Positions 1 through 64,000 of a stretch of DNA of 64,000 bases are shown here, piece after piece. The position numbers and the translations under genes were made by a program. The notes beneath the pieces were generated by a model, which did no database searches, was not told the origin of the DNA, and worked only from the letters and a program-made list of their open reading frames with translations. Source of the DNA: Methylomonas sp. (GTDB lineage Bacteria; Pseudomonadota; Gammaproteobacteria; Methylococcales; Methylomonadaceae); NCBI GenBank assembly GCA_002928965.1, contig PERU01000005.1:1-64000 (forward strand), given 5' to 3'. Each line of letters starts with the position of its first letter. Position 1 is the stretch's first letter.

Positions 1-66
1 CGATCTCTGTTGGAAGCATTATTTTGGGTAATCTTGGCTTGCAATTGGGGAGGAGTCCATATATGT

Positions 67-130
67 GCTGAACGAAGTGAAGCGCATCGTTCGCGACAGA
101 TGCGCCTCCTATCGTCGGCAGCATCCTACA
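67..130 (+). repeat. Dispersed repeat R2, copy 1
   Basis: About 64 bp, found again inverted at 10946-11009 with few differences. It contains a hairpin with GCGCATC/GATGCGC arms around a short loop. In both places it lies about 70 bp from the 5' edge of an R1 element in the same relative orientation, so R2 and R1 may form one longer unit. Confidence 0.7.
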
Positions 131-203
131 ATAGAACTTGATACCCAAAATACAAATTTATCCAATAACTTTTCTTCGCGCGAGGGGGTTAATCCCCTTT
201 TGC

Positions 204-443
204 CGCGCCGAGCACCGGAGGGTTTGGACGGATCAGCCCGCAGGGGAGCGGCAGGGATGCCGCTCGTTTTCGGAGGGCTATGGATAGCCCTTCCGAAAAC
301 CCCGTTCAAACCCTTCGGCGCGCAGGATAAAAGCGGCATGGGGTGGCCTTTCTTTTGGGTACTTTTCTTTGGCCGTCCAAAGAAAAGTACCTCGGCTGTC
401 GGGCCGAGACCCGACATTAAAATAAAGCCGTCGCGCTAGCGAC
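204..443 (+). repeat. Structured repeat R1, copy a
   Basis: One of four copies of a hairpin-rich element (others: 4653-4992 minus, 10636-10875 minus, 12491-12730 plus). Visible pairings: an outer stem P1 between 204-231 and 302-322; H1 246-253 with 258-265; H2 267-281 with 284-299; H3, a perfect 15-bp stem, 358-372 with 377-391; H4 398-403 with 410-415; H5 430-434 with 439-443. No protein family resemblance. No plus-strand gene follows this copy. Confidence 0.8.
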
Positions 444-561
444 ACAAAACCCCAACTTTAAGCTATCCATGGCTTCTGGATTCCGGCAATCCATGCCGGA
501 ATGACGTGTTCGTTAAGATCAATCCAATTCGATAAGACGACACCAGACAAAACAAATATGT

Positions 562-1413
562 TTATGTCGCCCAAATCCTCGGCGCACAAACTGCCTTCCC
601 AACCACATCCCCCCGCACCAATCCCCAAACCCTCTCAAAAAAACCCTTCAACAAATCCGCCCGCCTATCCAAGCTCCGACATATCAACAACCCCTCAATC
701 AACGTCACCCCGCGATTAGCCTCATCCCCAATCAATTCCTGCACCGCCGCCAACTGCAAAGGTGTAGCCGGATAAACAAACATCGTCCCGCAAGCCGAAT
801 GCCCGAATAAACCCCAGCGGGCTTGAAACGCTGCCGCATCCAGGCGTAAGCGTTCCAGGTAAAACAAGCGCCCGGCACGGCTGATGCGCCAGTTTAAGGT
901 GGCGGAGCCATTCTCAAAACCTTCGTCGGCTGCCGGGCGGCCTAAGGCCAATATCTCCCAACCGATGAAATGAGCGTGGTCAGCCAAGTCGATATTCATG
1001 GAAGAATTCAATTGGGCGCCTTGGTAAACAATGGTTTCCTGCGGCAACCATTCCAAACTGGCGTTTTCGGCGATTGTCAAATTGATGGTTTGCTGTGCTT
1101 CGCCGCCGCCGCTGCGGTAAAACTTGCCAGCTGCAGGGGTTGTGATCAGCGCTTGAGCGTTGTCTTCGACGCAGGCTTCGGTAGTCAATCGATCACCGGC
1201 GACCACCCCGCCGGGCGGGTGCAGCAAATACACATGACAAACGCCGCCTTCCGGGTAAAAAGGCCGCTGTACGGTCAGTGGGCCGCGATGCTCGCGTTTT
1301 GACAATACGGTTTTGTCGCCACGCTGGGTAAAACCCAGCTTCAATTCGGCTTCCCAGGCCGATGCATCGGCTACGCAATTTGAATTGGAATGCTCTGCGA
1401 AATCTGGACGCAT
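562..1413 (-). CDS. ureD: Urease accessory protein UreD (UreH)
   Basis: A 283-aa urease accessory protein. In the known urease maturation pathway UreD binds apo-urease and recruits UreF and UreG for nickel insertion in the cytoplasm. The sequence has the family's central core, including HPPGGVVAGD near residues 65-74 and the following ITTPAAGKFYRS stretch. Length is normal for the family. The gene is last in view of the urea operon, 148 bp downstream of a small membrane protein. ureABC and ureEFG are not in the window; the order suggests they may lie further left or elsewhere in the genome. The start gives a normal-length N-terminus. Confidence 0.93.
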   Translation of the reverse strand: MRPDFAEHSNSNCVADASAWEAELKLGFTQRGDKTVLSKREHRGPLTVQRPFYPEGGVCHVYLLHPPGGVVAGDRLTTEACVEDNAQALITTPAAGKFYRSGGGEAQQTINLTIAENASLEWLPQETIVYQGAQLNSSMNIDLADHAHFIGWEILALGRPAADEGFENGSATLNWRISRAGRLFYLERLRLDAAAFQARWGLFGHSACGTMFVYPATPLQLAAVQELIGDEANRGVTLIEGLLICRSLDRRADLLKGFFERVWGLVRGDVVGKAVCAPRIWAT

Positions 1414-1561
1414 ACTGATCGAAGTTATTGATTTAATAATTATTGGATCCGCGCAATAACTGTATTTTATGCGTTAGTCGCTTGGCGAAAATCAGCTTGG
1501 GACTTGTGGTTGCCCCTGCTTTAAAAAACAGTGCTGGCGAAAATTATTCTAAAAAATCCCC

Positions 1562-1867
1562 CTACGCCCGTTTTATGTCCCGTGGGTATTTTTTCAAACG
1601 GGGAAATCCCAACTTACTGACATTGCCGCCAATCCGGCGCTGGGAGATGTGCAATAAAACCGGGCCCAGCACACACCCCAAAATTAATGCACCTATCAAG
1701 AAAGTTGGCAGTTGCGGGGTTTCCAAAAAGGGGTGTATGGCGGCGCGGGTCAATTGCAGAAGATTGCCACCTGCCATCATCGCCTCATGACTGTCATGTG
1801 CCGCGCTTGGCATTGACCAGACCAAGAGCAATGCGCCGATCGTTGAGAGATATTTTTCAGAATTCAT
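1562..1867 (-). CDS. Small exported/membrane protein in the urea operon
   Basis: A 101-aa protein of unknown function. The start at 1867 is chosen because GGAG lies about 8 bases before the ATG and it opens directly with a signal peptide (residues 1-21, ending SAAHD). After it come a His/Met-bearing segment (HDSHEAMMAG) and one strong membrane helix near residues 53-74 (TFLIGALILGCVLGPVLLHI). The tail is basic. The 3' end, roughly 1555-1607, resembles the GC-rich core of repeat R3, so the last 15 residues may derive from an inserted repeat. It lies between urtE and ureD in the same orientation and may act in urea or nickel handling, but this rests on position only. Confidence 0.6.
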   Translation of the reverse strand: MNSEKYLSTIGALLLVWSMPSAAHDSHEAMMAGGNLLQLTRAAIHPFLETPQLPTFLIGALILGCVLGPVLLHISQRRIGGNVSKLGFPRLKKYPRDIKRA

Positions 1868-1939
1868 CGTAAGTTCTCCAAGTGGATGTAATGGGTATGT
1901 GGATAAGCGTAGCGTATTCACTCTAAATGTGTAAAACGC

Positions 1940-2716
1940 TTACACCGTCAAATAACGCTTTACCATATCGTCCGCCAATTCATTCATTGCCCCCATTGCC
2001 ACATGCCGCCCACGGTCCATGATGCAAAACTGATTGGCTACCTTGCGGGCGAACGGTAATTTTTGTTCGACCAGTAAGACTGTCACGCCGAGTTCTTTAT
2101 GGATGCGGTCGATGGCTTGGTGAATTTCGCCGGTTTCCGGTTTGGCGATCGGGGAAGACACACCTCGCGATTTGTTCAAGCGAATAATCACATCGCCGAT
2201 TTCGCTGACGATGTTGGGTTGGATGCCTTCGGTGGGTTCATCCAAAATCAGCAGACGAGGATTTAGCACCAAGGCCCGGCCAATCGCTAATTGCTGTTGC
2301 TGGCCGCCGGACAGATCACCGCCCCGGCGCTTCAGCATTTGTTTTAACACTGGAAAAATCTCGAAAATACTGTCCGGGACTTTTTTGATGCCGTGTTTGT
2401 TAGCGGCGCGCAAGCCGGTTTTCAGATTTTCTTCCACGGTTAATAACGGAAAGATTTCCCGACCCTGCGGCACGTAACCGATGCCCATTTCCGCGCGGGA
2501 TTCGGCTTTGGCCTTGGCCAATTCCACCCCGTCGAATTGAATACTGCCGTCTGCCACTGGCAGCAGGCCCATGATGGCTTTGAGTAGCGTAGTTTTGCCG
2601 ACGCCGTTGCGGCCCATCAGGCAGACGCAGGACCCGGCCGGCACGCTCAAATCCAGGTCCCACAAGGTGTGGCTGGCGCCATAGTATTGTTGCAATGCAC
2701 TGATAGTTAACATCAT
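1940..2716 (-). CDS. urtE: Urea ABC transporter ATP-binding protein UrtE
   Basis: One of the two ATPase subunits of the high-affinity urea ABC importer, a member of the LivF-like branched-chain amino acid transporter group; it drives urea import at the inner membrane. Visible motifs: Walker A GRNGVGKTT near residues 36-44, signature LSGGQQQQLAIGRAL, Walker B LLILDEPTEGI, and a downstream VLLVEQ switch region. At 258 aa it is longer than the usual 230 or so because of an insertion after the Walker B (around SRGVSSPIAKPETGEIHQ). Its start overlaps the urtD stop by four bases, so translation is probably coupled. Confidence 0.95.
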   Translation of the reverse strand: MMLTISALQQYYGASHTLWDLDLSVPAGSCVCLMGRNGVGKTTLLKAIMGLLPVADGSIQFDGVELAKAKAESRAEMGIGYVPQGREIFPLLTVEENLKTGLRAANKHGIKKVPDSIFEIFPVLKQMLKRRGGDLSGGQQQQLAIGRALVLNPRLLILDEPTEGIQPNIVSEIGDVIIRLNKSRGVSSPIAKPETGEIHQAIDRIHKELGVTVLLVEQKLPFARKVANQFCIMDRGRHVAMGAMNELADDMVKRYLTV

Positions 2717-3519
2717 CCCCCCAGGTAAACTTGGATCACGCGCGGATCGTTTTGTACTTCATCCATCGTGCCTTCGGTGAGCACAGAGCCTTCGTGCAAC
2801 ACCGTCACTTTCCGGGCGATGCTGCGCACGAACTCCATATCGTGTTCGACCACGACGATGGAGCGATTGCCCTGCAAGGACAGCAATAATTCGGCGGTAC
2901 GCTCCACTTCCTGATGGGTCATGCCGGCAATGGGTTCATCGACCAGCATCACTTTCGGATCCTGCATCAGCAGCATGCCGATTTCCAGCCATTGCTTCTG
3001 ACCGTGCGATAAGGCGCCAGCCAATTGCCGTTGTTGGGCGGGGAGGGCGATGGTTTGCAAGACGTCGTGGATACGGTCGCGCTGTTCGTCATTTAATTTA
3101 TGGAACAGCGTCGGCCAAGTGCGTTTGTCGGTTTTTAAAGCCAATTCCAGGTTTTCAAACACGGTCAAGGCGTCAAATACGCTGGGTTTTTGAAACTTAC
3201 GACAAATACCGGACTGGGCAATGGCCGGCTCGTCCAATTCCAGCAAGTCGATGGTCTGGCCGAAGAACACCGAGCCGCTGTCGGGCTTGGTTTTGCCGGT
3301 GATCACGTCCATTAGCGTGGTTTTGCCGGCACCGTTAGGACCGATCAGGCAACGTAGTTCGCCGTCATCGATATACAGCGACAGATGGTTCAGCGCCCGG
3401 AAGCCGTCAAAGCTGACGCTGACATCTTCCATGTACAGAATCGGTCCATGGCGGGCGTCGACTGCTCCGCCCAAGGGCAGACTGGCACCGCCTTCAGTTG
3501 TGATTGCCGAGATCATCAT
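2713..3519 (-). CDS. urtD: Urea ABC transporter ATP-binding protein UrtD
   Basis: The second ATPase subunit of the urea importer (LivG-like), 268 aa. It has Walker A GPNGAGKTT, the signature region LSHGQKQWLEIGM typical of UrtD, Walker B VMLVDEPIAGM and the H-loop VVVEHDMEF. About 25 extra residues precede the nucleotide-binding fold. Start and stop overlap urtC and urtE by four bases each, indicating tight co-translation of urtC, urtD and urtE. Confidence 0.95.
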   Translation of the reverse strand: MMISAITTEGGASLPLGGAVDARHGPILYMEDVSVSFDGFRALNHLSLYIDDGELRCLIGPNGAGKTTLMDVITGKTKPDSGSVFFGQTIDLLELDEPAIAQSGICRKFQKPSVFDALTVFENLELALKTDKRTWPTLFHKLNDEQRDRIHDVLQTIALPAQQRQLAGALSHGQKQWLEIGMLLMQDPKVMLVDEPIAGMTHQEVERTAELLLSLQGNRSIVVVEHDMEFVRSIARKVTVLHEGSVLTEGTMDEVQNDPRVIQVYLGG

Positions 3520-4634
3520 GCCGGTTGTCCTCTGGTAGCGTTAGGGGTGGGTTTGAGTTTAATACGCCGCCGCAACAGGCCGACGATGCCATCAGGCATT
3601 AACAAGGTAACCAAGATAAAGGCGCCGCCCAAACAAAATAGCCAAGCGTCAGGCATCAGACCGGTCAACACGGTTTTGGCGTAGTTGACCAACACCGCGC
3701 CGATGATCGCACCGTATAAAGTGCCGCGCCCGCCGACCGCGACCCAGATGACAATTTCCAATGAGTTTAAGGGTGAGAATTCGCTGGGGTTGATGATGCC
3801 GACCTGCGGCACATACAAAGCGCCGGCTAGTCCGGCCAGCATCGCCGCGAACACAAACACCCACAGTTTGAACAATTCCACCCGGTAACCGAGAAAACGC
3901 ACCCGTGACTCCTGATCGCGAATGGCCGTGACCACCCGACCCAATTTACTGTTGCCGATCCAGCGACAGAGCAGCAAAGCGCCGATCAGACTCAGACCAG
4001 TCATTAATAATAATACCGAACGGACTGCTTCGGACTGGATATTGAATCCCAGGATGTCTTTGAAATCGGTGAGGCCGTTATTACCGCCGAAGCCCATTTC
4101 GTTGCGGAAGAAGGCCAGTAATAAGGCGTAGGTCAAAGCCTGAGTAATGATGGACAGATACACGCCGGTGACCCGCGAACGAAACGCCAACCAACCGAAC
4201 ACGAAGGCCAGCAGGCCGGGGGCGAGAAGCACCATCAGCATCGCAAATCCAAAATTACCGAAGCCGTACCAATACCAGGGTAGTTCGGTCCAGTTCAGAA
4301 ATACCATGAAATCCGGCAGTTCGGCGTTGCCGTAGACGCCGCGGGTGCCGATCTGTCGCATCAGATACATGCCCATTGCATAGCCCCCCAACGCGAAGAA
4401 GGCGCCCTGGCCGAGAACCAGAATCCCGGCGTAACCCCAGACCATGTCCAGTGACAATCCCAACAACGCAAAGGTCAGGTATTTGCCAATTAGCGACACG
4501 CTGTAGGCCGAGAAATGCAAAGCGGAATCTTCGGGGAAGATTAGGTTACAGAGGGGGATTAATAGGGTTACCGATGCTAACGCGGTTAGGACAGTGCAGT
4601 AGGTTTTGTCTTGGGTCAGATTTTGTAGGTTCAT
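3516..4634 (-). CDS. urtC: Urea ABC transporter permease UrtC
   Basis: Inner-membrane permease of the urea importer (LivM-like), 372 aa with about eight to ten hydrophobic segments. The EAA-like loop is seen in VVTAIRDQESRVRFLGYRVELFK and the family segment in GRGTLYGAIIGA near the C-terminus. It pairs with UrtB to form the channel. The gene is separated from urtB by a 484-bp repeat mosaic although the rest of the operon is tightly packed. AAAGG lies about 10 bases before the ATG, and the R1 copy b tail ends 18 bases upstream of the start in sense orientation. Confidence 0.95.
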   Translation of the reverse strand: MNLQNLTQDKTYCTVLTALASVTLLIPLCNLIFPEDSALHFSAYSVSLIGKYLTFALLGLSLDMVWGYAGILVLGQGAFFALGGYAMGMYLMRQIGTRGVYGNAELPDFMVFLNWTELPWYWYGFGNFGFAMLMVLLAPGLLAFVFGWLAFRSRVTGVYLSIITQALTYALLLAFFRNEMGFGGNNGLTDFKDILGFNIQSEAVRSVLLLMTGLSLIGALLLCRWIGNSKLGRVVTAIRDQESRVRFLGYRVELFKLWVFVFAAMLAGLAGALYVPQVGIINPSEFSPLNSLEIVIWVAVGGRGTLYGAIIGAVLVNYAKTVLTGLMPDAWLFCLGGAFILVTLLMPDGIVGLLRRRIKLKPTPNATRGQPA

Positions 4635-4652
4635 TTGACTGCCTTTAGTTGT

Positions 4653-4992
4653 GTCGCTGGCGCGACGGCTTTTTTATAAGTCTGTTTCACGAAACACATC
4701 CATGTGTTTCGCCCTGCGGGTGCTGCGCATGCAAATCGGCTATCCTGCCGATTTGTCAGCCCGACAGCCGAGGTACTTTTTTTTGATTGCCCTCGGCAAT
4801 TGCTCCTGCATTGCTCTACCTCCTGCATCCATGCAGTCGAAAGAAAAGGGCAACCGGATGCCGCTTTGATCCTGCGCGCCGAAGTTTTTGAATGGGGTTG
4901 GCGGAAGGGGCTTCCTGCCCCTCCGCAAACGCGATGCATCCCTGCACCGCCCCTGCGGGCTGTTCCATTCAAAAACTCCGGTGCTCGGCGCG
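4653..4992 (-). repeat. Structured repeat R1, copy b (interrupted)
   Basis: Reverse-orientation R1 copy. H5 is at 4653-4666 (GTCGC/GCGAC), H2 is in the GGAAGGGG/CCCCTCC region near 4900-4930, and the outer stem P1 is kept by different base pairs from copy a (TTTTTGAATGG-type arms near 4880 and 4965). H3 is broken by a MITE2-like core fragment. Read on the minus strand, the element ends 18 bases before the urtC start codon. Confidence 0.75.
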
Positions 4993-5011
4993 GCATACGG
5001 GGTTTTCTCTC

Positions 5012-5110
5012 GTTCCTACGCGCTGCGTGGGAATGCGGAAGTTCCGCGCCCGCGGTGAAATTCTTGCCGCGGGCGCGGCTGAGCCTGGTTCCCACGCAGC
5101 GCATGGGAAC
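5012..5110. repeat. Nested palindrome upstream of urtC
   Basis: Outer arms 5012-5033 and 5089-5110 are near-perfect reverse complements (22 bp, about two mismatches). Inside them, 5044-5055 and 5067-5078 form a perfect 12-bp all-GC stem with an 11-base loop. It lies nine bases after the urtB stop on the minus strand and could form a strong mRNA hairpin that protects or attenuates the transcript. Confidence 0.75.
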
Positions 5111-5118
5111 TAGAAAAT

Positions 5119-6864
5119 CTAAGATTCCGCTGCCCTGCCTTTCTGCGGAAACAACCCCCGCGGCTTCTTCTGAATAAACAAAATAATGAACACCAACACC
5201 AAAATCTTCGCTAACACCGCCCCGGCATAAGGCTCCAACACTTTGTTAGCAATACCCAAGGTAAAACCCGCCACCAGGGTGCCGAACAAATTCCCCACCC
5301 CACCAAACACCACCACCATGAACGAATCCACGATATAAGCCTGACCCAGATTCGGCCCGACGTTGGTGATCTGGCTCAACGCCACCCCGGCCACACCGGC
5401 GATACCAGACCCTAAACCAAAGGTCATCGCATCGACTCGGGCGGTCGGAATACCCATCGCCCTGGCCATGCCGCGATTTTGCGCCACCGCTCTGACTTCC
5501 AGACCTAATTTGGTGCGTTTGAGGATTTGCAGCAGCGCGGTAAACACCAGCAGGCAGAAGACCAGGATGTAGAAACGGTTCCAGGTCAGTGATAAAAAGT
5601 CATTGATCTGCCAGGAACCACTCATCCACTCGGGTGTGGAAACGCTGCGATTCAGCGGCGAGAAAATTGAGCGCACCGCTTGTTGCAGAAACAAACTAAC
5701 GCCGAAAGTTGCTAATAACGTTTCCAGCGGCCTGCCGTACAGAAAGCGAATCACACCGCGTTCGATAGCGATACCCACCAGCGCCGCCACCAAAAAGGCC
5801 ATCGGGATCGATACTATCAACGCAGTGCCAAGATAATTGGGCATTAATTGCTGCATGACATAGGTGGTGTAAGCGCCCAGCATCATTAATTCGCCGTGCG
5901 CCATATTAATAATACCCATTACCCCAAAGGTAATCGCCAAACCGATAGCCGACAACACTAACACTGCGCCCAGACTCAAACCAAAAAATACTGTCTCGAT
6001 AGCGGCATAGGTTTTCAATCGGCCATTGATAGTGACCAGTGCAGCTTCAGCAAGGTTGCGTATATCGCTATCGGCTTCCAGAAATTCACCATCCGCGTCT
6101 TTTTCGGTCAGCGTTTGCAGCCGGTTGGCGGCATCCTGACTGTTGTGTTCTTTCAGCGCCGTGATGGCGGCAATCCGTGCGGTTTTGTCTTGGCTGTCCA
6201 AGTCTTTAATCAATAAAACCTGCTCAATGGCCGCACGTACCTTGGCGTCTTGTTCCTGAATCAAACGGGTACGCAACAACTCCAAGGACTTGTCGTCGAT
6301 ATCTTTAATCATGGCTTTGACCGCAATCAAACGGGCGTCGGCATCGTCGACATTCAGTTGTAACTGCCCAATCACCTTGCGTAAAGTGCTGCGTAGTTTG
6401 TTGGTGAGATTGATCTTGCCGACGGCACTACGCTCGACTTCAGGCAGATTTTCGCCGCTGATGGCGTCAGTCAGTTGATAACCCAGCGAACTCTCACTAC
6501 CGATCACCAATTTAGACTCGGCTTTCAGATCAAACAATTTGCCATCCTGCAGGGCTTGCAGCAGCTTTAGACTGCGGCTGTCAGCGACCAGACTTTCAAT
6601 GGCCTGCTCACGTTCGACCATACTGCCTTGGCGGATTTGCTCCAGAGCCAAGGCAAACGCGTCAGCCGTCTGTGCCGAAACCGGCAATGCCAGAATCAAC
6701 AATAACAACACAGCCAACACTAAAAACGATTTGAAAACGCCACGCCATCTTTGTCCCAACCACTGAGAAGTAGTAGTAACGAAATCAGGAGTTGCAGCGA
6801 GCGAAGCAGTCGAACGCTGACGGAATGGCGTTTTTAAATCCTTTTTGGGTAGATTCAATGTCAT
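5119..6864 (-). CDS. urtB: Urea ABC transporter permease UrtB
   Basis: Inner-membrane permease of the urea importer (LivH-like), 581 aa from the ATG at 6864, chosen because GAG lies about 9 bases upstream; a TTG four codons earlier is the alternative. It shows the two-part UrtB layout: an N-terminal hydrophobic segment (about residues 45-65, ending VSAQT), a roughly 200-residue soluble region with short charged repeats, then about eight membrane helices of the LIV-permease fold from residue 285 on. The family loop is seen in RAVAQNRGMARAMGIPTARVDAMTFGLGSGIAGVAG. The gene is 68 bp downstream of urtA. Confidence 0.95.
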   Translation of the reverse strand: MTLNLPKKDLKTPFRQRSTASLAATPDFVTTTSQWLGQRWRGVFKSFLVLAVLLLLILALPVSAQTADAFALALEQIRQGSMVEREQAIESLVADSRSLKLLQALQDGKLFDLKAESKLVIGSESSLGYQLTDAISGENLPEVERSAVGKINLTNKLRSTLRKVIGQLQLNVDDADARLIAVKAMIKDIDDKSLELLRTRLIQEQDAKVRAAIEQVLLIKDLDSQDKTARIAAITALKEHNSQDAANRLQTLTEKDADGEFLEADSDIRNLAEAALVTINGRLKTYAAIETVFFGLSLGAVLVLSAIGLAITFGVMGIINMAHGELMMLGAYTTYVMQQLMPNYLGTALIVSIPMAFLVAALVGIAIERGVIRFLYGRPLETLLATFGVSLFLQQAVRSIFSPLNRSVSTPEWMSGSWQINDFLSLTWNRFYILVFCLLVFTALLQILKRTKLGLEVRAVAQNRGMARAMGIPTARVDAMTFGLGSGIAGVAGVALSQITNVGPNLGQAYIVDSFMVVVFGGVGNLFGTLVAGFTLGIANKVLEPYAGAVLAKILVLVFIILFIQKKPRGLFPQKGRAAES

Positions 6865-6932
6865 AACAGTTCTCAATTTGGGTGTTGATCACCACGGCGT
6901 CCTTGCCACGGCAATTCAAATAAAGCCTTTGC

Positions 6933-8234
6933 TTAGTAATTCTGTCCTGAACACTTTTTGGTTTTGGTGTTGTAGTTACCGCAACTGATCGGCGCAGTCC
7001 AGTCAGCGATAATCGGTTTGCTATCCGGCAGAAAGTCCGACCAAGCATCACCATCGACCACTTTATTGGTTTGCCAGACGGTGACAAACTGACCGTCTTC
7101 CTGAATTTCGCCAATCAACACCGGTTTACTGATGTGATGGTTAGGCAGCATTTTCGCTACACCACCGCTGAGGTTAGGAAACTCCACACCAATCAGGGCT
7201 TTTTGTACGGCGTCAGCATCGGTGGTACCGGCTTTCTCGACCGCTTTCACCCACATGTTGAAACCGATGAAATGCGCTTCCATTGGGTCGTTGGTGACGC
7301 GTTTGGGGTTTTTGATGTAATCCTTCCACTGCTGGATAAACGCAGCGTTTTTGGTGGTATCGACGCTCATGAAGTAGTTCCAGGCGGCCAAGTGACCAAC
7401 CAGCGGTTTGGTATCCATACCGGATAACTCTTCCTCGCCGACCGAAAAGGCCACGACCGGAATATTCTCTGCAGACACACCCTGGTTACCCAACTCTTTA
7501 TAGAAAGGTACATTGGCGTCGCCGTTGATGGTGGATACCACTGCAGTCTTCTTGCCAGCAGCACCAAATTTCTTGATGTCGGAAACAATGCTTTGCCAAT
7601 CGGAATGGCCGAATGGGGTGTAGTTGATCATGATGTCTTTTTCTTTGACACCTTTGGCTTTCAGGTAGGCTTCCAGGATTTTGTTGGTGGTACGTGGATA
7701 GACGTAATCAGTACCGGCCAATACCCAGCGCTGAATTTTCAGGTCGTTCATTAAATAATCGACTGCCGGAATGGCTTGTTGATTGGGCGCCGCGCCAGTG
7801 TAAAACACGTTTTTTGAGGATTCTTCGCCTTCGTATTGCACCGGGTAAAACAGAATGCCATTCAGTTCTTCGATCACTGGCAATACCGATTTACGCGACA
7901 CCGAAGTCCAGCAACCGAAGATGGACGCGACCTTGTCTTTCGTTAACAACTCCCGGGCTTTTTCGGCAAACAGCGGCCAATTGGAGGCAGGGTCGACGAC
8001 CACCGCTTCCAGCTTTTTGCCCAACAAACCGCCTTTTTTGTTCTGCTCGTCGATCAGCATCAACATGGTGTCTTTCAGAGTGGTTTCCGAGATAGCCATG
8101 GTGCCGGATAAGGAGTGCAGTACGCCCACTTTGATGGTGTCTTCAGCGTAAGCGGATGTGGCCGTGCCGAACAGCGCGGCAGACAGTGCCGTGGCAGTCG
8201 CCAGTTTACGGAAGGATTTGCTCAGTATTTTCAT
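6933..8234 (-). CDS. urtA: Urea ABC transporter substrate-binding protein UrtA
   Basis: Periplasmic urea-binding lipid-free receptor of the importer, 433 aa. The start at 8234 has AGGA about 8 bases before it and opens with a signal peptide (MKILSKSFRKLATATALSAALFG... cleaved after SAYA, about residue 27). The mature part matches the UrtA/FmdD family: VGVLHSLSGTMAISE, GCWTSVSRKSVLPV, LFYPVQYEGEE. It is normally the most abundant transporter component. It follows the porin gene with a 121-bp gap that carries a TGGGCAC-rich repeat. Confidence 0.96.
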   Translation of the reverse strand: MKILSKSFRKLATATALSAALFGTATSAYAEDTIKVGVLHSLSGTMAISETTLKDTMLMLIDEQNKKGGLLGKKLEAVVVDPASNWPLFAEKARELLTKDKVASIFGCWTSVSRKSVLPVIEELNGILFYPVQYEGEESSKNVFYTGAAPNQQAIPAVDYLMNDLKIQRWVLAGTDYVYPRTTNKILEAYLKAKGVKEKDIMINYTPFGHSDWQSIVSDIKKFGAAGKKTAVVSTINGDANVPFYKELGNQGVSAENIPVVAFSVGEEELSGMDTKPLVGHLAAWNYFMSVDTTKNAAFIQQWKDYIKNPKRVTNDPMEAHFIGFNMWVKAVEKAGTTDADAVQKALIGVEFPNLSGGVAKMLPNHHISKPVLIGEIQEDGQFVTVWQTNKVVDGDAWSDFLPDSKPIIADWTAPISCGNYNTKTKKCSGQNY

Positions 8235-8283
8235 CTTAATAGTCCTATGTCGAGGAGAAATCGAGGGCAATGGCTGCCCGTTT

Positions 8284-8355
8284 TGTAGGGTGGGCATACC
8301 AAGCCCAAAGATTGTGTTTGTTACACGTGGGCACGTAAATCGTGCCCACCTATCC
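8284..8355. repeat. Short GTGGGCAC-type repeat between porin and urtA
   Basis: A GTAGGGTGGGCA...TGCCCACC inverted sequence. A similar one occurs at about 55143-55236. It could act as an intercistronic hairpin between the porin and urtA messages. Confidence 0.5.
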
Positions 8356-9603
8356 TTAAATCTGCCACTGGAAGCCAACCATCATCTGGCTGACGCTTTC
8401 GCCGGTAGCGTTAGATCTGTAATTCAGGCCTTTCGACAACAAATCGCCGTATTGGTAACTGACGTTGATTTTGGCATTGTGGCCGTCGATGACGTAATTG
8501 AGGCCGGCTTCGTAGACTTCGCGGGTCGAACTGGTTTCCGGTTCGACGTTGACGTACCGCAGATAGGGTTGGAACTGGCCGATGCCAACTTTTTGTGGGA
8601 ATAAATACATGCCGCTGACGTCATAGGCGTTGCCTTCGAACATGTCGAACATCGTCAGCCCTCCGGGTCCACCAGCGTCACGAGTGGCTTGGCTAAAGCC
8701 TTTGGAAATACCGTAGTTTTTGTATTCACCGTTCAGGGTTACGACCCCGCCATTGGATAAAACCTTTTCCATCAAGACATCCACTGTGGTACCGCGAAAA
8801 TTACCGGCATCAAGCTGAGTACCTGCACCGTCTTCCTGATATTGATTTGTTACGCCGACGGTCAGAATGTCGCCGCCTGTGCCGTAATAACTGCCGGAGG
8901 TGTAATAACCCGGATTTTTTTCAACTTCCCAAAAGTTGTAGGCAAAGCGTTGCGCATACAGAATGTTGCTATCGGAATTGGCGCCACCGCGCAGACCACG
9001 GAAGAAACCCAACGCATATTGAAAACGACCATTGAAGGCTGCGCCCCAAAATGTTGCACCGTCATCACGACCAAAGGATCCCGCCGAGGTGCCATCGTCT
9101 CTGATCACCAGATTGTAATCAGCCGGCGAAAACGGCGTGCCGGCGGAGAAAATGTTGTACACCGGGCTGAAAAACGGGCCGTTCATTTCCCGACGCTCTG
9201 CTGGCACCAACATTCGGCCTATCCATAAATTGTAGAGTGGATCGACCTCGATTTTGCCAATAGCATCCAGCACCCGCACCTCGCCACCATTGCTGCAGGT
9301 TTGACAGTCGGTGTTGAATTCCACCTTCAGGTATTTGTGAATCTGACCATTGAGATATAGACGGATGTTGTCAAGCGCAAAATCATTGCTCCATTTATCG
9401 CCATCACCACCTGCAGCGCTATCCTGGGCACGGAAACTGGTACGTAAACCGGCACCAATGCTGACCCATTTGGTGTCATCGATTTTAAATGTCGCTCCGG
9501 CTTGCGCCTCAGACACATAGCCAACCATCAACGCACTCAAGGCCGTGCCTACCAATAGCCGACCCGGCCGGCTAACTCCTGTTTGTTGCTTGAAACTACT
9601 CAT
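8356..9603 (-). CDS. Outer-membrane porin of the urea operon
   Basis: A 415-aa outer-membrane beta-barrel protein, first gene of the urea operon. The start at 9603 is chosen because GGGG lies 7 bases upstream. A signal peptide ends at about AQAG (residue 36). The rest alternates short polar and aromatic strands and ends in an outer-membrane C-terminal signature (MMVGFQWQI, a final hydrophobic strand). Sequence style fits the OprP/OprO-like or selenite-type porin group. Co-transcription with urtABCDE suggests it lets urea or short amides cross the outer membrane, but substrate is inference. Confidence 0.8.
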   Translation of the reverse strand: MSSFKQQTGVSRPGRLLVGTALSALMVGYVSEAQAGATFKIDDTKWVSIGAGLRTSFRAQDSAAGGDGDKWSNDFALDNIRLYLNGQIHKYLKVEFNTDCQTCSNGGEVRVLDAIGKIEVDPLYNLWIGRMLVPAERREMNGPFFSPVYNIFSAGTPFSPADYNLVIRDDGTSAGSFGRDDGATFWGAAFNGRFQYALGFFRGLRGGANSDSNILYAQRFAYNFWEVEKNPGYYTSGSYYGTGGDILTVGVTNQYQEDGAGTQLDAGNFRGTTVDVLMEKVLSNGGVVTLNGEYKNYGISKGFSQATRDAGGPGGLTMFDMFEGNAYDVSGMYLFPQKVGIGQFQPYLRYVNVEPETSSTREVYEAGLNYVIDGHNAKINVSYQYGDLLSKGLNYRSNATGESVSQMMVGFQWQI

Positions 9604-9710
9604 CTGCATTCCCCTATTCCGATCAAAACCTGTCAAGGCAGCTTGACCTTGGCGTTTAAAAAACTTCGGGGAGATTTTTGAATTTTATGGACACGCTGCA
9701 CAATCGGGCG

Positions 9711-9728
9711 AATGACTGATCAGTCATT
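9711..9728. promoter_or_regulatory. Perfect 18-bp palindrome in the porin/exported-protein divergent promoter
   Basis: AATGACTGATCAGTCATT reads identically on both strands. It lies between the divergent starts at 9603 and 9786, the usual place for a dimeric repressor or activator site. A related TGACTG-N2-CAGTCA is at 17369-17382. Confidence 0.55.
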
Positions 9729-9785
9729 TGACGTATGGCCTCAATTGAGCGGTTTCCGTAGAGTGAAGCTCAAATTCGGAGAACC

Positions 9786-10532
9786 ATGATCATGACAATA
9801 TCATTGAAATGTAATGCCATTGCCTGGGGGATGCTGCTGACGATCTGTTGTATTCAACCGGCTAAAGCGGAAACACCAAATAACCAGCCAAAGCAGCTCA
9901 CTGCTATTGAACTGGTAATCGCTGACGATCACCTGCAGCAGTTTGGCACGGCTATATCGGCTGCCAGCATCGGTGAAAAAGTCAGCGCCAATTTGACTGA
10001 GTGGGAGTTTCCAGTCCAAGCTACCGGACCTTACAGCCATCAACTCAAAGCCAGACTGGGCTTGATCAGCCGTCAGAAAACCCCGGTGGGTTTCTCGTTC
10101 TCCAGCGGCAACTCCGACCCGCGTGCCGGCGATTTTCAAAAAGCCAATGTATTGCCTGTCACGTGCACACTCAGCGATGCCGAACATCACATCGTGTTAA
10201 TCGAGCGCGAATCGACCTTTAGCGCTCATGCTTTCGATAACGACAAATTGCCGGATCAAATCAGCAAAAAACTGATCGATCAGATCAGTACAGCCTGTCT
10301 GGATGTATTGGAAAGCGCACCGCAACCCAAAACCGCAGGCAGGGTCAAAACCGAATTGTTTAAACCAAAATGGATGCCGGATGTCCGGGTAGAAGTGCGG
10401 GAAATTCCGGCAACTGTTGATGGCAAGGGTGCTGCCCAACCAGCGGCGATTGGCGATGAACCGAAGAAGGAAGTTATTATTCACAATCAAGGCACGCCGG
10501 TGATTTTTAAGTTTGGGTTTGAGCGGTTGTAA
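9786..10532 (+). CDS. Exported protein of unknown function, divergent from the urea operon
   Basis: A 248-aa protein with a clear Sec signal peptide (hydrophobic core about residues 9-25, cleavage near PAKAE). GGAG lies 6 bases before the first ATG; a second ATG two codons later is also possible. The mature protein is soluble, polar, with no repeats, and ends in a strand-rich segment (EVIIHNQGTPVIFKFGFERL). I do not recognise the family. Position opposite the porin across a shared palindrome suggests common control with urea uptake. Confidence 0.7.
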   Translation: MIMTISLKCNAIAWGMLLTICCIQPAKAETPNNQPKQLTAIELVIADDHLQQFGTAISAASIGEKVSANLTEWEFPVQATGPYSHQLKARLGLISRQKTPVGFSFSSGNSDPRAGDFQKANVLPVTCTLSDAEHHIVLIERESTFSAHAFDNDKLPDQISKKLIDQISTACLDVLESAPQPKTAGRVKTELFKPKWMPDVRVEVREIPATVDGKGAAQPAAIGDEPKKEVIIHNQGTPVIFKFGFERL

Positions 10533-10635
10533 TGTTTTGCTTGCTGCTATTTTGACCATATTTGATTTTTACATTTGATTGATGATCGATTTGTTCCTTC
10601 TCCCTGAGGGAGAAGGCTAATGAGGGGGATAAGGT

Positions 10636-10875
10636 GTCGCTATCGCGACGGATTTTGTTACAGTCGGGTCTCGGCCCGACAGCCGAGTGACTTTTCTTTG
10701 TTTGGCCAAAGAAAAGTCACCAAAAGAAAAGCCACCCGGATTCCGCCTTAATCCTGCGCTTCTCGCTTTTGCCGAGGGTTTTCGAAGGACCATCCTTGGT
10801 CCTACGAAAACGAGCGGCTTACTGCCGCTCCCCTTTGGGCCTATTTCGCCAAAAGCTGCGATGCTCGGGGCGGTA
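10636..10875 (-). repeat. Structured repeat R1, copy c
   Basis: Reverse-orientation copy. H5 10636-10649 (GTCGC/GCGAC). H4 is GTCGGG/CCCGAC near 10663-10680. H3 is a TGACTTTTCTTTG/CAAAGAAAAGTCA stem near 10687-10720. H2 has AGGACCA/TGGTCCT arms near 10783-10803. H1 is GAGCGGC/GCCGCTC near 10812-10832. The sequence is the most diverged of the four copies but every stem survives. Confidence 0.75.
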
Positions 10876-10945
10876 TAACGGGAGTAACCCCGTGGCGGGA
10901 TTGATGGTGATTGGATGATTTTAAAAGCTAGGTTTGTAATTGTGT

Positions 10946-11009
10946 TGTAGGATGCTGCCGACGTAAGGAGGCGCATCGTTCGCGACCGATGCGCTTCACT
11001 CCGTTCAGC
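10946..11009 (-). repeat. Dispersed repeat R2, copy 2
   Basis: Inverted copy of 67-130, lying about 70 bp beyond the P1 end of R1 copy c, the same spacing as at the left edge of the window. Confidence 0.7.
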
Positions 11010-11046
11010 AAAACCTACAGGACTCACATCACCATAAGGAGACAAG

Positions 11047-12255
11047 ATGACGCTAAACCTTAGCTACAAAAGTATCGCCTGGTTTGTATTAATAATGACA
11101 GCCTTGGGTGTTGTTGTTGGACTCGCCGGACCGCGCATTGGCCACTTAATTACCGGATCATTGGCATTAATAGCGAGTGTGGCTTTTCGGATTAATGCTT
11201 TAAAAGAAGCAAGCCGAGAGCGAGAAGAACAAGAAAAACAGATTCGGAAAGCGGAATCTCAACAAGAATTCACTGAGCGCATCCATCTTCAGGCTCAAGA
11301 AAAAACCCAGATGGTTGAACTCCGGCCAAATCAAAATCGCCTGCATATCCGTGAAACAAGCGATGGTTTCTCGGAAGTGGATTGGCGAGATCAGCTTGAG
11401 GAAGTTAAGACAGCATGGGAAGCAGGTGACTTTGAGTTTGCTAGAACTTGGTTGCAAAAACTTGCTTACAGATTGTCAACTGAACAAGCGCCTCAATCAG
11501 TACACGATGAGTTCAAAGCGTTAATGACAGCCTTTACTCGCGAAGATCCCCTTTATGCTGACGTGATGAAATCAGTGTTACCGGTAATTGCAGAGAATCC
11601 CTACGTCATCCAAAGCGAATTATCCAAACAGTTCCCAGAGTTTGATCCGGAACAGTTCCGCTACGCGATGTATTATGCCGAGCAGATTGGCGATGTGTTA
11701 AGAACTAAAAAAGGTCGCAGTTCTGCACTGTCTATACCAGAGCCCAAAGCTGAGAAGACGAAACAAACTCAAAAAAGCTTTGAATTATTGATGGCGTTTA
11801 TTGCCGCCACGCTTAATAAAATGCCAGATGAATGGGGTAAGGCTCGTGAATTGTCGGGAATGGATGCAATCAATGTGCTATGGCCGCTCAATGATATTTT
11901 TAGGCCGCATATGCCTGAAATCGTTGCGTTGCCGTATGACAAAACGCTGGAAACCGAAGCGGACTTAGCTATTGAGGCATTTATCGGCGGAGAAGGCGAG
12001 TCAGCTTGGGAAAGGCTTTCATTGGGTGTTTGGAGGGTGTTAGTCGAGCGGCACACTCAAGCACTAGTTGTTGCCAGGACAAATGAAGCTGCTGGAAACT
12101 CGGTTATGACAATACCGGAGGATTTACCTGAACACGCATGGTTATGCGCGACGATGCTGTATTTAATGTATCAAATGGAGCTCCCTTATCCGGTGAAACC
12201 ATTATCTCTAACCGGATTTCCAGCGGTTGGAGTCCCTGCACCGCTCGCAATTTAA
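11047..12255 (+). CDS. Membrane-anchored protein of unknown function
   Basis: A 402-aa protein with two N-terminal membrane helices (about residues 9-26 and 32-47), a charged coiled-coil-like stretch (about 50-90, rich in E, K, R and Q) and a soluble helical C-terminal domain. GGAG lies 8 bases before the ATG. I see no catalytic motif. The helical region with regularly spaced tryptophans and acidic residues does not match a family I can name. The base composition looks more AT-rich than the kinase gene after it. It stands alone between two repeat-filled gaps, which may mean recent arrival. Confidence 0.65.
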   Translation: MTLNLSYKSIAWFVLIMTALGVVVGLAGPRIGHLITGSLALIASVAFRINALKEASREREEQEKQIRKAESQQEFTERIHLQAQEKTQMVELRPNQNRLHIRETSDGFSEVDWRDQLEEVKTAWEAGDFEFARTWLQKLAYRLSTEQAPQSVHDEFKALMTAFTREDPLYADVMKSVLPVIAENPYVIQSELSKQFPEFDPEQFRYAMYYAEQIGDVLRTKKGRSSALSIPEPKAEKTKQTQKSFELLMAFIAATLNKMPDEWGKARELSGMDAINVLWPLNDIFRPHMPEIVALPYDKTLETEADLAIEAFIGGEGESAWERLSLGVWRVLVERHTQALVVARTNEAAGNSVMTIPEDLPEHAWLCATMLYLMYQMELPYPVKPLSLTGFPAVGVPAPLAI

Positions 12256-12283
12256 CGACACAACAACACAAAAAGCAGCCCGC

Positions 12284-12438
12284 GTAGGTCCGATTAGCGT
12301 AGCGTAACCGGACGAATGGAATATTTAAATTAATTAAAATTTGTAAATTATCGGAAGAGAAATAATTTTTGGTAAGTATTTGTAAATTAATTGAAATGCT
12401 AAACATCCGTCCGATTACGCTGCGCTAATCGGACCTAC
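12284..12438. mobile_element. MITE-like element with 33-bp terminal inverted repeats
   Basis: Arms 12284-12316 and 12406-12438 are reverse complements with about three mismatches and begin GTAGGTCCGATTAGCG. The interior is about 90 bp of very AT-rich DNA with no coding capacity. This fits a non-autonomous transposable element, or a repeat able to fold into one long hairpin. Confidence 0.75.
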
Positions 12439-12490
12439 CGAAATTCATTTTTTCGATTTTAAATCCGGGATGGTTTTAGTCCCCTGATGC

Positions 12491-12730
12491 CGCGCCGAGC
12501 ACCGGAGGGTTTGGACGGAATTGCCCGCAGGGGCGATGCAGGGATGCATCGCGTTTTTCGCAAGGGCTTGGATGCCCTTTCGAAAAACCCCGTTCAAACC
12601 TGAGGAGCGCAGGAAAAAAGCGGCATGGGGTGGCCTTTTCTTTGGCTACTTTCTTTTGGCGAAGCAAAAGAAAGTAGCTCGGTCGTCGGTCCGAGAACCG
12701 ACATCTAAAATAACCCGTCGCAATAGCGAC
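12491..12730 (+). repeat. Structured repeat R1, copy d
   Basis: H1 12534-12551 (CGATGCA/TGCATCG around GGGA), H2 12554-12587, H3 12645-12678 (GCTACTTTCTTTTG/CAAAAGAAAGTAGC), H4 12685-12702 (GTCGGT/ACCGAC), H5 12717-12730 (GTCGC/GCGAC). It ends six bases before the start codon of the permease-kinase and shares the tail GCGACACAACT with the copy ahead of urtC. Confidence 0.8.
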
Positions 12731-12736
12731 ACAACT

Positions 12737-15700
12737 ATGAAACCCATTCACCAAAACATCACCAAAATCCGCCGAGACTACAACGCCCTGGTCGCCAATG
12801 AAACCCTGGAAGACTACGCGCTCCGCTATGCGCCGCGTAGCTTCCGCAAGTGGACGGAGTTTGAAGTCGCCAACACGGCGTTCGGCTCGACCTCTTTCCT
12901 GGTACTGGAAGCCATCGGCGGATTTTTGTCGATCAATTACGGTTTCACCAATGCGTTTTGGGCGATTTTGATCGTCGGTATCGTCATTTTCATCACTTCG
13001 CTACCGATCAGCTATTATGCCGCCCGCTTTCATATCGACATCGATTTACTGACCCGTGCCGCCGGGTTTGGTTATATCGGCTCGACGGTGACCTCGCTGA
13101 TCTATGCCTCGTTTACATTTACGCTGTTTGCTTTGGAAGCCTCGATCATGTCGTTGGCGCTGGAGCTGTATTTTCAGATTCCGTTGGCATACGCCCACGT
13201 AATCAGCGCCTTGCTGGTGATTCCGTTGGTGACCTTTGGTATCACCACCATCAGCCGTATGCAGTTATGGACACAACCGCTTTGGCTGGGCTTATTGATT
13301 GCGCCTTACATCGCGGTTGCCAATGCCGAACCGGAAGCACTGATGACCGTCAGCAGTTATTTCTGGATTGCCGGTACTGGACAAGGGTTTGATTGGCTAC
13401 TGTTCGGCAGTGCCACCACGGTGGCGTTTTCGATGGTGGCGCAGATTGGTGAGCAAGTGGATTTTCTGCGCTTCTTGCCGGACAAAACCGCCGAAAACAA
13501 ACGCCGCTGGTGGGCAGCCATGCTGACGGCGGGCCCCGGCTGGATTGTGTTTGGGGTGATTCGCCAACTTGGCGGCGCTTTACTGGCGCATCTAGCCATT
13601 CGGCATGGCATCGAACCTGCGCATGCCCATGAACCCACCCAAATGTATCTGGTGGCGTACAACGAGCTATTGGACAACCCCCAATTAGCGCTGGCCGCAA
13701 CCACTTTGTTCGTGGTGCTCAGCCAGATCAAGATCAACGTCACCAATGCCTATGCCGGTTCGCTGGCCTGGTCGAATTTCTTTTCACGGCTGACCCACAG
13801 CCATCCGGGGCGAGTGGTGTGGCTGTTTTTCAACGTGATGATTGCCCTGTTGCTGATGGAATTTGGCGTATTCGGCGCACTGGAGAAAGTGTTGGGCCTG
13901 TTCTCCAACATGTCGATCGCCTGGATCAGTGCGGTAGCGGCAGAATTGATGATCAATAAACCCTTGGGACTTAGCCCCAAGGAAATCGAGTTCAAACGCG
14001 CTTATCTGTCGGATTTGAACCCGGTCGGCATGATCGCCACTTTCGTTGCCTCGGTAATGTCGATTTTGGCGTATGTGGGTTTGTTTGGCGATTATGCCAA
14101 AGCGTTTTCGGCTTTCATCGCTTTGGGGCTGTCTTTTATGTTGGTACCTTTGATTGCCTGGCTTAGTGGCGGCAAACACTATCTGGCGCGTGACAGGGAA
14201 AAACATAATCACAGCAGCAAGGCAGTCTGCTCGATCTGCGAAAACGAGTTTGAACACGAAGACATTGCCTATTGCCCGGCCTACGCCGGCAGCATTTGTT
14301 CGCTGTGCTGCACGCTGGATGCACGCTGCCTGGATGCCTGCAAGGTCGGATTTCGGTTTGACGATTATCTGGAGCGATTGGCGAAACGCTTGTTACCGGA
14401 ATTTATCAGCGTCAACGCCCGGCTGCGATTGTTGCGATTTGGGTTGATGTTTGTGTTTTTGGCATTACTGACCGGAATTTTCGTCAGCATTATTTATTAT
14501 CAGGATCTGTTGAGCGTCAAAAACGATTCAGCCGCCTTCGATTTGCTGGTGAATAATTTTCTGAAAATATACGCCTCGCTGTTGGTCTTCATCGGGTTGT
14601 GTACCTGGTGGCTGATTCTGAATGCCGAAAGCCGGCGGGTGGCACACGAGGAAACCGCCAAGCAAACCCAATTGCTATTGCAGGAAATCGAGGAGCATAA
14701 GAAAACCGATCGTAAATTACAGCAAGCCCGCAAACAGGCTGACAACGCCAATCGGGCCAAAAGCCGTTTTCTCAGCAACATGAGCCATGAAATCCGCTCT
14801 CCGTTGAACAGCATTGTCGGCTATGCCCACATTCTGCATCAGGATCCGAGCATCCCCCAGCATCGCCGGCAGGCAGTGGACACACTCAAACGCAGCGGTG
14901 AGCATTTGTGTTCATTGATTGAAGATATTCTGGATATTGCCCGCATTGAGGCTCGCAAGTTTGATTTCAAATATCAGCCTATGCACTTTCCCAGCTTCAT
15001 CGAACATTTGGTGCATTTGTACAAGGCACAAGCCGAAGACAAGGGCTTGAGTTTCACGTGCCAGATCACTACAGCATTGCCGCAACGGGTGCGAGCCGAT
15101 GAGAAACGGGTCGGACAGATTTTGATGAATTTGCTCGGCAATGCCATCAAGTTCACCCGCAGTGGCGGCATTGTGTTCCGTATCGGCTTCAGCAGCGGCG
15201 TGGCCAGCTTTCAGGTGATCGATACCGGCAGCGGTATCGATGCAGAGCAGCAGCAAAACATTTTTCAACCCTTTACCCGTCTGGATAATCCCACCGGTAA
15301 TGCAATTGCCGGTAGCGGGCTGGGGCTAACCATCAGCAAGATACTCACTGAAGTAATGGGCGGCGAACTGGCCCTGCACAGCGAAGTGGGGCTTGGTTCT
15401 ACGTTCAGCGTGCGACTGTTGTTACCCAGTCTTGGCCCCGAAATCGTTAGCGAGCCGCAACTGCCGGTGATTGGCTACCAGGGCCGGCGGCGGCGGATTC
15501 TGGTGGTCGATGATCAACGCGAACACCGCGAATTATTGTTATCTTTACTGGAACCGCTGGGCTTCAATCTCAACGAAGCCGATTCCGGTGAGGAGTGCTT
15601 GCTAAAAGCCGCAGAGCAACAGCCTGATCTGATTTTGCTGGATATTTCCATGACCGGCATCGACGGCATTGAAACCGCATTGCAGTTACGTGAACGTGAA

Positions 15701-16117
15701 CTGAGCATGCCTATCGTTATCCTCAGCGCCAACGCCTATCCCAGTGACCGGATGGCTGCGTTGAATGCCGGCTGTAACGATTTTCTATCCAAACCTATCA
15801 GTGTTGCGGATTTGATGCTTAAATTAAAACTGTATCTGGGTTTGGATTGGCTATATCAACATGACAATCCGCCACCTACCACGGTTACCGCATCGCAGAT
15901 TATCGAAACGCCACCGCCTACCTTGCTGCAAAACAGCATCGATTATGTGCGAATTGGTGATCTGTTGGGCCTAAAGAAAGAACTTTCGCAACTGTGTAAT
16001 GATCAACCACAATACACAGCGTATTGTGACAAACTGATGCAACTCGCCAATCAGTTCCGCATCGGCGAAATCAGACAACTGTTGAACATGAATGGCAAAC
16101 AGGAGGCAAAACCATGA
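12737..16117 (+). CDS. NCS1 permease-histidine kinase-receiver fusion
   Basis: A 1126-aa inner-membrane sensor. Residues about 40-480 are a full purine/cytosine-permease-like (NCS1) transporter with roughly 12 helices. Residues 498-535 hold eight cysteines (C498, C501, C513, C521, C524, C525, C531, C535), a likely metal or redox site. Two more helices follow (about 562-582, 608-628), then a coiled coil, the dimerisation/phosphoacceptor box SNMSHEIRSPLN with H684, and an ATPase with N802, DTGSG at 829 and GSGLGL near 859. A receiver has D969, and about 100 further residues end the protein. CbrA is a known precedent for a transporter-kinase fusion, but with a different transporter family. Position beside urea genes suggests it senses urea or a related amide while binding or carrying it. 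Start: the ATG at 12737 has no clear SD; R1 copy d abuts it. Confidence 0.85.
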   Translation: MKPIHQNITKIRRDYNALVANETLEDYALRYAPRSFRKWTEFEVANTAFGSTSFLVLEAIGGFLSINYGFTNAFWAILIVGIVIFITSLPISYYAARFHIDIDLLTRAAGFGYIGSTVTSLIYASFTFTLFALEASIMSLALELYFQIPLAYAHVISALLVIPLVTFGITTISRMQLWTQPLWLGLLIAPYIAVANAEPEALMTVSSYFWIAGTGQGFDWLLFGSATTVAFSMVAQIGEQVDFLRFLPDKTAENKRRWWAAMLTAGPGWIVFGVIRQLGGALLAHLAIRHGIEPAHAHEPTQMYLVAYNELLDNPQLALAATTLFVVLSQIKINVTNAYAGSLAWSNFFSRLTHSHPGRVVWLFFNVMIALLLMEFGVFGALEKVLGLFSNMSIAWISAVAAELMINKPLGLSPKEIEFKRAYLSDLNPVGMIATFVASVMSILAYVGLFGDYAKAFSAFIALGLSFMLVPLIAWLSGGKHYLARDREKHNHSSKAVCSICENEFEHEDIAYCPAYAGSICSLCCTLDARCLDACKVGFRFDDYLERLAKRLLPEFISVNARLRLLRFGLMFVFLALLTGIFVSIIYYQDLLSVKNDSAAFDLLVNNFLKIYASLLVFIGLCTWWLILNAESRRVAHEETAKQTQLLLQEIEEHKKTDRKLQQARKQADNANRAKSRFLSNMSHEIRSPLNSIVGYAHILHQDPSIPQHRRQAVDTLKRSGEHLCSLIEDILDIARIEARKFDFKYQPMHFPSFIEHLVHLYKAQAEDKGLSFTCQITTALPQRVRADEKRVGQILMNLLGNAIKFTRSGGIVFRIGFSSGVASFQVIDTGSGIDAEQQQNIFQPFTRLDNPTGNAIAGSGLGLTISKILTEVMGGELALHSEVGLGSTFSVRLLLPSLGPEIVSEPQLPVIGYQGRRRRILVVDDQREHRELLLSLLEPLGFNLNEADSGEECLLKAAEQQPDLILLDISMTGIDGIETALQLRERELSMPIVILSANAYPSDRMAALNAGCNDFLSKPISVADLMLKLKLYLGLDWLYQHDNPPPTTVTASQIIETPPPTLLQNSIDYVRIGDLLGLKKELSQLCNDQPQYTAYCDKLMQLANQFRIGEIRQLLNMNGKQEAKP

Positions 16118-17043
16118 TGGATATGTCAGCCGTTAACGGCACGGTGTTGATTGTCGACGACACTCCCGGCAATCTGGCATTGTTATCCGATACCTTGTCG
16201 GAAGCTCATTATCGGGTATTGGTAGCGACTGACGGCCAGTCGGCACTGGAGCAGATTCAGTACATCAAACCCGACATCATTTTATTGGATGTGATGATGC
16301 CCGGCATTGACGGTTTTGAAACCTGTCGGCAATTGAAAGCCGATCCTGCGACCGAAGCGATACCGGTACTGTTTATGACCGGCCTGAGTGAACTGGATCA
16401 TTTACTGCGCGGCTTTGGTGAGGGGGCGTTGGATTACATCGTCAAACCGATCCGCCCGGCTGAAGTACTGGCGCGCATTGAAGTGCATTTATCCCAATCC
16501 CGAATCCTGCGCAGGGCCGAGCGATTATTGGCCGATGGCGAGTTTGCCGCGTTGGCGGTCGATAGTAGCGGCAAAATAATCTGGCTAACACCAACCGCCG
16601 CACAATGGTTGAAAAACGTTAATGCTTCACCAACTTTGGCATCAACCTGCCGGGTCAATGACTTTCTCCCGGACGTCTTGTTAAACTGGTTTCAAACTTG
16701 GCGAGATTATGATGGTCACGCCGGTGGTGAACATCAATTAGCTCCTGGCTTTACTGCCAGTATCAGTGCCTGCGAGCAACCGGGCGAATTCATGCTGCTA
16801 TTGCAACAGGAGGATTCCCCATCTGGCGAAGCATTAACCCCGGAAATGCTCAGGGAAAAGTTGAAACTGACATTTCGGGAAGCCGAAATTTTGATGTGGA
16901 TAGCCCGCGGTAAAACCAACAAAGAAATAGGTATCATTCTGAATAGCAGCCCAAGAACGGTCAACAAACATCTGGAACATGTTTTCGAAAAACTGGGGGT
17001 TTCCACTCGTGCCGCTGCTGTTGCTGTTGCCTTTATGCTTTAA
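16114..17043 (+). CDS. LuxR-type response regulator, partner of the permease-kinase
   Basis: A 309-aa cytoplasmic response regulator. Receiver domain residues 10-125: acidic pair D15/D16, phosphoacceptor D59 in LLDVMMPGIDGFE, conserved lysine in YIVKPIRPAEV. A PAS-like middle segment (about 145-230) follows. A LuxR/FixJ helix-turn-helix is at about 243-305 (LTFREAEILMWIARGKTNKEIGIILNSS...VNKHLEHVFEKLGV). The start overlaps the kinase stop by four bases (ATGA), so the two are made together. Targets unknown; the urea operon and the palindromes at 9711 and 17369 are obvious candidates to test. Confidence 0.88.
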   Translation: MMDMSAVNGTVLIVDDTPGNLALLSDTLSEAHYRVLVATDGQSALEQIQYIKPDIILLDVMMPGIDGFETCRQLKADPATEAIPVLFMTGLSELDHLLRGFGEGALDYIVKPIRPAEVLARIEVHLSQSRILRRAERLLADGEFAALAVDSSGKIIWLTPTAAQWLKNVNASPTLASTCRVNDFLPDVLLNWFQTWRDYDGHAGGEHQLAPGFTASISACEQPGEFMLLLQQEDSPSGEALTPEMLREKLKLTFREAEILMWIARGKTNKEIGIILNSSPRTVNKHLEHVFEKLGVSTRAAAVAVAFML

Positions 17044-17534
17044 CACTTATTGTAGGATTTCGCCAAAAACAACGTCCCCCTTTGAAACAGGGGGATTGCC
17101 GAAATCCAGCTCTCAAGGATGGATTGAATCTTAGGAATGGGCATGAAATAACTTATATAAGTGTTCGGCGTAGGTGGGGATTTATCCGCACAATGCGAAT
17201 GAATTTGCACCTACCGTTGCCGAACTTGTTTCTCTCATATTCCTTACCATCCATGGCGCTGGATGCCCGCTTCCAGGCGGGCATGACGGCAGTTTTTAAA
17301 TATGACAAAGAACTAGATTATTCTTTTTAAAGAGTCGCAAACTGGCAAGACTTCAGGACGACTCTAATTGACTGGGCAGTCATGAAACGAAAGATCTTTG
17401 CAAGAAGTGTCGGCTAGTATCAATAAACAGCCAAATAATTCATGTTTCAGGCCAATAGGCCGTAAACTTTAGTGCCGGTGGATCAATTGTATCGACCGAC
17501 ATGACTCTCTCAATCTTCTCGATGGAGGCTTGCT
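17044..17534. other. Gap with repeat fragments and a possible operator
   Basis: Contains a partial R3 repeat (17055-17098), a hairpin of about 46 bp with GTAGGTG/CACCTAC ends (17170-17215), a dispersed GGCATCC-type repeat near 17252-17290 and the palindrome 17369-17382. No gene is seen. Confidence 0.55.
17369..17382. promoter_or_regulatory. Inverted repeat TGACTG-N2-CAGTCA
   Basis: A 14-bp dyad of the same half-sites as the palindrome at 9711-9728, 153 bp upstream of the DUF5658 gene. Possible binding site for one regulator shared by both places. Confidence 0.4.
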
Positions 17535-18050
17535 ATGGCCGCAGCAAAATTCAGAAAGGCGCAACGCTTGGCGGATAATCGGAATAAATGTCGCGACCCA
17601 ATGACGGCATGGCCTGACCGGCTAAATGATCATTCAAGGCTGAATCGTCACAGGGTTAATTTGTTGGCGTTACCTCAGACGACTCCTTTGGCGCCTTTGC
17701 TTAATTGTTTTTCCGGTTCATTAAGCCAACAACGGTTCGCCTGTAATACGGTGTTGATTGTGTTGTTTGCGCTGCTGCATATTGCCGATGGCTTCATTAC
17801 CTACCTAGGTCTAAGTTTCACGCAGGTAGATGAAGTGAATCCGTTGTTAAATTACGCAGCTGGCATTTTAGGTCTGGGACGTGCGATTGTTTTGCTAAAA
17901 CTGATTATTTTGGGATGTATTGCCGCCATCTTTTTTGACCGCTGCACAATTAAAGGCCGCTGGGCCACGGTAGCCCTGATGTTGGCAGTGGTATTTTACG
18001 GTGGGGTTGTGACTAACAATGTTTTGTTGGTGGTCGGCTGGCCGGCTTGA
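17535..18050 (+). CDS. DUF5658-like membrane protein
   Basis: A 171-aa protein with about 70 polar N-terminal residues, then four hydrophobic helices (about 75-93, 108-128, 130-142, 147-168). HIADGFITYLGL and EVNPLLNY are the hallmark of DUF5658-type small membrane proteins, whose role is unknown. GGAGG lies 6 bases before the ATG, supporting this start despite the long polar leader. Confidence 0.65.
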   Translation: MAAAKFRKAQRLADNRNKCRDPMTAWPDRLNDHSRLNRHRVNLLALPQTTPLAPLLNCFSGSLSQQRFACNTVLIVLFALLHIADGFITYLGLSFTQVDEVNPLLNYAAGILGLGRAIVLLKLIILGCIAAIFFDRCTIKGRWATVALMLAVVFYGGVVTNNVLLVVGWPA

Positions 18051-18053
18051 TGC

Positions 18054-18824
18054 CTATCGATAGCGCGACTTCGGCGGTGCGATTAAAAACAGCACGAGAA
18101 AGCCAATTAAACTCAGCAGTGTCAGCCAGTTAAACAGTTTGGCCAGCTTACGCAGACCGGGATTGGCTTTTTTAACGATGTCAAAGCTATCAATGTAGAT
18201 GGTTTCGCAGGCACCTTGGCCGGTATCTTCACGGGTGGTACTGGTGCCACGGGTGTAACCGATCGAATGATTGACATATTCGGCCAATACGCCTTGCAAA
18301 TGAATCAAATCCCCCGGTTCGGCCTGCATTAACGCTGCTTTAATCGCGTCGTTATGGGTGACCAGATGATTGTTGGCCAGTGCGTTCATTGTGAACTGTG
18401 CTCCAACCTCCTGATTAGGCCAATACGCCCAGCAGGTCCAACTGTCGCTGTTGAACTTCATTTGCCGGTACACGCCGGATTGCACGTTACCGCCCCAAAT
18501 CACGCAAATATCCCGCACATTGATAAAGTCCTGCCAGCGTTTGTGATGCCAGATATTGGTAAAGCCATCCGCGTTGCTGTAACTGACCACCATTCCGTAT
18601 AAATCGTAATCGAACTTGGGTTTGATGGTATAGCTGTGGCCACTGGCTTCGATCAGAAAATCTTCTCTGTCTGTTGCGGATTGTTGTGGCGCTTGCAGCA
18701 AATTATGGTCGTAATAATCGGGCGCAGGCCATTCGTCTTTATGAAAATGTATCCAAGCCGATACGCAGGCGCAGACAATGAACAAGTATTTGCATAGGCT
18801 TTCCAGCATGACAATCGCCGACAC
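18054..18824 (-). CDS. Membrane-anchored conserved hypothetical protein
   Basis: A 256-aa protein with one helix near each end (about residues 9-25 and 232-250) and a soluble, probably extracytoplasmic, beta-rich middle with many Trp and Tyr residues and the segment VVSYSNADGFTNIWHHKRWQDFINVRDICVIWGGN. I cannot assign a function. It starts with GTG: a strong GGAGG is six bases upstream, better than the internal ATG five codons later. The Shine-Dalgarno itself sits at the edge of repeat R3. Converges with the DUF5658 gene, leaving three bases between stops. Confidence 0.7.
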   Translation of the reverse strand: MSAIVMLESLCKYLFIVCACVSAWIHFHKDEWPAPDYYDHNLLQAPQQSATDREDFLIEASGHSYTIKPKFDYDLYGMVVSYSNADGFTNIWHHKRWQDFINVRDICVIWGGNVQSGVYRQMKFNSDSWTCWAYWPNQEVGAQFTMNALANNHLVTHNDAIKAALMQAEPGDLIHLQGVLAEYVNHSIGYTRGTSTTREDTGQGACETIYIDSFDIVKKANPGLRKLAKLFNWLTLLSLIGFLVLFLIAPPKSRYR

Positions 18825-18832
18825 GCAAAACC

Positions 18833-19010
18833 TCCTTAGGATTTGGTTGCAATTAACGTCCAGAAATTCTGGCCTTACCCACTCACGGTCTACTCGCCCT
18901 TGTTTGACAAAGAGGGACCGGGGCGATTCTTCAAATAACTCCCCTCAATCCCCTTTATGCCCTGCGGGTACTTTTTGTAAAGGGGGACGTTATTTTTGGC
19001 GAAATCCTTA
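18833..19010 (-). repeat. Dispersed repeat R3, intact copy
   Basis: About 178 bp, matching 33382-33725 (which carries an extra insert) in opposite orientation and, in part, 17055-17098. Its ends read AAGGATTTCGCCAAAAATAA and CAAATCCTAAGG. No coding capacity. Confidence 0.65.
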
Positions 19011-19026
19011 ATACATAAAGCGCCGA

Positions 19027-19860
19027 TCAAACCGAGATTGGCGCCTTGATGGCTGGGTGGGCTTGATAGTCCACTATTTCAAAATCGTCGTATCTGTACT
19101 CAAAAATCGAAGCTGGCTTACGTTTCAGCAGTAACTTTGGCAGGGCATACGGTTGCCGGCTTAATTGCAGCTTGGCTTGCTCCAGATGATTCAAGTATAA
19201 ATGCACATCGCCACCTGTCCAGACAAAATCCCCCACTTGCAAATCGCATTGTTGGGCCAGCATATGCGTGAGCAGCGCGTAACTGGCAATGTTGAACGGC
19301 AGCCCCAGAAAAGTATCGCAGCTGCGTTGATAAAGCTGACAGGATAATTTGCCGTCTGCGACATAAAACTGAAATAAGGCATGACAAGCCGCCAAAGCCA
19401 TCTTGCCCTGAGCGACATTCTGCTGCGGCGATAACGATTCGTCCGGTAAATCCGCCACGTTCCAGGCCGATACCAGCATGCGGCGACTGTTGGGGGTACA
19501 TTTGATCTGTTCGACGATCTGGGCAATTTGATCGATGGTTTCGCCGTTGGCTGTTGGCCAATTGCGCCACTGCGCCCCGTAGACCGGACCAAGATCGCCC
19601 TGCGCATCGGCCCATTCATCCCAAATGCTAACGCCGTTGGCTTTCAGATAGCCAATGTTGGTATCGCCCTGCAAAAACCACAGTAATTCATGGATGATGG
19701 ATTTGATATGGACTTTTTTGGTGGTCACCAGTGGAAAGCCATCGGCCAGATTAAAACGCATCTGATGACCAAAAATGGATAACGTGCCGCTACCGGTGCG
19801 GTCGCCTTTTTGATGACCGTGATCAAGAATGGTTTGCACTAAATCCAGATACTGCTGCAT
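19027..19860 (-). CDS. thyA: Thymidylate synthase
   Basis: Converts dUMP and methylene-tetrahydrofolate to dTMP and dihydrofolate in the cytoplasm. Seen: the N-terminal DRTGSGT loop (residues 20-26), [28 protein letters not shown]126-127 and the catalytic C159 in [10 protein letters not shown]. At 277 aa it is about 13 longer than the E. coli enzyme, mainly from an insertion just before the catalytic cysteine (around [12 protein letters not shown]). The usual proline next to the catalytic cysteine is alanine here. Confidence 0.96.
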
Positions 19861-19929
19861 GAGGGTTTTATCGATTATTGAACAAGAAAGCCGCTTCAGA
19901 CGGAAATTGACAACGAAATGATTGGCGGC

Positions 19930-20484
19930 TTACCACATCAAATCATCAGGAATTTCAAAAGCGGCGTAAGGATCATCTTCGGCAGCTACATCCTGAGTGG
20001 CTTGATTAAGCACAATCACGCTGCCCGCATCGCGGTCCTGAATCTTGCGGGCAATTTCTGCAGGCACGATTTCGAAGCCTTGTTCCAGCTTGATGATCCC
20101 TGCGCGGCCATTGATCAGCGCTTCGCGCACTTTGTCCGACACATACAGGGCTTTGACCTTGTTCTCATGATTGAATTGGTAAGCCAACCCATTATTGTCC
20201 TGGGCAATCCGGTTCAACAGGGTGATTTGTTTGATTTGTGCTGCCAACGCCTTTTGGTCTTCCGCCAGTTTGCGTTGACGGTTTAATTCCCGGTCACGCT
20301 CGATTTGCAGTTGGCGGGTTTGCTCGGCACCAAGTTTGATGTCATCGACGATTTCTACCCCGTTGTTACGCTGCAGTTTGTCCTGTTTGCGTTTTTCGGC
20401 TTTGACCTGTTTGACTTTGGCATCGCTGGTCAGGCCGGATTTCAACAATTGGGCTTGCAATGGATTGAGTTGCGGTTTTTTCAT
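19930..20484 (-). CDS. DUF2058 family protein (YaiL-like)
   Basis: A 184-aa cytoplasmic protein of the DUF2058 family. The N-terminus (PLQAQLLKSGL) is typical, followed by a highly charged coiled-coil (about 20-85) and a small C-terminal domain. YaiL-type proteins are described as nucleic-acid-associated, with unclear function. The start lies just after the Uma2 gene stop (4-base gap), so the two probably share a transcript. Confidence 0.85.
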   Translation of the reverse strand: MKKPQLNPLQAQLLKSGLTSDAKVKQVKAEKRKQDKLQRNNGVEIVDDIKLGAEQTRQLQIERDRELNRQRKLAEDQKALAAQIKQITLLNRIAQDNNGLAYQFNHENKVKALYVSDKVREALINGRAGIIKLEQGFEIVPAEIARKIQDRDAGSVIVLNQATQDVAAEDDPYAAFEIPDDLMW

Positions 20485-20488
20485 GGCG

Positions 20489-21079
20489 TCATTCTTCGTT
20501 AATCAAATAGGGCGTCATGGCTTCCCAGTCTATACTGACGCCGGGCAATACCGTTACCGGCGTACTACCTTCCAGTTTAAAAATATCCGGCTTGCCGTAT
20601 TCACCGTTTTGCAGCTGATACACGGTCAGGATACGATCAGTCGGATGTACCAGCCAGTATTCCAGAACGCCGTGGCGTTCGTAAATTCGGCGCTTTTCGA
20701 TCTGGTCGCGACTGGCGGAGGAAGGTGATAGAACCTCTACTACCCAGTCTGGGGCGCCGCGCACACCGCGTCTATCCAGTTTATTTGGGTCGCAGACGAC
20801 TAATACGTCCGGTTGCACCACTACATCCGTGTTTTCGTCAGCTTCATCGTGACGAGGTAAACGTACGTCCAATGGGGCAATCATGGCCCGGCAAGGTTTT
20901 CCTCGTAATGCTTGTTTAGCTTGAAAAAAAATCTCCCCAGCAACATCCTGATGCGCCAGTATCGGTGCCGGCGACATCATATACACCACACCATCGATCA
21001 ATTCGCAGCGCACGTCATCAGGCCAGCTTAAATAGTCGCGATAGGTGTAATGCTTGTCTTTTTCTAAGGCAAAAGCCAT
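20489..21079 (-). CDS. Uma2 family (DUF820) nuclease-like protein
   Basis: A 196-aa protein of the Uma2 family, which has the restriction-endonuclease (PD-(D/E)xK) fold. Seen: ELIDGVVYMMSPAP near the start, VVVQPDVLVV and PDWVVEVLSPSSASRD carrying the acidic active-site positions, and YERHGVLEYWLVHP. The family is common as scattered copies and its role is not established. It leads the pair with the DUF2058 gene. Confidence 0.88.
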   Translation of the reverse strand: MAFALEKDKHYTYRDYLSWPDDVRCELIDGVVYMMSPAPILAHQDVAGEIFFQAKQALRGKPCRAMIAPLDVRLPRHDEADENTDVVVQPDVLVVCDPNKLDRRGVRGAPDWVVEVLSPSSASRDQIEKRRIYERHGVLEYWLVHPTDRILTVYQLQNGEYGKPDIFKLEGSTPVTVLPGVSIDWEAMTPYLINEE

Positions 21080-21129
21080 GGCGCAGCCTCCGGGGTTATT
21101 GGTATTGCAGATGGCATATCATAAGGCAA

Positions 21130-22350
21130 TCAATGACCTAATTGTTTGCCACTTGCATATTTTTGCCACCAGTTCAAAGGCCGGGTGACCGGCGCAGGAC
21201 ATCGGTCGTAACCTTGATATTCAACACCTCGGAATACCTCATTGCGTAGCCATTGATAAGCCGCAGGCGCGCTTTGTTGCAGGCGTTCGGGGATCAAGAT
21301 GTATTGCGCTACCAGTTCGGCCAGCTTTTCCTGCACATTGCCGTCATAACGGCCATCATTGACTTCGTGCAAATATTCAAAGGCTTCAAACCATTTGGAG
21401 GGCCACAACGATAGCTTGGCATCGGCGATGATGTGCATGATGTGCTGATCATTGGACAGCTTGTGGTACTTGTAAAAAAAGTACAGATCGTCCGTTCCAT
21501 TCCAAAAATGGAAATTGTCGATGGTGTGGGCAAATTCATGCACCACGATGGGCAAACGAAAATCCACCAGATATTCCACGTCAATATCACGATAAATGGC
21601 GCCTTCCTTGCCCTTGTCGAATTCCTTGACGGTAAACACAATCAGATTTTGCCCACTGAACACCTGTGCCACGGTCTGCGAACGAAAGCCCACGCCCGGC
21701 ACCAGCGTTAAGGGATGGGTATGGTCTTCCCAGATGCTGGTTTTATAATCGTCCTGAAACGCATCACGAATCAGCGCTTGCATCGCGGTGGGTTTGTTGG
21801 CGATTTCCTGGTCCAGTTTCTCGACCGGCTTGGCCTTGCTGATGCTTTGCCGCAAGAACGCCGGCATTTTGCGGATGGCTTTTTCAAACAAGCGTAAATG
21901 ATCTGCCTCGAAACGTTTGACCTGATACTGGTAGTCTTCGCTGTGTTTGATGACAGTCTTGGTGTCATAAAACAGTGCCAAAGCCCTCCAGGCAGCTTCT
22001 TTGTCACCCCAGTATTTTTCCAGTACACATAAATCGACTGAAGTGGTTTGTTCACAGTCTTGCCGATAATCGGCCAAATCCTCCAGATGCTCGGCGTTGC
22101 TATGATCCGTCAGCACCGCCACAGCCTGCTGACGTAGATTGGGGTGTTTGTTTTCGTAAAACTGGATAATGTCGGCCAGTTGCGAGGTTGGGGTGAATTG
22201 CTGTTCGCTGGTGGCGCACAGCAGTTCATTGGATTGCGATAGCGTGAAAAAGCGGTTTTGGAATAGCGGCTCAATGCCGCTGGCTGAAGTAAACGCCGGT
22301 AGACCTACAATCAGCAGGCCGGTCACTAACTGCTGATACAACCAGTTCAA
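21130..22350 (-). CDS. Exported putative zinc metallopeptidase
   Basis: A 406-aa exported protein. The N-terminus is a signal peptide (about 1-24, ending SASG). HEFAH at residues 271-275 is a zinc-binding HExxH site, followed by TIDNFHFWN; this resembles the gluzincin/anthrax-lethal-factor-like group, but the family is not certain. The start codon is TTG, three bases after the bamD stop, so translation is likely coupled to bamD. No ATG gives a usable signal peptide. Possible role in envelope protein turnover is inference from the neighbour. Confidence 0.7.
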   Translation of the reverse strand: MNWLYQQLVTGLLIVGLPAFTSASGIEPLFQNRFFTLSQSNELLCATSEQQFTPTSQLADIIQFYENKHPNLRQQAVAVLTDHSNAEHLEDLADYRQDCEQTTSVDLCVLEKYWGDKEAAWRALALFYDTKTVIKHSEDYQYQVKRFEADHLRLFEKAIRKMPAFLRQSISKAKPVEKLDQEIANKPTAMQALIRDAFQDDYKTSIWEDHTHPLTLVPGVGFRSQTVAQVFSGQNLIVFTVKEFDKGKEGAIYRDIDVEYLVDFRLPIVVHEFAHTIDNFHFWNGTDDLYFFYKYHKLSNDQHIMHIIADAKLSLWPSKWFEAFEYLHEVNDGRYDGNVQEKLAELVAQYILIPERLQQSAPAAYQWLRNEVFRGVEYQGYDRCPAPVTRPLNWWQKYASGKQLGH

Positions 22351-22353
22351 TAG

Positions 22354-23208
22354 TTATTTATCCATGCCGATCGCATCCCAGGTTTCTTCGATCATGGTTT
22401 TTTCTTTGTAATCAGCTACCGGGATGCCGTTGGGATAATTCAGTTTAAATACACGTTCAGCATCGGCAGCTAGATCATCCATACCCAGTTGTCGATAAGC
22501 ATCCTGCATGATTTGCAGCGCATGCGGCACTGCCGGGGTGCGTTGAAATTCCTTGATGATGTTATTGCAACGATTCACGGCTGCCACATAGGCTTTGCGG
22601 CGCAAGTAAAAATCAGCCACATGCACTTCATACATCGCTAAATTGTTGCGCAAGGCCACCATTCGCAGTCTCGCGTCGGGCACGTATTTGCTTTGCGGAA
22701 AACGTTGCACCAATTCCTGGAAATTATCATAAGAATCTTTGGCGTTACCGGGATCGCGTTGTGACGAGTCGGTCGGCAAAAAACGATCGATAAAGCCGAT
22801 ACCGCGGTTGTAATTGACCAAACCTCTTAAATAATAGGCGTAATCAACATTGGGGTTTCTGGGGTGAACCTTGATAAAACGGTCGATAGCCGCCAGCGCT
22901 GCTTCCGGGTCATCGTTTTTGTAATAGGCATACGCCACATTTAACTGCGCTTGGGCAGCATAATCACCAAACGGATAGCGAGCTTCCAGAGCTTCATAGA
23001 GAGTGATGGCTTTCTGGTAATTCTTGTTTTCCAACGCTTCTTTTGCCTGTTGGTGAAACTTGGCGTCGTCCCAACCTATATATTCGTCTTCTTTGGCAGA
23101 AGTGTCGTCTTTGCCACCCAAACTGCTCAGCGCATTTAAGGCTTCGCAACCTTGCAGGGTGATGGCCAAACTGGCAATAAAAAGAGTTTTTACTAAAAGT
23201 AATCGCAT
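22354..23208 (-). CDS. bamD: Outer-membrane assembly lipoprotein BamD
   Basis: An essential lipoprotein of the BAM complex that inserts beta-barrel proteins into the outer membrane. Signal peptide with lipobox LQGC (C21). Five TPR-like helix pairs follow, including YEALEARYPFGDYAAQAQLNVAYAYYK and RFPQSKYVPDARLRM. The length, 284 aa, is longer than E. coli BamD (245), with extra residues after the lipobox and at the C-terminus. Divergent from rluD, as in many proteobacteria. Confidence 0.95.
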   Translation of the reverse strand: MRLLLVKTLFIASLAITLQGCEALNALSSLGGKDDTSAKEDEYIGWDDAKFHQQAKEALENKNYQKAITLYEALEARYPFGDYAAQAQLNVAYAYYKNDDPEAALAAIDRFIKVHPRNPNVDYAYYLRGLVNYNRGIGFIDRFLPTDSSQRDPGNAKDSYDNFQELVQRFPQSKYVPDARLRMVALRNNLAMYEVHVADFYLRRKAYVAAVNRCNNIIKEFQRTPAVPHALQIMQDAYRQLGMDDLAADAERVFKLNYPNGIPVADYKEKTMIEETWDAIGMDK

Positions 23209-23291
23209 AGAAAAGACAACACGTTGTAATATTGTGGGTTTTTTGCGGCTGAAGGCAACACCAAAGCCGCGAGTATATCTTAAAAACGACT

Positions 23292-24242
23292 ATGACGATA
23301 TTAACCGCAAGGGTTCCCGAAGAACTGGCAGGCATGCGCCTGGATCAGTGTCTGGCGGAAATATTTCCCGACTATTCCCGCAGCAAACTGCAAATCTGGC
23401 TCAAGGATGGTCGTGTTTTGGTGGATGGCGAGCAACGCAAGGGCCGTGAAAAGCTGGATGGTGGCGAGGAAATCGAACTGGATGCCGAAGCCGAACAGGT
23501 AGTGGAATACGATGCGGAAGACATTCCCCTGGATATAGTTTACGAAGATGATTCCATTTTGATTGTCAATAAACCGGCTGGCTTGGTGGTGCACCCGGCG
23601 GTAGGCAACTGGACCGGTACTTTGGTGAATGCCCTGCTGAATCATGTGCCCAGCCTGGATACTCTGCCCCGCGCCGGTATCGTGCATCGCATCGACAAAG
23701 ACACCAGCGGCTTGTTGATGGTAGCCAAAACCCTGCAAGCTCATAACAGCTTGGTCGAGCAATTACAGGGACGCAGCATACACCGCGAATACTTAGCACT
23801 GGTAAAAGGCTGGATGACTGCCGGTGGCACAGTCGATCAACCTATCGGTCGGCATCCGGTGGATCGCAAACGCAATGCAGTGCGTCGAGATGGTAAAGAA
23901 GCGGTGACGCATTACCGACTGGAACAACGTTTCAAACGCCATACGCTGATTAGAGTCAAGCTGGAAACCGGGCGCACGCATCAGATTCGCGTGCACATGT
24001 CGCATATCAATTACCCTTTAGTCGGCGATCAAACCTACGGCGGCCGCTTTCAAATGCCAGCCGAATGTAATCCGGCGCTAGCCGATGCCTTGCGAAACTT
24101 TAAACGTCAGGCACTGCATGCCACCAAACTGGGATTGGATCATCCGGACACCGACGACTATATGGAATGGGAACTCCCCATGCCTGAAGACATGCAAAAT
24201 CTGATCAAACTACTGACAAAAAATGAACTGGATCAAGCCTGA
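23292..24242 (+). CDS. rluD: 23S rRNA pseudouridine synthase RluD
   Basis: Makes pseudouridines 1911, 1915 and 1917 of 23S rRNA in E. coli. N-terminal S4 RNA-binding domain (residues 1-75), then the RluA-type catalytic domain with the signature HRIDKDTSGLLMVAKT, whose Asp is the catalytic residue, and LETGRTHQIRVH. 316 aa, normal. Its end overlaps pgeF by 20 bases, a widely conserved pairing. Confidence 0.95.
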   Translation: MTILTARVPEELAGMRLDQCLAEIFPDYSRSKLQIWLKDGRVLVDGEQRKGREKLDGGEEIELDAEAEQVVEYDAEDIPLDIVYEDDSILIVNKPAGLVVHPAVGNWTGTLVNALLNHVPSLDTLPRAGIVHRIDKDTSGLLMVAKTLQAHNSLVEQLQGRSIHREYLALVKGWMTAGGTVDQPIGRHPVDRKRNAVRRDGKEAVTHYRLEQRFKRHTLIRVKLETGRTHQIRVHMSHINYPLVGDQTYGGRFQMPAECNPALADALRNFKRQALHATKLGLDHPDTDDYMEWELPMPEDMQNLIKLLTKNELDQA

Positions 24243-24954
24243 TTGGCCGTTGCCATCGCATGTACATGCGGCGACTACGTTGCGTAGCGGCGGTACCAGT
24301 GTCGGTGGCTATGCCAGTCTGAATCCAGCCAGCCATGTCAACGATGATCCGCAGCATGTCTTGGTCAATCGGCAAATAATCAAACAGATGCTGAATTTAC
24401 CGTCTGAGCCAGTCTGGTTACAACAAGTGCATGGTATTCAGGTAGTTAAGGCAGACCAGGTTGTTGATGTGCCAGAGGCGGATGCCAGCTTTACAGATCA
24501 AGCGGGTGTCGTTTGTGCGGTGATGACCGCTGATTGTTTACCGGTGTTATTTTGTGGCGATAACGGCGAGGTGGTGGCAGCAAGTCATGCAGGTTGGCGC
24601 GGTTTGCAAGCTGGTATCATCAAGCAAACCTTGGCCGTCATGCATTGCAAACAAGTCTCGGTTTGGCTTGGGCCAGCCATTGGACCAGACAATTTTGAAG
24701 TCGGGGACGACGTCTTAAACGCATTTATCACCCAGAACTCTAAAGCCGAGCAAGCCTTTAAGGCCAATTCCCCTGGCAAATGGCTGGCAAACATCTACCA
24801 ACTGGCTCGCTTGCAACTGACCGAGCTAGGCATCGACCAAATTTTTGGCGGCGAGTATTGCACCTTCGTCGACCCGCAACGCTTTTATTCTTACCGCCGT
24901 GATGGCACCACCAGCGGGCGAATGGCCAGTTTGATCTGGAGAGACGAATTTTGA
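24223..24954 (+). CDS. pgeF: Purine nucleoside phosphorylase / laccase-domain protein PgeF (YfiH)
   Basis: A 243-aa multicopper-oxidase-like-fold protein. Family members act as purine nucleoside phosphorylase/adenosine deaminase or in peptidoglycan editing. Seen: QQVHGIQVV, ADCLPVLFCG, ASHAGWRGLQAGI and YCTFVDPQRFYSYRRDG, containing the His/Cys metal ligands. Starts inside the rluD 3' end and its stop overlaps the ZIP gene start. Confidence 0.92.
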   Translation: MNWIKPDWPLPSHVHAATTLRSGGTSVGGYASLNPASHVNDDPQHVLVNRQIIKQMLNLPSEPVWLQQVHGIQVVKADQVVDVPEADASFTDQAGVVCAVMTADCLPVLFCGDNGEVVAASHAGWRGLQAGIIKQTLAVMHCKQVSVWLGPAIGPDNFEVGDDVLNAFITQNSKAEQAFKANSPGKWLANIYQLARLQLTELGIDQIFGGEYCTFVDPQRFYSYRRDGTTSGRMASLIWRDEF

Positions 24955-25778
24955 GCACCTTGCTATTGATTGTCATCTTCACAGCCATCGGCGGCGTGCT
25001 TAGCGTCATGGCGGCAGCGGTGTTTTTATTACTGCCGGAACGCCAGCGTCAGCTAGTGCTGCCGCACGGTATCAGTTTTGCGATTGGCGCGTTGCTGACC
25101 GGAGCGTTTTGCGGCTTGATTCCGCACGCGTTTGAACAAGTCGCCCCGCATGATATATCCAAACTATCGAGTACCCTCTTGGTAGGCATCTTGTTGTTTT
25201 TCATCTTGGAAAAACTATTGGTATGGCGGCATTGCCATTCTCATGCCTGCGCGGCTCATGGTGAAGATTCCCACGACCATCATCATGCCCATAGCCATCA
25301 AACCAATGACAACAGTCGCAGAGTGGCCGGCATGTTTATTATTCTGGGCGATAGTATTCATAATTTTGTGGATGGCGTATTGATTGGTGCGGCGTTTTTG
25401 ACCGATCCGCAATTGGGTATGGTCACCAGTCTGGCGGTAGCCGCTCACGAAATTCCGCAGGAAGTCGGCGATTTTGCCATTCTGCTGCATAGCGGCTACA
25501 CCCGTGGCAAGGCCTTGTTTTATAACGTGCTGGCCAGTTTGACTACGGTGATTGGTGGTGTGCTGGCGTATTTCAGCCTGGGTGACCTGCACCATATCTT
25601 GCCGTACTTTTTGACGCTGGCAGCATCCAGTTTTATTTACATCGCTGTAGCCGATTTGATTCCCTCGCTACATCAAAAAACTGACAGTAAAACATCACTA
25701 CAACAAATTGGATTTATTCTGGCAGGGGTGGTGTTGATTTTGGTAATGCAAGGTATTGCGCATCAGTTTGAGGGGTGA
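24951..25778 (+). CDS. ZIP family metal transporter
   Basis: A 275-aa inner-membrane transporter of the ZIP family, likely moving zinc or a related divalent ion. About eight helices. A histidine-rich cytoplasmic loop lies at about residues 93-121 (HCHSHAC... DHHHAHSH). Helix motifs HNFVDGVLIGA and HEIPQEVGDFAILL carry the expected metal ligands. It begins at TTG overlapping the pgeF stop (TTGA), with GGAG about 9 bases upstream, so it is translationally coupled. Confidence 0.92.
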   Translation: MSTLLLIVIFTAIGGVLSVMAAAVFLLLPERQRQLVLPHGISFAIGALLTGAFCGLIPHAFEQVAPHDISKLSSTLLVGILLFFILEKLLVWRHCHSHACAAHGEDSHDHHHAHSHQTNDNSRRVAGMFIILGDSIHNFVDGVLIGAAFLTDPQLGMVTSLAVAAHEIPQEVGDFAILLHSGYTRGKALFYNVLASLTTVIGGVLAYFSLGDLHHILPYFLTLAASSFIYIAVADLIPSLHQKTDSKTSLQQIGFILAGVVLILVMQGIAHQFEG

Positions 25779-25810
25779 TGATCCTTTAACCCCAATCCTG
25801 ATAAACAATA

Positions 25811-25844
25811 AAAAAGGCGCATTGAACAATCAATGCGCCTTTTT
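25811..25844. terminator. Bidirectional terminator between ZIP and peroxiredoxin genes
   Basis: Perfect 14-bp stem 25811-25824 with 25831-25844 and a 6-base loop. A run of A on one side and T on the other lets it stop transcription from both converging genes. Confidence 0.9.
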
Positions 25845-25866
25845 CGTGTCTAACGACAGCTAGAAA

Positions 25867-26469
25867 TTACAGCTTGTCAGCATTTTTGCTCAAGTATTCC
25901 GCAACACCTGCTGGGCTGGCGTTCATGCCGGAATCGCCTTTATTCCAGCCAGCCGGGCACACTTCGCCATGCTCTTCGTGGAATTGCAGTGCGTCGATCA
26001 TACGCAGCATTTCGTCAATGTTGCGACCCAGTGGTAAATCGTTAACCACTTGGTGACGGACCATACCGTTTTTGTCGATCAGGAAACTACCGCGGAAAGC
26101 CACGCCTATAGAATGTTCAACGTCGTAGTCTTTGCAAATGCTGTGAGTAATATCAGCCGCCAGAGTGTAACGGACTGGGCCGATACCGCCTTGATTGACT
26201 GGGGTATTACGCCATGCATTGTGGGTGAAGTGTGAGTCGATGGAAACGCCCACCACTTCAACGCCGCGGCTTTTGAATTCGTCGATACGGTGGTCGAATG
26301 CGATCAATTCACTGGGGCAGACGAAGGTAAAATCCAGCGGATAGAAGAAAACTACAGCATATTTGCCGCGAGTAGCTTCGGAAAAACTGAATGCATCAAC
26401 GATCTGTCCATCGGCCAAAACCGCTGGAACTGTAAAATCAGGTGCTTGCTTGCCTACTAAAACGCTCAT
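25867..26469 (-). CDS. Typical 2-Cys peroxiredoxin (AhpC/Prx1 type)
   Basis: A 200-aa cytoplasmic peroxidase reducing hydrogen peroxide and organic or peroxynitrite peroxides with thioredoxin-type donors. Peroxidatic C51 in FFYPLDFTFVCPSE and resolving C171 in GEVCPAGW. GGIGPVRYTL and the C-terminal extension place it with the Prx1/AhpC subgroup that forms decamers. AGAA(A) precedes the start. Monocistronic, ending at a shared terminator. Confidence 0.95.
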   Translation of the reverse strand: MSVLVGKQAPDFTVPAVLADGQIVDAFSFSEATRGKYAVVFFYPLDFTFVCPSELIAFDHRIDEFKSRGVEVVGVSIDSHFTHNAWRNTPVNQGGIGPVRYTLAADITHSICKDYDVEHSIGVAFRGSFLIDKNGMVRHQVVNDLPLGRNIDEMLRMIDALQFHEEHGEVCPAGWNKGDSGMNASPAGVAEYLSKNADKL

Positions 26470-26606
26470 TGATTTTTCTCCATATTTATTTGTAAAACAA
26501 AAGGTTATGAGGGTGCTTCCGCCTATTAAATAGGGCTGGCAAGCATTCTACACTAAATTACTAGGGATTTGCGAAACCCCCATTGCAAAATAAACTTGCG
26601 CAACTG

Positions 26607-26626
26607 ACAAATTAACGTTAATTTGT
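26607..26626. promoter_or_regulatory. Perfect 20-bp palindrome
   Basis: ACAAATTAACGTTAATTTGT is its own reverse complement. It lies between the divergent peroxiredoxin and AP2-like genes, 89 bases before the latter's start, and looks like an operator for a dimeric regulator. Confidence 0.5.
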
Positions 26627-26714
26627 AATCCGACGCTTACATGACTAACGGACGGTGTTAGAGTTAAACAGGATCATCTTGTGGGCTTTTGTTGATTAAA
26701 TTTGGTTGATGATT

Positions 26715-27227
26715 ATGGCAAAAGTTAAACATATTACAGAACCCGATGCCTTTGGTTTCCAAGTGCGCATTGTCAGGCGCGGCAAAGAAAGCAGCCGGTA
26801 TTTTTCACACAAGCTCTGGGGCAGCAAAACCAAATCTTTAAAGGCCGCCATCACTTGGCGGGATCAAATGCTGGTAGTGCTAAAAGGCAGTAAGACCCGC
26901 TTTTTGAAGCCGCCTAAAAACAAAACCACTACCGGTGTCACCGGAGTGTCCCGCACTATCAAGTTCGATCATCGTAAAGACAAGAGCTATCTCTGCTACA
27001 CGGTGTTTTGGGTGAAAGACGGTAAATCGCGCAATAAAACCTTTCAGGTAGGCAATGTGCAAACAGTTACTGCTGACGATGAACTCCACGCCTTTCGCAC
27101 AGCCCGACTGTTCCGCAGCTGCTACGAACATGCCATCGATCATGATGCGCAATTTGACGATAGCAAATTTGTAAACTGGAAAAAAACCCGCTTGTACGAA
27201 AACGAAGATCTTAATGTGGTTTCCTGA
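26715..27227 (+). CDS. AP2-domain-like DNA-binding protein
   Basis: A 170-aa basic protein from the ATG at 26715; two start codons lie just upstream in frame and no SD is decisive. It looks like two tandem AP2/integrase-type three-stranded DNA-binding units: residues about 8-60 (FGFQVRIVRRGKESSRYFSH...SLKAAITWRDQM) and 75-140 (GVTGVSRTIK...YTVFWVKDGKSRNKTFQVG...AFRTARLFRSCYEHA). Such proteins are known in bacteria and phages, sometimes with homing nucleases, but function is not established. The MITE2 copy at 27227 begins exactly at the stop codon. Confidence 0.65.
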   Translation: MAKVKHITEPDAFGFQVRIVRRGKESSRYFSHKLWGSKTKSLKAAITWRDQMLVVLKGSKTRFLKPPKNKTTTGVTGVSRTIKFDHRKDKSYLCYTVFWVKDGKSRNKTFQVGNVQTVTADDELHAFRTARLFRSCYEHAIDHDAQFDDSKFVNWKKTRLYENEDLNVVS

Positions 27228-27388
27228 GGAAGCACTGATTAAATCCTGCGACAGGACAAGTGATAAGTGTTTGATTCCGTTCGTGGTCGACTGCAAGGAT
27301 GCAGGCGTCAGAGCAACGCAGGAGCAGCTGCCGAGAGTTTGTCGAACCACTTGCGCCCCCAGCGAAATCGATTTGTTAAGCGCTTCCT
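27227..27388 (+). mobile_element. MITE2 family element, copy 1
   Basis: 162 bp with terminal inverted repeats starting AGGAAGCRCTGATTAAATC. It matches 35714-35893 over its length in opposite orientation, and an interior piece recurs in R1 copy b near 4787-4845. No transposase. It abuts the AP2-like gene stop. Confidence 0.8.
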
Positions 27389-27406
27389 TAAGCGCAATCT
27401 GGCTGA

Positions 27407-28264
27407 CTAAGCAGCATTTAGCCTGCCAGACTCATTAGAATCCAGCTCGATGCGCATCGATAGATCAATAGCCTGGACGTTTTTGGTTAATGCGCCAATA
27501 GAAATATAATCCACGCCAGTTTCGGCAATCTCACCGATGGTTTCCAGGCCGATATTGCCGGATGCCTCTAGCTCGACTTGGCCTTGATTCATGCCGACTG
27601 CAGTTTTGAGTTGCTCAATCGAAAAGTTGTCCAGCATGATCCGATCTGGATGTGCAGCCAAAGCTTCTTGAAACTCAGCTAACGATTCAACTTCAATCTC
27701 CACCATCACATCACTGATGGTTCGGGCTTGGCTGATAGCCTCGCTGATTGAGCCGGCGGCAATGATGTGATTTTCTTTGATCAAAATGGCATCAAACAAG
27801 CCAATGCGATGATTGACGCAACCGCCACACTTGACCGCATATTTTTGCGCCAATCTCAAGCCGGGCAGGGTTTTGCGGGTATCCAGCACTTTACAGCCGC
27901 TTCCGGCAACAGCGTTGGCATAGCACCTAGCCACAGTTGCTGTAGCTGACAGTGTCTGTAAGAGATTGAGCGCAGTACGTTCGCCGGTTAACAGCGCTCT
28001 TGCCGGACCATGCAGTTTACAAAGCAGACTACCTGCCGCCACATCATCACCGTCCTGAAACTGCCATTCGATGACTATTGCTGGATCGAGTTGCCGGAAG
28101 ACCGCATCGAACCAAGCCTGACCGCATAACACCATGTCTTCGCGAGTTATAACCCGGGCGCTGGCTTGTTTGGTTTCTGGAATGATGTTGGCGGTTAAAT
28201 CACCGCTGTCCACATCTTCGGCAAGGTATGCGGCAATTTCTTCATGCGTGGGTTGCAGTTTCAT
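27407..28264 (-). CDS. nadC: Nicotinate-nucleotide pyrophosphorylase
   Basis: Converts quinolinate and PRPP to nicotinate mononucleotide in de novo NAD synthesis. 285 aa from the ATG at 28264; a GTG four codons earlier is less likely. Seen: EDVDSGDLTANIIPE, LNLLQTLSATATVARCYA, the phosphate/quinolinate site DTRKTLPGLRLAQKYAVKCGG, HRIGLFDAILIKENHI, and the C-terminal EASGNIGLETIGEIAETGVDYISIGALTK. Divergent from ampD, as in E. coli and relatives. Confidence 0.96.
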   Translation of the reverse strand: MKLQPTHEEIAAYLAEDVDSGDLTANIIPETKQASARVITREDMVLCGQAWFDAVFRQLDPAIVIEWQFQDGDDVAAGSLLCKLHGPARALLTGERTALNLLQTLSATATVARCYANAVAGSGCKVLDTRKTLPGLRLAQKYAVKCGGCVNHRIGLFDAILIKENHIIAAGSISEAISQARTISDVMVEIEVESLAEFQEALAAHPDRIMLDNFSIEQLKTAVGMNQGQVELEASGNIGLETIGEIAETGVDYISIGALTKNVQAIDLSMRIELDSNESGRLNAA

Positions 28265-28375
28265 GATTTCAGGCACAATCGGTTATGAATAGTGGCCATT
28301 ATAAACCAAGCGAAGACGAGGCTTTGGCAAGCTGATTATGGGAAAATACCATTCTCGTTAATTCCTGCTCTCACC

Positions 28376-28921
28376 ATGAACATCTACCGGCACCGCATCG
28401 AAACAGCCAGATTTAAGCTATCGCCCAATTGCGATGCCCGGCCTGATCCTACGGACATTAGCCTGTTGGTCATCCATTGCATCAGTTTACCGCCCGAGCA
28501 GTTTGGGGAGGATTACATTGATCAATTGTTCTGCAATTGCCTGCAACCGGATGCACATCCTTATTTTCTGGATATACACCAACTCCGGGTATCTGCGCAT
28601 CTATTGATTCGTCGGGATGGTGAGTTGGTGCAATATGTCCCGTTTGATCAACGCGCTTGGCATGCCGGACTTTCAAAATTTAAAGGCAGAGAGCGCTGTA
28701 ATGATTTTTCGATTGGTATCGAGTTGGAAGGTTCGGTTAATCAAGCCTATACCCAGCAGCAATATCAGCAATTAACCGTAGTTACCAAGCTGTTATTTGC
28801 TCATTATCCGCGGCTGAACAGTCAAACGATAGCCGGACATAGCGACATTGCTCCAGGCAGAAAAGATGATCCAGGCCCATATTTCAATTGGCACTTGTAT
28901 CGCAATTCGCTTCGGCTATAG
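28376..28921 (+). CDS. ampD: N-acetyl-anhydromuramyl-L-alanine amidase AmpD
   Basis: Cytoplasmic zinc amidase that cleaves anhydro-muropeptides in cell-wall recycling. 181 aa from the ATG at 28376, which matches the family's beginning; upstream in-frame sequence is non-coding. Zinc ligands visible in LLVIHCISLPP, RAWHAGLS and GHSDIAPGRKDDPGP. The position after the first zinc-ligand histidine, usually Asn, is Cys here. Confidence 0.93.
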   Translation: MNIYRHRIETARFKLSPNCDARPDPTDISLLVIHCISLPPEQFGEDYIDQLFCNCLQPDAHPYFLDIHQLRVSAHLLIRRDGELVQYVPFDQRAWHAGLSKFKGRERCNDFSIGIELEGSVNQAYTQQQYQQLTVVTKLLFAHYPRLNSQTIAGHSDIAPGRKDDPGPYFNWHLYRNSLRL

Positions 28922-28928
28922 TCTAAGC

Positions 28929-29483
28929 TTAAGCTCTGTTGCGTAAATGGCTGGCAGTCAAAAACAATGCGGCAATTGAACGCGCCTCCGTGCATTCGCC
29001 ATTGGTCACCAAGGCATCTATCTGATGAATGCTCCAGGGTACAACTTCCAATTCTTCGGGCTCATCGCCAAGTAAGCGTTCCGGATAGAGTTGTTCGGCA
29101 AGAATGATGTCAATGGTGTGCTCCAGATAAGCTGGTGCCAATGATACGGTATGCAAGTGATGCAAGGCTTTGGCGCCATAGCCGACTTCTTCTTTGAGCT
29201 CACGATTGGCGGCTGTCAAATTATCTTCGCCGGCATCGATTTTGCCTTTGGGCAAACCCAATTCATAGCGATGCAGGCCGGCGGCGTATTCCCTGACCAA
29301 CAGAACCGTCTCGTTGTCTAACATCGGCACCACCAGTACGGCGCCCGTGGCGCTCCCCCTGGCCAAACGTTCATAGTCTCGAAATTCACCACTACTGAAC
29401 TCCAGATGCAAGGATTCAATACGAAATTGGCGGGTCTCGGCGATCACCGCTTTGCGATGAATAATGGGCATTTTTCGGCACAT
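28929..29483 (-). CDS. nudE: ADP-compounds hydrolase NudE
   Basis: Nudix hydrolase acting on ADP-ribose, NADH and Ap3A in E. coli. 184 aa; an ATG at 29471 gives 180 aa and is about as likely. The Nudix box is complete: GKIDAGEDNLTAANRELKEEVG. Divergent from the YrfG-type nucleotidase, a conserved neighbourhood. Confidence 0.9.
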   Translation of the reverse strand: MCRKMPIIHRKAVIAETRQFRIESLHLEFSSGEFRDYERLARGSATGAVLVVPMLDNETVLLVREYAAGLHRYELGLPKGKIDAGEDNLTAANRELKEEVGYGAKALHHLHTVSLAPAYLEHTIDIILAEQLYPERLLGDEPEELEVVPWSIHQIDALVTNGECTEARSIAALFLTASHLRNRA

Positions 29484-29591
29484 GTGGCAATCAAATTAGG
29501 ATTATTGATGCTTGCATCGTAACAGAGCCGTGCTGACAAGGCAGTGGCTTTTTCGTTAACATTAATTTATTTTCAAGACAAGGAAACTTTC

Positions 29592-30266
29592 ATGCTGGAC
29601 TGGTCAAACATCGAAACCGTATTGCTGGATATGGACGGCACTTTGCTGGACTTGAATTTCGATAATCACTTTTGGCAGGAATTTGTACCGCAGCGGTTTG
29701 CCGATTTGCATCAATTATCGTTGATTGAAGCCAAGCAACAATTACAGCCGCGTTTCAAAGCCATGGAAGGCCGCTTGGAATGGTATTGTCTGGATTACTG
29801 GAGTACTGAATTGCAATTGAATATTGCCGGATTGAAGCAGGAACTGGCGGGCTTGATTGCCGTACATCCGCATGTGGTGGAATTTTTAGATGCGGTTCGC
29901 GGCCCTGGCCGGCGCCTATTGCTGGTCACCAATGCCCATCGCGACAGCTTGAATCTGAAAATGCAGAAAACCTGTCTGCAGCAATTTTTTGATGAGATTG
30001 TTTCGTCACACGATTTTGGTCTGGCAAAGGAACAGCAGGGATTTTGGCAAACCCTGCAAGACTATCATCTCTTTGAAAAACATAGCACTTTGCTGGTAGA
30101 CGATAGCTTGGCAGTGCTGCGCTCTGCCCAGGAATTCGGCATCGCGCATCTGGTGTCTATCAGCAAACCGGATAGTCAGGCTCCGGTGCGGGAAATTACT
30201 GAGTTTCCGGCTGTGGAGGATTTTCGGGCGCTGATGGCAGGCTTGCCTCCTGTTGCCTCGGCTTAA
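29592..30266 (+). CDS. yrfG: HAD-family GMP/IMP nucleotidase YrfG
   Basis: A 224-aa HAD hydrolase; E. coli YrfG dephosphorylates GMP and IMP. Motif I VLLDMDGTLLDLNFD, motif II LLVTNAHRDS, lysine region LAKEQQGFW, motif IV LLVDDSLAVL. AAGGA lies about 8 bases before the chosen ATG. The end overlaps the convergent rhlB gene by 71 bases. Confidence 0.9.
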   Translation: MLDWSNIETVLLDMDGTLLDLNFDNHFWQEFVPQRFADLHQLSLIEAKQQLQPRFKAMEGRLEWYCLDYWSTELQLNIAGLKQELAGLIAVHPHVVEFLDAVRGPGRRLLLVTNAHRDSLNLKMQKTCLQQFFDEIVSSHDFGLAKEQQGFWQTLQDYHLFEKHSTLLVDDSLAVLRSAQEFGIAHLVSISKPDSQAPVREITEFPAVEDFRALMAGLPPVASA

Positions 30267-31527
30267 ACTCTCTGGGCTTACGATCAGCCTTCGGCCTTGG
30301 CGGGCGCTTGTCGTGGGGCATCACACGCTCACGAGGTGCCTTGCGTTCGGGTTTTATCACGTCTTCAACCAGCATGTCCTGAGTAATCGAGGTAACCGGG
30401 ACTTTTTCGCCAATATAGTCTTCAATATCCGGCATCGAATACGCATATTCCTCGCAAATAAAGCTGATGGCTTCACCACTGGCGCCAAAGCGGGCAGTAC
30501 GCCCAATCCGATGCACATAATCTTCAACGTCCTGCGGCAAATCGTAATTGAACACATGCGACACATCCGGGATATGCAAACCACGCGCGGCCACATCAGT
30601 AGCAATTAGCAGCGTAACCCGGTTTTCCTGAAAATCATTGAGCAGCCTTTGGCGCTTTTCCTGAGGTACGTCGCCACTGAGCATGGCTACCTTGTATCCA
30701 TTGGCTTCCAGATAGTCATCAAGCTGTTCCGCACACCTTTTGGTGTTGACGAATACGATGCTGCGTAACGGCTGATGGTATTTCAAAAGTCCTAGCAACA
30801 ACGGTATTTTTTGATCGTTGGCTGGGCAATAAGCGATTTGGTTGATAGCTTTGGACGTCACTTCTTCCGATTCGATGCGGATAAGCACCGGATTGTTCAT
30901 GTGTTCGTAAGCCAGTTCGGTGACCTTGTAAGACAAGGTCGCGGAAAACAGCAGATTCAAGCGTTTTTCCGGCGGCGGCATGCGGCGTAACAGAAAACGA
31001 ATATCTTTGATGAAGCCCAAATCAAACATCCGGTCGGCTTCGTCCATCACGGTAACCTGGATATTGTCCAGTGTGAAGGCCCCTTGCCGATAAAAATCGA
31101 TGATACGGCCCGGCGTGCCGATGATGATGTCGACGTTGGTTTTCAGTTTATCCAGCTGTTTTTGATAATCCGTGCCACCATAGATCAAAGCGAATTTCAG
31201 ATTCAAATATTTACCTAAAACCAGCGCATCTTTATGAATTTGAATGGCCAGTTCGCGGGTCGGTGCTAAAATCAATGCACGCGGATTTTTGATTTTCTCA
31301 CTTTCATCATTGATCAGGCGCTGGAAGGTAGCCAATAAAAAGCTGGCGGTTTTGCCGGTGCCGGTTTGGGCCTGACCAGCCACGTCTTTATCGCGCAGTG
31401 CCAACGGCAGAGATTTGTCCTGAATCGGCGTACAATTGATAAATCCTGCTTCTTTCAGGCTGGTGATAATGGAGTCGGAAAGCTCCAGATTGCTAAAACG
31501 TGTTTCCGTTAAATGTGCTTTTTTCAT
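30196..31527 (-). CDS. rhlB: DEAD-box RNA helicase RhlB
   Basis: ATP-dependent RNA helicase, partner of RNase E in the degradosome in enterics. 443 aa from the ATG at 31527. Motifs in order: Q motif FINCTPIQ, Walker A AQTGTGKT, PTRELAIQ, TPGRIIDF, DEAD (VMDEADRMF), SAT, and the helicase C motifs ARGLHIPDVSHV and HRIGRTARFG. The C-terminal 50 residues are a basic, proline-rich tail as in RhlB. Divergent from trxA with rho next, the classical rhlB/trxA/rho arrangement. Confidence 0.94.
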   Translation of the reverse strand: MKKAHLTETRFSNLELSDSIITSLKEAGFINCTPIQDKSLPLALRDKDVAGQAQTGTGKTASFLLATFQRLINDESEKIKNPRALILAPTRELAIQIHKDALVLGKYLNLKFALIYGGTDYQKQLDKLKTNVDIIIGTPGRIIDFYRQGAFTLDNIQVTVMDEADRMFDLGFIKDIRFLLRRMPPPEKRLNLLFSATLSYKVTELAYEHMNNPVLIRIESEEVTSKAINQIAYCPANDQKIPLLLGLLKYHQPLRSIVFVNTKRCAEQLDDYLEANGYKVAMLSGDVPQEKRQRLLNDFQENRVTLLIATDVAARGLHIPDVSHVFNYDLPQDVEDYVHRIGRTARFGASGEAISFICEEYAYSMPDIEDYIGEKVPVTSITQDMLVEDVIKPERKAPRERVMPHDKRPPRPKADRKPREFKPRQQEASLPSAPENPPQPETQ

Positions 31528-31627
31528 AGCCCAATAGCATAGCCTAAAACCGCTGGCGATGAAATCGATTGACAATTACCGCGCGACATAACTATAGTTT
31601 TTACTTTGTAAACTTTTGGAGATTGGC

Positions 31628-31954
31628 GTGAGCGACTTAGTCCTTCATGTATCGGATGCTGATTTTAACGAGACTGTACTTAAAGCCAGCGGACCTGTGT
31701 TAGTGGATTACTGGGCAGAATGGTGTGGCCCGTGCAAAATGATTGCCCCAGTTCTGGATGAAGTTGCAGCTGATTATCAAGGCAAATTGACTATTGCCAA
31801 ATTGAATATCGACGAAAATCCCAAAACACCACAGCACTATGGTGTGCGTGGGATTCCCACTCTGATGCTGTTTAAGGCTGGCGAAGTTGAAGCGACCAAA
31901 GTAGGCGCTTTGACCAAATCGCAATTAACGGCATTTATCGATAGCAATATCTGA
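31628..31954 (+). CDS. trxA: Thioredoxin 1
   Basis: A 108-aa general disulfide reductant with active site WCGPCK and the cis-proline region GIPTLMLF. Start codon is GTG at 31628, with GGAG six bases before it; this gives the usual thioredoxin N-terminus (SDLVLHVSD). Upstream of rho as in enterics. Confidence 0.96.
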
Positions 31955-32125
31955 CATTCTCCAACATAACCGGGCTTTTCAGAAAACGTTTTGATAAGTC
32001 CGGTTATTGCGCTAGAATCGCCCAAGCTTGCTTTCTGAGCATTCAAATCCCCGACATTTTTCCGACAACCACTTCTGCATAGACGGTTTCATGCCGTTTG
32101 CATTTCTTCTTTCCCCATAATCCTT

Positions 32126-33382
32126 ATGAATCTTACCGAGTTAAAACTAAAACAAGTTAGTGAAATTATTTCTATTGCCGAATCCCTTGGGCTTGAAAAT
32201 ATCGATAGAGCTCGAAAGCAGGAATTGATTTTCTCTATTCTGAAAAAGCAGGCAAAGAGCGGTGAAGACATATTTGGGGATGGCGTTTTAGAAATACTGC
32301 AAGACGGTTTTGGTTTTTTACGGACCCCCGGTTGTTCCTATCTGGCAGGACCGGATGATATTTACGTTTCACCCAGCCAGATCAGACGCTTTGGCCTGCG
32401 CACCGGCGACACAGTTAGCGGCAAAATCAGACCGCCCAAAGAAGGTGAACGTTATTTTGCGATGCTCAAAGTAGAAAGCATCAATTTCGAATCCCCAGAA
32501 CACGCCAAAAACAAAATTTCCTTTTCCAACCTAACCCCCCTATTCGCCAACAAACGTTTCCGCCTTGAGCAAGGCAATGGCACCAGCGAAGATTTGACTG
32601 CCCGGATCATTGACTTGATTGCACCGATCGGCAAAGGTCAGCGTGGTTTGATCGTATCGCCGCCGAAAGCCGGTAAAACCATGATCATGCAAAGTATTGC
32701 CCATGCCATCGCCGAGAAAAATCCTGAATGTTATCTGATCGTATTGTTGATCGACGAACGCCCGGAAGAGGTCACAGAAATGGAGCGCTGTGTGCGCGGT
32801 GAAGTGGTATCTAGCACCTTCGATGAGCCGGCCACCCGTCACGTTCAGGTCGCCGATATGGTTATCGAAAAAGCCCGTCGTTTGGTTGAGCACAAACACG
32901 ATGTGGTTATTCTGTTAGACTCGATTACCCGTTTGGCGCGTGCTTACAACATGGTGGTACCGTCCTCCGGCAAATTGCTGTCCGGCGGTGTGGATGCCAA
33001 TGCGCTGGAAAAACCCAAACGCTTTTTCGGTGCGGCCCGAAATATCGAAGAAGGCGGTAGTTTGACGATTATTGCAACCGCACTGGTTGAAACCGGCTCC
33101 CGCATGGATGAGGTGATTTTTGAAGAATTCAAAGGCACGGGCAACATGGAACTGCATCTGGAACGCAAAATTGCCGAGAAACGCATTTATCCTGCCATCA
33201 ATATCAATCGTTCCGGCACCCGCCGCGAAGAATATCTGGTCGATCCCGACGAACTGCAAAAAACCTGGATTTTACGGAAAATTCTGCAACCTATGGACGA
33301 ATTGGCCGCATCCGAGTTTTTATTGGGCAAATTAAAAGACTTTAAAACCAACGCCGAGTTTTTCGATTCGATGAAACGTTAA
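32126..33382 (+). CDS. rho: Transcription termination factor Rho
   Basis: Hexameric RNA-dependent ATPase that ends transcription. 418 aa: N-terminal RNA-binding OSB domain (about 1-130, with DGFGFLR and [12 protein letters not shown]), Walker A PPKAGKT near 180, Walker [18 protein letters not shown]-loop [12 protein letters not shown]-loop [22 protein letters not shown]. Full length and intact. A weak AACCGG/CCGGTT dyad with T stretches lies between trxA and rho (about 31968-32007) and might be a leader element. Confidence 0.97.
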
Positions 33383-33725
33383 GCATTTCGCCAAAAATAA
33401 CGTTCACCTTTGAAATAGTACCCACAGTGCATGAAGGGTGAGCCAAAAAACGTCATCTCGGATTGCCAAGATCCAGAAGCCATGGATGACGAGCGCCGAA
33501 CACATCCTTGTGGTCTTGATTTTAGCAATCCCCCGGCATTCCCTGAGCGGGGCAGGCTGTGCCGGCAAGACGTTGTTTCTGAAACATCTTTATAATCAGG
33601 CAGGGCATTGAGGGGAATGTATTTGAACAATCTCCCCAGCCCTCTGTTTTAAACAAGGGCGAGTAGACCGTGCTTTGGTAAGAACCAAATTTCTGGACGT
33701 TATTTGCAAGCAAATCCTAAGCATT
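33382..33725 (+). repeat. Dispersed repeat R3, copy with insert
   Basis: The two ends match 18833-19010, but about 165 bp of other sequence (roughly 33440-33604, with a CCATGGATGACG-type dispersed repeat) interrupts the middle. It begins at the rho stop codon. No gene in the whole gap 33383-33899. Confidence 0.6.
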
Positions 33726-33743
33726 TCAATTACTGAATTACAC

Positions 33744-33776
33744 AAGCCGGCTTGGGATCAATTTCCTTGCCGGCTT
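33744..33776 (+). terminator. Probable rho-independent terminator
   Basis: AAGCCGGC (33744-33751) pairs with GCCGGCTT (33769-33776) around a 17-base loop and runs into TTTTT. It would end readthrough from rho before the next gene. Confidence 0.55.
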
Positions 33777-33899
33777 TTTAATGCCCGAAAATCAGCCAAA
33801 TTAAACGCAGGATTTAAGCAGTTTAGACTAGCAGCTACAGTTTTATATTGTTATTCGCCCGGCTAATTTGTATATTGCCCGCTCACCTGAAATAGGAGT

Positions 33900-35600
33900 A
33901 TGGCTTTGCAAACGACCAGCAGATTTTTTATTCAATTTATTCGGCTAGCGGGACCTTTTTGGTTCTCCGAGAATAAAGCCACAGTCCGCAGCTTATCCCT
34001 GGCGCTGTTGGTGCTTACTTTGCTGCAAATTGCCATATCAGTCTATATCACGATTTGGAGCGCGGATTTGTTTGACGCTCTGGATCAGCGCTCTATGCCC
34101 CGCCTGTTTACTCAGGTCGGCTTGATTGTTCTGATTTTCATCGCCAATATCGCGATTACCGTGACGCATTTGATGGTAAAACGTCGGATACAGCTGGATT
34201 GGCGCGGCTGGCTGACAGATAAACTGATCGGCCAATGGATGCACGAGGGTAGACACTATCTGGTTACCCATATTCCCGGCAAACACGACAATCCTGATGG
34301 CCGTATAGCCGAAGACGTAAGAATTGCCACTGAATACGCGATAGATTTGCTACACAGCCTTTTTTACAGCGCGTTGTTACTGGCCAGTTTTACCCGGATT
34401 TTGTGGGATTTGTCTGGAACAATTAATGTCAACCTGGGCTTTATGCAAATTGAAATCATGGGCCACTTGGTGTGGATTGCCATGATTTATGCGGCCAGCG
34501 CATCCATGCTGGGCTGGTGGATTGGCAGACCACTCACCAAAGCCACTGATAACCGACAAACCGTTGAGGCGAATTTCCGTTTTTCGTTGGTCAAAGCCCG
34601 CGAAAACTCCCTGGCGATTGCCTTGATTCACGGCGAGAGCCACGAAACACCGCGCTTTCATCGCTTGTTTGGCGACATCGTCGATGCCTGGAACCAACAA
34701 ACCAAAGCCTGGGAAAACATTATGCTGTTTAGCTCCGGCTACTCCGTATTGTCGATGGCTTTTCCGATATTGGTGTCAGCACCGCGCTACATTCTGGGCA
34801 GCATTACTCTCGGAGCATTGATGCAGTCTGCGCAATCGTTCCAGCACATGGTATCTGCGCTATCCTGGCCGGTCGACAACATGGGCCGCGTGGCGGAATG
34901 GCGGGCATCGGTCGAACGGGTTTTGGGATTGGTCAGCGCCCTGGAGCAGTTGGAAAAAGAAATCGCCAAACCCGATCCGCACCGTATCCATCTGGTTAAA
35001 AAAGACCAGTCTGTGTTGCGATTTAAAAATCTGTGCCTATCCCGTTTGGACGGCATTGTCTGCATCCAGTCTTTAAACGAAGAAATCAAGGCAGGCGAGC
35101 GGGTATTGATTGCCGGAAATGCTTATACCGGAAATAAATTATTTAAAGCCATGGCCGGCTTATGGCCTTGGGGTGAAGGCTCAATTGAACTGCCTGATGA
35201 TGAACCCATGTTCTTTATGCCGCCGCGACCATTCCTGCCAACCGGCAGATTGCGGTCGGCGATTTGCTATCCTTTAAGCAGCAAAGATTTTAAGCAGGAC
35301 GATCTGGAATATGCCTTAAATCTAGTTGGGGTCGGCGATTTGATTGCGCAATTGGATGAAGTAGCCGATTGGGAGAAAACCCTGGAACGAGAGCAGCAAC
35401 AACGACTAGGGCTCGCCAGAGTGATATTGCAAAAACCAAAATGGATCATGATGCAGGAGGCTTTCGATTCACTTGATCCTGAGGGAGAAATCGATATGAT
35501 CCGTATCATCGAGCGCAAATTGCCCGAATCAACCCTGTTAAGCATTACCAAGCAACCGACCATCCAATCAATGCATAGTCGCCGCATTGTGTTGAATTAA
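33900..35600 (+). CDS. YddA/SbmA-type ABC membrane protein with degraded ATPase site
   Basis: A 566-aa inner-membrane protein of the YddA/BacA-related ABC group: an SbmA/BacA-like membrane domain (about 1-340, six helices, RRIQLDWRGWLTDKLIGQW...RIAEDVR) fused to a nucleotide-binding domain (about 360-566). Every ATPase motif is altered: Walker A is GNAYTGNKL (406-414) without GKS/T, signature is LEREQ (495-499) in place of LSxGE/Q, Walker B ends MMQE with Q519 for the Mg-binding Asp, and the switch His is K551 (SITKQPTI). The frame is intact and flanking residues typical of the family (AGLWPWG, SLDPEGE) remain. It probably cannot hydrolyse ATP normally; BacA/SbmA proteins work without an ATPase by proton drive, so a similar mode is plausible. 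Confidence 0.85.
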   Translation: MALQTTSRFFIQFIRLAGPFWFSENKATVRSLSLALLVLTLLQIAISVYITIWSADLFDALDQRSMPRLFTQVGLIVLIFIANIAITVTHLMVKRRIQLDWRGWLTDKLIGQWMHEGRHYLVTHIPGKHDNPDGRIAEDVRIATEYAIDLLHSLFYSALLLASFTRILWDLSGTINVNLGFMQIEIMGHLVWIAMIYAASASMLGWWIGRPLTKATDNRQTVEANFRFSLVKARENSLAIALIHGESHETPRFHRLFGDIVDAWNQQTKAWENIMLFSSGYSVLSMAFPILVSAPRYILGSITLGALMQSAQSFQHMVSALSWPVDNMGRVAEWRASVERVLGLVSALEQLEKEIAKPDPHRIHLVKKDQSVLRFKNLCLSRLDGIVCIQSLNEEIKAGERVLIAGNAYTGNKLFKAMAGLWPWGEGSIELPDDEPMFFMPPRPFLPTGRLRSAICYPLSSKDFKQDDLEYALNLVGVGDLIAQLDEVADWEKTLEREQQQRLGLARVILQKPKWIMMQEAFDSLDPEGEIDMIRIIERKLPESTLLSITKQPTIQSMHSRRIVLN

Positions 35601-35621
35601 CGCCTGCCTTATAAAATCGTC

Positions 35622-35646
35622 GCGAAGCATGTGCTGCATGCTTCGC
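35622..35646. other. Hairpin after the YddA-like gene
   Basis: Perfect 10-bp stem GCGAAGCATG/CATGCTTCGC with 5-base loop, 21 bases after the stop codon. It is followed by A rather than T residues, so it is not a standard terminator for the upstream gene. Confidence 0.5.
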
Positions 35647-35686
35647 AAAAAAAGTGCTGACTCCGGATACTTACAACAGGAAAAAG

Positions 35687-35714
35687 ACACCGCTGACGTT
35701 ATCAGCGGGTGTTT
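35687..35714 (+). terminator. Possible terminator of the YddA-like gene
   Basis: ACACCGCTGA pairs with TCAGCGGGTGT with a one-base bulge, followed by TTT. Short U-tract, so moderate confidence. Confidence 0.4.
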
Positions 35715-35893
35715 AGGGAAGCGCTGAATAAATCGATTCCACGCATACACTCTGGGACACAAGTGGTTCGACACGCTCTCGGCAACGGCTCCTGCGTTGC
35801 TTTAACGCCTGCATCCATGCAATCGACCACGAACGGAATCAAACACTTACCGTTAGTCCTAAACCTGTCGAAGGATTTAATCAGCGCTTCCTT
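35714..35893 (-). mobile_element. MITE2 family element, copy 2
   Basis: About 180 bp, reverse orientation relative to 27227-27388, with the same terminal inverted repeats (AAGCGCTGA.../...TCAGCGCTT). Its right end lies inside the 3' end of the lipoprotein gene, so that gene's last residues (LRKR) and stop codon are supplied by the element. Confidence 0.8.
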
Positions 35894-36738
35894 AGGTGTT
35901 GTTTGTGCTTGGCTCCTGCGGCTTTGGCTTTTGGTGCAACTGATTTTTTATGGGTGGTTGGTGTAACAGAATGCGGCTCTGTAACGGTATCCGGGCGATT
36001 GGAAAAACTGTCAGGACTTCCACTTTTTAACGGTTCTCGCAGAATAAATCCCTGTATCGGCAAATGCTTGCCCCAAGCTGCCCAATGGCCGGTATTAAAA
36101 TCCGCGTATTTATGCTGCGGATCGTAGTGCACCCAGACATCTTCTTCCAAATGACACTGACGATCATAGTTGGTGTGCGACACGCGTATTCTGTAGGTGC
36201 CGTCAGGGTTAGGACAGACTTCTTCCACATACAGTGTATGACCAGTGCTCATGTGATGTTGCTGGTTAACACCAATCGACATTAAAGCCCCTGCTTGAGG
36301 AATGGCCGAGGTGTATCCGCGTTTCTGCTCGCAATTGAACAGTTCCACCGGGCTGGTATTACCCAGATTGCAGCTGGAAATTTGGCTACGGCAGCGCGCG
36401 TATGGGATGCTCTGCGGCTGGCACATAGACCCATGCTGACCATGGCCGCCAGGTGTAAGGTGAAAGCAGCTGCTGCGTACCGGCTTTTCGTCGACAACGC
36501 TACAATGCTCTGCACTGACGCGAGTTGGCAGGGAAGTTGCCGCTGACGATTGAACACTTGCAACCGAATGTAGTTCAGTCTGTTGTTTATGTGGGGGTGC
36601 CGGGGTTTCAACGACCGGCGGTGTGGTGACGCTACATGCATTTAGGCCAAGCACCATGCAGGCATACAAGAACGAATTCTTGCTACGGTATAAGCATTGC
36701 TGTTTAAGCATGTGCGAGTAATAAGCGGTTTTAGCCAT
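35881..36738 (-). CDS. Cysteine-rich lipoprotein of unknown function
   Basis: A 285-aa protein with a lipoprotein signal: basic n-region, hydrophobic core and lipobox LNAC (C35). AGAG before the ATG favours this start; an ATG nine codons later is possible. The exported part holds about ten cysteines between residues 78 and 200 (HCSVV, SSCFHL, CQPQ, ARCRS, SCNLG, NCEQKRG, VCPNPDG, QCHLEED), likely disulfides. The last 50 residues are lysine/histidine-rich and low complexity. The final four residues and stop come from a MITE2 insertion. Family not recognised. Confidence 0.65.
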   Translation of the reverse strand: MAKTAYYSHMLKQQCLYRSKNSFLYACMVLGLNACSVTTPPVVETPAPPHKQQTELHSVASVQSSAATSLPTRVSAEHCSVVDEKPVRSSCFHLTPGGHGQHGSMCQPQSIPYARCRSQISSCNLGNTSPVELFNCEQKRGYTSAIPQAGALMSIGVNQQHHMSTGHTLYVEEVCPNPDGTYRIRVSHTNYDRQCHLEEDVWVHYDPQHKYADFNTGHWAAWGKHLPIQGFILREPLKSGSPDSFSNRPDTVTEPHSVTPTTHKKSVAPKAKAAGAKHKQHLRKR

Positions 36739-36974
36739 CGAGACTCTTTTAAGCGTTAAGATTGGTTAGTTCTTTGTCATATTTCAAAACTGCCATCATG
36801 TCCGCCGGGAAGCGGGCATCCAGCGCACGGATGTTAAGTTTCAACCATCCACGAGAGCCGGATTCGCTTCGCGGTCTTCGACTCCGGAATGACGAGAATC
36901 TGCACGAATCTGAAAAGTAACATTAGGAAGCGCTATCAACCTGATAGCCTGATAAGCAGTTTAAAACCCGCCCA
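36739..36974. other. Gap with repeat fragments
   Basis: Holds GGCATCCAGCGC and CCGGAATGACGAG-type dispersed repeat pieces and a single half-end of the MITE2 family (TTAGGAAGCGCT at about 36927-36938). No gene. Confidence 0.5.
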
Positions 36975-37433
36975 TTAATCGGCGATTTTATGATAGCCCT
37001 CGGTGTTCTTGTCCACCCAGCGCGCTTGACCCGATGCCAGAGTTTCCTTTTTCCAGAATGGCGCCCGGCTTTTGAGATTTTCCATGATAAAGCGACTGGC
37101 ATCAAACGCATCGCCTCGATGCGCCGACCAGACGGCAACCAATACCAACACATCCTCCGGTTTAACCTCGCCAAGCCGATGTATCACCAAGCATTCCAGA
37201 AGCTGCCACTGGTTTTGGGCCTGCTCGACAATCTGCGCTAACTGTTTTTCTGTCATACCTGGGTAATGCTCCAGATACATACTGCTGACGCCGTCTCCCT
37301 GGTTAAAATCGCGCATGCTGCCGACAAATACACTGGTAGCGCCAAACTTTCCAGCCAGACTGGATAGGCCTGCTTGATAGGCCTGAATTTCTTGCCAGGG
37401 ATTAAATGGCTGTTCGCATAATCTGATCTGCAT
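36975..37433 (-). CDS. moaE: Molybdopterin synthase catalytic subunit MoaE
   Basis: Large subunit of molybdopterin synthase, which adds sulfur to precursor Z in molybdenum-cofactor synthesis. 152 aa from the ATG at 37433, four bases inside the moaD end. Seen: GATSVFVGSMRDFNQGD, LEHYPGMTEKQL, HRLGEVKPEDVLVLVAVWSAHRGDAFDA and the catalytic-lysine segment APFWKKE. The C-terminus is normal. Confidence 0.95.
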   Translation of the reverse strand: MQIRLCEQPFNPWQEIQAYQAGLSSLAGKFGATSVFVGSMRDFNQGDGVSSMYLEHYPGMTEKQLAQIVEQAQNQWQLLECLVIHRLGEVKPEDVLVLVAVWSAHRGDAFDASRFIMENLKSRAPFWKKETLASGQARWVDKNTEGYHKIAD

Positions 37434-37435
37434 GA

Positions 37436-37669
37436 TCAACCCCCGGTAACCGGCGGAAAAAATGCCACTTCGTCACCCTCGCCAACCAGCGTATCCATAG
37501 TCACATAGTCCATGTTTACTGCAGCCAAGGCAGACTCCGGCAAATTGATCTGTGGATTGAGTTGCTGCCAGATAGCCTGCACCGTCATGGCATTACTGAG
37601 AATCAACTCATCTTCGCCACGGCCAACATGCTCTTTCAGGCTGGCAAAATAGCGGACTTTAATCGACAT
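37436..37669 (-). CDS. moaD: Molybdopterin synthase sulfur carrier MoaD
   Basis: A 77-aa ubiquitin-fold sulfur carrier ending in the required Gly-Gly (PPVTGG), which is thiocarboxylated. Pairs with MoaE; start codon 43 bp from the divergent moaC start. Confidence 0.94.
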   Translation of the reverse strand: MSIKVRYFASLKEHVGRGEDELILSNAMTVQAIWQQLNPQINLPESALAAVNMDYVTMDTLVGEGDEVAFFPPVTGG

Positions 37670-37718
37670 GGCTGTTCACCCGATAATACAATGGAATTTT
37701 TTATAACTTGTTTTGATC

Positions 37719-38201
37719 ATGTCCCAATCAAACCTTACGCATTTTAACAGCGCTGGCGAAGCGCACATGGTCGATGTTGGTGAAAAAGCCATAACGCAAC
37801 GTACGGCGGTATGCGAGGGCTTTATTGACATGCAGTCGGACACCTTGGCGCTGATTATGGCAGGCAATCATAAAAAAGGCGACGTGCTGGGTATCGCCCG
37901 CATTGCCGGCATTATGGCCAGCAAAAAAACCGCCGATCTTATCCCGCTTTGTCACCCGCTGCCACTGACCCACATCGAAATTCAATTACAGCCCCAGCCC
38001 CAACAAAATCGGGTTCATTGCAAAACAACAGCTAAAACCAACGGCCAAACCGGCGTGGAAATGGAGGCGTTGACAGCCACCCAAATTGCGCTATTGACCA
38101 TTTATGACATGTGCAAGGCGGTTGATCGCGGCATGGTGATTCAAGGTGTACGCTTGCTGGAAAAAAGCGGCGGTAAATCCGGAAATTGGAAAACTGAATA
38201 A
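37719..38201 (+). CDS. moaC: Cyclic pyranopterin monophosphate synthase MoaC
   Basis: Second enzyme of molybdenum-cofactor synthesis, acting after MoaA to form cPMP. 160 aa from the ATG at 37719. Family core visible: [14 protein letters not shown] near the start, [52 protein letters not shown]. Divergent from moaDE. Confidence 0.95.
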
Positions 38202-38297
38202 ATACATATGCTTGCTTTCATCACCTTGCTGTTTCACACTGACACAAGCATCTATCTTGCACAAAATCAGAACCGGCAGAATGCCGGCACAGCAAGA

Positions 38298-39467
38298 TTA
38301 GACATTCAGATTGCTTGCAATTAAGTCGCGCAGTGTTGGCAACTTGTCCTCAGGGGCCTGTACTGCATAGTCATCGCTCAAAAAATGACTGACCACCTCA
38401 AACAGGCTATTAAACGCCGCTTGTTGATCTGCAAAAAACGCTAACGCTGCTTGCGATGACAGTAAATCCGCTCCGGCGCGATTTAAAAAACCGCCAATTT
38501 GTTTGATTTTATCGGCTGGCAAATTTTGCTCAGGCATCGCGGTCTGTTGATATGTAGAAATAGCCTGCACCGATTTTTCCATGCTCAAATTCATGGAAAG
38601 ACTTGCCAGTTGCTCTGTGTCCAGACCGATTTTTTGCGCTTGCTTGAAGGCTGCCTGCATATTGTCGCTAAAAAAATCTTTGCCAACTTTAGTCATTTGT
38701 TTCAACAATAGTTTTAAGGCGTGTTGTTCGTCCTCATTCAAATCTCCTTCTATGGAAATATTGAAATCAGCGCCGCCTTGAAAACTGGATTCAAACGCTG
38801 TGGCTTCACTGCCATTTTGTTTAACATGTGCCATGCTCTGGCTCATTGCTGCAGAACCCGCCAAGCTGATTTTCACCACATCGCCTTCTTTGGTAACGAT
38901 TTCGATCTCGGCTGATTTCCTGATTTGAGCGGCAATGCCCTGTGTCCTCACTTCTGTTACGTTGACAGGATTGAGATTGCTTGACTCAAGTCTGTTTAAT
39001 CCTTCCTGGATGCTGGCATATGCATCATCCAAACTGGCATTTTGGTCATCGCTTAACAACCCCAATTGGGCTAATGCGTCACGCGCCTGCGCAAACCCCT
39101 CTTCAAGCCCCAGTCTGACATGAGATAAAAAATGGGCTGTATCAAAACCCGGATCTTGCCTGATTTGTTGTCCGTAAGACTTAGCAATATGGGTCAAGAT
39201 TCTTTCTGCCAGTTTATCTGAATCCAGTGTTTTACCGGTATGCCTGGGGTCAGAGATGAACGGGGCGTCTGTTGCTTTACTGATGCTATCAGTCAGGCGG
39301 TTTTCGACTAATTTCTGCACATCGCCATGCCGATATCGTTGACTTTTTGCCAGATTGCCTTGGGCATGAGGCTGCCAATCGTTAAGCCGAACCTGATTGG
39401 ATTGATTGGATTTTCTTGCCCCAAACGGGAAAGATGAAATGGCTGAACCAAAAGCTTGAATATTCAT
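38298..39467 (-). CDS. Conserved protein with DUF5610-like domain
   Basis: A 389-aa soluble protein without signal peptide or membrane helix. Residues about 85-150 (AERILTHIAKSYGQQIRQDPGFD... GLEEGFAQARDALAQLGLL) resemble the DUF5610 domain. A second region (about 180-260) carries IEIVTKEGDVVKISLAG and an FNISIEGDLNEDEQHAL segment. The N-terminus (NIQAFGSAISSF) and overall style recall proteins found with motility or surface genes, but no such gene is near. Function unknown. Confidence 0.65.
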   Translation of the reverse strand: MNIQAFGSAISSFPFGARKSNQSNQVRLNDWQPHAQGNLAKSQRYRHGDVQKLVENRLTDSISKATDAPFISDPRHTGKTLDSDKLAERILTHIAKSYGQQIRQDPGFDTAHFLSHVRLGLEEGFAQARDALAQLGLLSDDQNASLDDAYASIQEGLNRLESSNLNPVNVTEVRTQGIAAQIRKSAEIEIVTKEGDVVKISLAGSAAMSQSMAHVKQNGSEATAFESSFQGGADFNISIEGDLNEDEQHALKLLLKQMTKVGKDFFSDNMQAAFKQAQKIGLDTEQLASLSMNLSMEKSVQAISTYQQTAMPEQNLPADKIKQIGGFLNRAGADLLSSQAALAFFADQQAAFNSLFEVVSHFLSDDYAVQAPEDKLPTLRDLIASNLNV

Positions 39468-39557
39468 GGCAGTTACCGCATAAATGAGCGTAAAACTGTT
39501 ATCGACCTCTCATTTAAAATCTTTAACTGTCGATTGTTATAGCTTTAAGTAGCTTTG

Positions 39558-39712
39558 AGGGTCAGGTCCCGAATTAAGAATTGCTGTCTTGCCTGACGAT
39601 CACCGCGGGAAGTGATTTGGTAGAGCGCATTTGGAAATTCGGGTCTAAGAGGTCTGGTCATAGCGTTAACCGTACTTTAAAACTGGGAACTCTTAATTCG
39701 AGACCTGACCCT
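39558..39712. mobile_element. MITE/REP-like element with 25-bp inverted ends
   Basis: 155 bp. Ends 39558-39582 and 39688-39712 are reverse complements with about two mismatches (AGGGTCAGGTCYCGAATTAA). No coding sequence. Similar GGGTCAGGTC ends are known from REP elements moved by RAYT transposases, so it may be such a remnant. It lies just beyond the end of the restriction-modification operon. Confidence 0.65.
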
Positions 39713-39730
39713 TTTGTTATGTGCGTCTGG

Positions 39731-42418
39731 TTAATTTGATAAAACCAAATCCTGAATCTGTTGCGTCACATTTCGTCCCTGACCGTCCTGCTCGATCGCC
39801 ATGATAAACAAGCATCGCCCTTGACTAGACTTAGACCACAGCTCACCCACCGCACGCTTTTCGGCTGAATCGTCATTGCTGGCGTAGGCTTCACCCTTGT
39901 ATTCGACGACCAACATCCGGCCGTCTTTCAATTCGCAGACAAAATCCGGGTAAAAGCGGTTGTGGGCCAGCGGCAGCCAAAACGAGGCATGATCTCGACG
40001 CACCAAGTTCCGAATCCAATATTTCACTTCCGGCAAACTATCAATCGCTTTCGCGCATTCGTACTCTTCGCCTTGGGCTTTCAAGTCTTCAATAATCGGA
40101 TAAAAGTGTTTTTGAAATTTGTACCGGCCGGCGTAATACGGCGGACGCGCTGGGTAGTGGTCTGGCGAAAAGCGATAAACCAATTCATCCGTCAACACCA
40201 CTTGCGCCGCATGGCCGAACAAGGTTTGTTGGTAACCGGCTTTTTGCGCACGTTTGCGGTATAGGTCGATTAAATCTCTGACCGCACGTAGCAAGGGGTA
40301 TTTGTTGCGTACCAATGCGGTCACTGTGATGTTGGGTGTTTGCAGCAAATCGTTGATCAGCAGGGCGCTAAATTTGATCAGGTCGCGTTGCATCACATCG
40401 GCTTGCTTACATTCCCGATCCAGCCAGCCGATCAAGTCTTGTTCGGTAACATCTAATAAATCTTCATTGAGATTAATTACTTCGTTTTGCTGGGCAATGT
40501 GGTAGCTGATTTCCTTGCCATCCATGTCGATGGAAAAACTGTTGCTGGTTTCCTGTATGCGGAAGTTATTCAATTTGGCCGGGTAATCGAGCAAGTTCAA
40601 CTGACCGTTTTCCAGAATGGTTTCCGGTTCGATCAGTTCTAATTCGTCTTGAATGACAGCGCACAGCAACGGCAAACGACCAAACATTTCGCCGCGTTCG
40701 GATGGTGATTTTTGCGCCTGGATACTTTGGTTGTGGATGCGCAAATCGCGGGCGATGGCTTCTTGAGCAGGCTTTTTACCCACCGCTTTAAGTAAGGCTT
40801 GCTGCAACGGTTCAGACACTTCACCGCTGATGCGCACGACATAAGCGCCGTTATCCTCACTGATAGCCAATTGGCGTTTGTCGGCGTCGTCCAAATGCTC
40901 CAGATCCGGCATGGTAGGTAATTCAATCACCAAACTAACCGGTGCTGGCCGGGAAATTTCGCCACCACCACCAAAAATATCGGTTTGCCCATTACCAACC
41001 GGCGCTTGCTGACGCAAAAACGCCGCAACTTCCATTTCCTCAAAACCCATGGCAATCAACTTGTCAGTCAATTCCTTCGCGGCATTCGCAAAACCCTTGG
41101 TGGCTAAATGCGCGTAAGCTCGGTTTAAATCTTCAATCAGCCGCCGACGGGCGAACGGCATCCGCAGCACCCGGCCCAGCAATTGTTCGGCATCCTTACT
41201 GGAACTGACTTGCTTGACCGAGCAAAACACATAGGCAAATGAACAATCCCAACCCTCTTTCAAGGCTTCGATAGTGATGATGTATTCGATAGGGCAAGTA
41301 GGATCGAACAAATTCAGGCCATCCAGTTCGCGCTGGTTGCCGGTGGCAACCGCTATGGTGTCGGCTTCGATATGCAAATCGTCGGTCAGATAGGCTTTCA
41401 ACACCTCAACCGTCACTTCGCCATTTTTGGCTTCGGCTTGCAGCAAGGCAATCGGGCGGATATACGCCTCATCTTTCTGGGCATCCTGAGCTAATTTGTT
41501 GCGGGTGATAACGGTATCGCGTACCGCATCCTGCCAGTTTTGGTGCTCAGTTAAGATAATCGGCAACTTGATCATCTCTTCGGCCTTCAATTCCGCCGCA
41601 GAAACGTGGTAAAGAATGTTGCTGCCGTTGGTGGTTGAGGTGTTGGGGGTAGCGGTAAATTCGATAATCGCGGCCGGATGCACCCGCTGCAAAGTATCGA
41701 AGGTCAATGAGGTTCTGGCGTTATGCGCCTCGTCGACAATCAACAACGGCCGGTGCAGAGCCAACAAGTTGGCAAACGAGTATTTGATTTTGCCAAGCTC
41801 GTGAGCACTTAAACCCACTTCCTGAATATCGGCTTCGCTGACTTTTTCCAGCCTGTCCAGATATGGATGGTTGGGCGGCAACTTGGCGAAATGCGGCTCG
41901 AAGTTTTCGTGATACGCATACACCTTGCGCCCCGAGGTATCGTTGACGCGCAAATTAGCCAAGGTCGACACTACCACAATGGCTTTCTGCCCGATGTCTT
42001 GTGGCCGGATTTGGGTGACCTCGTCAATGTCCAATACCAGCACTTGATGATTAAAGGCAAAATCCAATTTTTCCCGGTACGGATGACCGGGCTTTTTCAA
42101 CGCATCAACGGTTTGTTGCCGTATGGTGTTGCTGGGAACCAGCCACAAGGTAATCGGAAAATCCGCATCCAGATAGCTTTTAGCCGCTGTAACGATGGCA
42201 TGAGATGCCAGCAGGGTTTTACCGCCGCCGGTGGGAATGCGGAAACACACATAAGGCACCTCGGCAAAGCCGTAATCCCGGTAGGCCAATGCTGGCAAGC
42301 CTTGCTCTTGCAAGGCTTCGGCATAAGCGTCCGTGACATTTTGCCGGTCGCGAGCCTTGCACAGAAAATCATCCAAGGTATCGATAGCGCGTTGTTGGTA
42401 GCCTTTTAATGTCAGCAT
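39731..42418 (-). CDS. res: Type III restriction enzyme, Res subunit
   Basis: An 895-aa helicase-nuclease that with Mod translocates on or slides along DNA and cuts between two unmodified sites. N-terminal SF2 helicase: Walker A FRIPTGGGKTLLASHA (about 58-73), LWLVPSNTIRQQ, DEAH in LLIVDEAHNART, TATPNT, then EALKEGWDCSFAYVFCSVKQVSS and QLLGRVLRMPFARR. The C-terminal nuclease is visible as HNRFYPDFVCELKDGRMLVVEYKG, a PD-(D/E)xK site. Downstream of mod and the toxin-antitoxin pair, all on one strand. Confidence 0.93.
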   Translation of the reverse strand: MLTLKGYQQRAIDTLDDFLCKARDRQNVTDAYAEALQEQGLPALAYRDYGFAEVPYVCFRIPTGGGKTLLASHAIVTAAKSYLDADFPITLWLVPSNTIRQQTVDALKKPGHPYREKLDFAFNHQVLVLDIDEVTQIRPQDIGQKAIVVVSTLANLRVNDTSGRKVYAYHENFEPHFAKLPPNHPYLDRLEKVSEADIQEVGLSAHELGKIKYSFANLLALHRPLLIVDEAHNARTSLTFDTLQRVHPAAIIEFTATPNTSTTNGSNILYHVSAAELKAEEMIKLPIILTEHQNWQDAVRDTVITRNKLAQDAQKDEAYIRPIALLQAEAKNGEVTVEVLKAYLTDDLHIEADTIAVATGNQRELDGLNLFDPTCPIEYIITIEALKEGWDCSFAYVFCSVKQVSSSKDAEQLLGRVLRMPFARRRLIEDLNRAYAHLATKGFANAAKELTDKLIAMGFEEMEVAAFLRQQAPVGNGQTDIFGGGGEISRPAPVSLVIELPTMPDLEHLDDADKRQLAISEDNGAYVVRISGEVSEPLQQALLKAVGKKPAQEAIARDLRIHNQSIQAQKSPSERGEMFGRLPLLCAVIQDELELIEPETILENGQLNLLDYPAKLNNFRIQETSNSFSIDMDGKEISYHIAQQNEVINLNEDLLDVTEQDLIGWLDRECKQADVMQRDLIKFSALLINDLLQTPNITVTALVRNKYPLLRAVRDLIDLYRKRAQKAGYQQTLFGHAAQVVLTDELVYRFSPDHYPARPPYYAGRYKFQKHFYPIIEDLKAQGEEYECAKAIDSLPEVKYWIRNLVRRDHASFWLPLAHNRFYPDFVCELKDGRMLVVEYKGEAYASNDDSAEKRAVGELWSKSSQGRCLFIMAIEQDGQGRNVTQQIQDLVLSN

Positions 42419-42436
42419 GGCAATCCTTGCAAAGTG

Positions 42437-42700
42437 CTAGTTATAGACCGATGAACGGTGATCAAGCGAAACCACCAGCACGATCAATGTGTCATCAATG
42501 ATGCGCGTTAAAATTCGGTAATCACCCATACGGTAGCGCCACATGTCTGACAAAGCGCCTTGTAGGGCTTTACCACTGGCGCGAGGGTTATCCAATCCTT
42601 GCAATTTCAACAAGAAATCCTGTAGGCGTTTTTTTGTGGCGTTATCCATTTTGGCAAACTGTTTGGTCGCCTTGGGAGTAAATTCAACTTTATACCCCAT
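42437..42700 (-). CDS. RelE/ParE family toxin
   Basis: An 87-aa basic toxin-like protein: KVEFTPKATKQFAKMD, DFLLKLQGLDNPRASGKALQG, WRYRMGDYRILTRI, LIVLVVSLDHRSSVYN, the standard RelE/ParE pattern. RelE toxins cut mRNA on the ribosome; ParE poisons gyrase. Which one applies cannot be told. The start overlaps the antitoxin end by 11 bases. Confidence 0.88.
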   Translation of the reverse strand: MGYKVEFTPKATKQFAKMDNATKKRLQDFLLKLQGLDNPRASGKALQGALSDMWRYRMGDYRILTRIIDDTLIVLVVSLDHRSSVYN

Positions 42701-42902
42701 GTTCCGCCATCACTTTTTCTAACGGTATCGAGGCTTCGCCGCTATCGATGAATGCCTGATAAGCCGCTGCGGCGTGCTCCGCGTCTACCTTGTCTTCTAA
42801 ATAAATATCCAGCAGCCGGTCCACGAATTGAGCCAAGTTTTGACCTTCATCTTGTGCCGCGTGAATCAAACGGTTTTCAGTGTTTGTGGGTAGATCGATC
42901 AT
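42690..42902 (-). CDS. RelB-like antitoxin
   Basis: A 70-aa acidic protein starting at 42902 with GGGAG about 9 bases before the ATG. The N-terminus resembles a ribbon-helix-helix (MIDLPTNTENRLIHAAQDEGQ), followed by LAQFVDRLLDIYLEDKVDAEHAAAAYQAFIDSGEASIPLEKVMAEHG, typical of RelB/DUF6290-type antitoxins. Cognate to the adjacent RelE/ParE protein. Confidence 0.85.
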   Translation of the reverse strand: MIDLPTNTENRLIHAAQDEGQNLAQFVDRLLDIYLEDKVDAEHAAAAYQAFIDSGEASIPLEKVMAEHGV

Positions 42903-42933
42903 GGTATTCACTCCCAAGTTAAAAAGGGCGTCT

Positions 42934-44466
42934 TTACAACGCCTTCACATCATACGGAATTTGTTTGAAGGTGATGTTGTGCTCAGCCAAGCGTGACGGT
43001 CCCAAACGGCAGCTTTCACCATAGATTGTAACCGGGCCGACATGGTCACCTATGCCGGGCAATTCGGCCAATACACGTGAGGTCAACACGTTACCGCCTT
43101 GCGGGCGGCGGTCGCCGAGGATGCCGTTGTACAGTAGATAGTAGGCGGTGCCGTCGTCAATGCCCAGCAACGGCGAATTAGCGGTTTTAGCCAGCGGTGT
43201 TTTGGTTTCCGCGTACCAAATGTGTGCGGCCAGCGCGGCGAATTTGATGTCGTGATTGAGCTTGCCGTAAGCGTCGAACACCGGTTCGCCCAGTTTGAAG
43301 AAGCGAAAGCCACCACCACCCTGCCAATCGACCACTTTGGAAATGCCACCCTGTTCGCCATCGACGACTTTTTGCAAACGGGTCTGGCAATGAGTTTGCG
43401 CGTGGTCGCCCATTTCGATGCCGATGTAACGGCGGTTCATTTTGTGAGCCACAGCGGCGGTTGTGCCGGAGCCGAGGAAGCTGTCAAGGATGAGGTCGTT
43501 GGGGTTGGTGGAGATATGCAAAATCAACTTCAAAAGCTCTTCCGGTTTCGGCGTTGCAAATGGCTCAATCTCTGGCATTAGCTTTCTCAAATGATCACGT
43601 TTAGCTGATTGGTTACTTCCTGCTTCTTCAGCTGTCCACCATGTTCTCGGTACAACACCATCTTGAACATCAGTGAGATAACGCTTAATAACTGGTAAAC
43701 CATCTCCGTTTGCACCAAAGTAAACTCGTCCTTCTTCCTGCGCCTTTTCAAAATTTGCGATAGAGAAACGCCAATAATTTCCAATCGGCGGCACAACAAC
43801 TCTTCCGGATGGCAAAGTAATTGGAAATCTTGCTGACTCACTACCACTTTTCGCAGTCCCGTTGTCTCCTTGTAGCCATGGGCCACGGGGATCATTGTCT
43901 GGATTTTTATATCTTGCCTTCTGCGCTTCTGTTCTTGGTAATGGGTTTCTTATTTTTCTCCAAATATCTCTATTTTTTGCATATAGAAGAATATGATCAT
44001 GCGCACTTGAAATGTCAGTATCGTTTCGACGACCTTTATCTTTCTCCCATGCAAAACTTGCTACAAAACTTCCCCTACCAAACACTTCGTCCATCATCAC
44101 CTTGAGATAATGCACTTCATTGTCGTCCATAGTTACCCAGATACTGCCGTCTTCGCTCAACAATTCCCGCAGCAGTTCCAAACGCGGGTACATCATGCTC
44201 AACCAAATCGAGTGTTCCAGATTGTCGTCGTAATGGCTGAAGGCCGAGCGGGTGTTATACGGCGGGTCGATGTAAATGCATTTCACCTGACCGGCGTAGA
44301 ACGGAATCAGTGCTTTCAAGGCTTCCAGGTTGTCGCCTTGAATCAGCATATTGCTGTTGCAGGTATCGCCGTAAGACAATCCCGGCACTTCTTCCAGCAA
44401 GCGGTAAGCGCATTGGCTAACGGTTTTGACGGCTTGGTTTTTGTTGAGCCAGTGCAAAATGGGCAT
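42934..44466 (-). CDS. mod: Type III DNA adenine methyltransferase, Mod subunit
   Basis: A 510-aa beta-class N6-adenine methyltransferase that sets the recognition site of the type III system. DPPY at 67-70 precedes the AdoMet motif FLGSGT at 330-335, the order expected of type III Mod. The target-recognition region (about residues 130-300, bases 43561-44075) is about 42% GC by hand count, against about 53-57% on both sides, indicating that this segment was swapped in from another source. The reading frame is intact. No simple-sequence tract that would make it phase-variable was seen. Confidence 0.92.
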   Translation of the reverse strand: MPILHWLNKNQAVKTVSQCAYRLLEEVPGLSYGDTCNSNMLIQGDNLEALKALIPFYAGQVKCIYIDPPYNTRSAFSHYDDNLEHSIWLSMMYPRLELLRELLSEDGSIWVTMDDNEVHYLKVMMDEVFGRGSFVASFAWEKDKGRRNDTDISSAHDHILLYAKNRDIWRKIRNPLPRTEAQKARYKNPDNDPRGPWLQGDNGTAKSGSESARFPITLPSGRVVVPPIGNYWRFSIANFEKAQEEGRVYFGANGDGLPVIKRYLTDVQDGVVPRTWWTAEEAGSNQSAKRDHLRKLMPEIEPFATPKPEELLKLILHISTNPNDLILDSFLGSGTTAAVAHKMNRRYIGIEMGDHAQTHCQTRLQKVVDGEQGGISKVVDWQGGGGFRFFKLGEPVFDAYGKLNHDIKFAALAAHIWYAETKTPLAKTANSPLLGIDDGTAYYLLYNGILGDRRPQGGNVLTSRVLAELPGIGDHVGPVTIYGESCRLGPSRLAEHNITFKQIPYDVKAL

Positions 44467-44508
44467 GAATCCTCTGTGAAGTTTTAGTTAGCCGACACAC
44501 CATATGAA

Positions 44509-46956
<2,448 letters not shown>

Positions 46957-47013
46957 TCAGCCTTTGCTTTATGCAAAGGGGCTTTTTGAAACGTGCTTGA
47001 TGCGTTTTATTGA

Positions 47014-47029
47014 TGTTTCACGTGAAACC
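47014..47029. promoter_or_regulatory. parS site 1
   Basis: TGTTTCACGTGAAACC matches the ParB-binding consensus TGTTNCACGTGAAACA at 15 of 16 positions. It lies between recF and gyrB, 38 bp from a second site. Confidence 0.85.
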
Positions 47030-48103
47030 TTAAAGCTGCTGAATGCAACCGTGTTCCACGTGAAACACTTTGTAATTATTTAGCGTGCTTAAATCACCGA
47101 AATCTGAGAAGTCGGTACTGGTTATAAATACCTGACATCCAAGTTCAGCTAAGTATTTTAGCAATTTTGACCTGTTTTCTGTATCCAATTCAGCATTCAG
47201 ATCATCAATCAAAATACAGCAGTCATTTTGAGCTATGTTGTTCAACACCCGCACCTGGGAAAGTAGCAAAGCCAACACTAAAAGTTTTTGTTGGCCGCGT
47301 GATAAATAATCTTTGGCTAGGCGGTTATTGTGAAAGGTTAGAAAGTCTGCTCGATGCGGACCGCTTTGAGTAAAGCCATACCGCAAGTCCTTTTCCAGAT
47401 TGGTTTTGAATGTTTGCTCCAGGCTGGTTTGGTCATCCCAACCGGCTGTGAAACGAAGTTCGATTTGTGTTGTATCCAAAAACTGCCCGGCCATTTGTAA
47501 AAACACCGGGGTTAAGTGATCAATGTACTCTTTACGCAAAGTATTCACTACATTGCCATATTCAACTAACTCTCTGTCCCAAGCGGGCAGTTGCCTCAGC
47601 TGCCGACTTTTTAAAAGTGCATTGCGTTGTTGCAAGGCTTTGCTATAGCGACGCCAGTTAGGTAGAAAGTTACGATTGTGATTAAAAATCCCCCAATCCA
47701 AAAATTCACGCCGATATTGTGGACCTGCATCCAGCAAACTATAGCTTTTGGGATGAATCAACTGTACGGGTAATAAATAGGCAAGATCCGCTTTCAGGCG
47801 TTTTTCCTGATCGATATGAATCTCATATTGCTTGTTATCAATCTGAATCCCTAGATTACTGATTGAGCCTTGTGTCTGAGCGTGTTGGGCAGCCACAATC
47901 AAGCATGCCTGATTGAAACTGATGGCCTGTTTGACGTGTTGAGTACGAAAGGAACGTGCCCTACCTAAAATAAAAACGGCTTCGAGCAAAGCACTTTTGC
48001 CGCTGGCATTTCCGCCCGTAATGAAATTCAGACCAGGGGAAGGCTGTATGCTTGCCGATTGGATATTTCTGACTGAGAAAATATCCAGTTTCAACAATGT
48101 CAT
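47030..48103 (-). CDS. recF: DNA replication and repair protein RecF
   Basis: ATPase of the SMC/Rad50-like group that loads RecA at gaps in single-stranded DNA with RecO and RecR. 357 aa: Walker A GGNASGKSALLEA near residue 30, signature LSRGQQKLLVLALLL, Walker B CCILIDDLNAELD. The final coding bases contain a perfect parS site (residues KVFHVEHG). Nine bases separate it from dnaN. Confidence 0.95.
   Translation of the reverse strand: MTLLKLDIFSVRNIQSASIQPSPGLNFITGGNASGKSALLEAVFILGRARSFRTQHVKQAISFNQACLIVAAQHAQTQGSISNLGIQIDNKQYEIHIDQEKRLKADLAYLLPVQLIHPKSYSLLDAGPQYRREFLDWGIFNHNRNFLPNWRRYSKALQQRNALLKSRQLRQLPAWDRELVEYGNVVNTLRKEYIDHLTPVFLQMAGQFLDTTQIELRFTAGWDDQTSLEQTFKTNLEKDLRYGFTQSGPHRADFLTFHNNRLAKDYLSRGQQKLLVLALLLSQVRVLNNIAQNDCCILIDDLNAELDTENRSKLLKYLAELGCQVFITSTDFSDFGDLSTLNNYKVFHVEHGCIQQL
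47052..47067. promoter_or_regulatory. parS site 2 (inside recF)
   Basis: TGTTCCACGTGAAACA, a perfect match to the ParB-binding consensus, lies within the last codons of recF. Chromosomal parS sites usually cluster near oriC. Confidence 0.92.
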
Positions 48104-48112
48104 CAGTGATGC

Positions 48113-49216
48113 TTATATGCGCATTGGCATAACGATGAATTTAAACAGAGGAAGCTCAGGTTCTTCGATAAAACAACTGCTGGCATTACTGGCAATGGTG
48201 ATTACCGCCAGTTCGGAGTCCAGATTGGATACCGCATCCAGCATGTATTGGGAATTAAAGGAAATGCTCAAGGGTTGTCCCTGATAATCGATCTGCAACT
48301 CTTCTTCAGCTTCATCATGTTCCGGGTTATGCGTACTGAGTTTTAGCAAGTCGTCGCCAATATCAAAGGTAATACCTTTGTATTTTTCATTGGACAGAAT
48401 CGCCACACGGGTCAATGCATCTCTAAGCAATTGTTTGTGAATCAGTAACGGGGTCATAAAGGCCTGATTAAAGACTTTGCTGAAATCCGGGAATTTGGCA
48501 TCAATCAACTTGGATGAAAACACCACATCCTTGTAATAAATTCGAATGTGATTGTTGGAAAATTGAATGTTCAGTTCTGCCTCAGCGTCTTCCAGTAATC
48601 GACTTAACTCCTGTACTGCTTTTCTCGGCAAAATGATGCGGGCTTCGTAGCTGGTTGGCTGACCAATATCATCTTCAAAAATAGATAACCGGTGTCCATC
48701 GGAAGCAACTAATTTCAATCGGGTATTGCTGATATGCAGCAACAAGCCATTCAGGTAATAACGCACATCCTGATTAGCCATACAGAAGATAGTCTTGTCC
48801 AACCCCTTCTTGAGCTTGCCGGCATTTAACAAAAACTGATAATCAAATTCCGATTCATTGAATTCCGGGTAGTGTTCTGCGGGTAGGGTGCTCAAGGAAA
48901 AGCGACTTCTTCCTGAAGCCAACTTGACCTTATCTTCGTGCAATTCAAATTTAATTTCAGAACCATTGGGTAACAAGCGACAAATATCCAGAAACTTACG
49001 TGCGGGTACGGTAATTTCTCCGAAGTCAGTTGAGGATTCCAAATTGAGTTTGCTGACTATCTGAATTTCGGTATCAGAACCAGTCATGGTCAGTTGGTTT
49101 TCATACACGTGTAACAACACATTGGACAGAATAGCCATCGTCTGACGTTTCTCGATGACACTGACGATTTGTTGTAGCGGGGCTAATAACTGATCTCTGC
49201 TAATAATAAATTTCAT
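48113..49216 (-). CDS. dnaN: DNA polymerase III beta subunit (sliding clamp)
   Basis: Ring-shaped processivity clamp. 367 aa in three similar subdomains, MKFIISRDQLLAPLQQIVSVIEKRQTMAILSNVLL at the start and the clamp C-terminus PLFKFIVMPMRI. Full length. It follows dnaA with a 187-bp gap that carries two perfect DnaA boxes. Confidence 0.97.
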   Translation of the reverse strand: MKFIISRDQLLAPLQQIVSVIEKRQTMAILSNVLLHVYENQLTMTGSDTEIQIVSKLNLESSTDFGEITVPARKFLDICRLLPNGSEIKFELHEDKVKLASGRSRFSLSTLPAEHYPEFNESEFDYQFLLNAGKLKKGLDKTIFCMANQDVRYYLNGLLLHISNTRLKLVASDGHRLSIFEDDIGQPTSYEARIILPRKAVQELSRLLEDAEAELNIQFSNNHIRIYYKDVVFSSKLIDAKFPDFSKVFNQAFMTPLLIHKQLLRDALTRVAILSNEKYKGITFDIGDDLLKLSTHNPEHDEAEEELQIDYQGQPLSISFNSQYMLDAVSNLDSELAVITIASNASSCFIEEPELPLFKFIVMPMRI

Positions 49217-49259
49217 ATAACTATTTTTATTTATTGTTACTACTACGTGAACAAAAAAC

Positions 49260-49268
49260 TGTGGAAAA
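49260..49268 (-). promoter_or_regulatory. DnaA box
   Basis: TGTGGAAAA, the reverse complement of TTTTCCACA, fits the TTWTNCACA consensus. In the dnaA-dnaN gap. Confidence 0.7.
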
Positions 49269-49347
49269 GTGGTTTTTATAATTTAAAATCATGTCTTTAT
49301 GCAGAATTTAACGTGTTGTTAAACTTAACTTTAGCATGTTAAGCCAT

Positions 49348-49356
49348 TGTGGATAA
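49348..49356 (-). promoter_or_regulatory. DnaA box (perfect)
   Basis: TGTGGATAA, the reverse complement of the high-affinity box TTATCCACA. With the box at 49260 this may autoregulate dnaN or be a minor part of the origin. Confidence 0.8.
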
Positions 49357-49403
49357 CTGACAGTTCGTAAATTTAGCCCAGTTTTTCCCCAGGTTAAGCC
49401 CAG

Positions 49404-50720
49404 TTAATGCGATAGGGTTCTCAACAGGTTTTTATAGTCTTCAGCGATTTTTACATCGTCTTCTTTTAACTCGGCAACCCGTTTACAGGCATTGATCACC
49501 GTGGTGTGATCGCGCCCACCAAAAGCATCGCCAATTTCAGGATAACTGTGCGAAGTCAATTCGCGAGCCAGGGTCATGGCTATCTGACGTGGACGGGTTA
49601 ACGATTGTTTGCGGCTTTTAGACGATAGATCGGCGACGCGGATTTTGAAATACTCGGCAACGGTTTTTTGGATGTTGTCGATGCTGACCAGCTTGTCCTG
49701 CAGACTGATCAAATCATGCAAGGCTTCCTTGGTGAATTCCAGGGTGATTTCCCGACCGGTAAATTGAGAATTGGCAATAACCCGGCGTAAGGCACCTTCC
49801 AGATCCCTGACATTGGACGGAATGCGTTTGGCGATGAAAAAAGCGATTTCCTGCTCCAATGTCACACCAGCTTGCAGCGCTTTTTTGATCAAAATAGCGG
49901 TACGGGTTTCCAAATCCGGTGGCTCGATAGCCACTGGCAGACCCCAACCGAAACGGGATTTCAGACGATCTTCCAAGCCTTGAATTTCTTTAGGGTATTT
50001 ATCGCAGGTCAACACGACCTGGTGTTTTTGATCCAGCAGGTTGTTGAAGGTATGGAAAAACTCTTCCTGGGAGCGTTCCTTTCCAGCCAGAAACTGAATA
50101 TCGTCCATTAGTAACACGTCAATGTTGCGATAATAATCTTTGAAATAATTGATACTGTTTTGCTGTAAGGCTTTCACCATATCTTGCACGAACTTTTCCG
50201 AATGCAGATAAACGATGTTGGCATCAGGTTTTTTCTGTAACACCGCATTGCCAATAGCATGCATCAAGTGGGTTTTACCCAAGCCGGAGCTACCGTAGAT
50301 AAACAGGGGGTTATAGACTTTGCCGATATTGTCTGACACGGTGACCGAAGCAGCACGTGCCAATTGATTGGATTTACCTTCTACAAAGCTTTCAAAGGTA
50401 AACGCCTTGTTTAAAAAATTGGGTTGATTCTTCTTTTGCAGTGGTGCTTTGGTCAAAGAAGGTGCTTTAATCGCCGGCGCCTTTTTACTGCCGATTTCAA
50501 AATGCACTGCCAGTGTGGCATTGGAAAACTCATGTACCGCATCTTCGATAGTGGAAAAGAAATGCTGTTTGATATGATCGATGATAAAGCGGTTGGGAGC
50601 CAATAGTTTCAACTGGCTATCCGTTTCCAAGGCCTGTAATGGTCTTATCCAGGTGCTGAAATCGGTTGAGGGAATTTCATGTTCAAGTTTGGCCAGACAA
50701 TTGTTCCAAATAGCGCTCAT
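49404..50720 (-). CDS. dnaA: Chromosomal replication initiator DnaA
   Basis: AAA+ initiator that binds DnaA boxes and melts oriC. 438 aa from the ATG at 50720 (matching the usual MSxxxWxxCLxxLE start; an ATG two codons earlier is possible). Domain I residues 1-75, a short linker, AAA+ domain with Walker A GSSGLGKT and Walker [25 protein letters not shown], and DNA-binding domain IV with the signature [15 protein letters not shown]. No gene lies directly upstream on its strand; gmk is divergent. Confidence 0.97.
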
Positions 50721-50838
50721 CGGCATTCAAAGACGGGTTTAGAAAGGCCGTTCATAATAACACAGCGACCTATTTGACGGTTTTTTGGCTTGACTATTAA
50801 AGCGTTATCAGAAAAAAATGGCGGTCGCTCTAATTTAA

Positions 50839-51483
<645 letters not shown>

Positions 51484-51501
51484 AATAACCAAGATACCAA
51501 C

Positions 51502-51945
51502 ATGAAGAATAAAACTATCTTAGGATTGATCAGCGCATCCCTGTTTGCCATAGTGTTGACCGCATGTTCCGATGATCAGCCGGAACCAGCCAAAACCGAA
51601 AAAAACGTTGCAACCAGCAAAGTCAAAGCGTCTAAAGATAATGATGTCGATTACGGCGAAGCCAGTGATACCGTCAAACAACAATTCATCAAAACTTTTT
51701 CTAAAAACTGTGTCACCCGGGAATTGAGAAATTCGGTGAATAAAGACATCGATGAAAAACGTTATACCGAATCATGCAGCTGTATTGCTGAACATATCGC
51801 GGAAGATTTGGCCGATGTGGATGCAGAAAAATACCTGGATGATCATGAAGACACTCATACCTTGCAAATCAAGTTCGATGCCGGTGCATTTTTCTGTTTG
51901 CAAAATAAACCGCAACCTAAAGGTCCACATTTGTTCGGTAAGTAG
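51502..51945 (+). CDS. Small lipoprotein of unknown function
   Basis: A 147-aa protein with a lipoprotein signal, lipobox LTAC (C22). The mature part is hydrophilic and acidic, with four cysteines (residues about 73, 91, 93, 133) that could form disulfides (NCVTRELR, SCSCIAEHI, FFCLQN). Family not recognised. Probably co-transcribed with gmk. Confidence 0.7.
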   Translation: MKNKTILGLISASLFAIVLTACSDDQPEPAKTEKNVATSKVKASKDNDVDYGEASDTVKQQFIKTFSKNCVTRELRNSVNKDIDEKRYTESCSCIAEHIAEDLADVDAEKYLDDHEDTHTLQIKFDAGAFFCLQNKPQPKGPHLFGK

Positions 51946-52026
51946 TAATTCTGTTAGTCAGGTTGTCATCAAGCCAACCTGATTTAATCTCCAAACCTCC
52001 GCATAAGCCTTCTTATATAAAATCTC

Positions 52027-53307
52027 ATGAGTCAATCAGCTGAGTTATTTGCACAAGCCAAACATTACATTCCTGGTGGCGTCAATTCGCCGGTACGCTC
52101 GTTCAGTGGGGTCGGTGGTACTCCGGTGTACTTCGATCATGCCCAAGGCGCCTACGTCTTCGACAGCGATAATAAACGCTATATCGATTATGTTGGATCC
52201 TGGGGGCCCATGATTCTGGGTCATGCCCATCCCGATGTCATTGATGCCGTCAAACAATCGGCTGAAAAAGGCTTGAGTTTTGGTGCACCGACAGAAATAG
52301 AAACTACCATGGCGGCCAAAGTCTGCGAACTGCTGCCATCGATTGAATTGGTGCGTATGGTCAGTTCCGGCACTGAAGCGACCATGAGTGCAATTCGCTT
52401 GGCACGCGGTTTTACCGGTCGAGACAAAATCGTTAAATTCGAAGGCTGTTATCACGGCCATTCCGATTCCTTATTAGTCAAGGCCGGATCTGGCGCCTTG
52501 ACCTTCGGTGTTCCCAGTTCACCCGGCGTACCGGCTTCCGTAGCGGCGGACACAATCACTCTGACCTATAACGATAGCGATGCTGTTCGCACACTTTTTA
52601 CGGAACTGGGCGAAAAAATAGCCTGCATTATCGTCGAACCGGTAGCCGGCAACATGAATTGCATTCCACCTGCAGCAGGTTTTTTGGAAACCTTGCGCGA
52701 GGTATGCGACCAACATGGCAGCGTGCTGATTTTTGATGAAGTAATGACAGGGTTTCGAGTGGATTTGCATAGCGCCCAAGGCCTGTACAACGTCAAACCG
52801 GATCTGACCACCTTGGGGAAAATCATCGGCGGCGGTATGCCGGTGGGTGCGTTTGGCGGCAGTCGCAAGATCATGGAACATCTGGCACCTTTAGGGCCTG
52901 TGTATCAAGCGGGGACTTTGTCCGGTAATCCGGTGGCAATGGCGGCAGGTTTAAAAACCTTGGAATTAATCAGTCAAGCCGGTTTTCATGCTGAATTGAC
53001 CCGTAAAACCGCCGAATTATTAAGCGGTTTACAACAAAGCGCTGATCAAGCCGGTGTTGCTTTCACCACCAATCAGGTTGGTGGGATGTTTGGTGTGTTC
53101 TTTAGCGAAGAAAAGCAGATCAGTCGTTTTGCACAAGTCATGCAATGCAATCAAGAGCGTTTCAAACGTTTCTTTCATGGCATGTTGGAGCATGGGGTGT
53201 ATCTGGCTCCATCTGCTTTCGAGGCAGGGTTTGTTTCAGCAGCGCATACCTCAGATGATTTACAAAACACTATCGATGCTGCATCTGCTGTCTTTAAAAC
53301 TTTATAA
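52027..53307 (+). CDS. hemL: Glutamate-1-semialdehyde 2,1-aminomutase
   Basis: PLP enzyme making 5-aminolevulinate for haem and cobalamin from glutamate-1-semialdehyde. 426 aa: [14 protein letters not shown], the PLP-phosphate segment [30 protein letters not shown], the Schiff-base lysine in [17 protein letters not shown], and [14 protein letters not shown]. Intact. It precedes the proposed origin. Confidence 0.97.
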
Positions 53308-53345
53308 GCTTCAACCTAACGACTACGAAAGCCCCAGCCAATGGG

Positions 53346-53482
53346 GGCTGTCGTAAAAGTCCCCTCTCCTCGCGGGAGAGGGCTGGGTGAGGGGAATATA
53401 TAATACAAACAGCTGATTTATATGCCCTCATCCTAACCTTCTCCCGGTGGGAGAAGGAACTGTTTCGACTTTTACGACAGCC
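53346..53482. mobile_element. MITE-like element with 16-bp inverted ends
   Basis: Ends GGCTGTCGTAAAAGTC (53346-53361) and its exact complement (53467-53482). The interior has GAGAGGGCTGGGTGAGGGG and CTTCTCCCGGTGGGAGAAGG-type hairpin repeats, resembling the short repeat at about 10598. Confidence 0.7.
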
Positions 53483-53759
53483 TCCAATGAAGGTTTGGGT
53501 GCGATGCCAGTCACGATTCAATGAGTTTTGGTTCGCCGACTGGCATCGCTTCTACGATTACTGGCACAGTAAATTCCAAATTTTAGCCAATCATAAAAAA
53601 TACTAAATATTTCAATATCTTATAAAGATATTCACCTCGCCTGTCCGGTGGTAGATAAACGTGGCGAATATTGCTTCAACAGCTTGATTTACATAGAAAT
53701 GTTGGTGTTATTTCTGGTTGGAGGACTTTTTTGCCGTGAAGAATCTTCAATTTTCTAGT

Positions 53760-54000
53760 CTGTAATAAAAAATATATAAGATCTTTATTTTTATTATTGT
53801 TATTACTAAGCGTTGTATCTGTTGAAAACCATAAATTTTTATTTTTAATCAATACTTTAATAAGAATTTAACTATGTGTTATATGCCTATTAAGGCTTGT
53901 TGAGCAATTGTGTATAACTCATAACTAAATTTATAGTCCTAAGTTATGCACAGATTTTTCGCTATTTTCCACACATGTTTTCAACAGCTGTGCATTAAAT
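53760..54000. other. Candidate replication origin oriC
   Basis: An unwinding-type stretch at 53761-53880 (about 17% GC by hand count) lies next to a cluster of DnaA boxes: TGTGTATAA (53909-53917), TTATGCACA (53944-53952), TTTTCCACA (53965-53973), plus one-mismatch boxes TGTTGAAAA (53820-53828), TTTTCAACA (53978-53986) and TGTGCATTA (53989-53997). dnaA, dnaN, gyrB and two parS sites lie within 7 kb. Few GATC sites were seen. GC-skew and DnaA-binding tests would settle it. Confidence 0.65.
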
Positions 54001-54143
54001 CTGCATTTTTGAAATGAAGTCCAACCAAATACACTATTGAGATTATCTAAAAATTGCATAGATATATGTTTTTTTAGCATTAAAGTTAAGAGGTTTTGGC
54101 TGATATAGTGTTTCAATTTTTAGATAACCAAGGCACAACTAGC

Positions 54144-54953
54144 ATGAATTTACTCTATACAGCTTCCGGTTTCGGTGTGGGTCTGTTGGTAGGCATTACC
54201 GGGGTTGGCGGCGGCTCGTTAATGACGCCGTTATTGGTGTTTTTGTTCGGTTTTAAACCGGCTGTAGCTGTCGGTACGGATTTGCTTTATGCAGCAATCA
54301 CCAAGACAGCCGGCGTGTTTGTGCATCATGGCAAACATAAATCGGTAGATTGGAAAATCGTCTGCTTTTTGTCCCTGGGTAGTTTGCCGTTTGCCGGGAT
54401 AACGCTCTATGTGTTGAAAAACCTGATGGCGGTTGATAAAGACATTACCGGCATGATTACCTTTACCCTGGGCGTAGCTTTGTTGTTAACCTCCTGCGCA
54501 CTACTAGTTCGCAGCATTTTGTTACGTAATGCATCCAAGCAGTTATTGGATGATGACATTAGTGATGCTGAGAATGCAGGTCGTTTTTCTCCGAAGTGGG
54601 AAAAAATTGCGACTGTATTTACTGGTGCCGTATTAGGCGTTTTAGTGACATTATCTTCGGTGGGTGCGGGTGCTCTGGGAACTGTAGCCCTGTTGTTTCT
54701 ATATCCACGAATGAGTACGCTTAAAGTGGTCGGTACCGATTTGGCTCATGCAATTCCTTTGACCGCTGTGGCAGGCTTGGGGCATTTGAGTTTGGGTAAT
54801 TTTGATTTACAGCTGCTGGGAAGTCTATTGCTGGGTTCTGTGCCAGTAATATGGGTAGGTAGCCATTTAAGCGCCAAAATACCCGAGCATTTTTTACGTC
54901 CGGTTTTGGCGACTTTGTTGATGGTAATCGGGCTGAAGTTTGTACTGGTATAA
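54144..54953 (+). CDS. TSUP (TauE/SafE) family permease
   Basis: A 269-aa inner-membrane protein with about eight helices and the family's double repeat: GFGVGLLVGITGVGGGSLMTPLLV and GAVLGVLVTLSSVGAGALGTVALLFLYPRM, each with a GxGGG/VGAG-type loop. Members export or import sulfite, sulfoacetate, sulfonates or related anions; the substrate here is unknown. Start at 54144 is the first ATG followed by a membrane segment; AAGG lies about 12 bases upstream. Confidence 0.88.
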   Translation: MNLLYTASGFGVGLLVGITGVGGGSLMTPLLVFLFGFKPAVAVGTDLLYAAITKTAGVFVHHGKHKSVDWKIVCFLSLGSLPFAGITLYVLKNLMAVDKDITGMITFTLGVALLLTSCALLVRSILLRNASKQLLDDDISDAENAGRFSPKWEKIATVFTGAVLGVLVTLSSVGAGALGTVALLFLYPRMSTLKVVGTDLAHAIPLTAVAGLGHLSLGNFDLQLLGSLLLGSVPVIWVGSHLSAKIPEHFLRPVLATLLMVIGLKFVLV

Positions 54954-55479
54954 AAAAACGCCTGTAATCATTCGGGTTTCATACCAAGCCAGCCACTAAT
55001 TAAAATATGATACGCCAGCAATGAATGACGGCTTTGGGAAGTGGCGAATTGTCACAATCGACCCATTGCCGTCATTGGGTTATAAAATCGAATTTCGGTT
55101 TTAGTAATTTTTTTGATCATTGATGATGTCAAAAAATATAATGTAGGGTGGGCAACGCTTTTCTGCCCACCTTTCAAAGACAACAACAGCTTTAAATCAG
55201 CGTGGGCACAAAAAGCGTGTGCCCACGCTACTAGGCTAAAGCGGCAACAGCGTCGCTCCCACAAACCATATTGTTAAATGGCACGCTACGAACATTTACT
55301 GATTTACCGTGACGCATTGGCGTTAGCGTTGCATTTTGAGCCCGCGTAGGGTGTTTTCGCGATAGCAAAACGCCCTATATATCCTAGCCATGGCGGATTG
55401 CTATCGCGAATCCGCCTTACGAGTTGACGTTGCGTACGTTAAAGCGTACCTTTGTTTTCTTATTCCATAGGAGCCATTT
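54954..55479. other. Repeat-rich gap before the toxin-antitoxin pair
   Basis: Contains a GTAGGGTGGGCA/GTGCCCACG pair (about 55143-55236, as at 8284-8355) and two hairpins with complementary loops (55347-55416). No gene is seen. Confidence 0.6.
55347..55416. repeat. Two hairpins with complementary loops
   Basis: Hairpin one: 55347-55357 with 55367-55377. Hairpin two: 55392-55399 with 55409-55416. Each loop contains GCGATAGC or its complement; together TTCGCGATAGCAA (55356-55368) and TTGCTATCGCGAA (55398-55410) are a perfect 13-bp inverted repeat. The region can fold either as two hairpins that could kiss, or as one longer hairpin. Confidence 0.7.
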
Positions 55480-55722
55480 ATGCAAACACTCAAAGCCAGC
55501 GAAGCCCGCGCAAATTTGTACCGGCTTATTGATGAAGCGGCAGAATCTCACGAACCTATCATTATTTCGGGCAAGCGCAGTACTGCTGTCCTTATTTCCT
55601 CGGAAGACTGGAGTGCCATTCAAGAAACACTTTACCTTCTGTCCGTTCCCGGTATGCGCGAGTCGATCAAAGAAGGTATGGCAACCCCCCTCGCGGAGAG
55701 CGCAAAGGAACTTGATTGGTGA
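55480..55722 (+). CDS. YefM/Phd-family antitoxin
   Basis: An 80-aa antitoxin: MQTLKASEARANLYRLIDEAAESHEPIIISGKRSTAVLISSEDW is the YefM fold, with a C-terminal acidic tail that binds the toxin. GGAG lies eight bases before the ATG. These proteins repress their own promoter. It overlaps the toxin gene. Confidence 0.92.
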   Translation: MQTLKASEARANLYRLIDEAAESHEPIIISGKRSTAVLISSEDWSAIQETLYLLSVPGMRESIKEGMATPLAESAKELDW

Positions 55723-55982
55723 GTTGGCAGATCGTTTATGTCAAACAAGCACTCAAAGACGCGAAGAAACTGTCGGCAAGCGGGTTAAAGCAGAAGGCAC
55801 AAGAGCTATTGGTTATTCTTGAAAAGAATCCCTTCCAAAGTCCACCGCCATATGAAAAGCTGGTTGCAGACCTTGTTGGAGCCTATTCAAGACGAATCAA
55901 TATTCAACACCGTCTCGTTTATGAAATATACGTTCAGGAAAAAGTTATTCGTGTCCTGCGAATGTGGACGCATTATGAATGA
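55719..55982 (+). CDS. YoeB/Txe-family mRNA interferase toxin
   Basis: An 87-aa toxin: SWQIVYVKQALKDAKKLSASGLKQKAQELL, PYEKLVADLVGAYSRRINIQHRLVYEI and the C-terminal RVLRMWTHYE typical of YoeB/Txe, which cuts mRNA on the ribosome. It starts with GTG overlapping the antitoxin stop (GTGA). The end is intact, so the pair should be active. Confidence 0.9.
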   Translation: MSWQIVYVKQALKDAKKLSASGLKQKAQELLVILEKNPFQSPPPYEKLVADLVGAYSRRINIQHRLVYEIYVQEKVIRVLRMWTHYE

Positions 55983-56155
55983 ACAAAAGCTGAAAACATT
56001 TATCGTGGTGTATGGCTGAAGGTTAGCCAATCCAGCGACCGGCAGGTTCATGGCTGGCTATTTCGAATGGTCAATCTCGGTTCTGCAGACCTTCCCGCCG
56101 TTTAGGATTTTTGAGTCAACAGGTGCTTCGGCCATAAGCAGGCATTCCTTACTGG

Positions 56156-58351
56156 TTATTGCGTTAAGACTGAGACCTTATTTCGGCCGGAATTTTTCGC
56201 TAGGTAAAGCGCCTTGTCCGCCAGACTCAACAGAACATTGATGTTGGCCTCCTTGGAGGTCAATGAGGCTAGTCCTATTGAAACAGTGAAGTGCAAGGAC
56301 AGGCCAGCTGACGATAAGGACACTGCCGCACTTGCGAGTTCGCTCCTTAAACGTTCAGCTACATCAAACGCCTCGACCTTATCTGTTTCAGGTAGCAGGA
56401 TGGCAAACTCCTCGCCGCCTATGCGCCCGATGATGTCAACTTCTCGTAAGACATCATTACAAATACTGGCTAGCTTTTGTAGCACCAAATCCCCCGCCTT
56501 GTGACCGTGTTTATCGTTGATCTGTTTGAAAAAATCAATATCCATCATCAGGAAGGAAAGTGGGCTGTTATAGCGTGCTGCGCGACTAAACTCCAGTTCG
56601 GCCAGTTCCATAAAATGTCTGCGATTGCTTAATCCGGTCAGGAAGTCGACATGCGCGTGCCGCTCGAGTTCTTCTTCAAGCCGTTTTCGATCCGTGATGT
56701 CCAGCGTCGCGCCGACATACCGCACGAGACTATTCTCTCCCATGTCGAAGTACGGGTGTGCACGGTCATACACCCACCGCACGCTACCATCTGGCCGCAC
56801 GATGCGGTGCTCGAGTTCGTAGATTGAGTTACTTTCCATCGCCTTCATGAAGGTATCGTTGAGCAGGGCTGCATCGTCTGGATGGATGTGCTTTGCGAGC
56901 ATTTCAGCGTACTCCGGCGACGGCCCTGCTGGGTCGAGGCCGTAGATGCGGTACTCCTCTTCCGACCAAAGGGTCGTTTGGGTGAAAGCATCGTATTCGA
57001 AGCTACCCAGATGGGCAATTTTCTGTGCCTCAGTCAGTTGGTTGCGCGTATGCTCCAGTGCCTCCTCTGACTGCTTGCGGTCAGTGATGTCCGTGTGTGT
57101 ACCGCTCATGCGAGTCGGCTTGCCATCAGTACTGCACTCAATCACATTGGCTTGGTCAAGTATCCACCTGATGCTGCCATCTTTATGAAGCATCCGATAT
57201 TCAGCTTTGTGTGCAGGTGACTTACCTTCAAGTACACCTTTAATCGACTGCCATGCTTTTTCCCTGTCATCGGGATGAATAAAGTCAGTCCATTGCCTAG
57301 TCGTATTTTTAAGTTCTTCAAATGTGTAACCCAGCATTTCTGCCCATCGTGCATTTCTCTGCACTTGGTTGGTAACAATATTCCAATCCCAAAAACCTAA
57401 TTCTGAGCCTTGAAGTACACACCGTAGCTGTTCTTCATTTTGCAAAAGCTGTTGACGGTTTTTTTCTAGCTCCGCTTCTGCCTTCTTTTGCTTAGTTATG
57501 TCTTCAAAGGTTGAAAAGACATAGTCAATTTCTTCTGTCCCATTTTTGAAGACCGGAATGCTATTGACCTTTATCCAGACAGGATGCTCGAAAATTGGAT
57601 TGTTGATACCCATGACAACATCATTGACCGGTTTTCCAGTTTTGATTGTCTGCATGGCCGGGTGATCTTCACCAGGAAACGCGGAGCTATCCTCATGAAT
57701 TGCTCCCCATCGAGGGTCTAACGAAGTCCTGCCCTGCATTTGATCAAGAGACAATCCCAGAATACGCTCAGCGGCAGAGTTAGCAGAAATAATTTGTCCT
57801 TCGGTGTTCTGATAGATCACTCCATAGGCCATTTTCTCAAACAAATTACGATAGGTTTCTTCAGATTGTTTTAGTTGCTTCTCTGTAAGTTTGCGTTCGG
57901 TAATAATATCAAATATCGCAACAAAATGAGCCTGCTTCGGACTGTAGACAGACAGCGAAAACCACATACCGAGCGCTTCAATATAGGTCTCAAATTTAAT
58001 AGGTGCGCCACCGGCGGCTACAGAGCCGTATATATTGAAAAGTTCTGGGTCAGATTGACGGATGCCTGGAATGACTTCCGACACGAGTTTGCCCGTGACA
58101 TTATTAAGGCCTGTCAGCTTTTCAAATGCTGGATTCGTGTAGAGGTAAATAAAGTCACTTGGTTGGCCGTTGTCATACAGCATATTGCAATATGCCACTC
58201 CGTTAAGCATATGTTCCAATAGGTGCTGAAAAGCAATGCCATCATCTAATCTATCGTGAGATGAACGCTGGAATTCCGACCGTTTGCTTTCGCCTGACAT
58301 ACTAAATATTTGCCTTAGACCAATTAACTTAAAGCGATATTGATTGAGCAT
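56156..58351 (-). CDS. Four-PAS diguanylate cyclase (GGDEF)
   Basis: A 731-aa soluble sensor. PAS domains at about residues 40-155, 165-290, 305-430 and 440-565, the third and fourth followed by PAC-type segments (GTHTDITDRK, GATLDITDRK). The GGDEF domain spans about 570-731 with active motif GGEEF and an inhibitory RxxD site (REVD) five residues before it, so it should make cyclic di-GMP under product control. No membrane helices. GGGGAG lies five bases before the start at 58351, better than an internal ATG at 58300. No EAL domain. Confidence 0.9.
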   Translation of the reverse strand: MLNQYRFKLIGLRQIFSMSGESKRSEFQRSSHDRLDDGIAFQHLLEHMLNGVAYCNMLYDNGQPSDFIYLYTNPAFEKLTGLNNVTGKLVSEVIPGIRQSDPELFNIYGSVAAGGAPIKFETYIEALGMWFSLSVYSPKQAHFVAIFDIITERKLTEKQLKQSEETYRNLFEKMAYGVIYQNTEGQIISANSAAERILGLSLDQMQGRTSLDPRWGAIHEDSSAFPGEDHPAMQTIKTGKPVNDVVMGINNPIFEHPVWIKVNSIPVFKNGTEEIDYVFSTFEDITKQKKAEAELEKNRQQLLQNEEQLRCVLQGSELGFWDWNIVTNQVQRNARWAEMLGYTFEELKNTTRQWTDFIHPDDREKAWQSIKGVLEGKSPAHKAEYRMLHKDGSIRWILDQANVIECSTDGKPTRMSGTHTDITDRKQSEEALEHTRNQLTEAQKIAHLGSFEYDAFTQTTLWSEEEYRIYGLDPAGPSPEYAEMLAKHIHPDDAALLNDTFMKAMESNSIYELEHRIVRPDGSVRWVYDRAHPYFDMGENSLVRYVGATLDITDRKRLEEELERHAHVDFLTGLSNRRHFMELAELEFSRAARYNSPLSFLMMDIDFFKQINDKHGHKAGDLVLQKLASICNDVLREVDIIGRIGGEEFAILLPETDKVEAFDVAERLRSELASAAVSLSSAGLSLHFTVSIGLASLTSKEANINVLLSLADKALYLAKNSGRNKVSVLTQ

Positions 58352-58551
58352 ACACTCCCCAGAAAAGTATGTCTTCTTTTGTCGTCAGAGGCTGCTATTT
58401 GGTATCGAATATAGGCCTCTCAGTGTCGCAAAATGGCCGATCCCAAGCATTCAAACCTAAAAAATCCTTCGGTTCAATGAGGTTTTCCGTTTGGAATCTT
58501 TAGCTGGTTTAAAATCGGAATCAGTGGCGGATTTATGGGATTTTGCAAAGC

Positions 58552-58592
58552 AAAAAAAAGCCGCTGTCATTTGCGCGACAGCGGCTTTTTTT
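58552..58592 (-). terminator. Rho-independent terminator of typA
   Basis: A perfect stem of GCCGCTGTC/GACAGCGGC with flanking A and T runs, 56 bases after the typA stop on the minus strand. The symmetry lets it work in both directions. The rest of the 296-bp gap 58352-58647 holds nothing recognised. Confidence 0.9.
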
Positions 58593-58647
58593 ATGCCGGT
58601 TTATTTGAGGCTACTCGTTAGTAGCGCGTCAATCAACCATGTTTTAA

Positions 58648-60456
58648 TTAGCGAGAAGCACGTTTTCTTTCGTTTTCAGTCAATAGAATTTTGCGCAGAC
58701 GAATCGACTTCGGTGTAACTTCGACCAACTCATCATCACTGATAAATTCCAGCGCTTGTTCCAGGGTCATTTTTTGAATCTTGGCGCAGGTCAAGCTGTC
58801 ATCGGTACCGGCAGCACGGATGTTGGTTAATGGCTTGGGTTTGGTTGGGTTAACTACCAAATCATTATTCCGCGAATGGATACCCACTAATTGGCCTTCG
58901 TAAATTTCATCACCATTCACCACTAATAACTCACCGCGAGCTTGCAGCGGAAATAAAGAGTAGTCGACCGCTTTGCCTTTAGACATTGAGATCAACACAC
59001 CTCGAATCCGATTGCCCACCGCACCTTCTTTGACCGGGCCATAATGATCGAAGACGTGATAGAACAAACCAGAACCTGAAGTTGCTGTCAAAAATTCTGT
59101 TTGGAAGCCCAACAAGCCACGGGATGGCACAATATATTCCAAACGGATACGACCTTTGCCATCCGGTACCATGTCTTTTAGATCACCTTTACGGTCGCCT
59201 AATTTTTCCATGATGGCGCCTTGGTGTTGTTCTTCAACTTCAATCGTGACATTTTCGTAGGGTTCTGATTTAACCCCATCGATTTCTTTGATAATCACTT
59301 GCGGACGCGATACGCCCATCTCGAAACCTTCACGGCGCATGTTTTCGATCAATACCGACAAATGCAATTCGCCGCGACCCGATACTTTAAATTTATCCGG
59401 ATCGTCTGTGGTTTCAACCCGCAAAGCCACGTTGTGTTGCAACTCTTTTTGCAAACGATCGTAAATTTGGCGGGTGGTGATAAATTTACCTTCTCTGCCG
59501 GCAAATGGTGAGTTATTAACCTGGAAGGTCATGCTCACGGTTGGTTCATCGACCGATAAAGGCGGCAAAGCCACCACATTATTCGGGTCGCATAAGGTTT
59601 CCGAGATTTTCAGATTTTCAATGCCGCAGAAAGCAATGATGTCGCCCGCTTGCGCGGTTTCTACTTCAACGCGTTCTAAGCCATGGAAACCATACAGTTT
59701 CAGCATCCGACCGCTACGGTTTTTACCTTCGTTATCCACAATGGTTAGCGGCATATTGCGGGTTACTTTACCGTGCTGAATACGGCCAATACCGATAACG
59801 CCGACATACGAGTTGTAATCCAGACTGATGACCTGCATTTGGAACGGGGCATCAATATCAACCGGTGGTGGCGCTACTTTATCAACGATGGTTTGAAACA
59901 GCGGTGTCATATCGCCACCGGATACATCGGCTTCCAGCCCGGCAAAACCATTCAATGCCGACGCATACACAATCGGGAAATCCAATTGCTCATCGGTTGC
60001 ACCCAAGTTATCGAACAAATCAAAAGTCTGATCAACTACCCAATCAGGACGGGCGCCGGGGCGATCGACTTTATTGATTACAACAATGGGTTTTAAACCC
60101 AAAGCAAAGGCTTTTTTGGTGACGAAGCGGGTTTGTGGCATTGGGCCATCAACGGCGTCGACCAACAGTAAAACAGAATCCACCATCGATAAAACCCGTT
60201 CGACTTCGCCACCGAAGTCGGCATGGCCTGGGGTGTCGACGATGTTGATGTGATAGCCGTTCCAGTCGATCGCGGTGTTTTTCGCCAAGATGGTAATGCC
60301 GCGTTCTTTTTCCAGCGCGTTGGAGTCCATCACCCGTTCGTCGACTTTGGTGTGCGCATCGAAGGTGCCGGATTGCTGTAAAAGTTGGTCGACTAACGTG
60401 GTTTTGCCGTGGTCGACGTGGGCGATGATCGCGATGTTTCTGAGTTTTTCTATCAC
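58648..60456 (-). CDS. typA: Ribosome-associated GTPase TypA/BipA
   Basis: A 602-aa translational GTPase of the EF-G group involved in ribosome assembly and stress growth. G1 [16 protein letters not shown]2 RGITI, G3 DTPGHADF, G4 NKVD. Then domain II, EF-G-like domains III and V, and the BipA-specific C-terminal domain containing [23 protein letters not shown]. Full length. Confidence 0.96.
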
Positions 60457-60534
60457 AGGATTGTCTTAGGATTTTTGGTAAGGAAAAAGTGGAGTGGGCT
60501 TGTTGGCCCAGCCAATAATTAAAATGTAGTGGGA

Positions 60535-60927
60535 TTAACTTTGTTGCCAGGGTAAACCAAGAAAACGCCAGCCGCCGACAGTGCCGCGATGTTTGTTTTC
60601 ATCCAGCGGACCTTCGAAGCCATCCAGAATATTGATCAGATGCTCATAACCATTGGCTTCCAGAGCTTTGGCTGCGTCAACCGAACGGACGCCGCTGCGG
60701 CACAACAATAAAACAGGCACAGATTTGTCGGGCGCATGTTGTTGCACGTGTTCGACAAATTGATCATTCAATTGCATGCCAGGAAATTCTTTCCAGGCGA
60801 CGTGAATGGCGTTGGGCGGATGACCAACGAAACCATGTTCAATGGCTGTTCTAACGTCTATCAGCACTGCGGCAGGGTTTTCTTGCAGCACTGTCCAGGC
60901 TTGTTTGGGGTCAAGATTTTCTATCAT
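60535..60927 (-). CDS. Rhodanese-like sulfurtransferase
   Basis: A 130-aa single rhodanese domain with VLIDVRTAIEHGFVGHPPNAIHVAW and active site CRSGVRS (Cys near residue 79). Small rhodaneses move sulfane sulfur. The start lies one base beyond the methyltransferase stop, so the two form an operon. Confidence 0.9.
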   Translation of the reverse strand: MIENLDPKQAWTVLQENPAAVLIDVRTAIEHGFVGHPPNAIHVAWKEFPGMQLNDQFVEHVQQHAPDKSVPVLLLCRSGVRSVDAAKALEANGYEHLINILDGFEGPLDENKHRGTVGGWRFLGLPWQQS

Positions 60928-60928
60928 G

Positions 60929-61510
60929 TTAATACCGGTTTGATTTTTGTCCGATGTAGCTGGCTTCGTTTCTATTACCGTGCTGCAAATTGCCGGTTCG
61001 GCCGAATTCCTGATAAAAAATCAGGTTTAAAGGGGAGAACAATCTGAGTAACTCATTGCAGTCCAGCAAATAATCTGGATTGCTGGGGCCTTGTTGATCA
61101 ATTTTATTGCGGGTAAATGTTTGATAAAACAGCAGGCCTTCGGTTTTTAAAGCGGCCATTATCGCATTACACAGAGAACGGTCAAGAAAACGACTTATTA
61201 CAATGACATCGAAATGATTCTTAGGCAGACGATCTGCCGTTATGAAACATGGATGAGTGGCTATCGACAGGTTTTGTTTTTGGGCTTGTTCGTCAAGTTT
61301 GGCTAAAGCGACGCTAGAAATATCCCAAGCTTCAACATCTAATCCTTGTTGCGCCAAAATCAAAGCATTTCCACCCAAGCCACTGGCTAAATCCAGCGAA
61401 TTTCCCTGTATAGGCAGCAGATGTTGGTGGCACAGCAAAACCTCAGCAGCTTTAGGTGTTTCCTGATGGTCTCTATAAATTGCATCCCATTTAAGTTGCA
61501 ATTCACTCAT
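60929..61510 (-). CDS. Class I SAM-dependent methyltransferase
   Basis: A 193-aa cytoplasmic enzyme with AdoMet motif LDLASGLGGNALILAQQG (about residues 39-56), VEAWDISSVAL and HFDVIVISRFLDRSL. Resembles TehB-like small-molecule methyltransferases; the substrate is unknown. The pairing with the rhodanese suggests a link to sulfur or a chalcogen, but only from position. Overlaps the LysR gene by four bases. Confidence 0.82.
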   Translation of the reverse strand: MSELQLKWDAIYRDHQETPKAAEVLLCHQHLLPIQGNSLDLASGLGGNALILAQQGLDVEAWDISSVALAKLDEQAQKQNLSIATHPCFITADRLPKNHFDVIVISRFLDRSLCNAIMAALKTEGLLFYQTFTRNKIDQQGPSNPDYLLDCNELLRLFSPLNLIFYQEFGRTGNLQHGNRNEASYIGQKSNRY

Positions 61511-62412
61511 GGCGGATCCATGCCAATCCGATGCGGTAACCAGCCTTGGATGAATTCCAGAAACGAACGGACTTTTGCAGACAAATATTTACGGTGTGGA
61601 TAAACCGCATAAATTGCCAGAGGATTGATCGCGTATTGCTGCATGATGACCTGCAAACGTCCCAGTTCAATATCGCGTCCGACAATATAGCGTGGCAGCA
61701 TGATCAAGCCTAAACCATTTACGGCAGCATTACGAATGGGATCTGCCATGTTGGCTTGCATGCGGCCTGTGACAGTAACAGTGCGGTCACCGAGTATGCC
61801 TTTGAAACGCCATTTATTGTGCGGCGGAATCGCCCAGTTGATCAAACAGCTATGATCTTCCAGATCTTCAGGGTCTTGTGGAGTGCCGTGAGTTTTCAAA
61901 TAGTCAGGGGATGCGCAGACTACTAAAGAGGAACTGGCCAATTTGCGTGCTACCAAACTCGTATCATTGAGTTGTCCCAGATAAATGGCGATATCAACGC
62001 CCTCGTCAATCAAATCGACCTGACCGCCTTTCAATACCATTTCGACTGATAAATCAGGATAACTTTTCAAATATTCGGTGAGCCCAGGCGCAATGTGGGT
62101 AGCACCAATTACGGGAGGCGCGCATATCTTCAAAACCCCGCGTGGCTCAGTTTGCAATTTAGTTACGGCCGACTCCATTTCTGCCACATCCAGCAGCAGT
62201 TGCTGGCAGCGTTCCAGATATTCCTCGCCAGCTTCAGTCAGGCTTAAGCTGCGGGTTGTACGGTTAAACAGCCTTGTGTTGAGTTCGCTTTCCAGCTGCA
62301 TGATGTGTTTGGTGGCCATGGCTCTGGAAATATCCAGATCTTTAGCTGCACCTGCAAAACTGCCCGCTTTAGCAACACGAACAAACACGTTCATACTGGT
62401 TAATTTATCCAT
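61507..62412 (-). CDS. LysR-type transcriptional regulator
   Basis: A 301-aa regulator starting at 62412 with GAGG five bases before the ATG. N-terminal winged helix-turn-helix (MNVFVRVAKAGSFAGAAKDLDISRAMATKHIMQLE... NRTTRSLSLTEAGEEYLERC) and an inducer-binding domain of the type-2 periplasmic fold from residue 88. Close to the AaeR/DmlR-like group. Divergent from the 50-aa membrane protein and leading the methyltransferase-rhodanese transcript, it may control either. Confidence 0.93.
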   Translation of the reverse strand: MDKLTSMNVFVRVAKAGSFAGAAKDLDISRAMATKHIMQLESELNTRLFNRTTRSLSLTEAGEEYLERCQQLLLDVAEMESAVTKLQTEPRGVLKICAPPVIGATHIAPGLTEYLKSYPDLSVEMVLKGGQVDLIDEGVDIAIYLGQLNDTSLVARKLASSSLVVCASPDYLKTHGTPQDPEDLEDHSCLINWAIPPHNKWRFKGILGDRTVTVTGRMQANMADPIRNAAVNGLGLIMLPRYIVGRDIELGRLQVIMQQYAINPLAIYAVYPHRKYLSAKVRSFLEFIQGWLPHRIGMDPP

Positions 62413-62610
62413 AAATACCTCTGTAGCTAGATTGAGTTTTGCAAAAAATGTTTGACATTTTAATTGTTTCTTATATGTATACAATTTATTTTATAAACAC
62501 CCAATTGTAAACAATTTTTTATACTGTATAGTGCCTACCAACTGAAGAACAAGGCGAAGACGCTTTGTCAAGATAAGCGTTAAATTGATTGAAAGAGGAC
62601 TTAAAACCAA

Positions 62611-62763
62611 ATGAATGACTTAAACAAAGATATCCTGATTGGCTCGTTATTTATTGCGGGTATTTTGAGTTTTATTTCAGGTTTGTTTGTGATTTCAACT
62701 GTCTTGTTTGCTACGACTGCATTGTTTAGCAATATGACAGACAACGCTCATATCAACGGCTAA
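62611..62763 (+). CDS. 50-aa single-span membrane protein
   Basis: A short open frame: MNDLNKDILIGSLFIAGILS and on through FISGLFVISTVLFATTALF, ending NAHING. Hydrophobic residues 9-40 make one long or two short helices. GAGG is about 13 bases before the ATG, rather far. Divergent from the LysR gene and followed by a terminator, it behaves like a regulated small gene, but homologues would be needed to confirm it. Confidence 0.5.
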   Translation: MNDLNKDILIGSLFIAGILSFISGLFVISTVLFATTALFSNMTDNAHING

Positions 62764-62841
62764 TTTCTAAAGAATTTGTAACTACCTCCTGGTGTTGTAA
62801 TAACAAGCGGAACCTCCTCATAGCACTCTGCTTGGTTTTTT

Positions 62842-62877
62842 ACCTTCCACTGCGCAAGCACTGGGAGGTTTTTTTTG
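62842..62877 (+). terminator. Terminator before hisE
   Basis: CCTTCCA pairs with TGGGAGG with one wobble pair around a 12-base loop, followed by eight T. An upstream AACCTCC at 62811-62817 offers an alternative pairing with GGGAGGTT, so it might be an attenuator. Confidence 0.65.
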
Positions 62878-62946
62878 CCTGGCGTTTTTTGGCAGGCTGC
62901 GCAACGTGTTATGATTTTTACCTTGATAACTCAAGAGAATGCGTTA

Positions 62947-63267
62947 ATGAATGACGTTTTACAGCAGTTGGCAGACGTTTTAGAGCAACGTAAACAACAA
63001 TCTGCCGATCAATCCTATGTGGCAAGCCTTTATGCCAAAGGCCTGGATCATATTCTGAAAAAAATCGGAGAAGAAGCCACAGAAACCGTGATTGCCGCTA
63101 AAGACGGCGACAAGGACAAAATCATCTATGAAACGGCTGACTTATGGTTTCATTGCATGGTGATGTTGGCGGACCAGGGGTTGGGCCCTGATTTGGTTAT
63201 CAAAGAATTACAACGACGTTTCGGATTATCCGGTTTACAGGAAAAAGCGCAGCGCAGTTCGTCCTAA
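62947..63267 (+). CDS. hisE: Phosphoribosyl-ATP pyrophosphatase
   Basis: Second step of histidine synthesis, hydrolysing PR-ATP to PR-AMP. 106 aa from the ATG at 62947: [33 protein letters not shown] and [14 protein letters not shown], the MazG-like metal site with paired EE and ExxD. Upstream of tatABC, a common arrangement. Confidence 0.95.
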
Positions 63268-63294
63268 TTTGTACTTAAATTTAAGGAGTAAATC

Positions 63295-63519
63295 ATGGGC
63301 ATAGGTATGACCGAGTTATTAATTATCATGGTGATCGTGATTTTGGTGTTTGGTACAAAACGTCTTAAAAGTGTCGGTGGTGACTTAGGCGATGCCATCA
63401 GCAGTTTTCGAAATGCTATGAAAGAAGGCAGTGCAGACAAAAAACCGCTGACTGAAAATGAAGGTGAAACGCTTGAGGGTGAAGTTTCCCGCAAAGAATC
63501 TCAAAAAGATCCCTCTTAA
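63295..63519 (+). CDS. tatA: Sec-independent translocase TatA
   Basis: A 74-aa pore-forming subunit of the twin-arginine translocase. One N-terminal helix ([28 protein letters not shown]), an amphipathic helix and an acidic tail. AAGGAG lies eight bases before the ATG. Confidence 0.96.
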
Positions 63520-63528
63520 GTAGCTGCC

Positions 63529-63849
63529 ATGTTTGATGTCGGTTTTTCAGAATTAATGATGGTGGGTTTAATCGCCTTATTGGTGATAGGTCCTGAGCGA
63601 TTGCCCAAAGCAGCCCGGATTGCAGGCTTCTGGATAGGTAAAACCCGCAGCACTATTGCCAACGTCAAGGCAGAAATTAAGCAGGAATTACACGCGGAAG
63701 AGATGCGTCAATTGTTACAACAGCAACAAGCCATTAGCGAAGAACTGCAACAAATCGCTAACGACACTCAACTCGCAGCAGAAGAAATCAAAGCCAGTAT
63801 TCAACAAACTGGCGAGGAAACTATACAAGACCATGACAAACCAGCTTGA
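63529..63849 (+). CDS. tatB: Sec-independent translocase TatB
   Basis: A 106-aa receptor subunit: MFDVGFSELMMVGLIALLVIGPERLPKAARIAG is the TatB membrane segment, followed by a long amphipathic, Gln-rich helix. Overlaps tatC by 17 bases. Confidence 0.95.
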   Translation: MFDVGFSELMMVGLIALLVIGPERLPKAARIAGFWIGKTRSTIANVKAEIKQELHAEEMRQLLQQQQAISEELQQIANDTQLAAEEIKASIQQTGEETIQDHDKPA

Positions 63850-64000
63850 GCCATTTGGCGAACAGCCGTTTATCAGCCACCTCATTGAACTGCGCGACCG
63901 TTTGCTGAGGGTCGTATTGTGTGTGTTGTTAGTGTTTATTGGCACAGCCATTTACGCCAACGAGATTTACCAATATCTGGCCGAGCCGTTATTGCGGCAT
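63833..64000 (+). CDS. tatC: Sec-independent translocase TatC (partial)
   Basis: First 56 codons, cut by the window edge. Starts inside the tatB end. PFISHLIELRDRLLRVVLCVLLVF is the conserved TatC N-terminus and first helix, the region that recognises twin-arginine signals. Confidence 0.95.
   Translation, partial: MTNQLEPFGEQPFISHLIELRDRLLRVVLCVLLVFIGTAIYANEIYQYLAEPLLRH

Follow-up and report, generated by a model that had tools for sequence, protein, structure and literature searches.

R1, a structured repeat of Gammaproteobacteria found as outward-facing inverted pairs, around differing genes in Methylomonas

The arms of the R1 element are inverted and face outward, and the + strand of the arm keeps an outer stem (P1) with two hairpins, a pseudoknot with a triple-helix pattern, an overlapping pair of helices and a terminal hairpin. 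At the two sites examined, different species keep this bracket but have different genes inside it. We give about even weight to the view that R1 forms one of the two arms of a dispersed, non-coding element and acts as folded RNA around cargo; that it acts as a folded RNA is inferred as most likely, no transcript data being at hand.

R1 copies, their pairing and their cargo

The window, i.e. the whole stretch of 64,000 nt that was analysed, contains four R1 copies, located where the sequence-only reading had placed them: 204-443 (a), 4653-4992 (b), 10636-10875 (c) and 12491-12730 (d), with a and d on the + strand and b and c on the - strand. The arm measures ~270 nt in Methylomonas; its 5' (inner) end lies ~20-25 nt beyond the limits drawn in that reading, and its outer ends are sharp (GTGTCGC..GCGACAC). 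Alignment of the copies poses copy a at 178..445 (+), as the right arm of a unit between ureD and ureA, with a GTAG-type REP end on its inner side (117..129, -); its partner arm is inferred, by contig joining, to lie beyond the contig edge, contig C45 starting with an R1 end and ureA. Copy b (4653..4992, -) lies between two genes recognised by eye, which we take to be urtC and urtB, and is damaged: only its 5' half (4840-4992) aligns well, while the 3' half is other sequence. Copies c (10634..10898, -) and d (12465..12732, +) are the left and right arms of a unit around a 402-aa gene (11047..12255, +), which has no Pfam, NCBIfam or PADLOC match and, of 41 genomes, is found in this one alone. 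A GTAG-type REP (10947..11021, +, end approximate) separates copy c from this gene, two more, inverted to each other (12284..12438, limits approximate), lie between it and copy d, and copy d stops 4 bases short of the ATG at 12737 of what is presumably, by eye, a symporter/histidine kinase gene. BLAST of the own genome with R1 gave 32 matches, many of them partial and some being reverse-strand echoes of the H3 hairpin.

The arms are regularly paired. In two complete genomes, of 30 neighbours lying up to 5 kb apart, 24 are inverted and outward-facing (82 of 86 matches used, four short pieces dropped; only 40 candidates scored per genome), as are all 25 of 25 lying up to 1 kb apart in 60 loci from other genera. 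These loci were taken from 80 among the matches listed, with Methylomonas and some relatives left out; regions chosen for holding pairs were excluded from these counts. A partner core is found 317-640 bases away in 25 of the 60 loci, and a separate test found inverted arms in 17 of 20 pairs taken from other families. Dyads in many genera hold little or no cargo, thus cargo is not essential. No target duplication is seen in 23 of 25 pairs (0 bases), on which ground a classic transposon or MITE with such a duplication was rejected, and no dedicated transposase was found for the element. Arms are slightly more alike within units than between them (83.3% vs 80.0%; permutation p 0.0002, relatedness not controlled); same-site arms of different species are barely more alike than other arms. 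Genes around dyads are co-directional in 29 cases, convergent in 13 and divergent in 6 (a rough ORF rule gave a score for 48 and none for 5), so that a strong bias to one arrangement is rejected and only divergent gaps look avoided. The arms also show rearrangement, including fused ends; a fused 'mini' form as the regular empty state was discarded, since only 4 occur, in 3 of 41 genomes (exact pattern), and these are taken as deletions.

At the symporter site, where copies c and d bracket the 402-aa gene, the bracket is present in 9 of 14 genomes and the pair is missing from the other 5; this gene is at that site in none of the other genomes, no two of the non-RAYT cargo ORFs found there are alike, and searches of 40 relatives and of the plasmid collection gave no match to the 402-aa gene. 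Between ureD and ureA, both arms were found in 8 of the 18 loci fetched and none in 5; among the 8 pairs there are 7 different first genes, and all cargo ORFs (11/11) read in the operon direction. The R1 core is present in at least 35 of 143 gammaproteobacterial genomes; phages gave no match to a 66-base core, E. coli none to a 57-base core, and the plasmid collection only partial R1 matches, in 4 records and over 42-50 query bases. In the literature, with subscription papers, figures and supplements outside the scope of the search, no description of the R1 element was found. The outward-facing cargo pairs and the spread across gammaproteobacterial families had not been mentioned in the sequence-only reading, nor had the pseudoknots and the triple helix.

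Covariation of the fold

The plan first proposed, with P1 enclosing H1 and H2 and further hairpins after it, is strongly conserved. In 72 of the 75 full-length Methylomonas copies (L007:1793, L062 and L083:3812 left out), 97.8% of paired cells hold standard pairs, compared with 36-48% in slid controls, and two-sided changes occur at 36 of 72 pairs; 0/500 shuffles were as high, and the covariation greatly exceeds chance. A second set of 74 distinct cores, nearly all from genera other than Methylomonas and a few from other phyla, is 96.3% paired, with two-sided change at 15 of 18 pairs, and the compensatory changes claimed at the outset are borne out in most helices, both within Methylomonas and across genera. 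RNA folding energies lie well below those of dinucleotide shuffles, with z of -9.1 (a), -7.5 (c), -6.6 (d) and -6.5 (b); 0/200 shuffles were as low for a, c and d and 0/100 for b.

In copy d (+ strand), P1 pairs 12508-12518 with 12590-12600 (within 12508..12600) and encloses H1 (12534-12540 with 12545-12551) and H2 (12553-12567 with 12574-12588, one mismatch), both having GGA in the loop. The loop of H3 pairs with a TGGC-type strand upstream. The hairpin originally named H4 (GTCGGG/CCCGAC) does covary, but it is overlapped by a second covarying helix, CTCGG/CCGAG, and the region is therefore a pseudoknot or two alternative hairpins instead of the single one described. The overlapping helices of copy d are PKa (12678-12682 with 12691-12695) and PKb (12685-12690 with 12697-12702), within 12678..12702; the link between them is only one base and both may not form together. 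The terminal hairpin GTCGC..GCGAC, with the outer end, closes the arm at 12717..12732.

That selection acts on a single-strand fold and not on a protein is supported by the compensatory changes, by single-base indels among the copies and by the covariation of a third strand; five frames overlapping R1 have no NCBIfam match, and a protein-coding R1 was rejected. The family also remains unrecognised: no Rfam 15 family exceeded its gathering cut-off in the window or in 18 loci of other families, and identity with a known RNA was discarded, the matches to RsmW, miRNA and Thr_leader all being below their cut-offs.

Whether RNA or single-stranded DNA is the selected form is unresolved. On the + orientation, G-T wobbles exceed A-C mismatches in the Methylomonas copies (88 vs 28) and in the cross-genus core (33 vs 7), although not in every helix: P1b and H2 alone give 71 vs 6, while H1, PKa, PKb, H5, P1a and S1' together give 12 vs 21, so the excess lies mainly in P1 and H2. 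G-T pairs are rare (1.7% of cells), and this low share would also suit selection acting on both DNA strands.

The 3' half of R1 is an H-type pseudoknot, in which a hairpin's purine arm and a pyrimidine linker covary in the pattern of a parallel triple helix. In copy d it spans 12631..12677 (+) and consists of S1' (12631-12634 with 12659-12662, one mismatch in this copy), the third strand (12636-12643) and S2 (12646-12658 with 12665-12677). Over 75 chosen cores, 70 from other genera and five from Methylomonas, 574 of 600 cells match in the parallel register; other parallel registers reach no more than 64% and antiparallel ones no more than 79%. A larger set of 78 parsed cores, six from Methylomonas, was obtained from the 81 that are distinct among 161 matches, the rest being mostly duplicate loci or echoes of the same hairpins on the reverse strand. 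Of the 78, 76 are perfect when each is placed in its best parallel register, compared with a mean of 41 for shuffles and with 39 for the antiparallel arrangement, and 0/2000 shuffles equalled the total triple-helix score. The pattern is apparently that of a pyrimidine-purine-pyrimidine triple helix, as judged from covariation alone; it also agrees with a purine-motif triplex on the opposite strand, and single-stranded DNA could form it too.

Possible explanations

Compensatory changes could in principle derive from hairpin-templated mutation or DNA recombination, without any selection on the fold; wobble intermediates are indeed rare, and the arms do rearrange, fused ends included. However, the third strand mirrors the purine arm and is not its antiparallel complement, therefore templated switching cannot yield the three-way covariation; moreover, the stems change while the GGA loops are constant and the same core is kept in many families, and this explanation is largely refuted and scarcely credible. 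Somewhat less improbable, but still doubtful, is the idea that R1 serves as a dispersed CsrA/RsmA sponge or cis-site, whose GGA loops would titrate or recruit the regulator; for CsrA binding these loops are no more than a lead. GGA is found in the H1 and in the H2 loop region, each in 71 of 72 copies, copy a has a sub-threshold match to RsmW (30.6 bits vs a cut-off of 52), and 57 of 72 H1 loops read C-ARGGAT-G, similar to the SELEX consensus for CsrA given in the accessible part of PMC7652899, RUACARGGAUGU. Conversely, R1 stems are longer than most of the SELEX ligands in that part of the paper, many arms of other families have, by eye and among the matches listed, one hairpin TGTTTGAGC..GCGAGTT in place of two GGA hairpins, and the triple helix and the arm pairing are left unexplained.

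The most serious rival, possible although unlikely, considers R1 pairs as terminal inverted repeats bounding a non-autonomous transposon, whose single-stranded DNA fold is read in trans by a Y1 HUH transposase, as for TIRtrons, or by another recombinase, the cargo being a passenger. The sharp ends GTGTCGC..GCGACAC and the lack of target duplication are as in single-strand transposition; at the symporter site at least 8 of 9 units contain RAYT genes, as do some units elsewhere, though in one listing of 29 units only 3 do; YCTAC, the end of inward-facing GTAG REPs, occurs in the inner flanks of 47 copies out of 84, where shuffles give 18 (32 of the 84 have the opposite orientation, GTAGR, for which there is no shuffle control); and long TIRs flanking RAYT genes are reported in the part of PMC3733652 that was available. 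Against it, R1 lies within 1.5 kb of only 12 of 28 RAYT loci, 11 of these being close relatives from one subfamily, and the TIRtron motif GGGGWSAS, searched on either strand, is present in 1 of 72 copies. Among the matches listed, 26 of the 35 genomes that have the core contain Y1_Tnp, and so do 68 of the 108 that lack it. R1 therefore does not need Y1_Tnp and is not clearly linked to it, unless divergent RAYTs escape PF01797, and a Y1 transposase as obligate partner was rejected for want of a clear association across the 143 genomes.

If R1 is instead a folded RNA arm, the inversion of the arms implies that a transcript entering from either side bears one correctly oriented R1 3' of the cargo. 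The transcript 3' end that follows the cargo may then be protected or processed by the triple helix and the terminal hairpins, and with such ends foreign genes could stay in intergenic gaps, even within operons. Spread might depend on a recombinase that recognises the folded ends in trans, or on homologous recombination between arms; the means are not known. A wider proposal, held only tentatively and below even weight, is that of widespread, transposase-less gene sockets, in which paired, RNA-forming triple-helix arms hold a fixed site while cargo is swapped, and the RNA structure of the ends, not only their DNA, is needed for keeping, expressing or exchanging it. If the reading of R1 as a folded RNA arm is right, Rfam lacks a bacterial RNA-like family that contains a covarying triple helix, with tens of copies per methanotroph genome and members in Acidovorax relatives, Pasteurellaceae and others; R1 would also mark sites of accessory-gene turnover, including a candidate phage-defence gene, and offer a way to collect such genes.

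Comparison with known systems

The pseudoknot of telomerase RNA is of H-type and contains a U-A-U triple helix, with the first loop occupying the second stem's major groove. R1 shares the H-type pseudoknot and, by inference from covariation, the placement of the first loop; differently from telomerase RNA, it is a bacterial dispersed repeat, with about 8 triples and covarying C+.G-C positions. Integron cassettes, like R1 units, mostly carry single accessory genes of unknown function; these lie beside attC, the folded recombination site, which resembles R1 in being diverse in sequence and conserved in structure; unlike the cassettes, R1 has inverted arms at both ends and its units are dispersed. 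REPs, BIMEs and REPINs with their RAYTs are, like R1, intergenic, palindromic, dispersed and often in inverted pairs, and GTAG REPs adjoin R1. REPs are hairpins of 20-40 bp (PMC3733652, consulted in part), whereas R1 has ~270 nt, pseudoknots and cargo between the arms; with its ends GTGTCGC..GCGACAC, it does not meet the definition of a GTAG REP, a 20-40 bp hairpin tagged GTAG.

R1 also resembles TIRtrons, or TIRs beside RAYT-like (TIRYT) genes, as far as they are described in the accessible text of Di Nocera et al. 2013 (PMC3733652): they are long, inverted, present in many dispersed copies and often dimeric, are sometimes found around a RAYT gene, and are partly self-complementary. A TIR family of that paper, e.g. 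from Stenotrophomonas, may be related to R1, although TIR sequences were not compared. GGGGWSAS is the consensus of the majority of TIRs in PMC6006769 and of some in PMC3733652, both available in part. Compared with TIRtrons as so far described there, R1 lacks this motif in all but 1 of 72 copies and has a covarying triple-helix pseudoknot; it mostly brackets non-RAYT genes, and R1 arms are present also in genomes without a detected Y1 gene.

Fold and covariation of the R1 arm

All four copies of R1 proposed in the sequence-only reading are present in the window: copy a at 204-443 (plus strand), copy b, which is damaged, at 4653-4992 (minus), copy c at 10636-10875 (minus) and copy d at 12491-12730 (plus), with MFE z-scores of -9.1 (a), -7.5 (c), -6.6 (d) and -6.5 (b). 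The genome of the window, on 85 contigs, gives 32 BLAST matches, many of them partial; together with 40 relatives, matches occur in 30 of 41 genomes, often at least about 20 in each.

That reading had also claimed compensatory changes in the stems, and the alignment of 72 full-length copies from Methylomonas genomes, with the structure set by hand, bears it out. Standard pairs make up 97.8% of cells, two-sided change is found in 36 of 72 pairs (shuffled mean 22.1) and in 440 cells (shuffled mean 114), and none of 500 shuffles equalled the observed value on any covariation measure; control versions with the structure slid are only 36-48% paired. The R1 fold is real. H1 occurs in these copies as CGATGCA/TGCATCG and AGCGGCA/TGCCGCT types, and similar variation is found in P1, H2, S2, S1', PKa and PKb. 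The outer portion of P1, as well as H0, is without two-sided change in the 72 copies. G-T exceeds A-C both in the Methylomonas copies (88 vs 28) and in the cross-genus core (33 vs 7); the wobbles point to the plus strand, although the Methylomonas excess is concentrated in P1 and H2.

GGA is kept in the loop regions of H1 and H2 in 71 of 72 copies each (in the window, for example, at 12541-12544 and 12568-12573), and the H1 loop reads C-ARGGAT-G in 57 of 72, resembling a CsrA/RsmA site. In arms of other families, such as those at loci L142, L157 and L160, many show by eye a single inner hairpin, TGTTTGAGC..GCGAGTT, replacing the two GGA hairpins, possibly with tandem sheared G-A pairs.

An apparent triple-helix pseudoknot in the R1 core

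A pyrimidine run is located upstream of hairpin H3, here termed S2. In Methylomonas copies the S2 arm CAAAAGAAAG goes with the run TTTTCTTTGG and the arm CAAAGAAAAG with TTTCTTTTGG, the exceptions among the 72 being one copy with other letters and one that parses oddly; run and arm obey the parallel Hoogsteen rule, with T on A-T and C on G-C. The S2 loop pairs with the bases directly before the run, generating S1' (TGGC/GCCA, TTGC/GCAA, TCGC/GCGA, CCGC/GCGG and TGTC/GACA); thus S1', run and S2 make up a pseudoknot of the H type, in which the run is inferred to occupy the deep groove of S2.

Of the 78 cores that were parsed, 72 come from other genera, and 76 show a perfect triple match in their best register (shuffled mean 41). 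The antiparallel register matches in 39, and none of 2000 shuffles attained the observed total score; examples of matches are TTTCTTCTT with AAAGAAGAA and TTCTCTTTT with AAGAGAAAA. Among 75 aligned cores, the expected parallel register accounts for 574 of 600 cells, other parallel registers for at most 383 of 600 and antiparallel ones for a fraction of at most 0.785. The column pairs predicted to match have the highest mutual information (0.25, 0.59 and 0.73), with cross-peaks equally high because two alternative G positions exist. The S1' and S2 pairs of the core alignment are 96.3% paired, with two-sided change in 15 of 18. Register and match counts cannot, for reasons of symmetry, exclude a triplex of the purine motif on the opposite strand.

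Outward-facing pairs and exchange of their cargo

In genomes G011 (one contig) and G013 (two contigs), neighbours within 5 kb, among up to 40 scored candidates per genome, are 24 -/+, 4 +/-, 2 +/+ and no -/-; the 24 -/+ neighbours indicate that the arms face outward, and their outer ends are sharp (GTGTCGC..GCGACAC). Such pairing was also observed across genera: among 60 loci of named genomes listed from one pattern scan (20 further, from Methylomonas and some kin, were omitted), all 25 neighbours within 1 kb are -/+, and four more, at least 1.4 kb apart, have mixed orders. Core-to-core distances in these 25 dyads are 317-640 bases, with little or no room for cargo. In 29 units (28 Methylomonas pairs, selected for being pairs, and the window's unit) the arms are 0.3-3.4 kb apart and enclose mostly one or two ORFs, more in four units and none in one; mean arm identity is 83.3% within a unit vs 80.0% between units. 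A target duplication was sought and is absent: 23 of 25 pairs have 0 duplicated bases. Outward flanks are A-rich and almost G-free over six bases, and on the inner side GTAG-type REP ends are frequent (YCTAC beside 47 of 84 copies vs a shuffled mean of 18). Fused forms, about 75 bp long and rare, where both outer ends share one central hairpin, are found at two ureD-ureA loci (L095:1944-2018 and L104:1420-1494, in the orientation in which these loci were analysed) and in genomes G002, G015 and G018.

The core model matches 35 of 143 genomes sampled across the class and 32 of 200 across the phylum. Of these 32, 15 belong to the class, and the other 17 fall in a single non-gammaproteobacterial family (G185-G366), each with 1-4 weak matches (35-49 bits) that may reflect either chance or a distant relative. 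Named carriers among the matches listed include Methylomonas, Acidovorax, Dyella, Lysobacter, Silvimonas, Polaromonas, Aggregatibacter, Actinobacillus and Desulfobacterales MAGs. A 66-base core had no match in phages, nor a 57-base core in E. coli; in a plasmid collection, copy d partially matches four records. Short core matches lie at six places of NC_014633.1, a 0.96-Mb replicon of Ilyobacter polytropus catalogued as a plasmid.

At fixed sites the brackets were observed to persist while the cargo changes. Copies c and d enclose a 402-aa gene, without match in any of the 40 relatives searched. The orthologous position, between an upstream 248-aa gene and a symporter/histidine-kinase gene, has an R1 pair in 9 of 14 genomes (some arms interrupted) and no pair in 5. 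A RAYT, a Y1-type transposase gene, lies inside 8 of the 9 units, including that of G005, and is absent from the unit of this genome; the one of G013 matches NCBIfam NF047646 (196.7 bits). Among the other cargo ORFs of at least 75 aa at this site no two are alike at 1e-3; thus, this site usually holds a RAYT, with a neighbour that varies. Both arms are present at 8 of 18 ureD-ureA loci (in two, the left arm is interrupted) and a single arm at 3 (two of them at contig ends); 2 loci have a pair of fused ends and 5 have none. The 8 units contain seven different first genes, two genes being 90% alike; a RAYT is second in two, and 11 of 11 ORFs are co-oriented with the operon. Such a unit has copy a as its right arm; the R1 end that precedes ureA on contig C45 appears to be the partner of copy a, the contig join being inferred. 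Pfam families above cut-off were found for 7 of 20 cargo proteins (DUF4145, NA37, DUF4062, DUF3825, DUF2971, Y1_Tnp and KAP NTPase), and PADLOC matched one of 10, the KAP NTPase (PDC-S20, 512 bits). By eye, several species also have in the ureD-ureA gap (L094-L104) what we take to be small two-gene toxin-antitoxin-like cassettes of RelBE and YefM/YoeB type.

Possible mode of action and known systems

R1 is inferred to work as RNA. The dyads examined are intergenic, some within operons (ureD-ureA); one in Aggregatibacter (L200:1790-2211) is found just before a gene that, from its sequence, is presumably parC, and its spacer contains AAGTGCGGT-like words, which we take to resemble DNA uptake signals. 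Since the arms are inverted, a transcript reading through from either side would always have, after the cargo, one R1 in the sense that folds; located near a 3' end, its triple helix and terminal hairpins would suit protection or processing of that RNA. The other main reading considers R1 the end of a transposon, which acts in the form of folded single-stranded DNA. A Y1 transposase was rejected as general partner of R1, since PF01797 matches occur in 26 of 35 core carriers and also in 68 of 108 non-carriers, although RAYTs recur as cargo. RAYT genes are abundant in Methylomonas (up to 24 per genome among the matches listed, for example in G013 and G008), and 16 of 28 RAYT loci examined lack an R1 within 1.5 kb.

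No Rfam family reached cut-off for R1, and no description was found in the literature searched, as far as its accessible text extends and without comparison to the TIR sequences of PMC3733652. The TIR families adjoining RAYT-like genes in that work, the TIRtrons (see also PMC6006769), are the nearest precedent and, their TIR sequences not having been compared, a kinship of one of them with R1 is possible. Both systems share long dispersed TIRs, sometimes with a RAYT; the TIRtron motif, however, is found in just one of 72 R1 copies, and R1 goes beyond TIRtrons in its triple-helix pseudoknot and in the exchange of its cargo.
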